Shown here: in pieces, positions 1 to 64,000 of the stretch
Position numbering within the stretch: the first letter of the stretch is position 1
Layout of the letters: every line of letters begins with the position of its first letter
Source: Acidimicrobiia bacterium
Lineage (GTDB): Bacteria > Actinomycetota > Acidimicrobiia > Spongiisociales > ZC4RG35
Reading direction: 5' to 3'
DNA: 64,000 nucleotides
Assembly: GCA_025928935.1 (NCBI GenBank)
Contig: JAICNB010000005.1
Span: 1 to 64,000 of the forward strand
Translations under genes and position numbers: made by a program
The notes under the pieces: generated by a model
The model's database searches: none
What the model saw: the letters and a program-made list of their open reading frames with translations, nothing else
Told to the model about the DNA's origin: nothing

Positions 1-41
1 AGGTGTCATACACCACCGGGCGGTCTTAGGCTCGACCGGCT

Positions 42-1439
42 TTGAGGCGTTTCGAGCTATTCCTCATCTTCGCCGAGGTGTTCGCGGTCGCCTGGGCCGC
101 CATCTTCGGGGTCCGGACCCGACGCGGCATCGCCGCCGCGATCTTGCTTGCCGCCTTCGTCGCCCACTGGCAAATCGAAGGTCTCCGTTGGCAGATGATC
201 CCTGTCTACCTGGCGGCCCTTGGGCTGGCGGTGGGGGACCTGCTTTCCATGGAGAGACGGCTCGACTGGACGCGTCGGATCTCCCGCGGCCTGTTCGGGC
301 TGGCCGGGCTCGCCCTTGGGGCGATCCTCCCCTTGGCGCTGCCAGTGCCGGAGCTTCCCGTACCGACCGGGCCCGAGCCGATCGGCACGGTCAGCCTCGC
401 GATCGTCGATTCCGAGCGCGAGGAGATCTACGGGCCGGCGCCAGGTCCGGGGAGAAGCATCATGGCTCAGGTGTGGTACCCGGCTCTCACCACGGGGGAT
501 TCCGATCCGATCCCATGGAGTGAGGACTGGGATGTCGTGGCGCCGAAGGTCTCGAATCTGATGGGGTATCCGGGCTGGTTCCTCAGTCACACCGGCTACA
601 CCCTCTCGAATGCGAGCTCCGCCGTGCCAATCGCCACCGGCACGTTCCCGGTCGTCGTCTACAGCCACGGATGGACCGGCTTTCGCACCAATGCCGTCTA
701 CCAGATCGAGAGCCTGGTCAGCAATGGCTTCATCGTCGTGGCCATCGATCACACCTACGTCGCAGCCACCACGCGTTTTCCCGATGACGAGGTCGTGTCT
801 TTCGACCCTGCAGCCCTGGCCGACCCGACCGAGGTCGGCGAGGAGGCTTTCGTCGAGTCCACCGAAACCCTCCTCGGGGTGCTCACCGACGACATCGTCA
901 CTGTGGTGAACGCCCTGGAGGCCGGCCCGAATGGCCCGTTCGGGGACCTGGCATCCAGCTTCGACACGACCCGACTCGGCGTCTATGGGAACGAAGCCGG
1001 CGGAGGGGCGGCGATCACGTTCTGTCTCGAGGACGAGCGTTGTGATGCGGTGCTGGGCCTCGACCCATGGGTGGAGCCGATCCCCGATCGGGCCCTGGCC
1101 ATCTCGGCCACCCGGCCCTCGCTGTACATGAGGTCCGATGACTGGCAGGGCTCGGACAACGACGCCATCCTGCGCGGTATCGCCGAGCGGTCGACTGCCA
1201 CGACGTACTGGGTAGGGGTCGACGGGACGACGGAGACCGACTTCCTCAGCATGCCGCTGTTATCGCCGATCGCATCCAGGCTCGGATGGAAGGGTCCGAT
1301 CCCGGCGGGGACGATCATCCCGATCGTGGACCGCTATCTGCTCGGGTTCTTCGAGGTGTACCTGCTGGGCACCGGGTCGGCCGCCATCGACACCGCCTCG
1401 TTCGATGAGGTGAGTCTCGAGGTGATCCTGCCCGAGTGA
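42..1439 (+). CDS. Membrane-anchored alpha/beta-hydrolase-fold protein, PAF-acetylhydrolase-like
   Basis: 465 aa ORF; hydrophobic N-terminus, then VVVYSHGWTGFRTNAVYQIESLVSNGFIVVAIDHTY typical of PAF-AH-like hydrolases; nucleophile elbow reads YGNEAGG; TTG start. Confidence 0.65.
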   Translation: MRRFELFLIFAEVFAVAWAAIFGVRTRRGIAAAILLAAFVAHWQIEGLRWQMIPVYLAALGLAVGDLLSMERRLDWTRRISRGLFGLAGLALGAILPLALPVPELPVPTGPEPIGTVSLAIVDSEREEIYGPAPGPGRSIMAQVWYPALTTGDSDPIPWSEDWDVVAPKVSNLMGYPGWFLSHTGYTLSNASSAVPIATGTFPVVVYSHGWTGFRTNAVYQIESLVSNGFIVVAIDHTYVAATTRFPDDEVVSFDPAALADPTEVGEEAFVESTETLLGVLTDDIVTVVNALEAGPNGPFGDLASSFDTTRLGVYGNEAGGGAAITFCLEDERCDAVLGLDPWVEPIPDRALAISATRPSLYMRSDDWQGSDNDAILRGIAERSTATTYWVGVDGTTETDFLSMPLLSPIASRLGWKGPIPAGTIIPIVDRYLLGFFEVYLLGTGSAAIDTASFDEVSLEVILPE

Positions 1440-1491
1440 ACCGTTCTGTGAACCGGGCTGTGGTCATACGACGCGCTCCTTCACAGAGAGT

Positions 1492-2085
1492 TCAGCCGTC
1501 CGGACGTTGCTGGGTGTCGCCGGTGATCTGTTGTCCCGGTTGCTCCCCGCTCATGATCGAGTCGATCGTTGCGCCGAGGACGAGGGCATCCGATTCACCG
1601 ATGATCTTCCCCACCACGATGCCTTCGGCATCGATGAAGAAGGTCTCAGGGATACCGAAGACTCCGTAGGCGATGGCGGTGCGGCTGCCGGGATCGGCCA
1701 GGTAGTGGGTGGTGGCGGACGATCCGGCCTGGTCGAGATACGAGAGCGTCTCGGTCGCCTGCTCCTGATAAGCGATCTGGACGAACTGAACGTCCTGTCC
1801 GGCGAACGAGTCGGAGGCTGCAACGAGGTCGTCGTGCTCTTCCCGGCACTCCAGGCACCAGGACGCGAAGAAGTTGAGCACCACGATCTCACCCCTGAGC
1901 GAGGACAATTCGGTGCCTTCGGAGCCATCGAGACCGGGCAGGTCGAAATCGGGCGCGGGCATCCCGAGGAGGGGGGAGTCCACCAAGCTCGGATCGGAGC
2001 CGAACCTGCTGGCGAGCACCACAGCCAGCACCACGGTCGCCGCCACCACGGCGAGACCGGCCCAGCGCAGGGCCCTCCCCTTCAT
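1492..2085 (-). CDS. ccmG: Thioredoxin-like cytochrome c maturation protein (CcmG/ResA family)
   Basis: N-terminal TM, FFASWCLECREEH (WCxxC), last gene of ccm operon. Confidence 0.8.
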   Translation of the reverse strand: MKGRALRWAGLAVVAATVVLAVVLASRFGSDPSLVDSPLLGMPAPDFDLPGLDGSEGTELSSLRGEIVVLNFFASWCLECREEHDDLVAASDSFAGQDVQFVQIAYQEQATETLSYLDQAGSSATTHYLADPGSRTAIAYGVFGIPETFFIDAEGIVVGKIIGESDALVLGATIDSIMSGEQPGQQITGDTQQRPDG

Positions 2086-3086
2086 GGACAGCTCTCGCCG
2101 GCCCTGGCTGCGTCCAGGTCCGACTCGATCTGGGATCGGGTCTCAGGCGCCAGGTCGGGCTGGGCGAGCAAACCCTCGAATGCGTCGATCGCCTGCTCGG
2201 TCTCGGCCGACCCACACCAGAGCACGCGCGCCCGCACATAAAGAGCAAGCTGAGAGCCAGGATCGATGGCCAGGGCCTGGTCGATGAGACGAACGGCCGT
2301 CTCGACCTCGCCGTTCCCGTCGAATGCCATCCATCCCAGGCGGACCAGGGCAGTGATCGCCTCCGGGTCGGTTGCGCTCGGGTGCTCGGCCACTTCGAGA
2401 TAGTGGGGGAAGGCGGAGCGGTAGTCGCCGGCCTCGAAGTACCGCTCGGCCAGAGCCAGCCGCATCCCGACGATCTGCGGATCGTCCTCGTTGGCTGCGA
2501 TCACCGCCTCCATCGTCTCGTTGCTGACATCGGAGAGGTCTTCCTCACCGAGGTCGGCGGCGCCTGCGGCCACGGCTGGGCGGTCCTGGAGGGAGTTGGC
2601 GGCAAAGACCACTATCCCGGCGAACACGAGGACGAGAACCGCTCCACCGATGATCAGCCTGGCCCTGCTCCTGCCCGGGGGCGGAGGCTCTTCGACGTCC
2701 TGGCCCGGATGACGCCGCCACCAGAGGATCACGATCACGCCGAGGACGAGGGCGGCGACGGGCGCAATCCACAGCGCCAGTGTGTTCCCCGAAGCCGGCG
2801 GGTCGAGGAGAACGGCGCCGGAGTACGAGCCGAGCAGCTCGTCGACGATCACCTCGTCGGACGTACCAGATGAGACGCGCTCGGCGACGAGGTCCATCAT
2901 GTCCTCGGCCATCTGCGATGGAGAGTTGGCTATGGACTCGCCCTGGCAGACCGGGCATTTGATGCGGGATCCGATCTCCGCGACACGGTCGACGGTGGCC
3001 GGGCGGGTCGACACCAGGAAGAACAGGACGACCGCCATCACGACTATGACCGTGATCGAGACGATGTTGCGGGCGCGGTCAGACAT
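2082..3086 (-). CDS. ccmH: CcmH-CcmI fusion (CcmH redox domain + TPR region)
   Basis: IGSRIKCPVCQGESIANSPSQMAEDM (CcmH CxxC) followed by TM and TPR-like C-terminus; overlaps ccmF and ccmG. Confidence 0.85.
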   Translation of the reverse strand: MSDRARNIVSITVIVVMAVVLFFLVSTRPATVDRVAEIGSRIKCPVCQGESIANSPSQMAEDMMDLVAERVSSGTSDEVIVDELLGSYSGAVLLDPPASGNTLALWIAPVAALVLGVIVILWWRRHPGQDVEEPPPPGRSRARLIIGGAVLVLVFAGIVVFAANSLQDRPAVAAGAADLGEEDLSDVSNETMEAVIAANEDDPQIVGMRLALAERYFEAGDYRSAFPHYLEVAEHPSATDPEAITALVRLGWMAFDGNGEVETAVRLIDQALAIDPGSQLALYVRARVLWCGSAETEQAIDAFEGLLAQPDLAPETRSQIESDLDAARAGESCP

Positions 3087-5091
3087 CGGCCATGACCCTG
3101 GGCTCAGGCAGAACCCGCTCTCGACGTCGGGCTGCCAGAGACCAGAAGCCGCCGGCAGCCGTCACCAGGCCACCCAGCCACAGCAGCCAGATCATCGGTG
3201 AGGTGTCGAGCCCGAGAAGGACGGTCTCGGAATCGAGGTCCCTCATCGTCAGGTACAGGTCGCCCCCGGGCCGGCTCATCACGGCCGGTGTGATGATCCC
3301 GCCCATCTCGTTGTCGTAGAAGTTGGCCCGCGGCTCCAGGGTGGTGAGCACCCGGTCGCCCTGGCCCACCTGCACCCGAACCCCCTGGACCAGCCGGTTT
3401 GGCTCTTCACGTCGGAACGGCGCCTGGTAGGTGAGGGTGTAACCGGCGAACTCGACCGAATCTCCCGGGGCCAGCTCCACCTCGGCGTGAAGGGGGAGAT
3501 TCGCAGCGAAGGCAATGCCGACGGCCACCAGGGCGACGCCGATGTGGCTCACCTGACCGGCCCAGAAAGGCTGGTCGTTGCGTATGACAGTCTTGGCCTC
3601 GGTGTACACAGAACTTCCCGATTTCGCCGACCTCTTGCCGGCGAGCTCGATGAGGAGCCCGACGATGGCGGCCGCGACCCAGACCCCCAGGACGATGGCC
3701 AGGATCACCCATGCGACCCTGGTCACGGTGAGGGCCACCACGAGGCCGGTGGCGAGGGCGACGATGGCTGGCCCCCGTAGCCGTCTCCAGAGGAGCCCGG
3801 CCGGCGCTCCCCGCCATGGGGTCACAGGCCCGAACCCCATGGTGAGGAGGAGCATGAAAGAGAGGGGGACAGCGAGCCGGTTGAAGAACGGCTCGCCGAC
3901 ACCCACCTGGGATCCCGTGAATGCCTCGAGGAGGAGCGGGTAGGTGGTGCCGATGAGGACGATGAACGCATAGATCGTGAGGAGGAGGTTGTTCACGAGG
4001 AACGTCCCCTCCCGGGAGACGAAGGTCTCGATGCGGGGTGATGAGGCCACGAGGTGAGAACGCATCGCGAAAAGGGTGAACGACCCGGCGAGCACCAGCA
4101 CGAGGAACCCGAGCAGGGCAGGCCCGATCGCCGACTGGGTGAAGGAGTGGACCGAGTTGATCGTTCCCGACCGGGTGAGGAACGTGCCGAGGATGGTGAG
4201 GGCGAAGGCGCTTATCACCAGCACGAAGTTCCACGCCTGGAGCATCCCGCGGCGCTGCTGGACCAGGCCGGAGTGGATGAATGCGGTGGCTGCCAGCCAG
4301 GGCATCAAGGAGGCGTTCTCCACCGGGTCCCATGCCCAGTAGCCGCCCCATGAGAGCACCTCGTAGGCCCACCATCCCCCGAGCAGGATGCCCAGGGTGA
4401 GAAACGACCACGCGACGAGGGTGGCCCGATGGCTTCGTCGGAGCCATTCCGGACCGGGGACACCCAGTGCCAGCGCACCGATGGCGTAGGCGAACGGCAC
4501 GGTCAGCCCCACATATCCGATGTAGAGGACCGGGGGGTGCACTGCCATCAGGAAGTGGTTCTGCAACAGGGGGTTGGGCCCCGGTCCTTCGACGGGCGTG
4601 TCGACGGCAGCGAAAGGCCACGGGCTGGAGGCGGCACACCCCGTGGTGAGCGCGTCGACACAGACCTCGAACGGGTTTGCCACGGTCAGCATGAGGCCGA
4701 AAAAGAAGATCCCGACCCCGCCCATGACCGCCAATGCAGCGGCGCCGAGACGGTCGGCCGGGCGACGCGCCACCACCCAGGTGAACACGGCGAGGACGAG
4801 GCCCCACAGGATGATCGAGCCCTCTAGAGCTGCCCAGGCGGTGGCGACGTCGAAAGGGAACGGCGTCGTCGTGGCGTGGTGGTTGGCGACATAGGCCAGG
4901 CTGAAGTCGTCGGTGAGCAGGGCGATCTGCATGGCGGCCATGGAGACGACAGCTCCGGCCAGGACCAGCTTGGCCGGCCGGCGTAGGTCACCCTCACCGC
5001 CTCTGGCGAGCCCGATCCCCCTGATCACGAGGAGGACGGATCCGATCAGGGCGGCGACGACACCGGCCGATCCGAGCAACCCCAGCATCAA
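3079..5091 (-). CDS. ccmF: Cytochrome c-type biogenesis protein CcmF
   Basis: 670 aa polytopic protein with WGGYWAWDPVENASLMPWL tryptophan-rich signature. Confidence 0.92.
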   Translation of the reverse strand: MMLGLLGSAGVVAALIGSVLLVIRGIGLARGGEGDLRRPAKLVLAGAVVSMAAMQIALLTDDFSLAYVANHHATTTPFPFDVATAWAALEGSIILWGLVLAVFTWVVARRPADRLGAAALAVMGGVGIFFFGLMLTVANPFEVCVDALTTGCAASSPWPFAAVDTPVEGPGPNPLLQNHFLMAVHPPVLYIGYVGLTVPFAYAIGALALGVPGPEWLRRSHRATLVAWSFLTLGILLGGWWAYEVLSWGGYWAWDPVENASLMPWLAATAFIHSGLVQQRRGMLQAWNFVLVISAFALTILGTFLTRSGTINSVHSFTQSAIGPALLGFLVLVLAGSFTLFAMRSHLVASSPRIETFVSREGTFLVNNLLLTIYAFIVLIGTTYPLLLEAFTGSQVGVGEPFFNRLAVPLSFMLLLTMGFGPVTPWRGAPAGLLWRRLRGPAIVALATGLVVALTVTRVAWVILAIVLGVWVAAAIVGLLIELAGKRSAKSGSSVYTEAKTVIRNDQPFWAGQVSHIGVALVAVGIAFAANLPLHAEVELAPGDSVEFAGYTLTYQAPFRREEPNRLVQGVRVQVGQGDRVLTTLEPRANFYDNEMGGIITPAVMSRPGGDLYLTMRDLDSETVLLGLDTSPMIWLLWLGGLVTAAGGFWSLAARRRERVLPEPRVMADV

Positions 5092-5501
5092 CCCTCGGGG
5101 TCGCGATAGGCCCCGCCCTCTTCCGGGACCTCGTAGTTCTCGTCGTGACGGATGAGTGCGGAGTCCGCCTGGAAGACGTCACCCGACCACGTTCCCTCGA
5201 GGAGGAGCGGCACGTCTTCGGCGAAGAGGGAGGGTTTTGGCCCTGAGAGCGTCACCGGTATCTCGGCGCCACCGTCGGTCACCTGAAAGGAGGTGGTGGT
5301 GCCGTCCTCGGAGACCGAGCCGGCCATGACTATCCCGGCGAGGCGGAATCGCTCCCCGTCAGGGAAGTCGAGGCGCTGATCGATTGCCTCAGAGGGGTAG
5401 AGGTAGTAGGTGAGGTTGTCGTCGAGGCCGCTGACGGTGATTGCTAGGACGATGGCGATCACCCCCCCGATGCCGAGGTAGACGAAGCGACGCTGGTTCA
5501 C
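5088..5501 (-). CDS. ccmE: Heme chaperone CcmE
   Basis: VNQRRFVYLGIGG... ends SALIRHDENYEVPEEGG (heme-binding His, HxxxY); GTG start chosen inside longer ORF 5088..6032. Confidence 0.85.
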   Translation of the reverse strand: MNQRRFVYLGIGGVIAIVLAITVSGLDDNLTYYLYPSEAIDQRLDFPDGERFRLAGIVMAGSVSEDGTTTSFQVTDGGAEIPVTLSGPKPSLFAEDVPLLLEGTWSGDVFQADSALIRHDENYEVPEEGGAYRDPEG

Positions 5502-5505
5502 GGGT

Positions 5506-5610
5506 TCAGCCCTTGGCTCGCCGATAACGGAGATGCAGGCGTGCGGCGTACCACACGAAGGTCGAATAGCAGATGAAGAAGGTGCCGTAGACCACGACCT
5601 GGTCAGACAT
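5506..5610 (-). CDS. ccmD: Small heme exporter subunit CcmD
   Basis: Not in ORF track; ATG at 5610 translates MSDQVVVYGTFFICYSTFVWYAARLHLRYRRAKG*; start overlaps ccmC stop (ATGTCTGA), precedes ccmE. Confidence 0.75.
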   Translation of the reverse strand: MSDQVVVYGTFFICYSTFVWYAARLHLRYRRAKG

Positions 5611-6313
5611 CTTCCACCTCGGACAAGAGCGGCGGCGTCACGGCATCGCCGGCCGGGACAGTGTCTGCGGCTTGCTCCTCCTCGGCCTTGGCCACCTGGA
5701 TCCGGGCCGCGGTCAGGGCCACATAGAGCAGGGTGAAGGCGGCGAAGTTGACCAGCAGCGCGATGACCATCGAATCGGGCATCGTGGCCCCGTCCGGGCG
5801 GATGGACTGGGTCTGATGAAGGCTGCGGAACAGATTGACCGAGAAGTAGACGAGCGGCACCTGGATCACCGCGATCGCCCCGAGGATGGCCGATCGGCGG
5901 GCCCTCATGATCGGGTCGGGGATGGCACGCCGCAGGGCGAGATACCCGATGTAGACGAAGAACATGACCGCGGTCGAAGCCATCCTTGGATCGGCCCAGT
6001 CCCAGGCACGGCCCCACACCGCTTGACCCCACACCATCCCGGTGAACAGACCGGTGGCGGTGAAGATGACACCGGTCTCCACCGAAGCCTCAGCCAGCCT
6101 GTCCCAGGCGTTTGTCCTGCGGATCAACCACATGATCGAAGCCAGAGCCGTCACCCCGAAAGCGAGGAAGGCCACCCACATGGAGGGAGCGTGGATGTTG
6201 ACGATGCGGGTGAACTCGCCCTGGAGACGATCGGTCGGCGAAGTGAATGTGAGATAGAGGCCCGCGCCGATGCTGATCGCGGCGATCACCATCAGGATGC
6301 GAGTTATTCTCAT
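5603..6313 (-). CDS. ccmC: Heme exporter CcmC
   Basis: VNIHAPSMWVAF..., GMVWGQAVWGRAWDWADPRMAS tryptophan-rich motif. Confidence 0.9.
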   Translation of the reverse strand: MRITRILMVIAAISIGAGLYLTFTSPTDRLQGEFTRIVNIHAPSMWVAFLAFGVTALASIMWLIRRTNAWDRLAEASVETGVIFTATGLFTGMVWGQAVWGRAWDWADPRMASTAVMFFVYIGYLALRRAIPDPIMRARRSAILGAIAVIQVPLVYFSVNLFRSLHQTQSIRPDGATMPDSMVIALLVNFAAFTLLYVALTAARIQVAKAEEEQAADTVPAGDAVTPPLLSEVEDV

Positions 6314-6984
6314 CTCGAAGCCTCCTCGATGGGCCGGGCCAGCCCGACCCCGGCCACCGCCAGCGCCAGGTCGGTCGCGAACAGCAGCAACAACCAGGGC
6401 AGGATACCGGTGTCCCGGGCTAGTGATTCCAGGGTCTGTGAGCCTCCGAGGACGAGGGGAATGGCCAGGGGCGCCACGATCAGGGAGGCCAATGCGGTGC
6501 GATTCCTCAGACCGGCGGTGACCTCACCAGCCAGAGTCCCGAGCTCGGTGAGGCCTATCGAGGTGAGGAGGATGGCCGCGGCCGCAGGGATCGGCCACCC
6601 CTCAGGGAGCCGGGGGCTGTAGAGGAGAAGGGTGGCCACCATCAAGGCGAACATGAACCCGAGCATGAGGAGCGAGCCCGACATCGAGCGGCCCACGAAC
6701 CGAGCTGCCGGATCGACGCCGAGCAGGGCGTAGAGATCCCGTCGCTCCGGCCGGTCGTCGGCTGCCTGGCGCAGGGCCACCTGCATGCCGAAGAGGACGC
6801 CGATGGCCCAGAACACCGCCGGGCCTATCCGGGTTATCGCCGCCAGATCGATCCCGAGGGCCAGGGGGAACACGAGCAGGGCAACCACGGCGAAGGGAAA
6901 GATGATGCGGAGAACGTCGCCGATCCTCCGCTCGACCTGGAGATCGACCCTGGCTATCTCCACTGCCTGGTCCCAAAAGCTCAC
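6310..6984 (-). CDS. ccmB: Heme exporter permease CcmB
   Basis: 224 aa polytopic, between ccmA and ccmC, TELGTLAGEVTAGLRNRTALASLIVAPLAIPLVLGG. Confidence 0.85.
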   Translation of the reverse strand: MSFWDQAVEIARVDLQVERRIGDVLRIIFPFAVVALLVFPLALGIDLAAITRIGPAVFWAIGVLFGMQVALRQAADDRPERRDLYALLGVDPAARFVGRSMSGSLLMLGFMFALMVATLLLYSPRLPEGWPIPAAAAILLTSIGLTELGTLAGEVTAGLRNRTALASLIVAPLAIPLVLGGSQTLESLARDTGILPWLLLLFATDLALAVAGVGLARPIEEASR

Positions 6985-7640
6985 GCCGGCGCCTCGATCC
7001 TGCCGGAAGAGATCGTCATGACTCGATCGGCCCGGGAAGCGAGATGGTTGGCGTCGTGAGAGACCATAACCACCGAGCCTCCCGCCGCAACAGAGCGTTC
7101 GACCAGGGCGTCGACCAGGTCGCGTGCGCTCGTGTCGAGACCTGAGAACGCCTCGTCGAGGAGGAGGAGGCGGGGCCTGGTCAGGAGCAGCCTGGCCGCC
7201 TCCGCCCGTCGCAGCATGCCGTGAGAGCTCTGCCCCACCTTACGATCGGCGGCACCCTCCAGGCCCACCACCCTTAGGGCGCGATCGATCCGTGAGACGT
7301 CGTCTCCGGCGAGGCGGGCCGCGTGCTCGAGGTTCTCCCGGAGACTCAGCTCATGGATCAAGGCGGGGACGTGCCCGATCAGGCCGATGTCGTGCCGGAC
7401 CGCATAGACCTCCGTCGTCCCCAGGGTGGCACCCAGGACCCTGCCTGAGCCCTCGTCGGGCCGCGCCAGCGTGGCGAGCAGGCGAAGCAGTGTGGTCTTG
7501 CCGGATCCGTTGGGGCCGGCGATGCCCACCACCTCGGCGGAACCGATACTCAGGGAGATGCCCCTGAGGACGGCCAGACCACCGAGGGAAACCCCGGCCC
7601 CATCGAGGATCACATTGGCGCCCACCGCCTCAAGTCTCAT
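6981..7640 (-). CDS. ccmA: Heme exporter ATP-binding protein CcmA
   Basis: Walker A AGPNGSGKTTLLRLL, signature SHGMLRRAEAARLL, Walker B LLLLDEAFSGLD; start ATG at 7640 inside longer ORF. Confidence 0.85.
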   Translation of the reverse strand: MRLEAVGANVILDGAGVSLGGLAVLRGISLSIGSAEVVGIAGPNGSGKTTLLRLLATLARPDEGSGRVLGATLGTTEVYAVRHDIGLIGHVPALIHELSLRENLEHAARLAGDDVSRIDRALRVVGLEGAADRKVGQSSHGMLRRAEAARLLLTRPRLLLLDEAFSGLDTSARDLVDALVERSVAAGGSVVMVSHDANHLASRADRVMTISSGRIEAPA

Positions 7641-7691
7641 TCGACACCATGCCGGACTCAAGTCGCGGCCATCGTTAGGTTGGGCGACCAG

Positions 7692-8396
7692 ATGACTCAG
7701 GAGATCGTGATCGATCGCCGCTTCCGGGGCCCGCCCAACAGCGGCAATGGGGGCTACTCCTGTGGCGTGCTCGGTGATCGGTTCGACGGAGTGGCAACCG
7801 TCACCTTGCGCCGTCCCCCACCACTGGATTCCCCGCTCCAGCTCGTGGACGATCGGGGCCTTCTGCGTCTCCTCGACGGGGACACTCTGATCGGGGAAGC
7901 AGCGCCCGACACGCTCGAGATCGAGGTCCCGGCGTCGCCCGGGATGGAGGTGGCACGCACCGGATCGACTGGTTACGTCGGCTTCCAGGCCCATCCGTTC
8001 CCGACCTGCTTCGTGTGCGGTCCGGAGCGGGAGCCAGGTGACGGTCTTCGCATCTTCCCCGGACCGGTCGGGGACGGTTCTCTGGTTTCAGCTCCTTGGT
8101 CCCCCGACCCGTCGCTGGACGGAGGAGTCGGCCTGGTACACCGGCGACATGTCTGGGCCGCTCTGGACTGCCCGTCATACTTCGCCCTGCCCCGAGCTCC
8201 GCTGGCGTTGCTCGGTCGGCTCACGGCTCGAATCGATCGGATACCCGAAGTGGGGGAGCCACTTGTTGTCATGGGGTGGCACGTCGGGTCTGAGGGGCGC
8301 AAGCACTTCGCCGGGTCGGCGCTGGCGGACACGGGAGGCGAAGTCGTGGCGCATGCCCTCGCCACCTGGGTCGAGATAGACCGTCTACCGGGCTGA
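7692..8396 (+). CDS. Hotdog/thioesterase-like conserved protein
   Basis: NGGYSCGVLGD..., HPFPTCFVCGPEREPGDGLRIFPGP; resembles actinobacterial thioesterase-superfamily proteins. Confidence 0.45.
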   Translation: MTQEIVIDRRFRGPPNSGNGGYSCGVLGDRFDGVATVTLRRPPPLDSPLQLVDDRGLLRLLDGDTLIGEAAPDTLEIEVPASPGMEVARTGSTGYVGFQAHPFPTCFVCGPEREPGDGLRIFPGPVGDGSLVSAPWSPDPSLDGGVGLVHRRHVWAALDCPSYFALPRAPLALLGRLTARIDRIPEVGEPLVVMGWHVGSEGRKHFAGSALADTGGEVVAHALATWVEIDRLPG

Positions 8397-10022
8397 CGGT
8401 CGCCCGAGACGGGTCACCGGCTCGGTCGGCAGGGACAGTGTCCCGCTCGCTTCGACGATGCGTAACGGTGTCTTCTGCATCCATGTCCAGATCAGGCGTG
8501 CCTCCTCGGCCGTCTCCACCGAATCCGGGACGTTCGCCGCTTGCTGCCCACCGCTGTCGGGGGCCGGACGAAGCGGTGGGGTCGACCCATCGCTCCAGGA
8601 GCACACCAGACGCCCGTGGTCGAGCACCACATGAGATCCGTCATCACCCACGATCTCGGCGACACCCAGCGTGTGGAGGGCCACCCAGCATCTTGTCGTC
8701 TCAATGGCACGGGCCAAGGCATCGTGGCGGTCGCGGGCCCATGCCGCCTCTTCGTAACGCAGTTCCGATGAGAGCTGACCCATCTTGGCCACCAATGGCT
8801 CGAGCAGGATCGAGGGATGAGCGGTGATCCCCTCGACGATCTGATCGACGGCTCTTCGGTAGGTGGCGATGTCCAGGGTCCCATCACATGGGCAGTAGGC
8901 CACCCCCATCTGGGCGGGGGCACAACATCCAGACCTAGACCCGGGGCGGGTTGCGCACCTTCGGATCATGGTCGCCTCCCATAGGGCGGCCACCACGAGA
9001 TCGGCAGCCGACTTCGACCGGAATGGGCCCAGATGAGCCAGAGCGCCGGTGCGCAGGGTCCTCACCACGGAAAGCCGGGGGAAGGCCTCGTCGGTCAGCT
9101 TCACCCAGTGCGAGGTCTTCGGCGGCCGGGACCGACGGTTGTAGCGCGGGCGATGAGCGTGGATCAGTCGTAGCTCGGTGACCTCTGCCTCCAACGGGGT
9201 GGGGCACACGATGTGGTCGACCGTCTCCAACTCCCGCATCAGATTTCCGATGCTCCGGCGCTCGTCTCCATAGAAGTACTGGCGGACCCTGGCCCTCAGG
9301 TTGGTCGCCTTTCCCACGTAGATCGGGTTGCCGTGCCGATCCCGGAACAGGTACACGCCCGGTCGCCGGGGGAGATGGTTCGTCAGGGCGATCTTCGAGT
9401 AGTGGGCCGAGCCGCGGGCCCTCGGGAGCTGGAGCAGATCATCCAGGTTGGTGACGCCCAGGCTGCCGGCCCGCTCCAGGAGCCCATGGAGCACGTGGGC
9501 GGTGGCACGGGCGTCCTCCAGGGCGCGATGGTTGGGGGTCACCGGGCTGCGGAAATGGGCGGCGAGACTCTGCAGTCGCAGGTTCCTGACCTCGTCCCGG
9601 ACCAGACGTCTGCCCAGTGCAGCGGTGTCGACCGTGTCGTTGCCCAGCTTGGGGTACCCGTGCTCGATGGCCGCGGCGTTGAGGAAGGAGACGTCGAAGC
9701 GGACGTTGTGCCCGACGATCACCGAGTCGCCTATGAACTCGAGGAAGGCCGGTAGGGCGGCGGCGATGTCGGGGGCCTCCACCACCATCGCCTCGGTGAT
9801 GCCGGTCAGGATGGTGATGAAGGGCGGGATGGGGAGACCCGGATCGACCAGGGTTTGGAACGTACCGAGCAGTTCACCGCCCCGATATTTGACCGCCCCG
9901 ATCTCGGTGATGGCGCAGTCACGTGGGGAGCCTCCAGTGGTCTCCAGGTCGAGGACACAGAACATGACATCGAAGAGGGGGGTCGACAGATCGTCGAAGC
10001 TGGGCTGGAGAAGGGCGGCCAC
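8385..10022 (-). CDS. DEDDh exonuclease / GIY-YIG (UvrC/Cho-like) fusion nuclease
   Basis: DnaQ-type LDLETTGGSPRD, GHNVRFDVSFL, NHRALEDARAT; then RRPGVYLFRDRHGNPIYVGKATNLRARVRQYFY; UVR-like motif LSSELRYEEAAWARDR. Confidence 0.9.
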   Translation of the reverse strand: MAALLQPSFDDLSTPLFDVMFCVLDLETTGGSPRDCAITEIGAVKYRGGELLGTFQTLVDPGLPIPPFITILTGITEAMVVEAPDIAAALPAFLEFIGDSVIVGHNVRFDVSFLNAAAIEHGYPKLGNDTVDTAALGRRLVRDEVRNLRLQSLAAHFRSPVTPNHRALEDARATAHVLHGLLERAGSLGVTNLDDLLQLPRARGSAHYSKIALTNHLPRRPGVYLFRDRHGNPIYVGKATNLRARVRQYFYGDERRSIGNLMRELETVDHIVCPTPLEAEVTELRLIHAHRPRYNRRSRPPKTSHWVKLTDEAFPRLSVVRTLRTGALAHLGPFRSKSAADLVVAALWEATMIRRCATRPGSRSGCCAPAQMGVAYCPCDGTLDIATYRRAVDQIVEGITAHPSILLEPLVAKMGQLSSELRYEEAAWARDRHDALARAIETTRCWVALHTLGVAEIVGDDGSHVVLDHGRLVCSWSDGSTPPLRPAPDSGGQQAANVPDSVETAEEARLIWTWMQKTPLRIVEASGTLSLPTEPVTRLGRPSAR

Positions 10023-10040
10023 GCCCCTCCGAGGCTAAAG

Positions 10041-10054
10041 CGAACATATGTTCG
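10041..10054. promoter_or_regulatory. LexA/SOS (Cheo-type) box CGAACATATGTTCG
   Basis: Perfect 14-bp palindrome matching GAAC-N4-GTTC, 19 bp upstream of the GTG start of the fusion nuclease. Confidence 0.85.
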
Positions 10055-10064
10055 ATGCAACGTT

Positions 10065-10844
10065 CTAGTTCATTCTGCTTGTCCGTCGTTGCCGCAGCGC
10101 CTCGTAGGCGAGGATCGCCATCGAGACGGAGACGTTGAGGGAGTCTGCGTCACCTTCCATCGGGATCCTCACAAGGGAATCGGCAGCCGATCGTGCCCGG
10201 TCGGACAGTCCGTGGTGCTCCGAGCCGGCGATGAGGGCGCATGGGCCGGTGAGGTCGAGGCTCCAAAGGAGGTCGGTGGCGCCAGGGTCGGCGGCGTGGA
10301 TGCTGATGTCGTGCTCCCTGAGCCATGTGATGGCCCGGTCGAGGGTGGTGACGGCGATCGGGACCGAGAACAGCGTGCCGGTCGATGAACGGATGACATT
10401 GGGGTTCAACGGGTCGGCTCCGGTGTCGGTGACGATCAGGCCGGCGGCGCCCACGGCGTCAGCCGTGCGGAGCAGAGCGCCGAGGTTGCCGGGTTTCTCG
10501 ATGGCCTCGGCCAAGAGAAAGAGAGGGCTCGGGGGTATTACCAGATGGCTCAGCTCCATCTCGAACCTGGCGAACACGGCGATCACCCCTTGAGATCTGC
10601 GCCGGTAGGAGGCCCGGTCCATGCCTTCCGGGGCGACGGACAACTCCACCTCCGCAGGGACCGGAGGACCGGGGAACCTGGTCGGGTCGTAGTAGATCTC
10701 CAGCGGCCTCAGCCCGGCCGCGACGGCACGCTCCAGCTCCCTGATCCCCTCCACGAGGAACACCCGCTCCCGATCGCGTTGACGGCGGTCACGGAGCGCC
10801 ATCAGTCTCTTGATCTTGGGGTTGGAGGCCGAAGATATGTCCAT
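10065..10844 (-). CDS. TrmH/SpoU-family RNA 2'-O-methyltransferase
   Basis: MDISSASNPKIKRLMALRDRRQRDRERVFLVEGIRELERA; EKPGNLGALLRTADAVGA; NPNVIRSSTGTLFSVPI. Confidence 0.9.
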   Translation of the reverse strand: MDISSASNPKIKRLMALRDRRQRDRERVFLVEGIRELERAVAAGLRPLEIYYDPTRFPGPPVPAEVELSVAPEGMDRASYRRRSQGVIAVFARFEMELSHLVIPPSPLFLLAEAIEKPGNLGALLRTADAVGAAGLIVTDTGADPLNPNVIRSSTGTLFSVPIAVTTLDRAITWLREHDISIHAADPGATDLLWSLDLTGPCALIAGSEHHGLSDRARSAADSLVRIPMEGDADSLNVSVSMAILAYEALRQRRTSRMN

Positions 10845-11440
10845 CAGCCTGCCCACCGCTCGTGGTGGATCACGGTCTCACGGGGCTTCTTGCCGCGGGC
10901 CAGGCTGCCGGAGCGACGATCGGCCATCGGATACCCAACAGTCACCACGCCGATCGGAGTGTGATGCGACGGGATCCCGAGCAGGGACCCGAGTCGCGGG
11001 ACAGAGTGGACACCGAGAAAGCCTGCCGCCAAGCCCTCGTCCACGACCGCGAGGAGCACCGCCATCAGCGCGGCCCCGGAATCGACCCACCAGTAGGGGA
11101 CCGGCCACTCGATCTCCTCTCCATCGGGGCCGAGCTTGTCGGGCTCCCGGTAACGGTCCCGATACACCTGCTCGCTGACCGTGATGACGATGTGGGCCGG
11201 TGCCCTCGAGATCCAGGGATCGAACCCGCAAGCGACGTATTCCTCCTCCTCGGCGATGACGGCGATAGCCCGACGTGTCGCCTGATCGGTCACGATGACG
11301 AACCCGAGACCCTGACTGTTGCCGGCTGAAGGCGCCGTGAGCCCGGCGTCGACGATCCGGTCGAGGGCTTCGTCCGGGACCGGCTCCGGTCCGTAGTTCC
11401 TGACCATCCTCCTCTTGCGGATCACATCTCTGAACTCCAT
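10844..11440 (-). CDS. Nitroreductase family protein
   Basis: MEFRDVIRKRRMVRNYGPEPVPDEALDRIVDAGLTAPSAGNSQGLGFVIV. Confidence 0.85.
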   Translation of the reverse strand: MEFRDVIRKRRMVRNYGPEPVPDEALDRIVDAGLTAPSAGNSQGLGFVIVTDQATRRAIAVIAEEEEYVACGFDPWISRAPAHIVITVSEQVYRDRYREPDKLGPDGEEIEWPVPYWWVDSGAALMAVLLAVVDEGLAAGFLGVHSVPRLGSLLGIPSHHTPIGVVTVGYPMADRRSGSLARGKKPRETVIHHERWAG

Positions 11441-11605
11441 GCCCCCAATGTTGTCATCCTGCGCCGGTCCGGGCACCACGGGAAACCGATTGGTGACAGC
11501 GATCGTTGTATCCCTTATGGTGTGGGACGGCGGTCCAGGGGTCCAACTTGGGCTGTTGCCGAAGATGGAGGACAGGGGCGAGTGACCCCAGCTGCGGGGA
11601 ACGAG

Positions 11606-12481
11606 ATGAGGGTCGTGTGGACGCGGGGGAGCGGCTGCTCTGAGTTGGCGACTCTCCTCTCGGAGGGCGAGGCAGATCGCATCACAGGCGACCTGGTCCA
11701 GCAGTGCATCGACCATCGCGCCGACTTGCTCGTCTCCCGGCGCTTTCCTGGGTCGTTCGACCTGGTGAGTGTGGCGGTTCCGCTCGACTTCGTCCCAGAC
11801 AAGGTGACCCGCGTCGTATCTGCCGTCGCCGGCGGCCCACATTCCTTCCTGGCCGCGGACACGGCGTCCCGACTGGGGCGGAGCCTGGACGTCGAAGCCG
11901 AGATGCTGTCCGCCATCAGGCCGGGCGACGATGTACGCGTTGCCGAGGAGCTACTCGATCACCTTGCACTCTCCGTGCCCGAGACCCGGGGTCGTGTGGT
12001 CGAGGTCGACGGGATCCCGGAACTGGTGGAGAGCCTCGAGGAGGGAACCCTGGTCGTGTTCGGCGCTCCGGGAGGATCCTGGTTGCAGCGGTCCATGTTC
12101 GGCCCCGGCGCCAAGCTGAGGAGTAGGGCGCCGGCCGGGGCGATCATGGTGCGCAGCGCCCCCGATCGGGTGTTTCGTTGGATGGGGGACCCGGTCTTCG
12201 TCAGCCCGTTGCGTCTCGCCTACGACACCCTTCGGGTCCACGAGGAGAAGGTGCTGGCGGTAGCTGCCGAGGGGCTATTGGTCGGGTTGGTCCGCCGTGA
12301 GCGGCTCGTCGGGGCCGGCGATGCGTCGGTGGGCTCTGTGATGGAGGAGGCGATGTCGGCCAAGGTCGACGAGACGATCGCCGAAGCGATGACCCTCGAG
12401 CCCACGTTCGGGCGGGACCCAATCCCGGTGACCGATCACAACGAGCACCTGGTCGGCGCCTTGTCGTTGCCTGTCGGCTGA
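11606..12481 (+). CDS. USP-like domain plus CBS-pair protein (tentative)
   Basis: VVFGAPGGSWLQRSMFGPGAKLRSRAPAGAIMVRSAP resembles USP C-terminal motif; C-terminal region resembles a CBS pair. Confidence 0.45.
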   Translation: MRVVWTRGSGCSELATLLSEGEADRITGDLVQQCIDHRADLLVSRRFPGSFDLVSVAVPLDFVPDKVTRVVSAVAGGPHSFLAADTASRLGRSLDVEAEMLSAIRPGDDVRVAEELLDHLALSVPETRGRVVEVDGIPELVESLEEGTLVVFGAPGGSWLQRSMFGPGAKLRSRAPAGAIMVRSAPDRVFRWMGDPVFVSPLRLAYDTLRVHEEKVLAVAAEGLLVGLVRRERLVGAGDASVGSVMEEAMSAKVDETIAEAMTLEPTFGRDPIPVTDHNEHLVGALSLPVG

Positions 12482-12500
12482 ATTCGGGGAGAATCTCGCG

Positions 12501-13412
12501 GTGAGATCCAGGTTCTCGTTCCGCTCCTTTCTGTGGCTGCTCCTCGCTCTCGTCATCGTCTTCCATGTGGCCGGGGGCTGGTACTTCTCCAATGAGCTGA
12601 TCGAGGATGCATTCATCCCCGATCCCGAACCGATCAACGCCGTCCACGGCTCCTACGAGCTAGAGGAGGTCACCTACGACTCCCCGCTCGGCCCTATGGA
12701 GGCCTGGTATCTACCGGCCGGTGGCACGACGTGGGTGGTGCACGTCCATGGCCTGGGCGCCACCCCCGCCGAGGCCGAGCCTTTGTTCGCCCCATTGCAG
12801 CAAGCCGGCTACCCACAGCTATCGATCACGTACAGGAATGACGAAGGTCAGCCCCCGGACCCCTCCGGCTACTACCAATATGGGGCCACCGAGTGGGAGG
12901 ACGTCTCGGGGGCGGTGGACTATGCGATGGCTAACGGGGCCACCAACGTCGTGCTGAGCGGGTTCTCCACCGGGGCGGCCCACGCAATGTCGTTCCTGTC
13001 CAGACAGCCCCGCGAGATCGTCGGGGGGATGCTGATGGACGCCCCCAATGTGGATTTCGGTCGAACTGTCGACTACTTGGCCGGCCAGCGGGACCTTCCG
13101 GTCGTGGGCCTCCCAGTCCCGATCACGGTGTCGACGACGGCGAAGTTCATCACCTCGCTCCGCATCGGGGTCAATTGGAAGCTGCTGGACTACATCGCAG
13201 ACGCCGACGAGACCATTCGCCAGCCGGTCCTCATCCATCACGGCACCGCGGACCTCAGGGTCCCCATCGAGACCAGCCTCGACCTCCAGGCGACCAATCC
13301 CGACTTGATCCGCCTGATCCAGGTCGAGGGCGCCGGGCATATCGAGTCCTACGACGTCGACCGCCAGAGTTACGTCGACTCTGTGCTCGCCTTTCTCGCC
13401 GAGCTCGGATGA
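12501..13412 (+). CDS. Alpha/beta hydrolase
   Basis: N-terminal TM; VVHVHGLGATPAEAEPLF; GFSTGAAHAMSFL nucleophile elbow; HHGTADLRVPIETS. Confidence 0.8.
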   Translation: MRSRFSFRSFLWLLLALVIVFHVAGGWYFSNELIEDAFIPDPEPINAVHGSYELEEVTYDSPLGPMEAWYLPAGGTTWVVHVHGLGATPAEAEPLFAPLQQAGYPQLSITYRNDEGQPPDPSGYYQYGATEWEDVSGAVDYAMANGATNVVLSGFSTGAAHAMSFLSRQPREIVGGMLMDAPNVDFGRTVDYLAGQRDLPVVGLPVPITVSTTAKFITSLRIGVNWKLLDYIADADETIRQPVLIHHGTADLRVPIETSLDLQATNPDLIRLIQVEGAGHIESYDVDRQSYVDSVLAFLAELG

Positions 13413-13454
13413 GCTGACCCCTCCTACTGTGGCGCCCGGACCCCGGGAGGTGCT

Positions 13455-14558
13455 TTGGCCGATGATGTGATGATCCGTCTGGAGAACCTGAGAAAGGTGT
13501 TCCCGGGGAGCCCCCGACCCGCGGTCGACGATCTGTCGATGGAGATCGGTCGTGGGGAGTGTGTCACCCTGATCGGGCCGTCGGGGTGCGGGAAGACCAC
13601 CACGTTGAAGATGATCAACCGCATCATCGAGCCCACCTCAGGCCAAATAACGATCGACGGCAGGAATGCGATGTCCATCCCTCCGCACGAGCTGCGGCGA
13701 TCGATCGGGTACGTGATCCAGCAGATCGGGCTGTTCCCCCACAGAACCATCGCCCAGAACATCGGCACCGTCCCGGCGCTGCTCGGCTGGGACGACACCC
13801 GAATCTACGACCGGGTGGAGGAGCTGGTCGAGACGGTAGGGCTCGACCCTGAAATGCTGGGCCGGTATCCGTCCGAGCTGTCGGGTGGCCAGCAACAGCG
13901 GGTCGGCGTGGCCCGTGCCCTGGCTGCGGATCCCCCGGTCCTCCTCATGGACGAGCCGTTCGGGGCGGTCGACCCCATCGTGCGAAAGCATCTTCAGGCC
14001 GAGTTTCACCAGCTTCAGGACGACCTGGGCAAGACCGTGGTCTTCGTCACCCATGATGTGGACGAGGCCATCTTCCTCGGCAACCGGATGGCCATCCTCG
14101 AGATGGGAGGCGTCCTGGCCCAATACGACGCACCGGAGAAGATCCTGGCCGAGCCTGCGTCACCATTCGTCGAGAGGTTCCTCGGTGGCGAACGAGGCCT
14201 CAAACGACTGGCTCTGCTCCCGGTCAAAGACGCGGGGTTGGCGCGAGGCCCGTTCGTCGACGTCACCGCCGGCCCCGACGAGGCCCGTCGGGTGATGGAG
14301 GCCAACTCGGTCGACTGGCTCGGACTGCTCGACGGCGACCGCCTGCTCGGCTGGGTCGACGGGTCACGTGTCGGCTCGTCGCCGTTGCGAGAGTTGGAGC
14401 CGAGGCCGTTTCTGGTGACGCTCGACAGCGAAGACTCACTTCGAACCGCACTCGACGCCGTCGTCACCGGTCATGCCCGGGTGGCCGTTGTGGTCGATAA
14501 CGGCATGTACCGGGGCATGCTCGACCTCGAGGCCATCGCAGGCGAGGTGACCGAATGA
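13455..14558 (+). CDS. opuCA: Glycine betaine/carnitine/choline-type ABC transporter ATPase with C-terminal CBS-like region
   Basis: GPSGCGKTTTLKMINRIIEPTSG, LSGGQQQRVGVARAL, LLMDEPFGAVDPIVR; TTG start. Confidence 0.85.
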   Translation: MADDVMIRLENLRKVFPGSPRPAVDDLSMEIGRGECVTLIGPSGCGKTTTLKMINRIIEPTSGQITIDGRNAMSIPPHELRRSIGYVIQQIGLFPHRTIAQNIGTVPALLGWDDTRIYDRVEELVETVGLDPEMLGRYPSELSGGQQQRVGVARALAADPPVLLMDEPFGAVDPIVRKHLQAEFHQLQDDLGKTVVFVTHDVDEAIFLGNRMAILEMGGVLAQYDAPEKILAEPASPFVERFLGGERGLKRLALLPVKDAGLARGPFVDVTAGPDEARRVMEANSVDWLGLLDGDRLLGWVDGSRVGSSPLRELEPRPFLVTLDSEDSLRTALDAVVTGHARVAVVVDNGMYRGMLDLEAIAGEVTE

Positions 14559-15220
14559 CCCTGGTCGGGCAAAGCACCCCACTCATCGACTGGGACTGGG
14601 TCGGTCGCAATCTGGATCAGATCGTCGACCGCACCTGGCAGCATCTCGGGCTCACCGCGATCTCGGTGCTGCTCGGACTCGTCATCTCGGTGGGCCTGGC
14701 CGTTGTCGCCCTCCGCTGGAGATGGACCTACCCCCCGATCACCTGGGTGACCGGTCTCCTGTACACGATCCCCTCCCTGGCCCTCTTCGCCCTTCTGGTG
14801 CCGATCGTCGGCCTCAACGCCACGAACGCCGTCATCGCCCTGACCTCGTACACCCTCCTCATCATCATCCGCAATCTCGTAGCCGGGATCGATGGGGTCC
14901 CGGCCTCGGTGATGGAGGCGGCTGACGGCATGGGCTACACGCGGCAGGGGCGTTTCTGGAGGATGGAGGTCCCCCTCGCCCTGCCCGCGATCATCGCCGG
15001 GCTCCGCATCGCCACCGTCACCACCGTCGGTTTGGTGACGGTCACCGCGGTCTTGGGTCTTGGGGGATACGGGTTTTTCATCCTGCGAGGTCTCAACACA
15101 TTCTTCTGGACTCAGATCCTGGTGGGGGTAGTGCTTTCCGTTGTCCTGGCGACGCTGCTCGATGTCGGATTCATCTGGTTGGAGAGGCTGCTCAGCCCAT
15201 GGGCGAGGAGAGGGCGATGA
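14555..15220 (+). CDS. opuCB: ABC transporter permease (OpuCB-like)
   Basis: BPD transporter inner-membrane motif EAADGMGYTRQGRFWRMEVPLALPAIIAGLRIATV; ATGA overlap with upstream gene. Confidence 0.85.
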   Translation: MTLVGQSTPLIDWDWVGRNLDQIVDRTWQHLGLTAISVLLGLVISVGLAVVALRWRWTYPPITWVTGLLYTIPSLALFALLVPIVGLNATNAVIALTSYTLLIIIRNLVAGIDGVPASVMEAADGMGYTRQGRFWRMEVPLALPAIIAGLRIATVTTVGLVTVTAVLGLGGYGFFILRGLNTFFWTQILVGVVLSVVLATLLDVGFIWLERLLSPWARRGR

Positions 15221-15933
15221 CGGTCTGGGAGGAGGTGAGGGCCTTCCTCACCGACCCGGCCACATGGTCGGGGCCCGACTCGATCCCTGCCAGGCTGTGG
15301 GAGCATCTCTGGATCTCGGTCGTCGCGGTCGTAATTGCGGCGATCCTGGTCCTTCCTCTGGCCGTGTGGTTGGGCCACATCCGTCGAGGGTCGGGGGTGG
15401 CCTCGACGGTGGTCAACATCGGCAGGGCGCTCCCCTCGTTCGGGATCCTCGCCATCTCCTTCCTGATCCTGGTCCAGCTGGGGGCAGGGGTGGGAGAGCC
15501 GTGGGCGGTCCTGGTCGCACTGATCGCTCTGGCCGCCCCTCCGTTGTTCACCAACACCGTCACCGGAATCCAGTCGGTCGAAGCCTCGACGGTCGAAGCA
15601 GCGAGGGGCATGGGGCTGACCGGGAAGGAGGTGCTTTCGAGGGTGGAGATCCCTCTCTCCACGCCTCTGGTCGTGGAAGGCCTACGCATCGCCACGGTCC
15701 AGGTGATCGCCACGGCCACCCTGGGAGCGCTCGTGGCCTGGGGTGGCCTGGGTCGTTACATCGTGGACGGGTTCGCCCGTCAGGACATGGGGCGGCTGAT
15801 CGTGGGCGCGGTCCTGGTCGGCCTGCTCGCCGTCCTCGCGGAGCTCGGTCTCGGGGCGTTGCAGCGAGCGTCCGCGCCGAAGGGTGCGCGCCGCGGCGAT
15901 ATCGGGAATCCGGCACAGCGCTCTACCGTTTGA
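15199..15933 (+). CDS. ABC transporter permease (OpuCD-like)
   Basis: EAARGMGLTGKEVLSRVEIPLSTPLVVEGLRIATVQVIATATLGALV. Confidence 0.85.
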   Translation: MGEERAMTVWEEVRAFLTDPATWSGPDSIPARLWEHLWISVVAVVIAAILVLPLAVWLGHIRRGSGVASTVVNIGRALPSFGILAISFLILVQLGAGVGEPWAVLVALIALAAPPLFTNTVTGIQSVEASTVEAARGMGLTGKEVLSRVEIPLSTPLVVEGLRIATVQVIATATLGALVAWGGLGRYIVDGFARQDMGRLIVGAVLVGLLAVLAELGLGALQRASAPKGARRGDIGNPAQRSTV

Positions 15934-15987
15934 GTCGGAGGCACGGGTGGTACCCGGCCCCCTAGCTCACAACAGAAGGAGATACCC

Positions 15988-16911
15988 ATGCGGAGAACGC
16001 TCCGCTACCGCGCCGTTGGGGCGGTCCTGGGTGTGGCGTTGATCGCCGCCGCCTGTGGATCGGGTGACGACGCAGGAGAGGGCTCGATCGAGGGCGACCC
16101 GATACGGGTTGCGTCCTTCAACTTCAACGAGTCGGTGATCGTCGCCGAGATCTATGCGCAAGGTTTGGAGTCGAGTGGCTACCAGGTGGAGCGTCAGCTC
16201 AACCTGGGTAACCGGGAAGTGGTCAAGCCCGCGCTCGAGTCGGGGGAGATCGACCTCGTGCCCGAGTACACCGGGACAGTGGCCGGTTTCCTCGAGGTCG
16301 AGGCGTCCGCCGACTCGGACGCGACCTGGGAAGCGGCCCGGGCGGCTTGGGAGGAGCAGGGGATCACCCTCCTCGCATACAGCCCCGCACAGGACAAGAA
16401 CGCCTATGTGGTGACCGGCGAGACCGCGGACGAATTCGGCCTGGCAACGGTGTCCGATCTACAGCCGGTGGCGGGTGAGATGACCTTTGGCGGCCCACCC
16501 GAGTGCCCTGAACGCCCGCTGTGCCTGCAGGGTCTGACCGACGTGTATGGCATCGAGTTCGCCGAATTCGTTCCCCTCGATGCGGGTGGCCCGATCACTG
16601 TCGCCGCCCTGGATGGCGGTGAGATCGACGTCGGCTTGTTGTTCACCACATCCGGTGTCATCTCAGCCAACGGCTGGGTGTCACTCGAGGACGACATGGG
16701 GCTCAACCCGGCAGAGAACGTTGTCCCTGCCATCAGGACCGAAGTGGTAGATGCCTACGGAGATGATCTGGTGGCCCTGATCAACTCTCTCTCGGAGGCC
16801 TTGACCACCGAAGACCTGACCGAGATGAATGCCAGGGCCGACCTCGAACAGGAGGACCCCGCTCTGCTCGCCGAGGAGTGGCTCACCACCAACGGCTTCA
16901 TCGAGGGCTGA
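15988..16911 (+). CDS. opuCC: Substrate-binding lipoprotein of betaine/choline-type ABC transporter (OpuAC family)
   Basis: Lipobox LIAAACGSG; VASFNFNESVIVAEIYAQGLESSGYQVERQLNLGNREVVKPALESGEIDLVPEYTGT. Confidence 0.88.
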   Translation: MRRTLRYRAVGAVLGVALIAAACGSGDDAGEGSIEGDPIRVASFNFNESVIVAEIYAQGLESSGYQVERQLNLGNREVVKPALESGEIDLVPEYTGTVAGFLEVEASADSDATWEAARAAWEEQGITLLAYSPAQDKNAYVVTGETADEFGLATVSDLQPVAGEMTFGGPPECPERPLCLQGLTDVYGIEFAEFVPLDAGGPITVAALDGGEIDVGLLFTTSGVISANGWVSLEDDMGLNPAENVVPAIRTEVVDAYGDDLVALINSLSEALTTEDLTEMNARADLEQEDPALLAEEWLTTNGFIEG

Positions 16912-16920
16912 CCCTGACTT

Positions 16921-16967
16921 TTCTGTGCGGGTTTTCCACGCTTCTAGCCGCGCGAAGCCGCACAGAA
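16921..16967 (+). terminator. Candidate stem-loop terminator: TTCTGTGCGG...CCGCACAGAA (10-bp stem) with nested GCTTC...GAAGC
   Basis: Perfect inverted repeat about 10 nt after the opuCC stop codon; no U-tract. Confidence 0.4.
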
Positions 16968-16983
16968 CGCGAATCTGTCCCAG

Positions 16984-17020
16984 GCATCTCGTACCTTCGT
17001 CGCCAGGAGGTACGAGATGC
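16984..17020 (+). promoter_or_regulatory. 12-bp perfect inverted repeat GCATCTCGTACC-N13-GGTACGAGATGC containing the downstream start codon
   Basis: Read directly; ATG 17017-17019 lies inside the 3' arm, AGGAGG straddles loop and stem. Confidence 0.6.
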
Positions 17021-17205
17021 TGATCGATTGCGAGCAGTGTGCGATGCAGGCCACCAGCGCCTGTGACGACTGCGTGGTGACATTCCTGCTCTCGGACGGC
17101 CCGGTGGATCTCGACGAGTCCGAGGTGGCCGCCCTGGCCAACCTAGCCGGTGAGGGTCTGGTGCCCAGGCTGCGTCTGATCCCCACCGAGCGCCGGGCCG
17201 GTTGA
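17017..17205 (+). CDS. Small four-Cys protein of unknown function
   Basis: MLIDCEQCAMQATSACDDCVVTFLL; AGGAGG RBS; resembles conserved short actinobacterial proteins. Confidence 0.7.
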   Translation: MLIDCEQCAMQATSACDDCVVTFLLSDGPVDLDESEVAALANLAGEGLVPRLRLIPTERRAG

Positions 17206-17248
17206 AGGTCCCGATTCCCCGTGGGGCCGGGGTTACGCTCGCCGGCAC

Positions 17249-17557
17249 ATGGTCAAGTTCTATGCGATCGCTCTCGCCCTGGGAGTGATCGGCCTCATCG
17301 TCGTCATCCTCGGCGGGACTCTCGCCGAGAACGTGGGCAGGGAGGATCGGGACCCGGGACGCCGGATCGGCCCATCGGGGCGGGCAGCGATCGGTGGACT
17401 GGTCGGGTTCGGCATGGCGGGGCTGTCCGCCGAGTTCTCCACACTCGACCTCGATTGGCCCGCCGCCCTCGGTGTCGCCGTCGTCGGGGCCGCGGTTGGC
17501 TCACTATGGGTGTGGTACTCCTCCCGCGAGCAGGACTCAGATGCTGGTCCTGTCTGA
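17249..17557 (+). CDS. Small membrane protein, unknown function
   Basis: 102 aa, hydrophobic segments; overlaps start of next gene. Confidence 0.5.
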   Translation: MVKFYAIALALGVIGLIVVILGGTLAENVGREDRDPGRRIGPSGRAAIGGLVGFGMAGLSAEFSTLDLDWPAALGVAVVGAAVGSLWVWYSSREQDSDAGPV

Positions 17558-18329
17558 CATCCACTTCGCCCTGGAGCCATTGCGCCGGGTCGTGGCAAGC
17601 GGAGAGACGCTGGTGATACTCGGCGATCTGGTCAATCTCACCGACTACAGGACAGGGGAGGGGGCGGTGGCGGACGTCCTGGGGATGGAGTTCGCCCGCG
17701 CCTCGGCTTCGGCGCGCGGGTCGGGTGACTACCAGCGGATGAGGGGCCTGTGGCTGGAGACGGTCGGTGACCGCGTCGATGAGGTGAGGCAGGCGATCGG
17801 CGACGCGATCGGCGCCCAATACGCCCGGGTGTCGGAGGCGCTCCAGGGGGGGCACGGATTCGTCATTCACGGGAACGTCGATCGCCCCCGGTTGCTGGCC
17901 GATGCGCTGCCCGAGGGCTTCGAATACGTTCACGGCCAAGCAAGGGATATAGATGGCGTCCGCTTCGGGTTCGTCGGTGGTGGGGCGGCTACCCCGCTCC
18001 AGGCGGAGGGTGAGGTGTCCGACGAGGCCATGACCGAGCTCCTCACCGGTCTCGGCGAGGTCGATGTTCTATGCACCCACGTCGCGCCTGCCGTCGACTC
18101 ACTCCAGACAGACGTGATCACCGGACGAGCGGAGCGTGGCTCGGCGCCGGTCTTCGACTTCATCCAGTCGAACCGCCCGCGCCTCCATCTGTTCGGCGAC
18201 GTCCACCAGCCTCAGGCGAGCAGTTGGCGAATCGGGCCGACCAGATGCCGGAACGTCGGTTATTTCCGCGCCACCGGGCGTCCCCTACGTCTTCACCCGG
18301 CCGATCTCGGAAAGACGGCAGACGGCTAA
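17541..18329 (+). CDS. Metallophosphoesterase
   Basis: MLVLSDIHFALEP, VILGDLVNLTDY, VIHGNVDRPRL, LCTHVAP, LHLFGDVHQPQ. Confidence 0.85.
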   Translation: MLVLSDIHFALEPLRRVVASGETLVILGDLVNLTDYRTGEGAVADVLGMEFARASASARGSGDYQRMRGLWLETVGDRVDEVRQAIGDAIGAQYARVSEALQGGHGFVIHGNVDRPRLLADALPEGFEYVHGQARDIDGVRFGFVGGGAATPLQAEGEVSDEAMTELLTGLGEVDVLCTHVAPAVDSLQTDVITGRAERGSAPVFDFIQSNRPRLHLFGDVHQPQASSWRIGPTRCRNVGYFRATGRPLRLHPADLGKTADG

Positions 18330-18346
18330 TCTCGCGTCGCCGGCCC

Positions 18347-18787
18347 ATGACCGAAGGAACCTTCCAAACCCTGGAGATCGACGCCCCTGCCGAGGCCCTG
18401 TACGACGTGGCCGCCGACATCGGCTCCTACCCCGAGTGGGCGACCGGGGTCAAGGAAGTCCAGGTTCTGGACACCACACCCGAAGGAATGGTCCATCGCG
18501 CCCGCTTCGTCCTGGAAGGGTTCGTCAAGGAGATCGAATACGTCCTCCGCTATACACACGACCGCCCCAACATGCTGAGCTGGGTCGCAGAAGAGGACTC
18601 CAAGGATGTGAGGATGCTGGAGGGCTCGTACACCTTCAACCCGGTCGATGGCGCGACCGAAGTCGTCTATGCCCTGACCGTGGAGCCCAACTTCACCATG
18701 CCCGGGTTCATCCGTCGCCAGGCGGAGAAGCAGATCGTGACAACGGCGCTGCGTGGCCTCCGCAAGAGGGTGACTGGACGTCCGTGA
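18347..18787 (+). CDS. SRPBCC (START/polyketide cyclase-like) family protein
   Basis: TLEIDAPAEALYDVAADIGSYPEWATGVKEVQVL. Confidence 0.8.
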   Translation: MTEGTFQTLEIDAPAEALYDVAADIGSYPEWATGVKEVQVLDTTPEGMVHRARFVLEGFVKEIEYVLRYTHDRPNMLSWVAEEDSKDVRMLEGSYTFNPVDGATEVVYALTVEPNFTMPGFIRRQAEKQIVTTALRGLRKRVTGRP

Positions 18788-18788
18788 G

Positions 18789-19967
18789 ATGAGGATCGTC
18801 CTCGTCACCGGTAAGGGAGGCGTGGGTAAGACCACTGTGGCGGCCTGCACCGCGCTGAGGGCGGCTGATGCCGGACATCGCACCCTGGTCACGTCCACCG
18901 ACCCCGCCCACTCCCTGGCCGATGCCATCGGGATCGGCCTCGGATCCGATCCCGGTCGGGTCGTCGAGCACCTGGACGGGCAACAGATCGACACCCAGCG
19001 TCAGCTCGACCGTTACTGGGGTTCGATTCGTCGGCAACTCATGGATGTCCTCGATTGGGGTGGGGCCGGTGGGATCGAGGCCGAGGAGTTCCTCGTCTTT
19101 CCCGGGATGGACGAGCTATTCGCCCTTCTCGAGGTGAATCGCCACGCCCGCTCGGGGGCTTACGACGTGATCGTCGTCGACTGTGCCCCGACTGCGGAAA
19201 CCCTCCGTCTTCTCTCGCTGCCGGAGGTGCTCAGCTGGTACTTCGAGAAGGTGCTACCCACCGAGCGACGTCTCATGAAAGCGGCCCGCCCCATCCTCAG
19301 CCGGCTCACCGACCTCCCGTTGCCCCAGGACGAGGTCTTCACCACGGCCCAATCGGTCTTCGAGTCGATCGAAGGAGTCAAGGAGTTGATGTCGAACCCG
19401 TCGGTCACCTCGGCGAGGTTGGTTGTGAACCCGGAGAAGATGGTGATCGACGAGGCGAGGCGCACTTACAGCTATCTGGGGTTGTTCGGATACGGTGTCG
19501 ACGGTGTGGTCGTCAATCGCGTCCTTCCCGAAGAGGTGGCCGATCCCTACTTCGAGCGGTGGAGGGCGATCCAGAAGGGTCATCTCGACACTGTGGATGA
19601 CGCCTTTGCCGAAGTGCCTCGTCTCCGTCTCCGGCTGTTCGACGATGAGATGGTCGGGGTGGACCGTCTCCGGTTCATGGCGGACGAGCTCTATGGCGGG
19701 CTGGACCCGATCTTCGACTTCAAGGCCACGCACCCGTTCCGGGTCCTCGACGACGACGGGGGGGTGGCCATGGAGGTAGACATCCCGTTCGTGGACAAAT
19801 CCGACCTCGACGTCTACCGCCACGGACACGAGATCTACATCCAGGTCGGGCCCTACCGCCGGTCCTTCATCCTCCCAGACGCCCTCCATCGCCGGGAGGT
19901 GACCCGGGCCCGGCTCGACGGGGGCACCCTGCGAGTCTCGTTCTCCGACCCGGATGCCCGGTCATGA
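18789..19967 (+). CDS. ArsA/Get3-family ATPase with C-terminal Hsp20-like domain
   Basis: VTGKGGVGKTTVAACTALRAADAGHRTLVTSTDPAHSLAD; C-terminal FRVLDDDGGVAMEVDIPFVDKSDLDV... Confidence 0.88.
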   Translation: MRIVLVTGKGGVGKTTVAACTALRAADAGHRTLVTSTDPAHSLADAIGIGLGSDPGRVVEHLDGQQIDTQRQLDRYWGSIRRQLMDVLDWGGAGGIEAEEFLVFPGMDELFALLEVNRHARSGAYDVIVVDCAPTAETLRLLSLPEVLSWYFEKVLPTERRLMKAARPILSRLTDLPLPQDEVFTTAQSVFESIEGVKELMSNPSVTSARLVVNPEKMVIDEARRTYSYLGLFGYGVDGVVVNRVLPEEVADPYFERWRAIQKGHLDTVDDAFAEVPRLRLRLFDDEMVGVDRLRFMADELYGGLDPIFDFKATHPFRVLDDDGGVAMEVDIPFVDKSDLDVYRHGHEIYIQVGPYRRSFILPDALHRREVTRARLDGGTLRVSFSDPDARS

Positions 19968-20155
19968 GGGAGCAATCCGACGCCATGCGAGCTCTGGGCC
20001 GGGCCGGACGCCGGGCCGGGTATCACCTCATCCAGGCCGTCATCGAGGGACTGAAAGCGGTCGAGGCGGTCTTCGAGGAGATGAGCCGGATCGGCGACAA
20101 GGACGAGCCCGAGACCCGTGACGATGGCCCCCGAACCAAGATCGAGGTGGAATGA
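19964..20155 (+). CDS. Small conserved protein downstream of ArsA-like gene
   Basis: 63 aa; translationally coupled on both sides. Confidence 0.5.
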   Translation: MREQSDAMRALGRAGRRAGYHLIQAVIEGLKAVEAVFEEMSRIGDKDEPETRDDGPRTKIEVE

Positions 20156-20580
20156 CCCAAGAACCGAACACCGTCAAGCCGGACGACGTCCTGCCCCCGG
20201 AAGGAGTCTCGCTGCAGGGTCGCCAGCTGGTCAGAGACGCCGTGCTGATGCTGCCGAACCTGGTCAAGCTGGTTGGCCGGCTGCTCAGGGACCCTCGGGT
20301 GCCCCGTCGATCGAAGGTAGCCCTGGGCCTGGCCGCCGCCTATGTGGCAAGCCCGATCGACCTGGTGCCGGAGTTCATCCCGGTGATCGGTTGGGCCGAC
20401 GATGTGATCTTCATCCTCCTCGCCATCGATTCCCTGGTCGAGCGGGCAGGCCCGGAGGTGGTGCAGGAGCACTGGGATGGCCCCGGTGACCTCCTCGCCT
20501 TGATCAGGGAGGTGCTTGGTGTCGCCCGCAGCATCATTCCCAACAAGCTGACCAGGGCCCTGGACCGTATATCGGGATGA
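20152..20580 (+). CDS. DUF1232/YkvA family membrane protein
   Basis: PRRSKVALGLAAAYVASPIDLVPEFIPVIGWADDVIFILLAI. Confidence 0.85.
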   Translation: MTQEPNTVKPDDVLPPEGVSLQGRQLVRDAVLMLPNLVKLVGRLLRDPRVPRRSKVALGLAAAYVASPIDLVPEFIPVIGWADDVIFILLAIDSLVERAGPEVVQEHWDGPGDLLALIREVLGVARSIIPNKLTRALDRISG

Positions 20581-20667
20581 GCTCTCGGTCTTGAGTTCTG
20601 GGTTTCGGGAGCGGACCTCCCTACCGTTTCCCCCGCAACCGACAACCCCCAACCCACGACCCATGCC

Positions 20668-21840
20668 ATGAACTTCCGCCGGATCGGCTCGCTGCCCCCA
20701 TACGCCTTCGCCGAAGTCAATCGTCTCAAGACCGAGGCCAGGCAGGCCGGGGTCGACGTGATCGACCTCGGCTTTGGCAATCCCGACATCCCGTCGCCAC
20801 AGGTGGCGGTCGAGACGTTGGTCGATGCGGCCCGACAACCCGCAAATCATCGCTATTCGGCATCACGGGGTATCGACGACCTGCGCCGGGCACTGGCCGG
20901 GCGATACCGGCGACGGTTTGGTGTGGATCTCGATCCAGAGACCGAGGTGATCTCGACGATCGGGTCCAAAGAGGGGCTGTCACACCTGATGTGGGCTCTG
21001 CTCCAACCCGGTGACGCCGCCATCGTCCCCGACCCTTCGTACCCGATTCACATCTACGCCCCGGTCATCGCCGGAGCCGAGGTGCGGACAGCGCCCATCG
21101 GCTCGGAGGCGGACTACTTCGAGGTGGTTCAGCGGATGTTCCATGACTCTTGGCCGCGGCCTCGGGTCATCATCGTCAGCTTCCCGCACAATCCCACCGC
21201 GCACACCGTAGACCTGGGCTTCTTCGAGCGGCTCGTCGAACTGGCGCGGTCGAACGAAGTGGTCCTGGTCCACGACTTCGCCTATGCCGATCTCGGGTTC
21301 GACGGCTATCGCCCACCCTCGGTGCTGGAAGTGCCGGGAGCCAAGGACGTCGCGGTGGAGATCTACTCGATGACCAAGGGGCACTCGATGGCCGGTTGGC
21401 GAGTGGGCTTCATGGCAGGCAACGCCGAGGTGGTGGCCGCCCTGGCCAAGCTGAAGAGCTATCTCGACTACGGCACCTTTCAGCCGATCCAGATCGCGGC
21501 GGCCGCCGCCCTGGACCAAGGAGATGAGTTCGTCGACGACGTCAACCACGTCTATCAGGAGCGGCGCGACGTCCTGGTCGACGGTCTGGCCGAGCTCGAC
21601 TGGAAGATGGAGCGACCCAGAGGCACCATGTTCGTCTGGGCCCCGATCCCCGTTCCCTACGAGGAGATGAGCTCCACCGATTTCTCGATCCACCTGCTCG
21701 AGTCGGCCGGCGTGGCCATCAGCCCCGGAGTCGGCTTCGGCCCGAGGGGCGAGGGGTTCGTCCGATTCGCCCTGGTCGAGGAGGCAAGCAGGATCGAAGA
21801 GGCGGTGGCCCGGATCGGGCAAGCGCTCGACCGTCTGTAG
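20668..21840 (+). CDS. PLP-dependent class I/II aminotransferase (AlaC/LL-DAP aminotransferase-like)
   Basis: DLGFGNPDIPSP, EGLSHLMWALLQPGD, FPHNPTAHT, YSMTKGHSMAGWRVGF. Confidence 0.9.
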   Translation: MNFRRIGSLPPYAFAEVNRLKTEARQAGVDVIDLGFGNPDIPSPQVAVETLVDAARQPANHRYSASRGIDDLRRALAGRYRRRFGVDLDPETEVISTIGSKEGLSHLMWALLQPGDAAIVPDPSYPIHIYAPVIAGAEVRTAPIGSEADYFEVVQRMFHDSWPRPRVIIVSFPHNPTAHTVDLGFFERLVELARSNEVVLVHDFAYADLGFDGYRPPSVLEVPGAKDVAVEIYSMTKGHSMAGWRVGFMAGNAEVVAALAKLKSYLDYGTFQPIQIAAAAALDQGDEFVDDVNHVYQERRDVLVDGLAELDWKMERPRGTMFVWAPIPVPYEEMSSTDFSIHLLESAGVAISPGVGFGPRGEGFVRFALVEEASRIEEAVARIGQALDRL

Positions 21841-21849
21841 CCTGGGCCG

Positions 21850-22875
21850 ATGCCCTTCTCAGACGGGACAGCCGACTTTCGCTCGGACACGGTCACCCGG
21901 CCCACCCGGGAGATGCTGGAGGCTATGGCCTCCGCCCCTGTCGGTGATGACGTCTACTCGGACGATCCGACCGTCAACCTCCTCGAGGAGGAATCGGCCG
22001 CCGTCACCGGCAAGGAGGCCGGGATGTACGTCCCCACCGGGACGATGGGCAACCAGCTGTCGATCATGGCGCAGACCCATCCCGGTGAGGAGGTCCTGGC
22101 CCACGAGGGCAGTCACGTCCGCAGCATCGAGGCCGGGGCCCCACAGGCGCTGTCCGGTGTCGGCTTCCGCACCGTGAGCGGTGACGGTGGGCGCATCGAG
22201 CCCGAGGACGTCGAGCGAGCGATGGACCTCTCGGGTTTCTTCCCACGAATTGGGCTGATGGTCTGGGAGAACACCCACAACCTCTCCGGAGGAAGGGTCA
22301 TCCCGATCGATGTGATGGAGAAGACCTCCGAGGTGGCCCGTGCCCACGGTCTCAGCATCCACGTCGACGGGGCCAGGATCTTCAACGCCGTTGCCGCCAG
22401 TGGCGTCCCGGCCGATCGATATGGGGCGGTGGCCGACACGATTCAGTTCTGCTTCTCGAAGGGCCTGGGCGCACCGGTCGGGTCGATCGTCTGTGGGCCT
22501 GCCGAGCTCATCCGCGAGCTGCGCTATCTGCGCAAGCGTCTGGGAGGGGGGATGCGCCAGGCCGGGGTGATCGCAGCCGCAGCCAGGGTGGCCCTGGCGG
22601 GGCGTGATCGCCTGATCGAGGACCATGCCCTGGCCCGTCATCTCGGGGACGCCATCGCCGATCGCTACCCGGGCTCACTCGACGGCTCGCAGGTCGAGAC
22701 AAACATGGTGAGGCTCGACTTCGCCGCACTGGGGATCGACTGGCCCGAGATGAAAGAGCGATTGGACGGGGCCGGGATCAAGGTCAATCCCCCGATTGGC
22801 GGTGCCTGGCGCATCGTCACCCATCGTGACGTCGACGCGAGCGATGTCGAGCGTCTGCTCGGTGTGCTCCCGTAA
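21850..22875 (+). CDS. Threonine aldolase family protein
   Basis: DFRSDTVTRPTREMLEAM, GDDVYSDDPTVNLLEE, HVDGARIFNA, FCFSKGLGAPVGS. Confidence 0.88.
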   Translation: MPFSDGTADFRSDTVTRPTREMLEAMASAPVGDDVYSDDPTVNLLEEESAAVTGKEAGMYVPTGTMGNQLSIMAQTHPGEEVLAHEGSHVRSIEAGAPQALSGVGFRTVSGDGGRIEPEDVERAMDLSGFFPRIGLMVWENTHNLSGGRVIPIDVMEKTSEVARAHGLSIHVDGARIFNAVAASGVPADRYGAVADTIQFCFSKGLGAPVGSIVCGPAELIRELRYLRKRLGGGMRQAGVIAAAARVALAGRDRLIEDHALARHLGDAIADRYPGSLDGSQVETNMVRLDFAALGIDWPEMKERLDGAGIKVNPPIGGAWRIVTHRDVDASDVERLLGVLP

Positions 22876-22905
22876 CCGCACGACGGCAGGCCGAGTCGGA
22901 TACGG

Positions 22906-23847
22906 GTGAGTGTCGCAATCCTCTTCCCCGGTCAGGGGAGCCAGTCCGTGGGCATGGGGGCGGACCTCTTCGAAGCAAGGGACGATCTGCTCGGTGACAG
23001 AGCCGACGAGATCCTCGGCTTCTCTCTTCGCAAGCTTTGTCTCGACGGCCCGGAGGAGGACCTGACCAGGACCGAGCACGCCCAGCCCGCCCTCTTCGCC
23101 CTGTCCTACGCCCTCTGGGAGATGGCCCGCCGGGAGGGGGCGCTGGTTGCCCACGGCGCGGCCGGGCACTCACTCGGCGAGTACACCGCCCTTGCCGCCG
23201 CCGGTGTGTTCGACTTCGACTCGGGTCTGGCACTGGTCGCATCCCGTGGCCGGGCCATGGGCCGCGCCGCCGAGTTGGAGGCCTCGGGCATGGCTGCCCT
23301 CCTCGGAGCGGACCGCGACATGGCTGAGGAGGCGAGCAGTGCACGCCGGGAGCTCGGGGGCAGGCTGCAAGTGGCCAATGTCAATGCCCCGGGGCAGGTG
23401 GTGGTCGCCGGGGGAAGGGACGATCTGTCCTGGCTGGAAGCCAACGCCTCGGAATTCGGGATCAGACGTGTGGTGCCATTGAACGTGGCCGGCGCCTTCC
23501 ACAGCTCTTTCATGGCCCCGGCCCAGTCCGACCTGACCGCGGCCTTGAACGAGACGACACTGGCCGACCCACTGTTCCCGGTCTGGTCGAACACGACGGC
23601 AAGACCCCACCGACCCGGCCAGATCGGCCCGATCCTGACCCGTCAGCTGGTCGAGCCGGTCCTCTTCTCCGATTCCCTGCTCGACATGGCTGCTGCCGGA
23701 ATCGACACCTTCGTGCACGTCGGTCCCGGTGACGTCACTGCGGGACTCGCCCAGAGGACCATGGGCGAAGCGACGGTGCTGGCCATCTCGGGGATCGATG
23801 ACATCGGGTCCGCGGTCGAAGCCGTCGTTAGCATTGACCAACCCTGA
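22906..23847 (+). CDS. fabD: Malonyl-CoA:ACP transacylase
   Basis: ILFPGQGSQSVGMGADLF, AAGHSLGEYTALAAAG. Confidence 0.92.
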   Translation: MSVAILFPGQGSQSVGMGADLFEARDDLLGDRADEILGFSLRKLCLDGPEEDLTRTEHAQPALFALSYALWEMARREGALVAHGAAGHSLGEYTALAAAGVFDFDSGLALVASRGRAMGRAAELEASGMAALLGADRDMAEEASSARRELGGRLQVANVNAPGQVVVAGGRDDLSWLEANASEFGIRRVVPLNVAGAFHSSFMAPAQSDLTAALNETTLADPLFPVWSNTTARPHRPGQIGPILTRQLVEPVLFSDSLLDMAAAGIDTFVHVGPGDVTAGLAQRTMGEATVLAISGIDDIGSAVEAVVSIDQP

Positions 23848-23857
23848 GGAGACCACA

Positions 23858-24943
23858 ATGCGGAACGCCGAGATAACCGGGTGGGGTAAGTGCATGCCCC
23901 CCAACGTCCTCACCAACCACGATCTCGAGCAACTGGTGGACACCTCCGACGAGTGGATCACGACCAGGACCGGCATCAAGGAGCGCCGCATCAGCCACGT
24001 CGAGGCCTCGGAGCTGGCTGCGGTGGCCGGTCTCCGGGCCCTCGCCGCGGCGGGCAAGAGCGTCAACGACGTCGATCTCCTCCTGGTTGCGACCTGCTCT
24101 GGTGACTCCATCATCCCCTCGACCGCCTCTGTGGTCCAGAGACACATGGAGGCATGGAACGCTGCCGCGTTGGACCTGAATGCCGCCTGCTCGGGATTCG
24201 TCTACGGACTCGTTGTGGGGACAAACATGATCCGGGGTGGGACCAACAACACCGTGCTCCTGATCGGGACCGAGAAGCTCCACTTCGTGACCGACTTCAC
24301 CGACCGGACAACGTGTGTGCTCTTCGGAGACGGGGCGGGGGCGGTGGTCCTGGAGCCGACGGAGGACGCGATCGGCCTTCTCTCCTCGGAGTTGGGCATG
24401 GACGGGTCGGTAGGCCACATCCTCGGCGTGCCCCGGGACGGAACCGCCGGCGACCCGGGCCCGATCGATCCCAGGGCCTCCGCGATCGGCATGGAGGGGC
24501 CCGATTTGTTCCGGCGAGCCGTGACGACCATGGGTGACTCGGCGGCCCGTGCCGTCAAGGACGCTGGTCTGTCGCTCGACGACATCGACCTGGTGATCCC
24601 TCATCAGGCAAATACGCGGATCATCGACGCCACCGCTCGCCGGCTCGGCGTGGACGAGAGCAGGGTCTTCGTCAACATCCATTCGTACGGGAACACTTCG
24701 GCGGCCACGATCCCCGTCGCGCTGACCGAAGCCCTGGAGCAAGGCCGGGTCCATCCCGGTGACAACATCGTGTTCACCGCGTTCGGCGGTGGACTCAGCT
24801 GGGGCTCGGCCGTCTACCGGTGGGGAGAACGGGTCGAGCCGCTGGAGGTGAGCGATGCCGAGCTTCCCCCACCAGATCGCACCACGATGGAGCTGTTGCA
24901 GGCCAACTTCGACTTCTTCGGCCTTCCCGAAAAGCTCACGTGA
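23858..24943 (+). CDS. fabH: 3-oxoacyl-ACP synthase III
   Basis: TSDEWITTRTGIKERR, LNAACSGFVYGL, VIPHQANTRI, YGNTSAATIP. Confidence 0.93.
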   Translation: MRNAEITGWGKCMPPNVLTNHDLEQLVDTSDEWITTRTGIKERRISHVEASELAAVAGLRALAAAGKSVNDVDLLLVATCSGDSIIPSTASVVQRHMEAWNAAALDLNAACSGFVYGLVVGTNMIRGGTNNTVLLIGTEKLHFVTDFTDRTTCVLFGDGAGAVVLEPTEDAIGLLSSELGMDGSVGHILGVPRDGTAGDPGPIDPRASAIGMEGPDLFRRAVTTMGDSAARAVKDAGLSLDDIDLVIPHQANTRIIDATARRLGVDESRVFVNIHSYGNTSAATIPVALTEALEQGRVHPGDNIVFTAFGGGLSWGSAVYRWGERVEPLEVSDAELPPPDRTTMELLQANFDFFGLPEKLT

Positions 24944-25689
24944 GTGAAGACCCCCACGGGAGGGTCGCCTTGGTCACCGGCGGTTCCAGGGGGATCGGCC
25001 GGGCCATCGCCGTCCGTCTCGGCGCGTCCGGGCACGTGGTCGCCGTCAACTACTCGACCAACGCGGGAGCGGCAGGCGAGGCTGTCCAGATGATCGAAGA
25101 CGGGGGGGGAAGAGCGAAGGCATATCGAGCGGATGTGTCCGACGCGGCGCAGGTCGAGGCCATGTTCGACTCGATCGGGAGTGACCTCGGGCCGGTCGCG
25201 GTGCTGGTGAACAACGCCGGGATCACCAGGGACATGCTGCTGCTGCGGATGAGCGAGGAGGACTTCGATCGGGTCCTCGCCACCAACCTACGATCGACGT
25301 ATCTCTGCACCAAGCTCGCCCTCCGCTCGATGATCAGGGCGCGTTGGGGCAGGGTCGTGTCCATCGCTTCGGTGGCCGGAATCACCGGCAATGCCGGACA
25401 GTCGAACTATGCCGCCTCCAAGGCCGGGATGATCGGGTTCTCTAAGGCCGTGGCCAAAGAGGTCGGATCCCGCGGCATCACCGTCAACGTGGTCGCCCCG
25501 GGCTTCATCACCACGGAGCTGACCGAAGATCTCAGCGACGCGGTCAAGCAGGAAGCAGTGGGTCGCATCTCTGCAGGGCGCTTTGGGGTGGCTGACGAAG
25601 TTGCTGCGGCCGTCGAATTCCTGGTCTCCGACGCTGCCTCGTACGTTTCGGGCCACGTCCTGGCCGTGGACGGCGGTCTCGCCTTGTAA
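24940..25689 (+). CDS. fabG: 3-oxoacyl-ACP reductase
   Basis: ALVTGGSRGIGRAIA, NNAGITRDMLL, SNYAASKAGMIGFSKA; GTG start overlapping fabH stop. Confidence 0.9.
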   Translation: MSEDPHGRVALVTGGSRGIGRAIAVRLGASGHVVAVNYSTNAGAAGEAVQMIEDGGGRAKAYRADVSDAAQVEAMFDSIGSDLGPVAVLVNNAGITRDMLLLRMSEEDFDRVLATNLRSTYLCTKLALRSMIRARWGRVVSIASVAGITGNAGQSNYAASKAGMIGFSKAVAKEVGSRGITVNVVAPGFITTELTEDLSDAVKQEAVGRISAGRFGVADEVAAAVEFLVSDAASYVSGHVLAVDGGLAL

Positions 25690-25723
25690 CTTTCCGCCCG
25701 CCAAGACAAGAAGGAGGAACAAA

Positions 25724-25969
25724 ATGGACAGAAGCGAAGTATCCAACCGACTCGGCGAGGTGCTCGTATCCGAGCTTGGGCTCGATGCGTCGAAGATCAC
25801 CGAGGAAGCCCATTTCGAGGAAGACCTCGACGTGGACAGTCTCGGGGTTGTGGAGCTGTTGATGGCACTCGAGGACGAGTTCGGAGTGAAGATCCCCGAT
25901 GAGGAGGCGGAGTCGATCATGACGGTCGGCCAGGCCATCGACGTCGTCCACGGAAAGCTCGGGGGCTGA
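25724..25969 (+). CDS. acpP: Acyl carrier protein
   Basis: FEEDLDVDSLGVVELLMALEDEFGVKIPDEEAESIMTVGQAIDVV; AAGGAGG RBS. Confidence 0.95.
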   Translation: MDRSEVSNRLGEVLVSELGLDASKITEEAHFEEDLDVDSLGVVELLMALEDEFGVKIPDEEAESIMTVGQAIDVVHGKLGG

Positions 25970-25974
25970 TCTCG

Positions 25975-27225
25975 ATGGCACCGGATCGACGGCGGGTCGC
26001 CGTCACCGGGCTCGGGGCGGTGACGCCCCTCGGCGAGGATGCCGGCTCGACATGGGAAGGGATGCTGGCCGGCCGATCGGGGGTCGGGCCCATCACACAG
26101 TTCGACGCCGACGGTTATCGCACGACCATCGCTGCCGAGGTGAGCGGTTGGGAGCCCGAGAAGCACTTCGACAAGAGAGAGGTCAGGCGGGTCGATCGCT
26201 TTGCCCAGTTCTTCCTGGTGGCAGTCCGACAAGCCATGGAGCAGGCCGGCATCTCGTACTCGGATGATGACCCGGCAGCGATCCGAGCCGGGGTCGTGGT
26301 CGGGGCCGGTTTTGGCGGCATGGGCTCCTTCATCGACGAGATCGTGACTTTGACCGAGCGCGGCCCGGATCGGGTGAGCCCCACGGGTGTGCCCAGGGTC
26401 ATCCCCAACATGGCTGCGGGTCTGGCCTCGATCGAGCACAACCTGCTCGGCCCGGTCAGCTGTGTGGTCACCGCCTGCTCGGCATCGGCCAACGCCATCG
26501 GCGATGGCGCCGAGCTGATCCGCCGCGGCGCGGCTGACGTCGTGATCGCCGGGGGATCGGAGGCGGCCATCACCACCTTCGGCATTGCCACTTTCGCCCA
26601 GGCGCGGGCTCTCTCCACGAGGAACGACGATCCGCGGGGAGCGTCCCGCCCGTTCGACGCCGATCGTGACGGTTTCGTCATGGGGGAAGGGGGCGCCGCC
26701 CTGGTCCTTGAGGACATGGAGCAGGCAACGGCACGGGGTGCCACCGTCCTGGCCGAGTTGACCGGGTACGGGATGTCGGCGGACGCCTACCACATCACAC
26801 TGCCCCGCCCCGGTGGGACGGGTGCGGCTCGGGCGATGGTCAACGCGGTCGAGGATGCCGGCCTCTCACCGTCGAGCATCGGCTACATCAATGCACACGG
26901 GACGTCCACCGAGGCCAACGACTCGACCGAGACTGCCGCCATCCGCATCGCGATGGGCGAGGCTGCCGACTCTGTCCCGGTCTCCTCGACCAAGTCCATG
27001 ACCGGGCACATCCTGGGGGGAGCGGGCGCAGTCGAGGCGATTGCCTGCATCCTGGCCCTGCGTGACCAGGTGCTCCCACCCACTATCAACCAGGAGACCC
27101 CCGACCCTGACTGCGACCTCGACTACGTGCCGAACGTGAAGCGCGAGGCGACTCTCGAGCATGCCATGTCGAACTCTTTCGGGTTCGGTGGGCACAACGT
27201 CTCGCTCGTCTTCAGCAAAGTCTGA
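25975..27225 (+). CDS. fabF: 3-oxoacyl-ACP synthase II
   Basis: VAVTGLGAVTPLGED, VVTACSASANAIGDG, INAHGTSTEANDSTET, NSFGFGGHN. Confidence 0.95.
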   Translation: MAPDRRRVAVTGLGAVTPLGEDAGSTWEGMLAGRSGVGPITQFDADGYRTTIAAEVSGWEPEKHFDKREVRRVDRFAQFFLVAVRQAMEQAGISYSDDDPAAIRAGVVVGAGFGGMGSFIDEIVTLTERGPDRVSPTGVPRVIPNMAAGLASIEHNLLGPVSCVVTACSASANAIGDGAELIRRGAADVVIAGGSEAAITTFGIATFAQARALSTRNDDPRGASRPFDADRDGFVMGEGGAALVLEDMEQATARGATVLAELTGYGMSADAYHITLPRPGGTGAARAMVNAVEDAGLSPSSIGYINAHGTSTEANDSTETAAIRIAMGEAADSVPVSSTKSMTGHILGGAGAVEAIACILALRDQVLPPTINQETPDPDCDLDYVPNVKREATLEHAMSNSFGFGGHNVSLVFSKV

Positions 27226-27233
27226 CGAGCGTT

Positions 27234-27488
27234 CTACGCCTTGCGTTGGTTTTCGCGCCACTCGGCGAGGGACCGGTAGACCAGGACAAGTACCAGGCTC
27301 GCCCCGATGGTGACTACGAGAAACGAGATGATCGCCACCAGGGCTGCCCACCCGAAGCAAGTCGTGAAGCCGCCGGCTCCATCGGGCTGACGACAGCTGA
27401 GATCGGTGACGATCCAGCCCAACACACCGGCGATGAGCCCCAGGGTCAGGGATGGGATGGCTATCCACGGGTTGGGCCGGCGTCTCAA
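27234..27488 (-). CDS. Small membrane protein, unknown function
   Basis: 84 aa, two hydrophobic segments; overlaps next upstream gene. Confidence 0.5.
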   Translation of the reverse strand: MRRRPNPWIAIPSLTLGLIAGVLGWIVTDLSCRQPDGAGGFTTCFGWAALVAIISFLVVTIGASLVLVLVYRSLAEWRENQRKA

Positions 27489-28231
27489 CGTTTGGGGTGG
27501 CCCCGCTCGTCCAGGTCGGCAGAGTCGAGCACCTCACGTGGAGCCAGCTCCGGTGGGATGGGGTGGACGGTGCCTTTCTCCCGGGGCGGGTGGAAGGCGA
27601 CCCCAACCGTTGGGTGCCAGGCCAAGGCCACGATCGACACCCCACCGCACAGGGACACCAGAGCTGGGGCCAGCCATTGGCTGAAGGCGAGACCGATGGC
27701 CACTGCCGGCCATGCGATCCTGACCGCGATCAGGCCTCCGGGGAACACACGAGCAAACCAGAGTGCGGCGAGGGGGGCGGTCAAGCCGGTGACCAGCGTG
27801 GTGGCAGAAGGTCGGTCCCAGGCGGCCAGCCCGAGCGGGAATGGAAAACCGATCAGGACCAGCGGAACGAGGACCGCTCGAACAGGAGGGCCGGCCGCAG
27901 AGGGGAGACGACGGAGGGCGCCGGTGAGCGGGGGGAGGAACAAGGCCACGGCGCCCACGACCGTGGCGACCAGGGAGATGACCCAGAGCACGTCGATCGG
28001 TCTGGCTAACGCAATGACGAACAAAGCGGCCAGCGCCCCTAGCGAGGTCCGATGTGCCCACCGTCCGCCGGTCACGGTCAGACCGACCATGCCAACCGTG
28101 GCGAGGGCGAGTACGCCCACCATCATCAACAGCACGGACTCCGGGGCGAATGGGCCGGGGTCGACCGCGAGGGCTGCCGCCCATGCCAGCGCGGCCACGA
28201 GCGGTGCGGTGGCGAGAAGCGGGACCGTCAC
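27485..28231 (-). CDS. Polytopic membrane protein, unknown function
   Basis: 248 aa, multiple hydrophobic segments. Confidence 0.55.
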   Translation of the reverse strand: MTVPLLATAPLVAALAWAAALAVDPGPFAPESVLLMMVGVLALATVGMVGLTVTGGRWAHRTSLGALAALFVIALARPIDVLWVISLVATVVGAVALFLPPLTGALRRLPSAAGPPVRAVLVPLVLIGFPFPLGLAAWDRPSATTLVTGLTAPLAALWFARVFPGGLIAVRIAWPAVAIGLAFSQWLAPALVSLCGGVSIVALAWHPTVGVAFHPPREKGTVHPIPPELAPREVLDSADLDERGHPKR

Positions 28232-28256
28232 GCCCCGAGTCTCGCAGCGGGGACCT

Positions 28257-28940
28257 TCAAGCCGAAGTTGGGCTCTCCGGGCTGCCTGCGCGCTCGAGAA
28301 CCCGGAAGCCGGGCTTCTCGCCGAAGCGGGGTGAGTCGCCAGGGTCCCACTCTGTCTCCACCCGCCAGGCCGGTCCGGGGCGAAGGCTGACGACGGCTCC
28401 GTGCCCCGGCTTGCCTTCGTGCAAGCCGGAGAGGGGAGAGCCGATCAGTCTCAGGACGGCTGATTGGATCGGGTCCTGATGCGAGACGATGACGACGTCA
28501 CCGTGGGGGTGCTCCTGATCGAGTCGCCGCGCCACTGTGGCCATTCGGTCCGCCATCTCGACGAGGCTCTCACCGGCGAAGGGGAGGTTCTCCGGGTGCT
28601 CCAGGTAGGCCTCGAGGTCGCCCGGGAAGACGCTGGGGATGTCCCGCCACGCATGACCCTTCCATCTACCGATCACGGCCCACTCGGTCAGGCCGGGATC
28701 GACCTTCACCGGCACACCGGTGCGCGCCGCGATCGCTTCCCCAGTGCGCAAGGCGCGTTCCAATGGGGAGGACCAGATGGCCACGACCGGCCGGGGGCCG
28801 AGATAACGTCCCACCCGTTTGGCTTGCTCGATGCCGTGTGGGGAGAGGCCGAATCCTGGGAGGTCGGCGTAGACCAGATGGGCCGGATTGTCGACTTCGG
28901 CGTGACGAACCAGATGTACCAGGGCAGCCATGCCGCTCAT
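28257..28940 (-). CDS. Histidine phosphatase family protein
   Basis: LVHLVRHAEVDNPAHLVYADLPGFGLSPHGIEQAKRVG. Confidence 0.85.
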   Translation of the reverse strand: MSGMAALVHLVRHAEVDNPAHLVYADLPGFGLSPHGIEQAKRVGRYLGPRPVVAIWSSPLERALRTGEAIAARTGVPVKVDPGLTEWAVIGRWKGHAWRDIPSVFPGDLEAYLEHPENLPFAGESLVEMADRMATVARRLDQEHPHGDVVIVSHQDPIQSAVLRLIGSPLSGLHEGKPGHGAVVSLRPGPAWRVETEWDPGDSPRFGEKPGFRVLERAGSPESPTSA

Positions 28941-28994
28941 TGTGGTCGGAACCTGGCGCGACCAGAGGTAACTCCGCAGTTAACTTCGACGGGC

Positions 28995-30179
28995 ATGTGG
29001 GCCGAGCCGATCTTGCACGTTGATCTCGATGCCTTCTTCGTCGAGGCGGAGAGATTGCGTGACCCCGGCCTGATAGGGAGGCCGGTGGCCGTGGGCGGCA
29101 CAGGCGGCCGCGGGGTGATTGCCAGCGCTTCGTACGAGGCCAGGTCCTATGGCGTCCGCTCGGCACAGCCGACCTCGATCGCACTACGACTGTGCAAGGA
29201 GCTGATCGTCGTCCCACCGGCCCACAGCCGTTACGGAGAGCTCTCCGCGCAGGTCTTTGCCATCTTCAGGGAGTTCACGCCGGTGGTGGAGGGTCTGAGC
29301 GTGGATGAAGCGTTCCTCGACGTGTCGGGGTTGCGACGGCACTACTCAGGCCCGCTCGAGGTGGCGACGGCACTCCGGGAGGCGATACGTGGCCGCGTGG
29401 GGCTGCCTGCCTCGGTGGGCGTCGCCGCGTCGAAGTTCATGGCCAAGCTCGCCTCGGAGGCGGCCAAGCCCGATGGTCAGCTCCATGTGCCAAAGGAAAC
29501 CGAGTTGGCGTTCTTGCACGCTCTCCCCGTCGAGGCGCTCTGGGGTGTGGGGCCGGCCACGCTCGCCGGGCTGCAGCGTATCGGTGTGGTGACCATCGGG
29601 GACCTGGCTGAGCTGCCCGAGGCAGCCCTGGTCCGATCGCTTGGGCCGACCCAGGGGCGCCACCTCCTCGACCTCGCCCATGGCATCGACCCCCGGCCAG
29701 TCACTCCGGACAGTGGGGCCAAGTCGATCTCCGTCGAGGAGACCTACGACCGGGATCTCGAGGGTGCCGAGGTGATGACTACCGCTCTGCTCGCCCAGGC
29801 CCAGCGGCTCTCTGACCGGCTTCATCGCGCGGGCTTGGCGGCGAGGACGGTGACTCTGAAGGTGCGGTTCTCGGACTTCAGCACGATCACCCGGAGCGTG
29901 ACTGCGGGCGGTGCCGTGGACAGCCCGCGCGCTCTGTTTGCGGCGGCCAACGGTCTCCTCGGCCAGGTCGCACTCGAGCGCCCGGTGCGCCTGCTCGGGT
30001 TGGGGGGGTCCGGGCTGGAGCCGGCAGATGAGCCCAGACAGCTGCCCATCGAGTCCGAGGAAGGTTGGTCGAGGATCGCCGAGGCGGTAGCCGGAGTTCG
30101 CGATCGATTCGGTGAACATTCGGTGGAGCCGGCCCGGCTGCTGAATGCCCCGGACCGGAAGCAGGGACGTACCCGGTGA
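28995..30179 (+). CDS. dinB: DNA polymerase IV
   Basis: ILHVDLDAFFVEAERLRDPGLIGRPVAVGG, GLSVDEAFLDVSG, VGVAASKFMAKLASEAAKPDG. Confidence 0.92.
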   Translation: MWAEPILHVDLDAFFVEAERLRDPGLIGRPVAVGGTGGRGVIASASYEARSYGVRSAQPTSIALRLCKELIVVPPAHSRYGELSAQVFAIFREFTPVVEGLSVDEAFLDVSGLRRHYSGPLEVATALREAIRGRVGLPASVGVAASKFMAKLASEAAKPDGQLHVPKETELAFLHALPVEALWGVGPATLAGLQRIGVVTIGDLAELPEAALVRSLGPTQGRHLLDLAHGIDPRPVTPDSGAKSISVEETYDRDLEGAEVMTTALLAQAQRLSDRLHRAGLAARTVTLKVRFSDFSTITRSVTAGGAVDSPRALFAAANGLLGQVALERPVRLLGLGGSGLEPADEPRQLPIESEEGWSRIAEAVAGVRDRFGEHSVEPARLLNAPDRKQGRTR

Positions 30180-30237
30180 ACTGTCTCCGTGCCGGGTGTA
30201 TTGTGTCAGAGGGCTGTTAGCGGATGGCGAGAGGTCG

Positions 30238-30573
30238 ATGATGCCCCTCGATGATCACGAACAGAAGATCCTGGCGGAGATAGAGCGGCAGTTCTACGAA
30301 GAGGACCCGGAACTGGCGCGCGCCGTCCGCGAGATCGCGAAGCCGTCGCGCATCGGTGTCCGGCTGGCCATGCTCGGCGTCGTGGCCGGTCTAGCGGTCG
30401 TGATCGGATTCTTCGCCGCCAACACCGTGGTCGCCTTCCTCGGGTTCGCCCTCCTGGTCGGATCGGCGGTCGCCCTGGTCGCCGGGCTGAGGTCACGCGC
30501 ATGGCGCTCGACCCATGACGAGACGCAGAGCCAGGAGCCCGGGGACTGGCAGGATCCCTTCCGTCGCGACTGA
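30238..30573 (+). CDS. DUF3040 family membrane protein
   Basis: MPLDDHEQKILAEIERQFYEEDPELARAV plus two TM segments. Confidence 0.85.
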   Translation: MMPLDDHEQKILAEIERQFYEEDPELARAVREIAKPSRIGVRLAMLGVVAGLAVVIGFFAANTVVAFLGFALLVGSAVALVAGLRSRAWRSTHDETQSQEPGDWQDPFRRD

Positions 30574-30689
30574 TTCCGAAGCGCTATTGTTGCCGACCCA
30601 GCGACGGTCTCCGGAGGTTCCGACGCTTGTGGTGGAGGGCAACGGTCCACGACTCCGGGCCGGTGCGGGTTGGCATTAGGAAGGGACGA

Positions 30690-31190
30690 GTGGACCAATC
30701 ATTCACAGCCGAGCAGGCATGTCGGCTGACGAACTGCACGCATCATCAACTTCGCTATTGGGATCGTGTAGGACTGGTAACACCCTCGGTCCAGACGACA
30801 GGTGGCAGACCCGGGGTCCGGCGTCTCTACTCCTTCCGGGACCTGGTTGCCCTGCGGGTGGTGCGAAGTCTTCTCGACAACGGCATGTCACTGCAGAGGG
30901 TCCGGCGGGCCTGGGACTATTTGCGTCGAGAAGGCGGTATGGACGATCACCTGGCCGAGGTGAAGCTCGTTACCGACGGCCATACCATCTTTCATGTCGG
31001 CTCGGACGAGGGTGAGCTCATGGATGCCCTCCGTACCGGTCAGCTGGCCTTCTTCGTCGCCATCGACGAGATCGCACGAGAGGTCGAAGAGGATGTCACC
31101 AGGTTCGAGCTCGATCGCAGCACCTTCCTGAACATGCTGCGAAGGGTGGAAGACGACATCAGCGAGGAGCAGGCCGCCTCCGGCGGCTGA
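30690..31190 (+). CDS. MerR family transcriptional regulator
   Basis: TAEQACRLTNCTHHQLRYWDRVGLVTPSVQTTGGRPGVRRLYSFRDLVALRVVRSLLDNGMSLQRVRRA. Confidence 0.85.
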   Translation: MDQSFTAEQACRLTNCTHHQLRYWDRVGLVTPSVQTTGGRPGVRRLYSFRDLVALRVVRSLLDNGMSLQRVRRAWDYLRREGGMDDHLAEVKLVTDGHTIFHVGSDEGELMDALRTGQLAFFVAIDEIAREVEEDVTRFELDRSTFLNMLRRVEDDISEEQAASGG

Positions 31191-31196
31191 CCCTCG

Positions 31197-33509
31197 CTAC
31201 TCCCTGTCGATGAGCGACCGGGGGTTGAACACCGCCAGGGTCCGGTCCCATCTCTCGTAGTTCCTCCCGATCCAGGTCTCGGCGTGGGTGAGGTCGGAGA
31301 CGTGCCCGAGCCCGTACCGGTTCCCGTAGACCGTGGCCGAATATGAGGACGCCAGCGGGACCAGGTCCCGAGCAGTGGCGCGGGCAAACTCGAGCGGGGT
31401 CTGATGGGCCGGAACCGGCGTCCTCAGGTCGGTCAGGCGGTCCACGATCTCTTCCCATGCCGCGGTGATGTCCCCTTCGTGGAGACGCTTGATCCGACGT
31501 CGGCGACGCAGCGCCTTCAGCATCGGGATCAGGCTGATCAGCAGGGCGAGGGCCGGGAGGGCCAGCCATGCTCGGGAGAGTCGGAAGCCCGGGCCTGTGC
31601 CGTCGGTCGGCGCAGCGAAATCGGTCAGCCCCTCCTCGAACTGGCTTTCGAAGAACCCGGGCTGATCCAATGTCAGCGGGCCTTCCGACTCGGGGAGGTA
31701 TGGAGCCGGGTCGAACTCGGCGGTGATGCTGTCGGGCAGCGCGTCGTCGCTGCGAGGCGTCGGGTCGAAGCGCACCCATCCGAATCCGTCCATCCACATC
31801 TCGACCCAGGCGTGTGCGTTCCGGTCCCGCACCACGATGAGCTCTGTCCCGTTGGTCTGCTGCTCCACCGACCCCGGAGTGAAGCCCCAGACGACCCGGC
31901 TTGGGATGCCCACGGCGCGCCCGAGCACGGCCATCGCCGCGGCGAACTGCTCGCAATAGCCGGTCCGGAAGTTCTCGCTCTCCTCGTCGTCGAGCCAGGC
32001 ATCGAGGTTGAGCGCTCCGTGCCCGGTGGAGACTTCGGTCGAGTACTCGAACTCCCCGCTGTCCCTGAACCAGTGCTGGAGGAGCCAGGCGGCCTCGAAT
32101 GGAGTCGACGCCCCGGCCGTCTGCCTCCGAGCGATCTGCACCAGGCCGGGCGGCAGGTCAGGCAGATCGTCGAATCGCTCGAGGTCGGAGGGTTGGGTGA
32201 CCTCTCCGGGGGGCGGGCCCGGCTGGAGTGACGTCTCACCTGCATCGGCGGCGTTGGCGAAGAGAGGGCTGAGGGTGCCATCAGGCAACGTGGCCAGGGC
32301 ACCCAGGTCCTCGTCGGAGAGGGGAAGCACGGATTGCACCTCGTACTCGTCGTCTTCGTCTAGCTCGGGCTGGTAGATCACCGAGCCGTCTGCCGTGATC
32401 TGAAACCCGTTGACGTCCACGGTGTCGGAGCGGAAGAACTGCCCGACGCCGACAGTGGGGACCACCGCGGATCGAAGGTCGACGATCCGCACTCTCTGGG
32501 TCACCTCCTGGCTGGTCCCCCGATAGGCATGCTCGGGACTCCCGCCGGCGAGCCCGGGCTGATAGAAGTCGGCTCGGTCGGTGGTCGGCCGCCAGGCCTC
32601 GCCATCGAAATCGTCGAGGCTCTCCATCCGCCAATAGACCTGGTCGGCGGGTGGGGCGTTCGGGTCGAGCGTGGCCACGAACATGACGGCGTTGGAACGT
32701 CGGATGAAGCTCTGCTGCAGGTCGGCGAGACGATCGAATGTCGTGCCCCCGAAGCCGGGCCCGTACCCGCCCCCGTATCGCCACCGTATGTTGCCGTTGG
32801 CAGGCACGAGTGACGAGGCGGTGTCCGTGAGCAGCAGCGATGTCCCGGCCAGGACGACGGCGACGATGAGCGCCATGCTCCCGGCCCGCCGGGCCAGGGG
32901 CCGGCCCTCGGAATCGCGGGCCCGACCGGCCTCGCTTCGTCTCTCGACACCGAGTGCGGCCAGCGACAGTGCCGTGATGACTGCCAGGGCAATCAGCCAG
33001 GGCCATCCCGCCTGGATTCGGTCCATCACCGCGAACTGGAGATAGAGGCCCAGCGAGGGGGCGATCATGGCGAGGGTGGGGCCTCCGGAGGCGCCCCACA
33101 CGTAGAGGGCGCCGATACCCCACATCAACAGCGCCAGGATGGCCACCAGCCCCGACGTCGGGAATACCGGTGCCACCCCGAACCGGATGAGGTTCAGTGT
33201 CTGGCCGAGCTCCCCGGCCAGTGCACCGAGGCTGGCGCCGGTGGGGAGGAAGCCGAGGGCGAGTGTGTCGGGGACCGCTATGCGGAGGAAGAGGGCCAGC
33301 CCGGCAACGAGAAAGAGTGTCATGGCGAGGCGCTTGTTGGCCAACGTCTGCCTGAGCAGCCACCATATGACTCCACCGAGGAAGGCCGAGGCGATCATGA
33401 TCAGCTGCCAGTCCGGTGCCTCGGGGCCGGAATCGAGCAGTTGCCCCAGCCGGAGCAGCATCATCACGAAGGCGGCGGCGCCGGCTAGCCGGCCGAGACC
33501 GTTGCCCAT
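31197..33509 (-). CDS. TgpA-like transglutaminase, polytopic membrane protein
   Basis: GYCEQFAAAMAVLGRAVGIPSRVVWGF and NAHAWVEMWMDGFGWVRFDPTP (Cys-His-Asp core); ATG at 33509. Confidence 0.88.
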   Translation of the reverse strand: MGNGLGRLAGAAAFVMMLLRLGQLLDSGPEAPDWQLIMIASAFLGGVIWWLLRQTLANKRLAMTLFLVAGLALFLRIAVPDTLALGFLPTGASLGALAGELGQTLNLIRFGVAPVFPTSGLVAILALLMWGIGALYVWGASGGPTLAMIAPSLGLYLQFAVMDRIQAGWPWLIALAVITALSLAALGVERRSEAGRARDSEGRPLARRAGSMALIVAVVLAGTSLLLTDTASSLVPANGNIRWRYGGGYGPGFGGTTFDRLADLQQSFIRRSNAVMFVATLDPNAPPADQVYWRMESLDDFDGEAWRPTTDRADFYQPGLAGGSPEHAYRGTSQEVTQRVRIVDLRSAVVPTVGVGQFFRSDTVDVNGFQITADGSVIYQPELDEDDEYEVQSVLPLSDEDLGALATLPDGTLSPLFANAADAGETSLQPGPPPGEVTQPSDLERFDDLPDLPPGLVQIARRQTAGASTPFEAAWLLQHWFRDSGEFEYSTEVSTGHGALNLDAWLDDEESENFRTGYCEQFAAAMAVLGRAVGIPSRVVWGFTPGSVEQQTNGTELIVVRDRNAHAWVEMWMDGFGWVRFDPTPRSDDALPDSITAEFDPAPYLPESEGPLTLDQPGFFESQFEEGLTDFAAPTDGTGPGFRLSRAWLALPALALLISLIPMLKALRRRRRIKRLHEGDITAAWEEIVDRLTDLRTPVPAHQTPLEFARATARDLVPLASSYSATVYGNRYGLGHVSDLTHAETWIGRNYERWDRTLAVFNPRSLIDRE

Positions 33510-34663
33510 GAGCTTTTCATTGCGATCATCCAGGCCGGCGCCCACGGCTGATCGGGGGCCACGGAGACGGTGGTCACACCCATGCGATGGAATCCGACCA
33601 GCGTCTGTGAGGTCGAGGCCGACGCGGTCATGAGGACGGTGGTGGGGTAGTCGCTCGACAGGAGCTGTTGCACGCCGAGCAGTGGTCGGTCGGCCACCCC
33701 GGTGACGATCACCAGGGCGCCACCTCCGCCTTTCTGCCTGATTCGGCCGGCAACGGCCTCTATGTCGATGGCGGCATCGGGTTGGACGAGTGCGAGACGC
33801 TCCATGGCCGATGAGTAGCGGGCTGCGTCGATCGACTCGGCTTCGCCGGCCCAGAGGTCGGCGTCGAAACCGGACCCGACCAGATGGGTGACCACCGTCG
33901 CCGCTCCCGAGACCGCCCTCTCGAAGGCCTCCTGGGACTCGTAGCTGGGCGCTCGGACATCGAGCAGGACGAGGGCTCGGGATTGCCAGGGCGTCTCCAG
34001 CTGTCGGATCATCAACTGATCGGTGCGGGCCGAGGAGGGCCAATGCACTCTGCGAAGGTCGTCCCCTTGCTGATACTCGCGAAGGGTGTAGAAGTCCTCA
34101 CCACCCCGTCTGGCATGTTCGGGGCGTGACGCCTGCATTGCCGGGTCCTGACCGCGGACGATTGGGAACCCGGTGAGCTCCTCGATCGCCGGATAGACCA
34201 CGATTCGGTCTGCTGGGCCGGCCTGGCCGCTGGTCTCGGCGAGACCGAGCGGATCGTTGACCTTGAGCAGGGTGGGCCCCACCCGGTACACCCCCCGTGG
34301 CCGGCAGGTGACGCGGTAGGTGGCCGTGGCCGACTCCCCTCCCTTGAGCCGGGCCAACTCGAATACCGCCACGCCGAGTCGGTTCACGTCGTCCTCGAGG
34401 GTGACGCGGCTCACCGACCGCTTCGAGGCGTTGTCCAGGAGGAGGGTGACCGTGGTCGTCTCTCCGTCGTGGACCGTCGAAGAGGCGAGACGTCGGCTCA
34501 CCTCCAGGTCGGGTCGCCAACGCGCCACATAGGCGATGGCCACTGCCTGGGCCAGGAGCAGCGCTGCCCCGGTGAGCAGCAGCTCCATCTCCCCCAGGGC
34601 ATACCACAGGACGATCAGGGCGAGGCCGGCCCCGGACAGGGCCCAGCCTCGCAGCGTGGGCAT
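33485..34663 (-). CDS. DUF58 domain protein
   Basis: GEDFYTLREYQQGDDLRRVHWPSSARTDQLMIRQLE. Confidence 0.9.
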   Translation of the reverse strand: MPTLRGWALSGAGLALIVLWYALGEMELLLTGAALLLAQAVAIAYVARWRPDLEVSRRLASSTVHDGETTTVTLLLDNASKRSVSRVTLEDDVNRLGVAVFELARLKGGESATATYRVTCRPRGVYRVGPTLLKVNDPLGLAETSGQAGPADRIVVYPAIEELTGFPIVRGQDPAMQASRPEHARRGGEDFYTLREYQQGDDLRRVHWPSSARTDQLMIRQLETPWQSRALVLLDVRAPSYESQEAFERAVSGAATVVTHLVGSGFDADLWAGEAESIDAARYSSAMERLALVQPDAAIDIEAVAGRIRQKGGGGALVIVTGVADRPLLGVQQLLSSDYPTTVLMTASASTSQTLVGFHRMGVTTVSVAPDQPWAPAWMIAMKSSWATVSAG

Positions 34664-35643
34664 CAGGTAGCGATCCTGGAGGTTGTTCCCGGCACTCTCA
34701 GCCTGGTCATGACTTCGTCGATGAGATCGGGGAGCGTCTCTCCTCGCATCTGCGCCTCGGGGCGCAGACCCATGCGGTGCTCCATCACGGGGTGGGCTAG
34801 GGCCTTGATGTCGTCCGGGATGACGTATTCCCGGCCTTGCGAGGCGGCGCGGGCCCGGGAGAGCCGCTGCAGGAAGAGGGCCGACCGCGGCGAAGCTCCG
34901 AGCAGCACATCGGGGTGTTGTCTGGTTCCTTCCACGAGGTCGACGATGTAGGTCTTAACCGAGGCCGACACCGTGACCTTCCTTGCGGTGGCGATGAGCT
35001 CGTCGATCTCTGGTATCGAGACGACCGGCTGGAGATCGTGGAAGGTGGACCGCACACCGTGAGTGTCGAGGATCTCGAGCTCCTTCTCCCGGCTCGGGTA
35101 GCCAATGACAACCCGCATCATGAATCGGTCGAGCTGCGACTCGGGCAGCGGATAGGTCCCTTCGTGCTCCAAGGGGTTCTGCGTCGCCATGACCATGAAG
35201 GGGAGAGGGAGCTCCCGGGTGACCCCATCGGAGGTCACCTGGCGCTCTTCCATCGCCTCGAGGAGGGCTGACTGCGTCTTGGGGCTGGCCCGGTTGATCT
35301 CGTCACCGACCACGATGTTGGCGAAGATCGGGCCCGGCTTGAACTCGAACTCGTTTCGGTTGCGGTCCCACACCGTCACCCCGGTCACGTCCGAGGGGAG
35401 TAGGTCGGGAGTGAACTGGACCCGCTGGAAGAGGCTGTCGATCGAGCGTGCGATCGACTTGGCCAGCTGGGTCTTCCCGACGCCGGGCACGTCCTCGACC
35501 AGCACGTGGCCTTCGGCCACCAGTGCGAGGAGGGCCAACTCCACCACGTCCCGCTTCCCCTGGATGACCTTTTCGACGTTGCTCGCGATCACGTCGAATC
35601 GTCTGGAGAACGTCTCGATTTGTTGGGGGGATACCTCGGCCAA
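34663..35643 (-). CDS. MoxR family AAA+ ATPase
   Basis: EDVPGVGKTQLAKSIARSI, NIVVGDEINRASPKTQSALLEAMEERQVT. Confidence 0.93.
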   Translation of the reverse strand: MAEVSPQQIETFSRRFDVIASNVEKVIQGKRDVVELALLALVAEGHVLVEDVPGVGKTQLAKSIARSIDSLFQRVQFTPDLLPSDVTGVTVWDRNRNEFEFKPGPIFANIVVGDEINRASPKTQSALLEAMEERQVTSDGVTRELPLPFMVMATQNPLEHEGTYPLPESQLDRFMMRVVIGYPSREKELEILDTHGVRSTFHDLQPVVSIPEIDELIATARKVTVSASVKTYIVDLVEGTRQHPDVLLGASPRSALFLQRLSRARAASQGREYVIPDDIKALAHPVMEHRMGLRPEAQMRGETLPDLIDEVMTRLRVPGTTSRIAT

Positions 35644-35723
35644 AACGACCCTCCCTCGTCGCCTTCTGTGGGTCAGGACTCTACCGATAGACGTTTTCTT
35701 ACGTAGCTAAGGTTCCCCGGGGA

Positions 35724-35975
35724 GTGTCCGACCGATCCAAGCACCGCGGGCCTGGACTGGGCAGGGGCCTGCTGGCACTGGCGGGCAGGCCGATCCTGAT
35801 ATGGGAGGCGCTCAGAGCCGCGCTCTCCATGCGGCGGCGGGGTGGTCTGCTCCCGTCTGCCGACTACGTCGCCTGGCGCCTGCAAACCGCATACGGGGAC
35901 GCCTCCACTCAGGCGCGGGCGGAGGATCTGGCCTCATATCTCTCGTGGCGACGGAGAATGCGGGCGAAGACATGA
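35724..35975 (+). CDS. Small basic protein, unknown function
   Basis: 83 aa, GTG start; overlaps next gene by 4 nt. Confidence 0.55.
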   Translation: MSDRSKHRGPGLGRGLLALAGRPILIWEALRAALSMRRRGGLLPSADYVAWRLQTAYGDASTQARAEDLASYLSWRRRMRAKT

Positions 35976-36553
35976 GAGAGAAGCTGGTCGAGAGGCTCCA
36001 GGACATCCCCGGAGTGGCGTCGGTGTCACTCGACATCGACGAGATCGAGTCCGGGATCAAGGTCAAGCTCGACGACAACGCCGACGAGGCGGAGGTACTG
36101 GAAGCCGTCCGGGCCCTTCTGGTCGCCTATGGGGTCAGGGCCGCAGATCCCTCGAGTCTCGAGATAGGAAACCGTCAGTCGCAGGCGAGAGCCGCTCTCG
36201 GGGTCGACGTCCGCATAACGCCGGTTCAGGGTGGGGCCAGAGTCGAGGTCATCGGCACCGCGGTTCGCTCGTTCCGCCTGGTCCCGTCGACGCCCACGGC
36301 GATCGCCCAGGGTCTGACCGAAGCCTGGTCGCAGGTGCTGGGCCGGGTACCGCTGGAGATCACGAGGGTCACCCTGTCCGAAGACGGCGATCTGGGCGTC
36401 GTGGCCACAGACGGCACCACCGAGACGTCGGGTCACGCCGATATCGTGGACGGCTGGACACTTGCCCTTCCCCTGGCGGTTGGCCGGGCGATCGGGGTGG
36501 TCGACACCCCCGCCGACGCCCAGGAGCAGGGAAACTCCCAGGGCGATTGGTAA
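35972..36553 (+). CDS. Hypothetical protein
   Basis: 193 aa MREKLVERLQDIPGVASVSLDIDEIESGIKVKLDD...; no family recognised. Confidence 0.6.
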   Translation: MREKLVERLQDIPGVASVSLDIDEIESGIKVKLDDNADEAEVLEAVRALLVAYGVRAADPSSLEIGNRQSQARAALGVDVRITPVQGGARVEVIGTAVRSFRLVPSTPTAIAQGLTEAWSQVLGRVPLEITRVTLSEDGDLGVVATDGTTETSGHADIVDGWTLALPLAVGRAIGVVDTPADAQEQGNSQGDW

Positions 36554-36577
36554 CGTCTCTTCGGAGAATCGCTTCCC

Positions 36578-37075
36578 ATGGCACGGGTCCTCGTCTTGAA
36601 CGCCAGCTACGAGCCACTGTCGGTGGTGACCACCCGCCGGGCGGTCGTGCTCGTCCTCAACGAGAAGGCGAGCGTCGTGGTCGGCAAGGACGAGGTCTGG
36701 GCATCGGAGAGCGAGCTGGTCGAGGTTCCCTCGGTGGTGCGTCTCAACCGCTTCGTCAAAGTCCCCTATCGGAGGGCTGCGCCCGTCACCCGTCGGGCTG
36801 TGTTCGGGAGGGATGGTCACCGCTGTCAGTACTGCGGGGCCCCGGCCGAGTCACTCGATCACATCCTGCCCAGGTCACGTGGCGGTGACCACACCTGGGA
36901 GAACGTGGTGGCGTGCTGTCGCCCATGCAACATCTCGAAGGGTGACCGACTCCCCACCGAAGCCGGTCTTCGTCTCAACACCACCCCGGGCCCACCCCGT
37001 GGCTACGCGTGGATCTATGCCTCCACCGGCTATCAGGTGGATCCGGCCTGGCACCCCTATCTAGAAGTCGCCTGA
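36578..37075 (+). CDS. HNH endonuclease family protein
   Basis: VLVLNASYEPLSVV; RDGHRCQYCGAPAESLDHILPRSRGGDHTWENVVACCRPCNISKGDR. Confidence 0.9.
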   Translation: MARVLVLNASYEPLSVVTTRRAVVLVLNEKASVVVGKDEVWASESELVEVPSVVRLNRFVKVPYRRAAPVTRRAVFGRDGHRCQYCGAPAESLDHILPRSRGGDHTWENVVACCRPCNISKGDRLPTEAGLRLNTTPGPPRGYAWIYASTGYQVDPAWHPYLEVA

Positions 37076-37104
37076 GCACGCCGTCTCGCTGACGGTCCCT
37101 CCCC

Positions 37105-37130
37105 GGGTGCGCGGTTCCCGTGCGCAACCC
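37105..37130 (+). terminator. Candidate hairpin terminator GGGTGCGC-N9-GCGCaACCC
   Basis: Inverted repeat with one bulged A downstream of HNH gene; no U-tract. Confidence 0.25.
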
Positions 37131-37231
37131 ACCACCGACCCTGTGGCGCCCTGCTCACGGTTCTGATCCCGACGTCCCTGGTGCAAGCGACTATCTCTGG
37201 CCTGGCCGGATGCACACGACATGACTGCTTA

Positions 37232-37281
37232 GTGGGGGAAAAGGTTGACATGTGGGGTGAAGTGGGTCATAGTGGGTCGAA
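37232..37281 (+). promoter_or_regulatory. mraZ promoter with MraZ-binding direct repeats (GTGGG, 10-nt period)
   Basis: GTGGG at 37232, 37252, 37262, 37272; TTGACA (37245-37250)-N17-CATAGT (37268-37273). Confidence 0.75.
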
Positions 37282-37335
37282 CGGCCCGATGAGAAGCGGG
37301 GTCGACGGAATGAGGACGGACGGAGAAACGCAGAA

Positions 37336-37749
37336 GTGTTCCTCGGCGAGTACTACCACAGTCTCGACGGGAAGGGCCGGGTGGTCATGCCCTCCGGCTT
37401 TCGCCGTGATCTCGAAGACGGTTGTGTCGTCACCAAGGGTCAGGACGGCCAGCTCGTCCTCTTCCCGACCAGTGAGTTCGAGGCGAGGGCGGCGGAGGTG
37501 AGAGAAGGGCCAAAGAACCGGGGCGGGAGACGCTTCTCGCGAACGGTGTTCTCCGGTGCCGACCTCCAGGAGCTCGACAAGTCGGGGCGTGTGTTGGTCA
37601 AGCCGGACCTGAGGACGTTCGCCTCGCTCGAAGCCGGCACCGAGATAGCCGTCATCGGTGTCTACGACCACGTCGAGCTCTGGAACAAGGAGCTCTATAT
37701 CGAGGACCGCGCTGAGGGCGACCGGCGATACCCGGAGGAGGACGAGTAG
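37336..37749 (+). CDS. mraZ: MraZ transcriptional regulator
   Basis: MFLGEYYHSLDGKGRVVMPSGFRRDL; head of dcw cluster; GTG start. Confidence 0.93.
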   Translation: MFLGEYYHSLDGKGRVVMPSGFRRDLEDGCVVTKGQDGQLVLFPTSEFEARAAEVREGPKNRGGRRFSRTVFSGADLQELDKSGRVLVKPDLRTFASLEAGTEIAVIGVYDHVELWNKELYIEDRAEGDRRYPEEDE

Positions 37750-37763
37750 CAGAAGTGATCGTT

Positions 37764-37848
37764 GCTGGTTCATCGCCAGCCCCCCGGAACCAATGGAAGG
37801 CCCCTGACTCCGCCCGCTTCCTTTGGTACCAGCGCCCGGGGGGCTGGC
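37764..37848 (+). ncRNA. Structured leader of rsmH (mraW), resembling by position the actinobacterial mraW RNA motif
   Basis: GCCAGCCCCCCGG (37775-37787) / CCGGGGGGCTGGC (37836-37848), inner ACCAAtGGAAG / CTTCCtTTGGT, alternative GCTGG (37764-37768) / CCAGC (37776-37780). Confidence 0.6.
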
Positions 37849-37849
37849 C

Positions 37850-38800
37850 ATGAACCAGGACCGGGACAAGCGAGACGGTGATCGAGGAGATTGGGTCTTC
37901 CACCGGCCGGTTCTGGAGCATGAGGTGGCCGGGTTGCTGGCCCCAGTGCTGCCAGGTGTCGTGGTCGACGCGACATTCGGGGGCGGGGGACACACCCGCA
38001 GATTGCTGCATGAGTTCGGAGAGAGTGTGACGGTTGTAGCGATAGATCGCGATCCTGAGGCGCTGGCCAACGCTTCCGCCCTCGGCGTGGCTGTCGTCCA
38101 AGGCAACTTCGCCGACCTTGGGCGGCTGGTCGCCGGCGTGACCGACCAGCCGATAGCAGGAGTCCTGTTCGATTTCGGCGTCTCCTCCCGTCAGCTCGAC
38201 GAGCCCGGTCGAGGGTTCTCCTATCGGAAGGAGGGCCCACTCGACATGCGGATGGGGCCCGACGCCCCGAACACTGCCGCACAAATCGTCAACGAATGGC
38301 CGGCCGATCGGCTCGCCGATGTGATCTACCGCTTCGGCGAGGAGCCGCTGGCACGTCGGATCGCAGCGGCGATCGTGGCCGGTCGTCCCTATGAGTCCAC
38401 CAGCCAGCTGTCCGCCGTCGTGGCCGCAGTCATCCCTGCGGCACGCCGTCGGGGGGGTCATCCCGCTCGACGGACCTTCCAGGCGCTTCGCATGGCGGTC
38501 AACGAAGAGCTCGATGCGGTCAGTGCGGGTCTCGAGCAGGCAATCCAGATCCTTCGCCCGCTGGGGAGGCTCGTGGCCATCTCCTATCACTCGCTCGAAG
38601 ACCGGATCGTCAAGCAGCGTTTCGCCCGGGGCGCCACCGGTTGCATCTGCCCACCCGATCTCCCGGTGTGCGGGTGTGGCAAGAGTGCCGAGCTTCGCAT
38701 CTTGACCAGGAAGCCGATCAGGCCGTCGGCTGAGGAGATCGAGGCCAACAACAGAGCCCGCTCGGCGGTGCTCAGAGCGGTCGAGAAGGTGGCGGCATGA
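37850..38800 (+). CDS. rsmH: 16S rRNA (cytosine(1402)-N4)-methyltransferase
   Basis: FHRPVLEHEVAGLLAP, VVDATFGGGGHTRRLL, FDFGVSSRQLDEPGRGFSY, YHSLEDRIVKQRF. Confidence 0.95.
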   Translation: MNQDRDKRDGDRGDWVFHRPVLEHEVAGLLAPVLPGVVVDATFGGGGHTRRLLHEFGESVTVVAIDRDPEALANASALGVAVVQGNFADLGRLVAGVTDQPIAGVLFDFGVSSRQLDEPGRGFSYRKEGPLDMRMGPDAPNTAAQIVNEWPADRLADVIYRFGEEPLARRIAAAIVAGRPYESTSQLSAVVAAVIPAARRRGGHPARRTFQALRMAVNEELDAVSAGLEQAIQILRPLGRLVAISYHSLEDRIVKQRFARGATGCICPPDLPVCGCGKSAELRILTRKPIRPSAEEIEANNRARSAVLRAVEKVAA

Positions 38801-39180
38801 CGGCGGCTCGCCCGCTCCGACAGCCCGCTTCCCGACAGGGGCTCCGCGTGCTCAGAGGGCGGCAGGCGAAGCTGCGGCCGGCGCTGGCCCCTTGGATGAT
38901 CATGGTCCTGATCGGCGTGGCCGCCTTTCTCGGGCTTGGTTTTGCCCGGACCTCCCTCGACAAGTCGGCATTCGAGCTCGATCGGTTGAACCGTGCGATC
39001 ACCGAGCAAGAGGCGATGAACGAGCAGCTTCGGCTCGAGATCGCACGCATGGAGAACCCGGCCCGGATCGCACCTCTGGCGGAGGAGCTTGGGTTGGTCA
39101 TTCCCCAGGACACGAGGCAGTTGCTGGTGGATCTCGGGGGCCCTGCTCTGGTCTCCAACGATGAAGGGGCGAGACAATGA
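38797..39180 (+). CDS. ftsL: FtsL-like cell division protein
   Basis: Short bitopic protein with TM then coiled coil, between rsmH and ftsI. Confidence 0.75.
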   Translation: MTAARPLRQPASRQGLRVLRGRQAKLRPALAPWMIMVLIGVAAFLGLGFARTSLDKSAFELDRLNRAITEQEAMNEQLRLEIARMENPARIAPLAEELGLVIPQDTRQLLVDLGGPALVSNDEGARQ

Positions 39181-39263
39181 GGACCCGACCGCGCGCTGGA
39201 GCCGGGCTTCCGGAGGGAACAGGCCGTTCCCGACCACCGGAGTCGCGGCCGGGGACTTAGACG

Positions 39264-41036
39264 GTGGCCGCCACCAAGGCCGCCGCCAAGCCCGACCGCT
39301 CGCGGGTGAGGGTCGCAGCAATCGGTCTCGGGTTGGTCCTGGCCCTGCTCGGGCTCGGTTTTCGCCTCTTCCAGGTCCAGGTGGTGCAGGCTGAAGAGCT
39401 GGCCGGGCAGGGGCTCGACCAACGGCTGGTCACCCGCGATCTCGCTCCACAAAGGGGCAAGATCTACGACCGAAACGGCGAGCTGCTGGCGATGACGGTC
39501 GAGGCACAGAGCATCTGGGCCAACCCGGACCAGGTCGAGGAGCCACTCTGGGTGGCACAGCAGATAGGCGGTCTGCTTGGCGTGGACTCACAGGAGCTCC
39601 TCACCCGGCTCGAGTCGGATCGGGACTTCGTGTACCTGAAGCGCCAGGTCGAGCCGGGTGTCGCCGAGGAGATCCTCGGTCTGGGGGTGAGAGGGATCTA
39701 CACCCATCCCGAGGCCACCAGGATCTACCCGGCAGGCTCGGTGGCAGCCCATGTCACCGGGTTCGTCGACATCGACGGGAACGGGCAGGAGGGCCTGGAG
39801 TACATCTACGACGAGTCGTTGCGCGGTGTGCCCGGGAAAGCGGTCTTCGAAAGGGATCTGGAGGGTCGCATCATCCCTCAGGGGATGACCGACATCATGC
39901 CTGCCGTCCCGGGGGCCGACCTCAACACGACGATCGACCTCCCTTTGCAGTACCAGACGCAGCAGGCGTGTCTCTCCGCGCTGGAGCGGACCAGCGCCGA
40001 GTCCTGCTGGGTGGTGGTGCTCGATGTGGAGACAGGCGGGATCCTGGCGATGTCAGGTGCTCCGGTGTTCGACCCTCAGATGAGACAGACACTGGATGCG
40101 AATTGCGACCCGGCCGAAGACCCCACCTGTCATGCCTTCAAGAACTTCATCGTGCGCGGTGTCTATGAGCCGGGCTCGACTCAGAAGCTCATCACGGTCG
40201 CAGCCGCCCTGGAGGAAGGTGAGGTGAAGACGGGGACCGTCTTCTCCCAGGTGGCCGACATCCTGGAACTGCGGCCCGATGCCTGTCGTTCAGCAGACGA
40301 CGAGCTCTTCGGCTGCTACCAGGACTTCGAGGAGCACGAGACGGCCAACATGACCGTGGCCGAGATATTCACGAGGTCGTCCAACGTGGGCACCATCCTG
40401 ATCGCCGACACACTGGGCCAGGACAGGCTCGTGTCGTACATCGAGCGATTCGGGCTCGGATCACAGACCGGGGTGGACTATTCGGTGGAGGCTCCCGGCA
40501 TGCTGAACTTCGAGGCCGGGTGCGAGACATGCTGGGCCTCGGCAGCGATCGGGTACTCGGTTGCGGCCACCCCGCTCCAGATGGCGGCCGCGTACGCAGC
40601 GATCGGGAACGACGGAGTTTGGACCGCCCCTCACATCGTGGCTTCCACCACCGACGTCGATGGGAACGAGGAGGTTGCCGGGCTGGAGACCAGGAAAGTG
40701 GTCTCGGAGGAAACCGCCGTGCTGATGCAGCAGCTTCTCGCCAATGTGGTCGACGAGGGAACCGGTCAGGCGGCGACGGTCGAGGGCTATCGAGTCGGCG
40801 GCAAGACCGGGACCGCGAACAAGCTGGGCGAGGACGGCCGTTACACCGAGGTGACCAGGGCGTCGTTCGTCGGGATGGCTCCCATGAGTGACCCGAAGGT
40901 GGTGGTAGCGGTGCTCATCGACGCCCCCTCCTACCGCTATCGGACCGGTGGCGCCGCCGCGGCACCGGTTTTCGCGCAGGTCATGGAGCAGGCTCTGCAC
41001 CGATTGGGAGTGTCACCGGATGCCCCTGTCGGGTAG
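39264..41036 (+). CDS. ftsI: Peptidoglycan D,D-transpeptidase FtsI/PBP3
   Basis: RGKIYDRNGELLA, YEPGSTQKLITVAAAL (SxxK), RSSNVGTI (SxN), GGKTGTANK (KTG). Confidence 0.93.
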   Translation: MAATKAAAKPDRSRVRVAAIGLGLVLALLGLGFRLFQVQVVQAEELAGQGLDQRLVTRDLAPQRGKIYDRNGELLAMTVEAQSIWANPDQVEEPLWVAQQIGGLLGVDSQELLTRLESDRDFVYLKRQVEPGVAEEILGLGVRGIYTHPEATRIYPAGSVAAHVTGFVDIDGNGQEGLEYIYDESLRGVPGKAVFERDLEGRIIPQGMTDIMPAVPGADLNTTIDLPLQYQTQQACLSALERTSAESCWVVVLDVETGGILAMSGAPVFDPQMRQTLDANCDPAEDPTCHAFKNFIVRGVYEPGSTQKLITVAAALEEGEVKTGTVFSQVADILELRPDACRSADDELFGCYQDFEEHETANMTVAEIFTRSSNVGTILIADTLGQDRLVSYIERFGLGSQTGVDYSVEAPGMLNFEAGCETCWASAAIGYSVAATPLQMAAAYAAIGNDGVWTAPHIVASTTDVDGNEEVAGLETRKVVSEETAVLMQQLLANVVDEGTGQAATVEGYRVGGKTGTANKLGEDGRYTEVTRASFVGMAPMSDPKVVVAVLIDAPSYRYRTGGAAAAPVFAQVMEQALHRLGVSPDAPVG

Positions 41037-42510
41037 CACCGTCGGGGAAGTCTCCGAGCTGGTCGGCGGCCGTGTGATCGGCGACGCCCGCATCCGTCTC
41101 GACGACGTCACCCATGATTCCCGGATGGCGGGCCCGGCTGTCCTGTTCGTGGCCGTGCGAGGTGCCAGCCACGACGGGCACGATTTCGTCGTCGCCGCCG
41201 TGGACGCTGGGTCCCCGGCGGTTGCGGTCGAGAGCGCCCAGGAGACCGCTGCCAGCCAGATCGTGGTCGATGACACCAGGTCGGCGATGGGGCCTATGGC
41301 GGCCAGGGTGCACGGTGACCCCTCGACCGATGTGGCTGTGGTGGGCGTGACGGGGACCAACGGCAAGACGACGGTCACTCACTACGTCGAGTCCCTCATG
41401 AGCCACGGAGGGCGCGTCACGGGTCTCATCGGGACGGTGCGCACCAGGGTGGGTGACACGCCGTTCCCGTCGGGGCGGACCACACCCGAAGCCACCGACT
41501 TCCAGCGTCTCCTCGCCGAGATGAGAGGGCTGGGGGCGGAGGTGGTCGCAGCCGAGGTGTCCTCTCACGCCCTGGACATGAGCCGTGTTGCCGGGACCAG
41601 GTTCGAAGTGGCCGCGTTCACCAACCTCTCCCAGGACCACCTCGACTTTCACGGGACCATGGAGGCCTATCGGCGGGCGAAAGAGCGCCTGTTCCAGGAC
41701 TACGACGTGGGGACGGCCGTCATCAACGTGGCCGATCCGGTCGGTGCCGACATAGCCCGTTGGGCGGCCATGCCCACGATCACGGTGGGTGACGGCGGGT
41801 CGGTGCAGGCGCGGTCGGTGAAGACGTCGTTACGGGGCTCTTCGTTCGAGCTCGTGACGGAGCGGGGGTCGGTGCCGGTGCGATCGAGTCTGATCGGAGG
41901 TTTCAACGTAGAGAACGCTCTGGTCGCCGCAGGCTGCTGTCTGGCCCTGGGTCTCACGGTCGAGGAGATCGGGGAGGGCCTTGGGCTGCTGGATGGCGTG
42001 CCAGGACGCTTCGAGCAGGTCTCTGGCGACGGGCCTGTGCACGTGATCGTCGACTATGCCCATACCCCCGGCGGGATCGAACAAGCGATATCCGCGGCCC
42101 GCTCCATTTCGGACCGGTTGGTGATCGCGGTCGTCGGGGCCGGTGGTGACCGCGATCGGGACAAGCGCCCTTTGATGGGGAGTGCTGCCGCCAAGGCCGA
42201 TTTCGTCGTGCTCACCAGCGACAACCCACGCTCGGAGGATCCCGGGAAGATCCTGGCCGAAGTGGCGTCCGGGGCCGGTCAGCGGCCGGATGTCATGGTC
42301 GAAGTCGATCGGCGGGCGGCAATAGAGAAGGCGATCGCCCTGGCCGTGCCCGGTGACGTCGTCCTGATCCTGGGCAAGGGGCACGAGACCGGTCAGGAGA
42401 TCGAGGGGGAGGTCCTCCCCTTCGACGACCGCGAGGTCGCACGAGAGGTGCTGGCCTCCCGGGGAGGGTCCACCGGGTTGACACCCGATTCGGGGAGCAT
42501 GAGCCCGTGA
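41020..42510 (+). CDS. murE: UDP-MurNAc-tripeptide ligase MurE
   Basis: VTGTNGKTTVTHYVESL, SSHALDMSRVAGTRFEVAAFTNLSQDHLDFHG, LTSDNPRSEDP (DNPR). Confidence 0.93.
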   Translation: MPLSGSTVGEVSELVGGRVIGDARIRLDDVTHDSRMAGPAVLFVAVRGASHDGHDFVVAAVDAGSPAVAVESAQETAASQIVVDDTRSAMGPMAARVHGDPSTDVAVVGVTGTNGKTTVTHYVESLMSHGGRVTGLIGTVRTRVGDTPFPSGRTTPEATDFQRLLAEMRGLGAEVVAAEVSSHALDMSRVAGTRFEVAAFTNLSQDHLDFHGTMEAYRRAKERLFQDYDVGTAVINVADPVGADIARWAAMPTITVGDGGSVQARSVKTSLRGSSFELVTERGSVPVRSSLIGGFNVENALVAAGCCLALGLTVEEIGEGLGLLDGVPGRFEQVSGDGPVHVIVDYAHTPGGIEQAISAARSISDRLVIAVVGAGGDRDRDKRPLMGSAAAKADFVVLTSDNPRSEDPGKILAEVASGAGQRPDVMVEVDRRAAIEKAIALAVPGDVVLILGKGHETGQEIEGEVLPFDDREVAREVLASRGGSTGLTPDSGSMSP

Positions 42511-43556
42511 TCCCGCTGCTCACCGCCGCCGCCGTCGGTCTCCTCGTCTCGATCTTCGGCACCCCCTACGCCATCCGCTTCTTTCGACGCCGAGAGATCG
42601 GCCAGTTCATCCAGGAGGAGATCGCCGGGATGCACGGCCACAAGCAGGGGACTCCCACCATGGGTGGGGTGGTCTTCGTCCTTGCCGCCGTCATCGGGTA
42701 CCTGGTCTCCCACGTCAGAGTGCTGTCGGCGGGTGGGCTTGCCGTCGAGTTCACACCGCTGAGTGATGGTGGGCTGCTCGCCATGTTCGCGCTGGCGGGG
42801 ATGGCCCTGGTTGGTTTCCTCGACGATTGGATCAAGTACTCCAACAAGAGGTCCCTTGGCCTCTCCAAGTCGGCCAAGTTCGGTGGTCAGCTCGCCATCG
42901 CCGCCCTCTTTGCCTGGGGCGCCACCGAGGCGGGCGTGGTCACGGAGATCTCCTTCGTCAGGCCGCTCGGGATCGATCTCGGCGCCTTCTTCGTGATCTG
43001 GGTGCTGCTCATGCTCACGGGTTGGGCCAACGGGGTGAATCTCGCCGATGGGATGGATGGCCTGGCGGGGGGCTCGTCGGCGTTGGTCGTGGCCTCGTAC
43101 ACCGTCATCGCCTTCTGGCAGTTCAGGAACCCCGGTGTGTACGAGTCCGTCGATCCGTTGGAGCTCGCCGTGATATCCGCGGCGATGTTCGGCGCCATCC
43201 TCGGGTTCCTGTGGTGGAATGCCCCACCGGCCAAGATCATCATGGGCGACGTCGGCTCCCAGGGGATCGGAGGCCTTCTCGCCGCGCTGGCGCTCCTCAC
43301 CAACACGAGCTTGCTGCTGGTCGTCCTCGGGGCGATCTTCGTCGCGGAGACCGCGTCGGTGATCCTCCAGGTGGCCAGCTTCAGGCTGTTCGGGAAGCGC
43401 ATCTTCCGAATGTCACCGATCCACTACCACTTCGACCTGGGGGGATGGCCCGAGACGACGGTCGTCATCCGCTTCTGGATCCTCACCGGGATCGGAGTCG
43501 CCCTGGGTCTCGGATTCTTCTATGGAGACTTCATATTCCTCCAGGACCTCCTGTGA
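42507..43556 (+). CDS. mraY: Phospho-MurNAc-pentapeptide transferase
   Basis: GTPTMGGVVF, NLADGMDGLAGGSSA, FRMSPIHYHFDLGGWPETTVVIRFWI; GTG start. Confidence 0.95.
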   Translation: MIPLLTAAAVGLLVSIFGTPYAIRFFRRREIGQFIQEEIAGMHGHKQGTPTMGGVVFVLAAVIGYLVSHVRVLSAGGLAVEFTPLSDGGLLAMFALAGMALVGFLDDWIKYSNKRSLGLSKSAKFGGQLAIAALFAWGATEAGVVTEISFVRPLGIDLGAFFVIWVLLMLTGWANGVNLADGMDGLAGGSSALVVASYTVIAFWQFRNPGVYESVDPLELAVISAAMFGAILGFLWWNAPPAKIIMGDVGSQGIGGLLAALALLTNTSLLLVVLGAIFVAETASVILQVASFRLFGKRIFRMSPIHYHFDLGGWPETTVVIRFWILTGIGVALGLGFFYGDFIFLQDLL

Positions 43557-44884
43557 GCCGTCTCCTGGTCCTGGGGGCAGGTGTGTCCGGTCTCGCCGCG
43601 GCCCGGCTGGCCAGAAGCCGTGGCATGTCGGTGACCATCTACACGGAGGGGGAGCCGGAGCGGGCCTTGGAACATGGCTTTCCGGTGGCGGGCGGAGGTT
43701 GGGACCCTGTGCTTCTCAACGGCATCGACGTCGTCGTCACCAGCCCGGGCTTCCCGGAGCGCTCACTGCCCATCGTTGAGGCCATGGAGTGGGGCATCCC
43801 GGTCTGGAGTGAGATCGAGTTCGCCTGGCGTCATCTCGACGTCCCGGTGGCGGCGGTGACCGGGACCAACGGGAAGACCACGGTCACCGAGGCGACCTCG
43901 GCGATGCTGGAGGCCTCAGGGCTGGATGCTCCTGCGACGGGCAACATCGGCTCGCCGCTGTCCGACCATGTCGATAGTGGCCACGATGCGGTCGTCATCG
44001 AGGTGTCGAGTTTCCAACTCCGCTTCTGTGAGACCTTTCACCCGGTCGCGGCGGCCATCACCAATGTCGCCGTCGACCATCTCGACTGGCACGGGTCGGA
44101 GCAGTCCTATCGGTCCGCCAAGGCCCGGATCTACATGAATCAATCTCCTGAGGACCTCCTCGTGTACGACGTGGACGACGAAGGCGCCACCGGTCTCGTC
44201 AGGATGGCGGACAGCCAGCTGTTCCCGGTGTCGGGCCGTCATCTCCCACCCGGGGGAGGGGGTGTGGACGGCGACCGCCTCCTGATCGGGGAGCTGGCCA
44301 TCTCCATCGGTGACCTGACATCGGACGACCCGACCCATCTGGTCGACATCGCGGCGGCTTCGGCCCTGGCTCTGCGGATGGGGGCGTCGGCGGAGGGCGT
44401 GACCAGGGCGGCCAAGGACTACGCCCCCGGGAAGCACCGTCGGACCGTGGTCGGCCGATTTGGCGGGGTCACGTGGATCAACGACTCGAAGGCGACCAAT
44501 CCCCATGCCGCGCTCGCTTCGATCAGGGCCGTCAAAGCTGGGGGGCGACCCCCAGACCCCCGCCCCGGCCCGGTCATCCTCATCGCAGGGGGGTTGGCCA
44601 AGGGCATGGACGTGACACCCATCGCCAGAGAGCCGAACGTGCGTCATGTGCTCGGTATCGGTGAGGCCGGTCCCGAGCTGGCCCTCGCCGCCGGAGCCAG
44701 GGGCGCCGACGCCGGCACGCTGGAGCGGGCGGTGGAGATGGCCGCCGACCGGGCCGACCCGGGTGACACTGTCCTCCTGGCTCCTGGGTGCGCCAGCTTC
44801 GATCAGTTCGATTCCTACGCGGAGCGGGGGGACAGGTTCTCGGAGTTGGTGAAGGAGATCACGGAGGAGGCGAGACCCGGATGA
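43553..44884 (+). CDS. murD: UDP-MurNAc-L-alanine--D-glutamate ligase
   Basis: VLGAGVSGLAAARLA, VTGTNGKTTVTEATSAML, SSFQLRFCETFHPVAAAITNVAVDHLDWHG; GTG start inside longer open frame. Confidence 0.93.
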   Translation: MSRLLVLGAGVSGLAAARLARSRGMSVTIYTEGEPERALEHGFPVAGGGWDPVLLNGIDVVVTSPGFPERSLPIVEAMEWGIPVWSEIEFAWRHLDVPVAAVTGTNGKTTVTEATSAMLEASGLDAPATGNIGSPLSDHVDSGHDAVVIEVSSFQLRFCETFHPVAAAITNVAVDHLDWHGSEQSYRSAKARIYMNQSPEDLLVYDVDDEGATGLVRMADSQLFPVSGRHLPPGGGGVDGDRLLIGELAISIGDLTSDDPTHLVDIAAASALALRMGASAEGVTRAAKDYAPGKHRRTVVGRFGGVTWINDSKATNPHAALASIRAVKAGGRPPDPRPGPVILIAGGLAKGMDVTPIAREPNVRHVLGIGEAGPELALAAGARGADAGTLERAVEMAADRADPGDTVLLAPGCASFDQFDSYAERGDRFSELVKEITEEARPG

Positions 44885-46044
44885 CCGCGAGTGTGACCTC
44901 GATAGCCAAGGTGCGGGCGGCGGCGAGAAGCCGGGCCGAGCGTCTCAAGACCAACAATCGCACGGCCACAGCCCTGCTCGTGCTCGGTGTGGTCCTCATA
45001 GTCATTGGCCTGGGTGCGACCCAGTCCGCTTCTTCGGTCGTAGCCATCGACCAGGCCGAGGACCGGTTCTACTTCTTCAAGCGCCAACTCATCGGCGTGG
45101 GTATCGGGACGATCGCCCTTCTCGTCACCAGCCGCATCCCATACCGGGTCTACCGCCGTCTCGCTCTGCCCGGCTTTCTCGTGACCGTCGCGTTGCTGGT
45201 CGCGGTCCTCGTCCTGGGACCGGTGATCGGAGGCTCGCAACGCTGGCTCCCCGTGGCCGGTTTCAGCTTCCAGCCTTCTGAGCTGGCCAAGGTGGCGGTG
45301 GTGATCGTTCTGGCCCACCTGTTGGAGAAGAAGCATCGACTGCTGACCCGGTTCGGCCACTTCGTGGTGCCTGTCGTGTTCACGGTGGGTGTGATCGGGG
45401 GCCTGGTGATCCTCCAGCCGGACCTGGGGACCACCATCATCATCGGAGCGGCCGCGATGGCAGTGATCATGGCCAGTGAGAGCCCGCTGCGCTACGTGCT
45501 GCTCCTCACGATCCTCGTGGTCGGCGCCGCCTGGCTGCTCGCCTTCAGCGACCAGTACCGGGTCGACCGCATCACCGGCTTCCTCAATCCCTGGGAGAAC
45601 GCCAGCGGGGAGGGCTATCAATTGATCCAGAGCTATTACGCGCTATCCAACGGAGGGTTGTTCGGCGTCGGCCTCGGGGCGAGCAGGGCGAGGTGGTTCT
45701 ATCTCCCCAATGCCCATACCGACTTCATCTTCGCCATCATCGGGGAGGAGGCCGGGCTGATCGGGGGCCTGACGGTGATCGGCCTCTACGTGGTACTGGC
45801 CCTGGCCGGGTGGGCGGTGGCGGCCCGGGCGCCCGATCGCTTCGGCAGGATGGTGGCCGCAGGTCTCACTGCTTGGCTCACCTTCCAGGCCATTGTCAAC
45901 ATCGGTGGAGTCCTCGGGGTGATGCCGATAACCGGGATCGCCCTGCCGTTCGTCTCGTTCGGTAGCACCGCGCTCATCGTCGCCATGGCCTCGCTGGGCA
46001 TCCTGGTCAACATCGCCCAAGCCGGGGTACCTCCCAAGACATGA
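44881..46044 (+). CDS. ftsW: SEDS glycosyltransferase FtsW
   Basis: GGSQRWLPVAGFSFQPSELAKVAVVI, LPNAHTDFIFAIIGEEAGLIG, GIALPFVSFGSTALI. Confidence 0.93.
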   Translation: MTASVTSIAKVRAAARSRAERLKTNNRTATALLVLGVVLIVIGLGATQSASSVVAIDQAEDRFYFFKRQLIGVGIGTIALLVTSRIPYRVYRRLALPGFLVTVALLVAVLVLGPVIGGSQRWLPVAGFSFQPSELAKVAVVIVLAHLLEKKHRLLTRFGHFVVPVVFTVGVIGGLVILQPDLGTTIIIGAAAMAVIMASESPLRYVLLLTILVVGAAWLLAFSDQYRVDRITGFLNPWENASGEGYQLIQSYYALSNGGLFGVGLGASRARWFYLPNAHTDFIFAIIGEEAGLIGGLTVIGLYVVLALAGWAVAARAPDRFGRMVAAGLTAWLTFQAIVNIGGVLGVMPITGIALPFVSFGSTALIVAMASLGILVNIAQAGVPPKT

Positions 46045-47107
46045 CCCTCGCCATAGCTGCGGCAGGCACCGGGGGACACGTGTTCCCCGGACTGGCCGTC
46101 GGCGAGGCGCTCCTGAGCCGGGGTGTGCCCAAGGAATCGATCCTCTTCGTCGGCGGAGACCGCATCGAGGCAGAGATCTACCCGAACGCCGGCTTCCCCT
46201 TCCTCCGGGTCGAGATTCGCGGGTTTCAGCGCTCGCTGACCACCCGGAATCTGACTCTGCCCCGGGTGATCTTGCGTGCCCGCGACGCAATCGCCTCCTC
46301 CATCCAGGAGAGGGCGGTCAGCGTCATTCTGGGGATGGGCGGATATGTCACCATCCCCGCAGCCCTCGCCGCGAGGCGAGCCGGGACTGCCCTTTTCATT
46401 GCCGAGCAGAACGCGGGCGCGGGCCTTGCTAATCGGGTCGCCTCACGATGGGCGTCACGTGTCTTCACATCGTTCCCTCACACCCAGGGCCTGGAGCGAG
46501 GAGAGTGGGTGGGCAACCCCGTCCGGCAGGCTCTTGCGGGGTTCGATCGCGCCCGGCTGCGGCCCGCCGCGTTGCACCATTTCGGCCTCGACGCAACGGG
46601 CCCGGTCCTGGGGGTGATCGGCGGGTCTCTCGGGGCCGGGGTGCTCAACGACGCCACCGCCTCCCTGGTCCGGGGATGGTCGGGCGGCCACATCCAAGTG
46701 CTGCATCTGACCGGGAGCTCCGTGCCCGGTGAGAGCATCGACGCTTCCCCGGAGATCTCCTGGGTGCAACGACGTTTCGAGGAGCGGATAGAGCTCTTCT
46801 ACGCGGCGAGCGACCTCGTCTTGGCCAGGGCCGGCGGCGGGGTGGCCGAGCTGACCGCCACGGGGACGCCCTCGATCCTCGTCCCCGGGGAGTTCGGCTC
46901 CTCCGGTCATCAGTCCGCCAACGCTGCGTTCCTCGGCGACAACCGGGCGGCCTTGGTGTTGCCACAGGATCGAATCGCCGAGCTTCCTGGGATGGTCGAA
47001 GACCTTCTCTTCTCATCCGACCGTCTGCAGGAGATGCGGGCCAATGCCCTGGACATCGCCAAACCGGGAGCAGCAGCCACAATCGCGGACGCCATGTTGG
47101 AACAGTC

Positions 47108-47111
<4 letters not shown>
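46041..47111 (+). CDS. murG: UDP-GlcNAc--MurNAc-(pentapeptide)-PP-undecaprenol transferase
   Basis: AAAGTGGHVFPGLAVGEAL, VLGMGGYVTIPAALAA, RAGGGVAELTATGTPSILVP. Confidence 0.93.
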
Positions 47112-48465
<1,354 letters not shown>

Positions 48466-48469
<4 letters not shown>

Positions 48470-49371
48470 GCGCCCTTGCCGCCCTGGTCGCATCCGGAGC
48501 CGTGTCAGAACACGTCCCCCTCGGCCCCTACACCACGTACAAGGCGGGGGGCCCGGCCCGTTTCATGACCGAGGTGCAGGACGTCGCTGCGTTGATGGGC
48601 CTGGTCGAGGCGGGCGTGGCCACGGACCTACCGATCCTGGTGCTGGGTCGGGGCTCCAACCTCGTGGTGGCCGACGCAGGGTTCAGAGGGCTGGTGATCC
48701 GTCTCGGCTCCGAGTTCGCCAGGGTCGAGGTCGAAGGGACACGTGTGCGTGCCGGGGGCGCTGCTCCCTTGGCCCATGTCGCCCGTTCCAGTGTCGACGG
48801 AGGCCTGGCCGGCCTCGAGTTCTTCGTGGGCGTCCCGGGCTCGGTCGGCGGGGCGGTGCGCCAAAACGCCGGGTGCTTCGGGACCGAGACCCGGGACCGT
48901 CTCATCACAGCGTCGATCATCGACCTGACCGATGGACTGTCCCGGGAGGCCGGTCCGGATGACCTCGACATGTCGTACCGGCACTCCAATGTCGGATCGA
49001 CCCAGATCGTCGTGGACGCCTTGTTCCAGGCCACCCCCGGTGATGGCCATTCGGGGCGCGCCGAGCTTCGTCGCATCACGAGGTGGCGTCGTGACAACCA
49101 GCCGGGCGGAACCTTCAACGCAGGAAGCGTGTTCAAGAACCCACCTGGGGCCACGGCCGGGGAGATCATCGACTCGCTCGGGCTCAAAGGGTTGGCGGTG
49201 GGCGACGTCTCCGTATCGCCAAAGCACGCGAACTTCTTCGTCGCCGGGCCAGGGGCCACCTCGGACGACATACGCCGGCTGGTGCACGAGGTGAAAGACC
49301 GTGTTCTCGAGAAGACAGGCACCATGCTGGAGCCTGAGATCCAGTTCGTCGGATTCGAAAATGACCATTGA
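48466..49371 (+). CDS. murB: UDP-N-acetylenolpyruvoylglucosamine reductase
   Basis: YTTYKAGGPARF, LVLGRGSNLVVADAGFRGLVI, GVPGSVGGAVRQNAGCFG, GTFNAGSVFKNPPG, KHANFFV. Confidence 0.93.
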
Positions 49372-50101
49372 CCCACGTCTGGCCGAGCGGAGACGCGAAG
49401 TCGCCGAGGACCGGGCACGTCGCAACGTCAGCCGCCTGGTCAAGTTCCTGGTCGCGGCCGGGATCGCTGCCGCAGTGGTCTGGGTGCTGCTCTCGCCATG
49501 GCTGAGTGTCGCCTCGGTCACTGCGACCGGGATCGCGGCCAGCACATCTGAAGCCATCCTCACCGAGAACGGGGTGGTGGAGGGAACTCCGATGATCCTG
49601 ATTCGCACCGGACAGGTCGAGACCGCACTGGCGACCGACCCATGGGTCCGCGAATCCGACGTCGAGCTCGTTTGGCCGCAGAGCGTCGTGGTGAGGGTGG
49701 AGGAGAGGGTTCCTTCCGCCTGGGTAGAGACCGACGAGGGCTGGGGGCTCTACGCCGTCGACGGGGTCCGACTGACTACCGCACCCGATCCCGACCCGGC
49801 CATGCCTTGGGTCCAGATAGGCGGTGTGAAGGGGACGGCCACCGAGGCCACGCCCGAGTTGCTCGGGGCGCTGGAGTTCGCTTCCAGCTTGGCCGAGGAG
49901 CTGAAGGCGGGGGCGAAACTGCGAACCGAGACCGGTGGAGAGCTGTGGGCCGAGGTCGGCGGTCATCAGGTCAGGTTGGGGCGACCGGTGGAGATGAGCG
50001 CAAAGGCACTCAGCCTTGCCGCGTTGCTCCGCGAACAACCACCGGTGGGTTCGGTCTTGACCCTCATCGCACCCAGCAACCCGGCCATATCCCCTGGATG
50101 A
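49361..50101 (+). CDS. ftsQ: Cell division protein FtsQ
   Basis: TM followed by POTRA-like region (SVTATGIAASTSEAILTENGV..., DPWVRESDVELVWPQSVVVRVEERVPSAW); ATG 49361 overlaps murB stop. Confidence 0.85.
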   Translation: MTIDPRLAERRREVAEDRARRNVSRLVKFLVAAGIAAAVVWVLLSPWLSVASVTATGIAASTSEAILTENGVVEGTPMILIRTGQVETALATDPWVRESDVELVWPQSVVVRVEERVPSAWVETDEGWGLYAVDGVRLTTAPDPDPAMPWVQIGGVKGTATEATPELLGALEFASSLAEELKAGAKLRTETGGELWAEVGGHQVRLGRPVEMSAKALSLAALLREQPPVGSVLTLIAPSNPAISPG

Positions 50102-50131
50102 GCCGTGACCTTGAGCAGGTATCAATGTCTA

Positions 50132-50187
50132 GTAGAGGGTTAGAGATTGTCTCTTTACTAACCATGAGGCGAACGGTAAACCTCTAC
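50132..50187 (+). promoter_or_regulatory. Nested inverted repeats in ftsQ-ftsZ intergenic leader
   Basis: GTAGAG (50132-50137)/CTCTAC (50182-50187) enclosing GGTTAG (50138-50143)/CTAACC (50158-50163). Confidence 0.5.
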
Positions 50188-50228
50188 TTCAGCCCTAAGG
50201 AATCACTCGTATATCCACTGGAGGAATC

Positions 50229-51281
50229 GTGAGCTCTTCGAGCGGCGGCTATCTGGCCGTCATAAAAGTCGTAGGGATCGGCGGCGGCGGCGTCAACGCT
50301 GTCAACCGCATGGTCGAAGCGGGCATACGTGGCGTGGAGTTCATCGCGCTCAACACCGACGCCCAGGCACTCCTGATGAGCGATGCCGACGTCAAACTGG
50401 ACATCGGCCGGGAGGTGACCAGGGGTCTCGGTGCCGGGGCCAATCCCGAGATCGGCCGGGCCGCCGCCGAGGAGCACAAGGCCGAGCTCGAGGACGTGCT
50501 CAAGGGCTCGGACATGATCTTCATCACCGCGGGTGAAGGTGGCGGCACGGGGACCGGCGGCGCTCCGGTGGTGGCGGAGGTGGCGCGTTCGGTCGGATCC
50601 CTGACCGTGGGCGTCGTGACCCGCCCCTTCGGGTTCGAGGGCAGGCGACGCGCCGTTCACGCCGAGCAGGGCATCGATGACCTCAAAGAGGCGGTAGATA
50701 CCCTCATCGTCATCCCCAATGACCGGCTACTGGAGGTGGGTGATCCCACCGCCCCGATCGCCGAGACCTTCCGTCTCGCCGACGAGGTGCTCATGAGCGG
50801 TGTCGCCGGCATCACCGACCTGATCACCACTCCCGGGTTGATCAACGTCGACTTCGCCGACGTCCGCACGATCATGTCCGACGCCGGGTCGGCTGTGATG
50901 GGGATCGGGCGGGCCACGGGTGAGAATCGAGCCAAGCAGGCCGCCGAGCGCGCCATCTCGAGCCCCATGCTGGAGACCTCGATGGAGGGCGCCAAAGGCG
51001 TGCTCCTCTCAGTCTCGGGGCCGTCGTCGATGACTCTGCACGAGGCGACCGAGGCGGCACGGGTCGTGGCCGACCACGCCGACACCGAGGCCGACATCAT
51101 CTTCGGCGCCATCGTCGACGACGATCTCGGTGAGGAGATGAAGGTGACGGTGATCGCCGCTGGGTTCGAGCGAAGACGTCAGGGACGGACCAGCCCCGCC
51201 CGGTCTGCGACGAGCCGGTCCTACTCCGGTTTCGACGAGGGCGACGACGTCCTCGACATCCCCACCTTCGTCCAGGGATGA
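50229..51281 (+). CDS. ftsZ: Cell division GTPase FtsZ
   Basis: [41 protein letters not shown]-terminal [15 protein letters not shown] start. Confidence 0.97.
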
Positions 51282-51901
51282 ACCGGCCCCCCGGTGTCGA
51301 CGGGGCGGCCTTCACCGAAGCGGCGGATGGGGACCAGCGGAACGATTTGACCGCCCGCTCCGCCGTTTCGTCGTGGCTCGGGATCTCACGGGACTGGGCC
51401 ACGGTGCGTCAGGTACATGGCATCGCGCTGGTACGGGCCCTCGGGCCGGGCGAGCTCGGTGAGGCCGACGGCCTCTGGAGCGACGTGCCACGTCTGCCGT
51501 TGGCCGTGTTCACCGCTGATTGCTTCGGTGTGGTCCTCCTGGCCGAATCGGCCGTGGGAGTGGCACATGCCGGCTGGCGCGGGGCGGCGGGACGGGTGGT
51601 GAGCGCCCTTCGGGCAGAGATGAGCGCTCATGGGCACCCTCCGGTCCGTGCCGCGATCGGCCCCGGCATCGGTCCGTGTTGCTTCGAAGTCGGGGCGGAC
51701 GTGGCGGAGCGCTTCCCCGACCAGGTCAGGGAGACGCGCTGGGGAGCGAGGTCGGTGGATCTCGCCGCGGCGATCCGACACGAGCTCGAAGGGCTCGATG
51801 TCTGGTTGCCGGGCACCTGCACCATGCACGACGAGTCCCTCTACAGCTATCGCAGGACACAGACCGCCCAGCGGATCGCCACCATCGCCTGGGTCGCATG
51901 A
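51278..51901 (+). CDS. pgeF: Laccase-domain peptidoglycan editing factor PgeF/YfiH family
   Basis: [52 protein letters not shown]. Confidence 0.9.
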
Positions 51902-52551
51902 GTTACGCAGACGTCCTGGAGCGGATGGCCGCTGCGGCCGACCGGGCGGGCCGGGACATTGCCTCGATAAGGCTGGTCGCGGTGTCGAAGGCCAAGAGCG
52001 TCACCGACATCGAGCAGGTGTACGCACTCGGGCACCGCGACTTCGGCGAGAACCGAGCCCAGGAGATGGTGGAGAAGGCAGCCCGCCTGCCGGATGACAT
52101 CAGATGGCACTTCATCGGTGGCCTCCAGACCAACAAGGCTCGGTCCATTCGCCCGATCACCCATCTACTCCACTCGATGGATCGCGAGTCACTCGGGGCA
52201 GCCTGGGCCAAGGGCAGCGGCCTGCCACCCCCGGTGCTGCTTCAGGTCAATACCGGTCACGAGGAGCAGAAGTCGGGGGCCGACCCCGAGCGGGCCGGGC
52301 AGGTGCTCGATCATCTGACCGGTCTCGGCATCGAGGTGCTCGGTCTGATGGCCATCCCTCCCTACAGCGACGACCCGGAGCAACAACGCCCCCACTTCGT
52401 CATGCTCAGGGAGCTGCGCGATCGGCTCGCTGCCGCTCAGCCATCACTTGTCGAGCTCTCGATGGGCATGACCGACGACTTCGAGGTGGCCATCGAGGAA
52501 GGCTCCACGGTTATACGGGTGGGGCGGGCTATCTTTGGCGAACGCACTTGA
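51898..52551 (+). CDS. yggS: YggS/PLPBP family PLP homeostasis protein
   Basis: IRLVAVSKAKSVTDIEQVYALGHRDFGENRAQEMVEKA, WHFIGGLQTNKAR, LSMGMTDDFEVAIEEGSTVIRVG. Confidence 0.93.
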   Translation: MSYADVLERMAAAADRAGRDIASIRLVAVSKAKSVTDIEQVYALGHRDFGENRAQEMVEKAARLPDDIRWHFIGGLQTNKARSIRPITHLLHSMDRESLGAAWAKGSGLPPPVLLQVNTGHEEQKSGADPERAGQVLDHLTGLGIEVLGLMAIPPYSDDPEQQRPHFVMLRELRDRLAAAQPSLVELSMGMTDDFEVAIEEGSTVIRVGRAIFGERT

Positions 52552-52560
52552 CGGAGTGAA

Positions 52561-53094
52561 ATGTCGTCACTGTTCTCCAAAGCCCTGATCTATCTGGGTC
52601 TCGTCGACGAGGACGGGGTCGAGTCGGAGGCAGGCGAGCGTCCGCCGACCGGCCCTGCCGAGGATCAGCCGCGTCGGGTCGAGCCCCGCAGGGTCGAGGC
52701 CATGCCGCAGAGCCGTCGGGTCGAGCCCCCGCCGACGGCCAGGGCCGCGACCAGGCCTTCGAGTCGCGAAGGACTCGAGACGGTGGGGGTGATCAGGACC
52801 GTGGACAGCCAGTCTGACATCATCGTGGTCGAGGAGTTCGGCGATGCCCGCATCCTCGCCGATCAGATCCGGGATCGGGTGCCGGTGGTCCTCGACATGC
52901 GCCGGGCCGACCACGACCTGGTTCGTCGCGTGGTTGATTTCTCGTCGGGGCTGATCTATGCCCTCGACGGATCGATGAGGAAGGTTGGCGACGGGCTGGT
53001 GATGGTCCTACCCCCGCGGGTCACCTTGAGCCGCGACGAGAAGCGCCGCCTCTCCACACTGGGGGCCTACGAGCTCGACGACGTCGACGATTGA
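52561..53094 (+). CDS. sepF: Cell division protein SepF
   Basis: DARILADQIRDRVPVVLDMRRADHDLVRRVVDFSSGLIYALDGSMRKVGDGLVMVLPP. Confidence 0.93.
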   Translation: MSSLFSKALIYLGLVDEDGVESEAGERPPTGPAEDQPRRVEPRRVEAMPQSRRVEPPPTARAATRPSSREGLETVGVIRTVDSQSDIIVVEEFGDARILADQIRDRVPVVLDMRRADHDLVRRVVDFSSGLIYALDGSMRKVGDGLVMVLPPRVTLSRDEKRRLSTLGAYELDDVDD

Positions 53095-53097
53095 CCT

Positions 53098-53367
53098 GTG
53101 GACATCGGCGGCGTCCTGATCCTGATCCTGCAGATCTACTTCTATGCCGTGCTCGCCTGGGTGATCCTGTCCTGGATCCCTACGTCCTCCGACCATCCGT
53201 TGGGGCGGGTCAACGTATTCCTGGATCGAGTCATCTACCCGGTGATCCTGCCCCTGCGCCGTGTCATCCCGCCGGTTCGGCTGGGCGGGGGCATGCTCGA
53301 TCTCTCTCCGATCGTCCTCCTGATCGGCATCCAGCTGTTGATCCGGCTGGTGAGAGGGATCTTCTGA
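53098..53367 (+). CDS. YggT family membrane protein
   Basis: AVLAWVILSWIPTSSDHPLGRVNVFLDRVIYPVILPLRRVIPP. Confidence 0.9.
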   Translation: MDIGGVLILILQIYFYAVLAWVILSWIPTSSDHPLGRVNVFLDRVIYPVILPLRRVIPPVRLGGGMLDLSPIVLLIGIQLLIRLVRGIF

Positions 53368-53370
53368 TCC

Positions 53371-53399
53371 TTGGAGCCGGGCCGGTCCGTTCGTATCCT
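53371..53399 (+). promoter_or_regulatory. Candidate sigma70-type promoter for divIVA: TTGGAG-N17-TATCCT
   Basis: Hexamer match with 17-bp spacing upstream of divIVA ATG 53427. Confidence 0.35.
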
Positions 53400-53426
53400 C
53401 ACAGCACGAGCAAGGGGTAGAAAGAC

Positions 53427-54215
53427 ATGGCGATAACACCGGCCGATATCGAGAAGAAGACCTTCTCAACAGCCCTCCGAGGCTACGACCTCGACGAAGT
53501 CGACGACTTCCTGGACGAGATGGTGGTGGCGGTGCGGGGGCTCGAGGAGGAGTTGGCTGCGGCCCGGCAGCGTGTGGCCGAGCTCGAGGGCGACCCGCAG
53601 GCCGTGGCGGCGGCGGCCGAGGCTGCCCCTCCCGTTGCCGCGGGCCCCGACGAGTCGGCGGTGGGCCGTGCCCTGGTGGCGGCCCAACAAGCCGCGGACC
53701 GGATGCTCGAAGACGCACGAGGGGAGGCGGACAAGATCGTGGCCGATGCCCGAACCGAGGCAGACACCTTCGCCGAGGAGCGTGACGCCAAGAAGGCCGA
53801 AGTCGACGCAGAGATGACACAGATGACCGAACTGGTAGCCGGGGTGCGGACAAAACTGGCCGTTCTCGCCACCACGGTCGCCGACAAATTGGACGAGATG
53901 GATGCGGCAGTGGCCGGGGCCCACCGCCAGGCACCGACGGAGCCAGAGGCAACCACCGGCGCGATCCAGCATTCGGAGTCAGGCGAGAACGAGGTCACTT
54001 ACGAGGGCGAGGGGACCGTCGAGGGGGAACCTCATGCCGACGGCGGGGGAGCCGGGGTCGATGACGTCGAACCTCTGGACGATGGGGGCGAGGACACCGG
54101 GCTGGAGTTGGCCCTGGACGAGTCGAGCGAGGCTGACGACGACGAGAACGCTGGATCAGCGGAGATAGAGGGTGTCGACGATGCCGGGAGGGACGGCGAG
54201 GGTCAGGAGATCTGA
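53427..54215 (+). CDS. divIVA: DivIVA/Wag31-like protein with long acidic C-terminus
   Basis: MAITPADIEKKTFSTALRGYDLDEVDDFLDEMVVAVRGLEEEL. Confidence 0.9.
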   Translation: MAITPADIEKKTFSTALRGYDLDEVDDFLDEMVVAVRGLEEELAAARQRVAELEGDPQAVAAAAEAAPPVAAGPDESAVGRALVAAQQAADRMLEDARGEADKIVADARTEADTFAEERDAKKAEVDAEMTQMTELVAGVRTKLAVLATTVADKLDEMDAAVAGAHRQAPTEPEATTGAIQHSESGENEVTYEGEGTVEGEPHADGGGAGVDDVEPLDDGGEDTGLELALDESSEADDDENAGSAEIEGVDDAGRDGEGQEI

Positions 54216-57200
54216 CCAGACCCCTCCGCCCGGCTGATACCGAGAGTCACTGCGGCACCCCCGATCGCGTAGGTCTCTTCCGCGCCATCGACGCCCTCGT
54301 CCACCGAGATGGCGAGCACCTCGGCGCCGATGTCCTCGGAGTGTCTCGCCACTGCAGCTCGGATGGTCTCATCGGGGCTCGACCAACCGAGGTGGATTCG
54401 ATCCGTCACGTCCAGGCCGGCGTCCCGTCTCATCCTCTGCACCCGGCTGATCACCTCGCGGGCGATGCCTTCGAGCACGAGGTCCTCCGAGATGCTGGTG
54501 TCGAGGGCGACGGCCAGCCTCGAGCCGGTCTCGACCACGGTCCCCTCCTGTGGGACGCGCTCGACGATGATGTCGCCCGACCCGAGCTGTTCGCCCGCGA
54601 TGGTGAGCTTGCCCCCACTGAGGACCTTCTCGAGGTCCTCCGGCGCCAGGGCCGCAATCGCAGCCGCGGCCTCGGGCATCCTGGGCCCAAGACGCCGCCC
54701 GAGGCTGCGGAAGTCGGCCCGAGCCGACAGCCGGAGCAGACCCGCTTCGTCGGCCGAGGTGACTACGTCTTTGACGTTCAGCTCGTCGGCGATCACCCCG
54801 GCATGATCTGTGACGGCCTCGGCCACCGTCGGGTCCCGGGTGAGGACGGTAAGCCGGGGTAGCGGCTGGCGCACTCTGAGTGCCTCCTTCTTCCGAAGGT
54901 TGCGCCCTATGCGCACGACTTCCCGCACGACTTCCATCGCCAGCTCCAGATCTGTGTCGATCAGCCCCGGATCAGCCTCCGGGAAGTCGCGGTGATGGAC
55001 ACTGACGACGGCGTCGGTCCGGTGACGGGCGACCAGGTCCTGATAGAGGTGCTCGGTGATGAAGGGCAGCACCGGGGCCAGGACCTCGATGAAGGTGGTG
55101 AGCACCTCGTAGAGCGTGGCGAATGCCGCGACCTTGTCCGCGTCGTCTTCGCCGGACTCCCCGCGGGTGCGCCAGAAGCGACGTCGTGATCGTCGCACGT
55201 ACCAGTTGGTGAGGTGATCGATGAACCCGAGGGTCGGGGGGACCACGTTGTACAGGTAGTAGCCCTCCATCTGTGCGTTGACCTCCGAGATCAGGCTCTG
55301 GAGAACGGAGAGGATCCAGCGGTCGAGCTCGGGGCGATCACCTGGGGAGGGAGCCGACTCGAGATCGGCGACCGTGATGCCATCCGCCTCGGCATAGGTG
55401 GTGAAGAAGCTGTAGGTGTTCCACATCGGTAGGAGAACGGTGCGCACCACCTCTGCCACACCCTCACTGCTGAAGCGAAGGGGCTCGGCCCGCAACACGG
55501 GCGAGTTGATCAGGAAGGCCCGCAGCGCATCAGCTCCCATGTGGTCGAAGATCTCAGAGGGGTCGGGATAGTTCTTCAGGCTCTTGGACATCTTGCGCCC
55601 GTCCTCGGCCAGGATCAGCCCGTTGACCACGCAGTTCTCGAATGCCGGCTTGTCGAAGAGGGCAGTGGAGAGGACGATCAGGGTGTAGAACCACCCCCGG
55701 GTCTGGTCCAACCCTTCGGCGATGAACTTGGCCGGGAACGCAGCCTCGAAGCGCTCGGCGTTCTCGAAGGGATAATGGAGCATCCCGTAGGGCATCGATC
55801 CCGACTCGAACCACCCGTCGAGCACCTCGGGGACCCGGACCATGGATCCACCGCATGACGCGCAAGGCCAACCGATCTCATCGACAACGTGTTTGTGCAG
55901 GTCGTTGGGCCGCTGGCCGGAGAGTTCCTCCAACTGGTCGAGGGAGCCCACGGCAACCGCCTCGTCACATCCGGAGCATTCCCACACCGGGATGCACGAG
56001 CCCCAGTAGCGATTGCGGCTCACCGCCCAGTCCCGGGCATTGACCAGCCAGTTCCCGAATCGACGTGTGCCCACGTACTCGGGGACCCAGTGGATGGTGT
56101 CGTTGATCTCGACCATGCGGCCCCTGAGGTCTTCAACCCTCACGAACCAGGTCGGAATCGCTTTATAGATCAATGGGGTCCCGGTCCGCTCGCAGAAGGG
56201 GTAGGAGTGCGTGATCCGGCCGGACCGCACCAGCTTGCCCGATTCGCCGAGCAGGTCGATGAGAGTCGCATCGGCGACCTTCACGTTCTGGCCGGCGACT
56301 TCCGGCACTTCCTCTGTGAAGGCTCCCTCGGCGTCCACAGGGTCGACCATGGCGTCGATCCCCGCTCCCTTCAAGGCATAGAAGTCGGCCTCGCCATATG
56401 CGGGCGCCATGTGGACCAGTCCAGTCCCCTCGTCCGTCGCCACATCGGGGGAGGAGATGATGCGGAAGGCGCCGGCGTCACGTTGGCTCGAGAAATGATC
56501 GAATGGGGGCTGATATTGGATGCCGACCAGTGCGGCGCCCTGGGCGCTGGCGACAGGAGACGGGTCGTCCCCGAAGACCGACGTGACCCTCGACGAGGCC
56601 ATCCAGTAGTGGTCATCGCCATCAGGGATCCGGACATAGGTGATCTCGTCACCCACGGCCACGGCCAGGTTGCCCGGGAGAGTCCACGGGGTGGTGGTCC
56701 AGATCAGCAGGTAGTCACCGGTCTCGACCGGTCCCGCACCGTCGAGCACCTCCAGTCTGACGGTGACCGACGGGTCCTCGACGTCGCGGTAGTCCTTGTT
56801 CGCTTCGAAGTTGGAGAGTGGTGTGGAGGCGCCCCAGGAGTAGGGGAGCACCTTGAAGTCCTTGTAGACCAGGCCCTTGTCCCACAGCTGCTTGAAGACC
56901 CACCACACGGTCTCCATGAACTCCGGATCCATCGTCTTGTAGTCATCCTCGAAGTCCACCCATCGCCCGATGCGCTCGGTGAGTGCCTCCCAGGTCTCGG
57001 TGTTGGCCTGGACCAGGCTGCGGGCCGCCTGATTGAACCTGTCCACCCCGAAATCGGCGATCGCCTTTGGGCCCGAGATGCCCAGGCGCTTCTCGACCTC
57101 CATCTCGATGGGGAGGCCATGAGTGTCCCAACCGAATCGTCGCTCGACCCGGTAGCCGCGCATCGTCCAATAACGGGGCACCATGTCCTTGATCACGCCG

Positions 57201-57421
57201 GCGAGCAGGTTCCCGTAGTGAGGGCTCCCGGTGGGGAACGGGGGACCGTCGTAGAAGATGTACTCGTTGTCGGCCGGCCGGCGGAGGATCGACTCTTCGA
57301 AGGCTTTGGTCGCTCGCCATAGCTCCAGGATCTGCCGTTCCATGGCCGGGATGTCCACCGCCGGGTCGACCCGTGTGAAGCCGCTGGCTGGGTTCGGCGT
57401 CTCTCTTCCGTTGGATGGCAT
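54203..57421 (-). CDS. ileS: Isoleucyl-tRNA synthetase, type 2-like
   Basis: FYDGPPFPTGSPHYGNLLAGVIKDMVPRYWTMRGYRVERRFGWDTHGLP; GRKMSKSLKNYPDP; ATG at 57421. Confidence 0.93.
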   Translation of the reverse strand: MPSNGRETPNPASGFTRVDPAVDIPAMERQILELWRATKAFEESILRRPADNEYIFYDGPPFPTGSPHYGNLLAGVIKDMVPRYWTMRGYRVERRFGWDTHGLPIEMEVEKRLGISGPKAIADFGVDRFNQAARSLVQANTETWEALTERIGRWVDFEDDYKTMDPEFMETVWWVFKQLWDKGLVYKDFKVLPYSWGASTPLSNFEANKDYRDVEDPSVTVRLEVLDGAGPVETGDYLLIWTTTPWTLPGNLAVAVGDEITYVRIPDGDDHYWMASSRVTSVFGDDPSPVASAQGAALVGIQYQPPFDHFSSQRDAGAFRIISSPDVATDEGTGLVHMAPAYGEADFYALKGAGIDAMVDPVDAEGAFTEEVPEVAGQNVKVADATLIDLLGESGKLVRSGRITHSYPFCERTGTPLIYKAIPTWFVRVEDLRGRMVEINDTIHWVPEYVGTRRFGNWLVNARDWAVSRNRYWGSCIPVWECSGCDEAVAVGSLDQLEELSGQRPNDLHKHVVDEIGWPCASCGGSMVRVPEVLDGWFESGSMPYGMLHYPFENAERFEAAFPAKFIAEGLDQTRGWFYTLIVLSTALFDKPAFENCVVNGLILAEDGRKMSKSLKNYPDPSEIFDHMGADALRAFLINSPVLRAEPLRFSSEGVAEVVRTVLLPMWNTYSFFTTYAEADGITVADLESAPSPGDRPELDRWILSVLQSLISEVNAQMEGYYLYNVVPPTLGFIDHLTNWYVRRSRRRFWRTRGESGEDDADKVAAFATLYEVLTTFIEVLAPVLPFITEHLYQDLVARHRTDAVVSVHHRDFPEADPGLIDTDLELAMEVVREVVRIGRNLRKKEALRVRQPLPRLTVLTRDPTVAEAVTDHAGVIADELNVKDVVTSADEAGLLRLSARADFRSLGRRLGPRMPEAAAAIAALAPEDLEKVLSGGKLTIAGEQLGSGDIIVERVPQEGTVVETGSRLAVALDTSISEDLVLEGIAREVISRVQRMRRDAGLDVTDRIHLGWSSPDETIRAAVARHSEDIGAEVLAISVDEGVDGAEETYAIGGAAVTLGISRAEGSGQIS

Positions 57422-57470
57422 GGGAGCCCAGAATGGTAGGGGCGCCGTCGGCGCTGGATACCGTGGGACC

Positions 57471-57755
57471 ATGAGCCAACGGGCTTTGAGCAGCCATCCC
57501 GACGGGGTGCTCCTCCGGGTCTGGGTGGTGCCTCGGGCCTCTCGAACCGAGGTCAGCGGTTTCCACGGTGGGCGGCTCAAGGTCCGGGTCATGGCCCCAC
57601 CAGAGTCGGGGCGGGCCAACGAAGAGTTGGAAAAGACCCTCGCCCGGTGTCTCGGGGCACCGGTGACCCTGGTGGCGGGAGCCACGGCGAGGGAAAAAGT
57701 GGTTCTGGCCAAAGGGATCGGGATCGAAGAGGCCTTGGCCAAACTCTCCGGATAG
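57471..57755 (+). CDS. DUF167/YggU family protein
   Basis: VLLRVWVVPRASRTEVSGFHGGRLKVRVMAPPESGRANEELEKTLA. Confidence 0.88.
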   Translation: MSQRALSSHPDGVLLRVWVVPRASRTEVSGFHGGRLKVRVMAPPESGRANEELEKTLARCLGAPVTLVAGATAREKVVLAKGIGIEEALAKLSG

Positions 57756-57800
57756 CGGTCGGGCGTTGGTAGGGTTGCCGCCCTTTAGCGGGGGATCGCC

Positions 57801-58172
57801 GTGGCTAGACAGCTCGCCAAGTCAACCGTCGACAAATTCCGGGCCAGGCTCGAGGAGGAACGGGCGCGCCTGCAGGCGCTGATCGACGACTACGAGCAAG
57901 AGCTCGAAGAGGCGCGCCTCTCCGAGAGCTCGTCCGATCGAAGCCCCGATCCGGGGAACGCCGAGGCCAGCTCGACCAAGCTCGAATATGCCAAGGAGCT
58001 GTCGATCGAGCAGAACACGATCGATCTGCTGGGAAAGGTGGAGCGGGCACTGGCCAAGACCAACGAGGGCACGTACGGGATATGCGAGAGCTGCGGAAAG
58101 TCGATACCACTGGCCAGGTTGGACGTCCTTCCCTACGCGACGCACTGCGTCGATTGCGCACGCAAGGCCTGA
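57801..58172 (+). CDS. DksA/TraR-type C4 zinc finger protein
   Basis: ERALAKTNEGTYGICESCGKSIPLARLDVLPYATHCVDCARKA. Confidence 0.88.
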   Translation: MARQLAKSTVDKFRARLEEERARLQALIDDYEQELEEARLSESSSDRSPDPGNAEASSTKLEYAKELSIEQNTIDLLGKVERALAKTNEGTYGICESCGKSIPLARLDVLPYATHCVDCARKA

Positions 58173-58624
58173 TCCGCCGGTACGCCCTCGGGGCCGGGCT
58201 AGCCATCCTGGTGGTCACCATCGACGCGCTCACCAAGCGTTGGGCCTCGATCGAGCTGGCCGACGGCGACATCGTGCTGATCCCGAACTTCCTGGTGCTC
58301 ACTTTCACGGAGAACCCCGGCGCCGCCTTCTCCATGTTCGAGAACGCGGGCCCCTTCCTGGGCACCACCGCACTCGTGGTCAGCGCAGTCATTCTCTGGT
58401 CTCTCCGCCGCGAGCGCCCGGTCTTGGAGACCGTCGCCTACGGGCTGATCGTTGGTGGGGCGTTGGGAAATGTCGTCGACAGGATCTTCCGCGGGCCGGG
58501 ACTCCTCGACGGCAAGGTGATCGACTGGATCGACCTCTGGTGGATCCCGACCTTCAACGTCGCGGACATGTCGATCACGATCGCGGTCGGGCTGCTACTG
58601 ATACATGCGTGGCAGACGCGCTGA
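58154..58624 (+). CDS. lspA: Lipoprotein signal peptidase (start uncertain; alternative ATG 58082)
   Basis: LTKRWASIELADG, FTENPGAAFSMF, GGALGNVVDRIFRG, VIDWIDLWWIPTFNVADMSI. Confidence 0.88.
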   Translation: MRTQGLIRRYALGAGLAILVVTIDALTKRWASIELADGDIVLIPNFLVLTFTENPGAAFSMFENAGPFLGTTALVVSAVILWSLRRERPVLETVAYGLIVGGALGNVVDRIFRGPGLLDGKVIDWIDLWWIPTFNVADMSITIAVGLLLIHAWQTR

Positions 58625-59529
58625 GACTCGAGGTGCCACAACGCCTCGATGGCGATCGCGTCGACAAGGCGCTGGCCGAGATGTTGGAGTTGAGCCGGGC
58701 CCGGGCCAGAGCCCTGATCGACCAGGGAGTCCTGATCGATGGAGCGCCGGCGCGCCCCAGCGACCGGGTGCGGGCCGGTGGGGTGCTAGTGACTCCATTG
58801 CCGACGGAATCCGGTGGGCTGGAGCCCGAGGCCATCGAGCTCCGCGTGGTCCACGAGGACCCCGACCTGATCGTGGTGGACAAGCCGGCCGGCCTCGTCG
58901 TGCATCCCGGCTCGGGACATCGCGGGTCCACCCTTGCAGCCGGCCTTCTCCATCGCTACCCCGAATTGGAGGGGGTGGGCGACCCGGGGCGATGGGGGCT
59001 GGTGCACCGTCTCGACCGTGACACGTCCGGCCTTCTCCTCGTGGGCCGCACCAGGTTCGCCTTCGACAGGCTGAGGGCCGATCTGGCGGCGCGCCGCATC
59101 AGTCGTGTCTATACCGCCTTGGTCCATGGCGGCTTCTCCACCCCGACAGGGACGATCGATGCGCCGATCGGGGCGGACCCGTCGAGACCCACTCGACGCG
59201 CAGTCGTGGCTGGAGGCAAGCCCGCCGTGACCCATTACGAGGTCCTCGAATATTTCCCCGAGAGCGGTCTCTCCTTTCTCGAGGTCGCGCTCGGCACGGG
59301 TCGAACCCATCAGATCAGGGTGCATCTCGCCGCGATCGATCATCCCGTGGTAGGGGACAAGACCTACTCGACGTTGCGGGGTCCGCCCAAGAGCACACGC
59401 CTTTTTCTTCACGCCCATCGGCTCGGACTGTCCCACCCGATCAGTGGCAACCTGGTCAGCTTCGTGTCGCCGCTTCCTCCCGACCTCGTCGCGGTCCTGG
59501 AATCTGTGCGCGAACCGGAGCACGGGTAG
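58609..59529 (+). CDS. rluD: RluD-family pseudouridine synthase with S4 domain
   Basis: LIVVDKPAGLVVHPGSGH, GLVHRLDRDTSGLLLVGRT, GRTHQIRVHLAAIDHPVVGDKTY; GTG start. Confidence 0.9.
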   Translation: MADALRLEVPQRLDGDRVDKALAEMLELSRARARALIDQGVLIDGAPARPSDRVRAGGVLVTPLPTESGGLEPEAIELRVVHEDPDLIVVDKPAGLVVHPGSGHRGSTLAAGLLHRYPELEGVGDPGRWGLVHRLDRDTSGLLLVGRTRFAFDRLRADLAARRISRVYTALVHGGFSTPTGTIDAPIGADPSRPTRRAVVAGGKPAVTHYEVLEYFPESGLSFLEVALGTGRTHQIRVHLAAIDHPVVGDKTYSTLRGPPKSTRLFLHAHRLGLSHPISGNLVSFVSPLPPDLVAVLESVREPEHG

Positions 59530-59556
59530 ATCGGTGGCAGCGATAGCGTTCCGGTC

Positions 59557-60387
59557 GTGACCCAGGATCACGCCACAGCTGCCCCGGTCTGTTATCGCCA
59601 CCCCGACCGGAGCACCCTGCTCAGCTGCAGCCGGTGTGGGCGCCCCATCTGCTCGTCATGCTCGGTCGACGCCGCGGTTGGGCAGAGATGCCCCGACTGC
59701 CTGCGGGAGGAAGGCGCACAGCGGGTCGTTCCCACCGGCCCGAGACGACGTCAGTCGGCGCTGGCCGGCGCCCCGGCCACGGCGGTCTTCATCGGTCTGG
59801 CGGTGGTCTTCTTCCTGCTGCGATTCACCGATCTGCAGGACGACGTGTTTCAGATGTTCGCCCAGAGCAACGCAGCGATCGAGGATGGGGAGTGGTGGCG
59901 GATATTCACCGTCGTCCTGCTGCATGGCTCTCTCACCCACATCATCTTCAACATGTGGGCTCTCTATGTGCTGGGCCCGCAGATAGAGCGTGGGGTGGGC
60001 ACCTGGCCTTTCGTCACCCTGTTCCTCGCCGCGGCCGGTGTCGGCGGCGCCTTCGCCTACTTTCTGGGCAACCCTGGGGATGTCGCGGTCGGAGCATCGG
60101 GCGCCATCTTCGGTCTGTTCGGCATCTGGCTCAGCTGGGCTGTCCATCGGAGGAACACCGCCTACGGTCGTGCCCTGTTGGGTCAGCTCGCCTTCTTGCT
60201 GGTCATCAACGCCGGGATCGCGTTCGTCTTCCCGACGATCTCCTGGCAGGCTCACCTCGGCGGTCTGATCGCGGGTTTCGTCATCGGCGAGATCTGGTCC
60301 CGGATCCAGGGGCCCAACGCAGATGCGATGAGGGCTTGGGTCGGGCTGGCGGTGGCGGTGTTGGCCGCCCTCTCCGTTGCGGTCTGA
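59557..60387 (+). CDS. Rhomboid family intramembrane protease with N-terminal zinc-binding (B-box-like) domain
   Basis: CYRHPDRSTLLSCSRCGRPICSSCSVDAAVGQRCPDC; LLHGSLTHIIFNMWALYVLG, VGASGAIFGLFG, QAHLGGLIAGFVIG. Confidence 0.92.
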   Translation: MTQDHATAAPVCYRHPDRSTLLSCSRCGRPICSSCSVDAAVGQRCPDCLREEGAQRVVPTGPRRRQSALAGAPATAVFIGLAVVFFLLRFTDLQDDVFQMFAQSNAAIEDGEWWRIFTVVLLHGSLTHIIFNMWALYVLGPQIERGVGTWPFVTLFLAAAGVGGAFAYFLGNPGDVAVGASGAIFGLFGIWLSWAVHRRNTAYGRALLGQLAFLLVINAGIAFVFPTISWQAHLGGLIAGFVIGEIWSRIQGPNADAMRAWVGLAVAVLAALSVAV

Positions 60388-60433
60388 CGGTTCCTGAGCT
60401 CAGAGAGGGCGTCGCCGTGGATCGGGTCCTGTC

Positions 60434-61900
60434 GTGCCATCCTTGAGCCGAATGACGGTCCCCAGGTCCATCCTCTCCCGGGAGCTCCTCCCCGCTTCGA
60501 TCGCCATATACACCACGATCGCCATCGTCGCCTTCGAGGGCCTGGCCGTGACCGCGGCGTTGCCCGATCTCACCGCCGAGCTCGGGGATGTCGAGCTCCT
60601 GCCATGGGTGATCACGGGCTTCTTGCTCGCCTCAGGGGTGGCCACCGCCATCGCCGGATCGTTCATCGACTCCCTGGGGACCTCCACCGTCTTTCGGTGG
60701 GCCACCATCGGGTTCGCCGCCGCGTCCCTTGCTGCTGCTGCCTCCGATTCCATGCCGTTGCTCGTCGCCACCCGGGTGTTGCAGGGGGCGACGGGCGGAG
60801 CCCTCATCTCGGTAGGCGTCGGGGCGGTGGCCCTGGTCTACCCCAGCCAGTTGATGGGACGCGCCTTCGCCGCCAACTCCAATGTGTGGGGGGTGATGGG
60901 CTTCGCCGGCCCTGCCCTCGCCGCCGCCCTGCTCCAGGTCGGATCGTGGCGTTGGATCTTCCTCGTCATGGTCCCGATCGCGGCGGCCGCCCTCATCGCC
61001 GGCTGGCGCACGTTGCCCGGTCCGGTCGAGCCCGCCCCCCTTCGTGTCGATTGGATCGCGGTGGCCTTGCTCGTGATGACCGTCGGCTCCCTGCTCGCCA
61101 CGGTCTCCTTCCTCTCGTCGGCGGCGCTGCTGCCCGCCATCGTCATGATCGTGAGTGGCTGGTTGCTGTGGCAGCGGATGACCCGCGACCGTTCCAGCCT
61201 GCTCGACCGTCGGTTCATCGGCGACTATCCCTATCGGCAGCTGGCCGCGGTGGCGGCCTTGACCCTGGTGGCGATCATGGGGCTCGCCACCTATCTCCCG
61301 GTGTACGTGAGAGGTGCACGTGGGGCATCGGTCGCCGCCGCAGCCTGGTCGGTGCTCTGGCTGACGATCGGCTGGACCGTCGCCGCCAACATCGCGGGGA
61401 GGGTCACAGATCGGGTCGAGGAGCGGTCGGTGATGAGGGTGGGCGTGCTCGTGGGGATCCCGGCGATCGCTGCCGCGTGGGCGGCAGTCGCCTTCGCCGC
61501 CCCGCTCCCGGTGATCTATGCCACCTATTTCGCCATGGGCACCGCCGTTGGGGCGGTGACCAACTCCGCACTGCAAATGGTCCGGCTCGCCGTCGCTCCG
61601 AGCCTTGCCGGTCGTGCGACGTCTGCTCATGCCTTCAGCCGCACGGTGGGGATGTCGGTCGGCGCCGGTCTGGCCGGTGGGGTCATCCTGGCCACGGTGG
61701 CCAGGACGGTCGGCGATGTCTCCACTGTCAGGGATGCCCTGGCAGGCGACACGTCGGATCTGGCAGGTGCCGCCGTCGATGCCCTGGCCAATGGCGTCTC
61801 CATCGCCCATGCCGTGAGCCTCGGGATCATGATCGTGACCCTGGTCCCACTCCACCGGTTGATGACCGGGCCACCCTTGATCGGGGAGCAGGGTATTTGA
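60434..61900 (+). CDS. MFS transporter (DHA2-like, multidrug efflux type)
   Basis: LEGLAVTAALPDLTAELG..., ATRVLQGATGGALISVGVGAV; many TM segments; exact start uncertain. Confidence 0.85.
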   Translation: MPSLSRMTVPRSILSRELLPASIAIYTTIAIVAFEGLAVTAALPDLTAELGDVELLPWVITGFLLASGVATAIAGSFIDSLGTSTVFRWATIGFAAASLAAAASDSMPLLVATRVLQGATGGALISVGVGAVALVYPSQLMGRAFAANSNVWGVMGFAGPALAAALLQVGSWRWIFLVMVPIAAAALIAGWRTLPGPVEPAPLRVDWIAVALLVMTVGSLLATVSFLSSAALLPAIVMIVSGWLLWQRMTRDRSSLLDRRFIGDYPYRQLAAVAALTLVAIMGLATYLPVYVRGARGASVAAAAWSVLWLTIGWTVAANIAGRVTDRVEERSVMRVGVLVGIPAIAAAWAAVAFAAPLPVIYATYFAMGTAVGAVTNSALQMVRLAVAPSLAGRATSAHAFSRTVGMSVGAGLAGGVILATVARTVGDVSTVRDALAGDTSDLAGAAVDALANGVSIAHAVSLGIMIVTLVPLHRLMTGPPLIGEQGI

Positions 61901-61917
61901 CCCACCTGCTACCTTGA

Positions 61918-64000
61918 ATGACAGCCGTGTCATTCGCCCACCTGCACGTCCACACCGAGTATTCGATGCTCGACGGTGCGGCCCGGATCAAGGACGTCGT
62001 GGCGGCGGCCGCGGCGGATGGCCAGCCCGCCCTGGCCATCACAGATCACGGCGTCCTCTACGGCGTGGTCGATTTCGTCAAGGAGGCGAAGACGGCCGGG
62101 ATCAAGCCCATCATCGGCACGGAGGCGTACCTGACGGAGGGCTCCAGGTTCGATCGACCGGTGGGAAACGCGAACCGCCGATTCCACATGAATCTCATTG
62201 CCTGGAACGACGTCGGGTATCGCAACCTGCTCCAACTGTCCTCCCGCGCCTTCCTCGAGGGCTATTACTACAAGCCGAGGATGGACCTCGACCTCCTGGC
62301 AGAGCATGCCGAGGGGATCCTCGCCACCTCCGGTTGCCTCGGTGGGATGGTGGCCCAACATCTGGCACCCGACTCCCTGAGCGAGGAGGGCAACAAGGGC
62401 CAGGTCAGGGATTTCGATGCCGCGCTCGCCGCCGCGGCTCGTTTCCAGGACATCTTCGGCAAGGACAACTTCTTCATCGAGATCCAGGACCACGGGCTGG
62501 CGGCTCAGAGGGCGATCATGCCCGACCTCCTCGAGATCTCGACCAAGGTCGGAGCCCCGCTGCTGGCCACGAACGATGCCCACTACACGGCGCAGACGGA
62601 GCACGAGGCTCACGATGTCCTCCTCTGCATCCAGACCGGGTCCCTGCGGGCGGAGACCGGGCGTCTTCGCTTCGACAGCAGCGACTTCTACCTCAAGACC
62701 GCCGCCGAAATGCGCCGCCTCTTCCCCGAAGACACCTATCCCGGCGCCTGCGACAACACCCTGGCCATTGCCGAGCGCTGCTCGGTCGACCTCGACTTCG
62801 GGCGCATCCTCCTGCCCAGCTTCCCGGTGCCTTCGGGAGAGACCGAAGTCAGCTATCTGCGAAAGCTGGTCGAACAGGGTGCGACCGATCGCTATGGGCC
62901 GGCCGCAGGGGCGGAAGTCTGGGACCGGGTGGAGCACGAGCTCAAGATCATCGAAGAGATGGGGTTCCCCGCCTACTTCCTCATCGTCTGGGACCTGATC
63001 CGCCATGCCCGGGAGAACGGGATCCGTGTCGGGCCCGGCCGTGGCTCGGCGGCCGGCTCCATCGTTTCCTATTGCCTGCGCATCACCGACATCGACCCGC
63101 TGGCGTATGGGCTCATCTTCGAGCGCTTCCTGAACCCGGGACGCCGTCAAATGCCGGACATCGACATGGACTTCGACGAGCGCTATCGGGCGGAGATGAT
63201 CAGGTACGCGGCGCAGAAGTACGGTGCCGACAGGGTGGCCCAGATCGTCACCTTCTCCACCATCAAGGGCAAGCAGGCCCTGCGGGACGCGGCCCGCGTC
63301 CTCGGTCACCCGTACGGGGTGGGGGACCGGGTGGCGAAGGCGATGCCTCCGTCGATCTTGGGTCGGGAGGCGACCCTCGAACAGGTCCTCGAGCCACCGG
63401 CGCCCGATGCCGATTCGACGATCAAGGACTGGTACGCCAACGCCCAAGGCCTCCGCGACCTCTATGACGCCGATCCGGCCATCCGCGAGACGGTCGACGC
63501 CGCCCGCGGCCTCGAGGGTCTCCGTCGTCAGGACTCCATCCATGCCGCGGCGGTGGTTATCGCACCCGAGCCGCTGATCAACGTCGTCCCGATCCAGCAG
63601 AAGGGCGAGGGCGCCGAGGTGGTGACCCAATACGAGATGTACGGGGTGGAGTCACTCGGTCTTCTCAAGATGGACTTCCTCGGGCTTCGCAACCTCTCCA
63701 TCATCGAGCGCTGCCTCGAACTGGTCGAGGCGAGCACCGGGCAACGGGTGGACATCGACTCCGTCCCGCTCGACGACCCGAAGACCTTCGAGCTGCTCCA
63801 GTCGGGCAACACCATCGGCGTGTTCCAGCTCGAGGGCAACGCGATGCGGTCATTGATCCGATCCCTGAAGCCGGACTCGTTCAACGACGTGATCGCGCTC
63901 GTGGCCCTGTACCGGCCCGGTCCGATGGGCGCCAACATGCACAACCTCTACGCCGATCGGAAAAATGGCCGCGCGCCGATCGAGGAGCTCCACCCCGCCC
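61918..64000 (+). CDS. dnaE: DNA polymerase III alpha subunit (5' partial, continues beyond window)
   Basis: Not in ORF track (no stop in window). MTAVSFAHLHVHTEYSMLDGAARIKDVV PHP domain; RRQMPDIDMDFDERYRAEMIRYAAQKYG; GVFQLEGNAMRSLIRSLKPDSFNDVIALVALYRPGPM. Confidence 0.95.
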   Translation, partial: MTAVSFAHLHVHTEYSMLDGAARIKDVVAAAAADGQPALAITDHGVLYGVVDFVKEAKTAGIKPIIGTEAYLTEGSRFDRPVGNANRRFHMNLIAWNDVGYRNLLQLSSRAFLEGYYYKPRMDLDLLAEHAEGILATSGCLGGMVAQHLAPDSLSEEGNKGQVRDFDAALAAAARFQDIFGKDNFFIEIQDHGLAAQRAIMPDLLEISTKVGAPLLATNDAHYTAQTEHEAHDVLLCIQTGSLRAETGRLRFDSSDFYLKTAAEMRRLFPEDTYPGACDNTLAIAERCSVDLDFGRILLPSFPVPSGETEVSYLRKLVEQGATDRYGPAAGAEVWDRVEHELKIIEEMGFPAYFLIVWDLIRHARENGIRVGPGRGSAAGSIVSYCLRITDIDPLAYGLIFERFLNPGRRQMPDIDMDFDERYRAEMIRYAAQKYGADRVAQIVTFSTIKGKQALRDAARVLGHPYGVGDRVAKAMPPSILGREATLEQVLEPPAPDADSTIKDWYANAQGLRDLYDADPAIRETVDAARGLEGLRRQDSIHAAAVVIAPEPLINVVPIQQKGEGAEVVTQYEMYGVESLGLLKMDFLGLRNLSIIERCLELVEASTGQRVDIDSVPLDDPKTFELLQSGNTIGVFQLEGNAMRSLIRSLKPDSFNDVIALVALYRPGPMGANMHNLYADRKNGRAPIEELHPA

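Follow-up and report, generated by a model that had tools for sequence, protein, structure and literature searches.

In the window analyzed here, that is, the whole 64,000-nt stretch of DNA, mraZ (37336 to 37749, forward strand; TIGR00242, E = 3e-25, just below the cut-off of the model) lies upstream of rsmH, also named mraW (37850 to 38800, forward strand; TIGR00006, E = 2e-87), which encodes the 16S rRNA C1402 N4-methyltransferase. A long hairpin in the rsmH leader RNA spans 37765 to 37858 on the same strand, as seen from its fold, from the alignment of relatives and from the match (37763 to 37866) of R1, a covariance model that we built from relatives. The mraZ stop codon (37747 to 37749) lies 15 nt upstream of the hairpin. 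Upstream of mraZ, TGGGG or TGGGT recurs at 37233, 37253, 37263 and 37273 (region 37233 to 37277) in a 10- or 20-nt register, and these repeats look like an MraZ operator, which we take to consist of TGGGN repeats as in E. coli.

An initial annotation had described a 13-bp perfect stem ending 1 nt before the ATG at 37850. This stem is indeed present: its pyrimidine-rich 5′ arm GCCAGCCCCCCGG (37775 to 37787) pairs with the 3′ arm CCGGGGGGCTGGC (37836 to 37848), and in relatives the helix is 96% paired, with 8 compensated pairs. Equally present is the inner helix noted at the same time, formed by ACCAATGGAAG (37789 to 37799) and CTTCCTTTGGT (37817 to 37827) with one T/T mismatch. What had been overlooked is a 9-bp perfect outer helix that extends the 13-bp stem beyond a single C/C mismatch (37774/37849) and takes in the rsmH ATG and codons 2 and 3. 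Its 5′ arm CTGGTTCAT (37765 to 37773) carries CAU, the partner of the start codon, and its 3′ arm ATGAACCAG (37850 to 37858) consists of the start codon and the two following codons. The 3′ side of an asymmetric internal loop, ACCAGCGC (37828 to 37835), is conserved across the order, and the apical loop GCCCCTGACTCCGCCCG (37800 to 37816) contains the loop core ACTCCGCCCG (37807 to 37816); all these segments are on the forward strand. The predicted energy of 37760 to 37864 is -61 kcal/mol, and this 105-nt segment has the second-lowest fold energy among all those scanned over the 64 kb on both strands. Similarly, only one of 24 near inverted repeats in the window ranks above the hairpin, a 36-mer with just 72% complementarity. 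The hairpin is single copy in the genome, which rules out a dispersed palindromic repeat or MITE.

The same hairpin was found directly 5′ of rsmH in 30/30 RsmH-anchored loci read from relatives. A 30-sequence alignment shows little or no variation in the loop (AA-n-GCCCC-n-A-n-UCCGCCCGC) or in the G tract, and the stems covary. Covariation in relatives had been proposed as a check, and it was found: both sides had changed in 11 of 32 pairs, 94.3% of the cells were paired compared to 30 to 54% with the partner slid, and none of 500 shuffles matched the observed values for the main covariation measures. Among 20 distant class members, compensatory change was seen in 23 of the 26 lower-stem pairs, with 110 double-changed cells versus 34 in shuffles. 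The length of the lower stem, about 22 to 26 bp, is conserved despite this sequence variation. In the distant members (L110-L149) the loop is retained and the stems are altered. Indeed, the 16- to 19-nt loop is kept almost letter by letter throughout the class, where the stems vary, and it still reads ACTCCGCCC in the AT-rich 1-Mb genomes of family f56. CCGCCC is present in 89/89 loci, with U at -1 in 87 and C at +7 in 85 of them. G.U pairs exceed A.C pairs (55 versus 5 among the distant members and 42 versus 21 among relatives), which indicates that the functional strand is the mRNA strand; these counts, together with R1 scores of 117 versus 49 bits, disfavor a function of the antisense strand. 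We also rejected a protein-coding cause of the loop, which would read P-Y-S-A-R in some loci, since CCGCCC is unchanged at its third positions in every locus (89/89) and since the lengths of indels between families are not divisible by three. The structure is conserved and covaries in dozens of genera, far beyond chance, and the element is almost certainly a structured, cis-acting RNA of the mraZ-rsmH mRNA.

A switch between alternative pairings had also been considered conceivable. The complementarity on which it was based, between GCTGG (37764 to 37768) and CCAGC (37776 to 37780), exists, and it is a by-product of CTGG/CCAG occurring twice in the stem. The switch itself found no support: the pairing has no compensated pairs, its outermost pair forms in only 8 of 29 sequences, and in the folding model a structure forced to contain the pairing is about 20 kcal/mol worse and still has the Shine-Dalgarno sequence paired. 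The pairing can be a transient during transcription but not a competing ground state.

The Acidimicrobiia are a class of soil and water bacteria. Within the order of the window, R1 had matches in 124 of 138 genomes and in 76 of the 78 good ones, at one rsmH-linked site each, an antisense echo aside. Across the class, 102/148 genomes harbored one site each at E ≤ 0.1. Among 247 genomes drawn from the phylum, R1 had no match outside the Acidimicrobiia, all matches falling in its own class. Some class members, for example families f10 and f11, have rsmH without such a hairpin. In addition, we scanned 257 Gb of GTDB genomes for a 19-base loop pattern, GCCCCTN{0,1}ACTCCGCCCGCTT. As this pattern covers the loop only, it tests the linkage to rsmH independently of R1. 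It was found in at least 119 stretches, most of them titled Acidimicrobiia, Acidimicrobiales or Actinomycetota. All 80 of the 80 loci read fall in the mraZ-rsmH gap, none lies elsewhere, and no other gene carries the motif. In 75 of them rsmH is immediately downstream, and in the remaining 5 mraZ is immediately upstream and the locus ends before rsmH. Four of the 80 have no detected mraZ and all four have rsmH downstream; three are cut by the end of the locus, and the fourth (L249) shows an apparent divergent mraZ C terminus. In most families in the rest of the class, as in L116-L129 and L141-L149, the rsmH hairpin is accompanied by an additional, conserved side hairpin, whose sequence is about CGGGGAGAMAUCC or CGGGGAGA(A/C)AUCCCG. 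The element is a large RNA family that is missing from Rfam, in a class for which few regulatory RNAs have been described.

The hairpin lies in the mraZ-rsmH interval of an actinobacterium, and this position does match that of the mraW RNA motif (Rfam RF01746; PMC3890552, PMC2864571; Weinberg et al. 2010), as had been pointed out. This motif was reported in Actinomycetales and its ligand is unknown (PMC2864571); we found no established function for it in the literature searched. The initial annotation had left two options, a divergent member of this family or an independent element. A covariance-model search with RF01746 (gathering score, 50 bits) gave no match at E ≤ 10 in 37500 to 38100 or in 20 class loci, and none in the genome of the window or in two members of the order. 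The same model did find sites, with the loop ACUUCCCC, in genomes of other actinobacteria and in Corynebacterium glutamicum, which served as the control. Conversely, R1 did not exceed 12 bits on RF01746 loci, which is chance level. Since neither model finds the other, the Acidimicrobiia element is not a member of mraW RNA, and the second option holds. The microRNA matches returned by the Rfam search of 37500 to 38100 were attributed to chance. The two elements are nevertheless alike in that both are single long hairpins with a C-rich apical loop in the mraZ-rsmH gap of Actinomycetota, and CUYCSCC is common to their loops (ACUUCCCC in mraW RNA and ACUCCGCCC here). However, stem sequences, lengths and loop differ: the mraW RNA loop ACUUCCCC sits on CCUGGCG/CGCCAGG, whereas here GCCCCUGACUCCGCCCG sits on GGAAG/CUUCC. 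Furthermore, the mraW hairpin stops before the start codon, unlike that of the window's order, where the AUG is inside the stem, and the present element occurs only in Acidimicrobiia. That two unrelated-looking hairpins share the mraZ-rsmH gap in different actinobacterial lineages points to a common control of rsmH. Yet another GC-rich foldable segment (CCTCCCCTTCAC / CCTTCCCTTCAC) lies upstream of rsmH in L207 and L209 (family f30, Streptomyces-sized genomes of 8 to 10 Mb); it is neither RF01746 nor the Acidimicrobiia element and is possibly a third variant.

What the hairpin does to rsmH can be approached from its start region. The sole Shine-Dalgarno candidate, GGGGGG (37838 to 37843, forward strand), is invariant in 30 relatives and, as first annotated, held in the stem; it is predicted to be fully paired. 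The predicted probabilities of being unpaired are 0.00 for this tract and 0.015 for the AUG in the window, and on average 0.003 and 0.042 in relatives. The start-codon pairs (alignment columns 97-99) are retained in nearly all relatives, and the pairing of CAG with CTGG explains why RsmH begins with M-x-Q in most members. Nearly all loci of the order, as well as f56, place the start codon 40 to 43 nt past CCGCCC; in f55 this distance is 38 nt. In other families of the class, the start codon lies 30 to 80 nt beyond the hairpin, so that occlusion of the Shine-Dalgarno sequence and AUG is not universal. Read from the sequences, what stays constant in the element across the class is the loop-bearing hairpin, and what varies is start occlusion. 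In the window's order, the folding predictions make it probable that the hairpin serves as a translational gate for rsmH.

Such a gate could work without any ligand if the hairpin prevented separate initiation at rsmH and only ribosomes finishing mraZ opened it. Pure translational coupling of this kind would fix the RsmH:MraZ ratio, and the loop would be conserved for folding or stability. Indeed, mraZ is found upstream in essentially all related loci, its stop codon being 6 to 37 nt upstream of CAGCC in the 5′ arm or, in some relatives, falling within the outer arm, and the predicted full pairing of the Shine-Dalgarno sequence and AUG fits as well. We nevertheless consider coupling alone unlikely, as it leaves unexplained both a loop kept class-wide while the stems change and the members whose start lies beyond the hairpin. 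Alternatively, the hairpin could sense ribosome methylation, the start-occluded mRNA needing C1402-methylated ribosomes, which would give positive RsmH feedback without the loop being bound. A preprint on B. subtilis (PMC13317604) describes a requirement for MraW-methylated ribosomes on mRNAs whose start or early codons are occluded by stem-loops, and here the AUG is likewise inside a stem. As in the rsmH leader, the cmpA/isp stem-loops described there cover start or early codons and are tied to RsmH function; they belong to other genes, however, and as described need no conserved loop, whereas in the present case a conserved, class-wide element is part of the rsmH mRNA itself. A methylation sensor, too, would have no need for a conserved loop; moreover, the stem is very strong (about -60 kcal/mol), and the idea is inapplicable where the start is outside the hairpin, which makes it very improbable. 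Finally, the intercistronic position and the conserved length of the lower stem would suit a long near-perfect helix that is cut by RNase III, or shields the downstream part, and thereby separates mraZ from rsmH mRNA. However, this enzyme reads helices rather than an apical loop that is C-rich and retained in 89/89 loci, and processing does not predict start-codon pairing at a fixed distance; we regard it as quite improbable.

The conserved loop itself offers a lead. RsmH targets C1402 of 16S rRNA, and the near-invariant loop core ACUCCGCCCG is one base off ACACCGCCCG, the 16S sequence around this residue. In the window, the core has one mismatch to 16S positions 1396 to 1405, and 37813 would be the counterpart of C1402. 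For this comparison we used six 16S sequences from class relatives, as the genome's own 16S is absent from its assembly; the segment around C1402 reads TGYACACACCGCCCGT in all six. Within each 16S, the best site for a position weight matrix of the loop core was CACACCGCCCGT at C1402, although in one record the DNA flanking the 16S scored higher. Such matches cover only 13 of 1,528 16S positions. Null rates for the C1402 match were 0.8% with random genome 12-mers and 5% with loop shuffles. When the whole element was locally aligned to 16S without bias, C1402 was not picked, and by the same whole-element test a match between the internal-loop sequence GUGCCAGC and the 530 region of 16S was not considered significant. 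The likeness to the 16S site of RsmH suggests that feedback could operate by rRNA mimicry, but it is not statistically secure. A further point against mimicry is that the human RsmH homologue METTL15 binds RNA via the backbone without sequence specificity in vitro (PMC10828496).

Instead, another trans factor, a protein or a small RNA, could recognize the loop, and its likeness to the C1402 region would be coincidental. The 5% shuffle null and the unfocused whole-element alignment would agree with this, as would the conserved U(-1) and C(+7), which differ from 16S, and the related but non-16S-like loop ACUUCCCC in the mraW RNA of other actinobacteria. Against such a factor stands the linkage to rsmH in 80/80 loci, with the motif at no other gene, which makes the gene product the natural ligand; we therefore hold an unrelated factor to be rather unlikely.

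We thus rank RsmH feedback above mraZ coupling, a loop-binding factor of another kind, RNase III processing and a methylation sensor, at a probability well below even. In the window's order, the hairpin would bury the Shine-Dalgarno sequence and AUG, as predicted from folding, and keep rsmH off by default, with the long stem displaying the near-invariant loop. RsmH itself would recognize the loop through its core ACUCCGCCCG, which is like the 16S segment containing C1402. When RsmH is in excess of its 30S substrate, its binding, and perhaps methylation, would keep the gate closed; when RsmH is occupied on 30S, ribosomes arriving from mraZ might open the base of the hairpin and re-initiate. Feedback by RsmH through the loop, with the direction of control proposed here, is a tentative reading that we find somewhat doubtful. 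The explanation as a whole, an Acidimicrobiia-specific cis RNA that gates rsmH translation with RsmH recognizing the loop, falls only slightly short of an even chance. The gate possibly reaches the rest of the dcw operon too. Ribosomal-protein leaders with rRNA mimicry and the autogenous control of KsgA are cases in which a protein binds an mRNA copy of its rRNA site. Here, similarly, a ribosome-related protein would bind a start-masking copy, with the difference that mimicry in the rsmH leader is suggestive only. No report of such autogenous regulation of RsmH was found in the literature searched. Our best reading is that the element is a new class-wide cis-regulatory RNA, analogous to mraW RNA, whose likeliest controller would be RsmH itself. 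Through it, the enzyme may control its own production, and the loop puts RsmH forward as a candidate ligand, addressing a question that dates back to the description of mraW RNA in 2010.

A few individual loci deserve mention. In L108 and L139 the hairpin is intact and the rsmH start cannot be placed on it, there being either no in-frame start or a start 129 nt past the loop; frame errors or moved starts are possible reasons. At G007:C9:46738-47633, the rsmH homology is split over several frames with an internal stop downstream of an intact hairpin, which likely reflects sequencing frameshifts or a decayed gene. Lastly, records titled Bifidobacterium breve or Acidobacteria (L259, L297, L300, L239, L265, L273, L284, L285 and L288) carry the Acidimicrobiia-specific loop beside mraZ-rsmH, and these titles are probably wrong.
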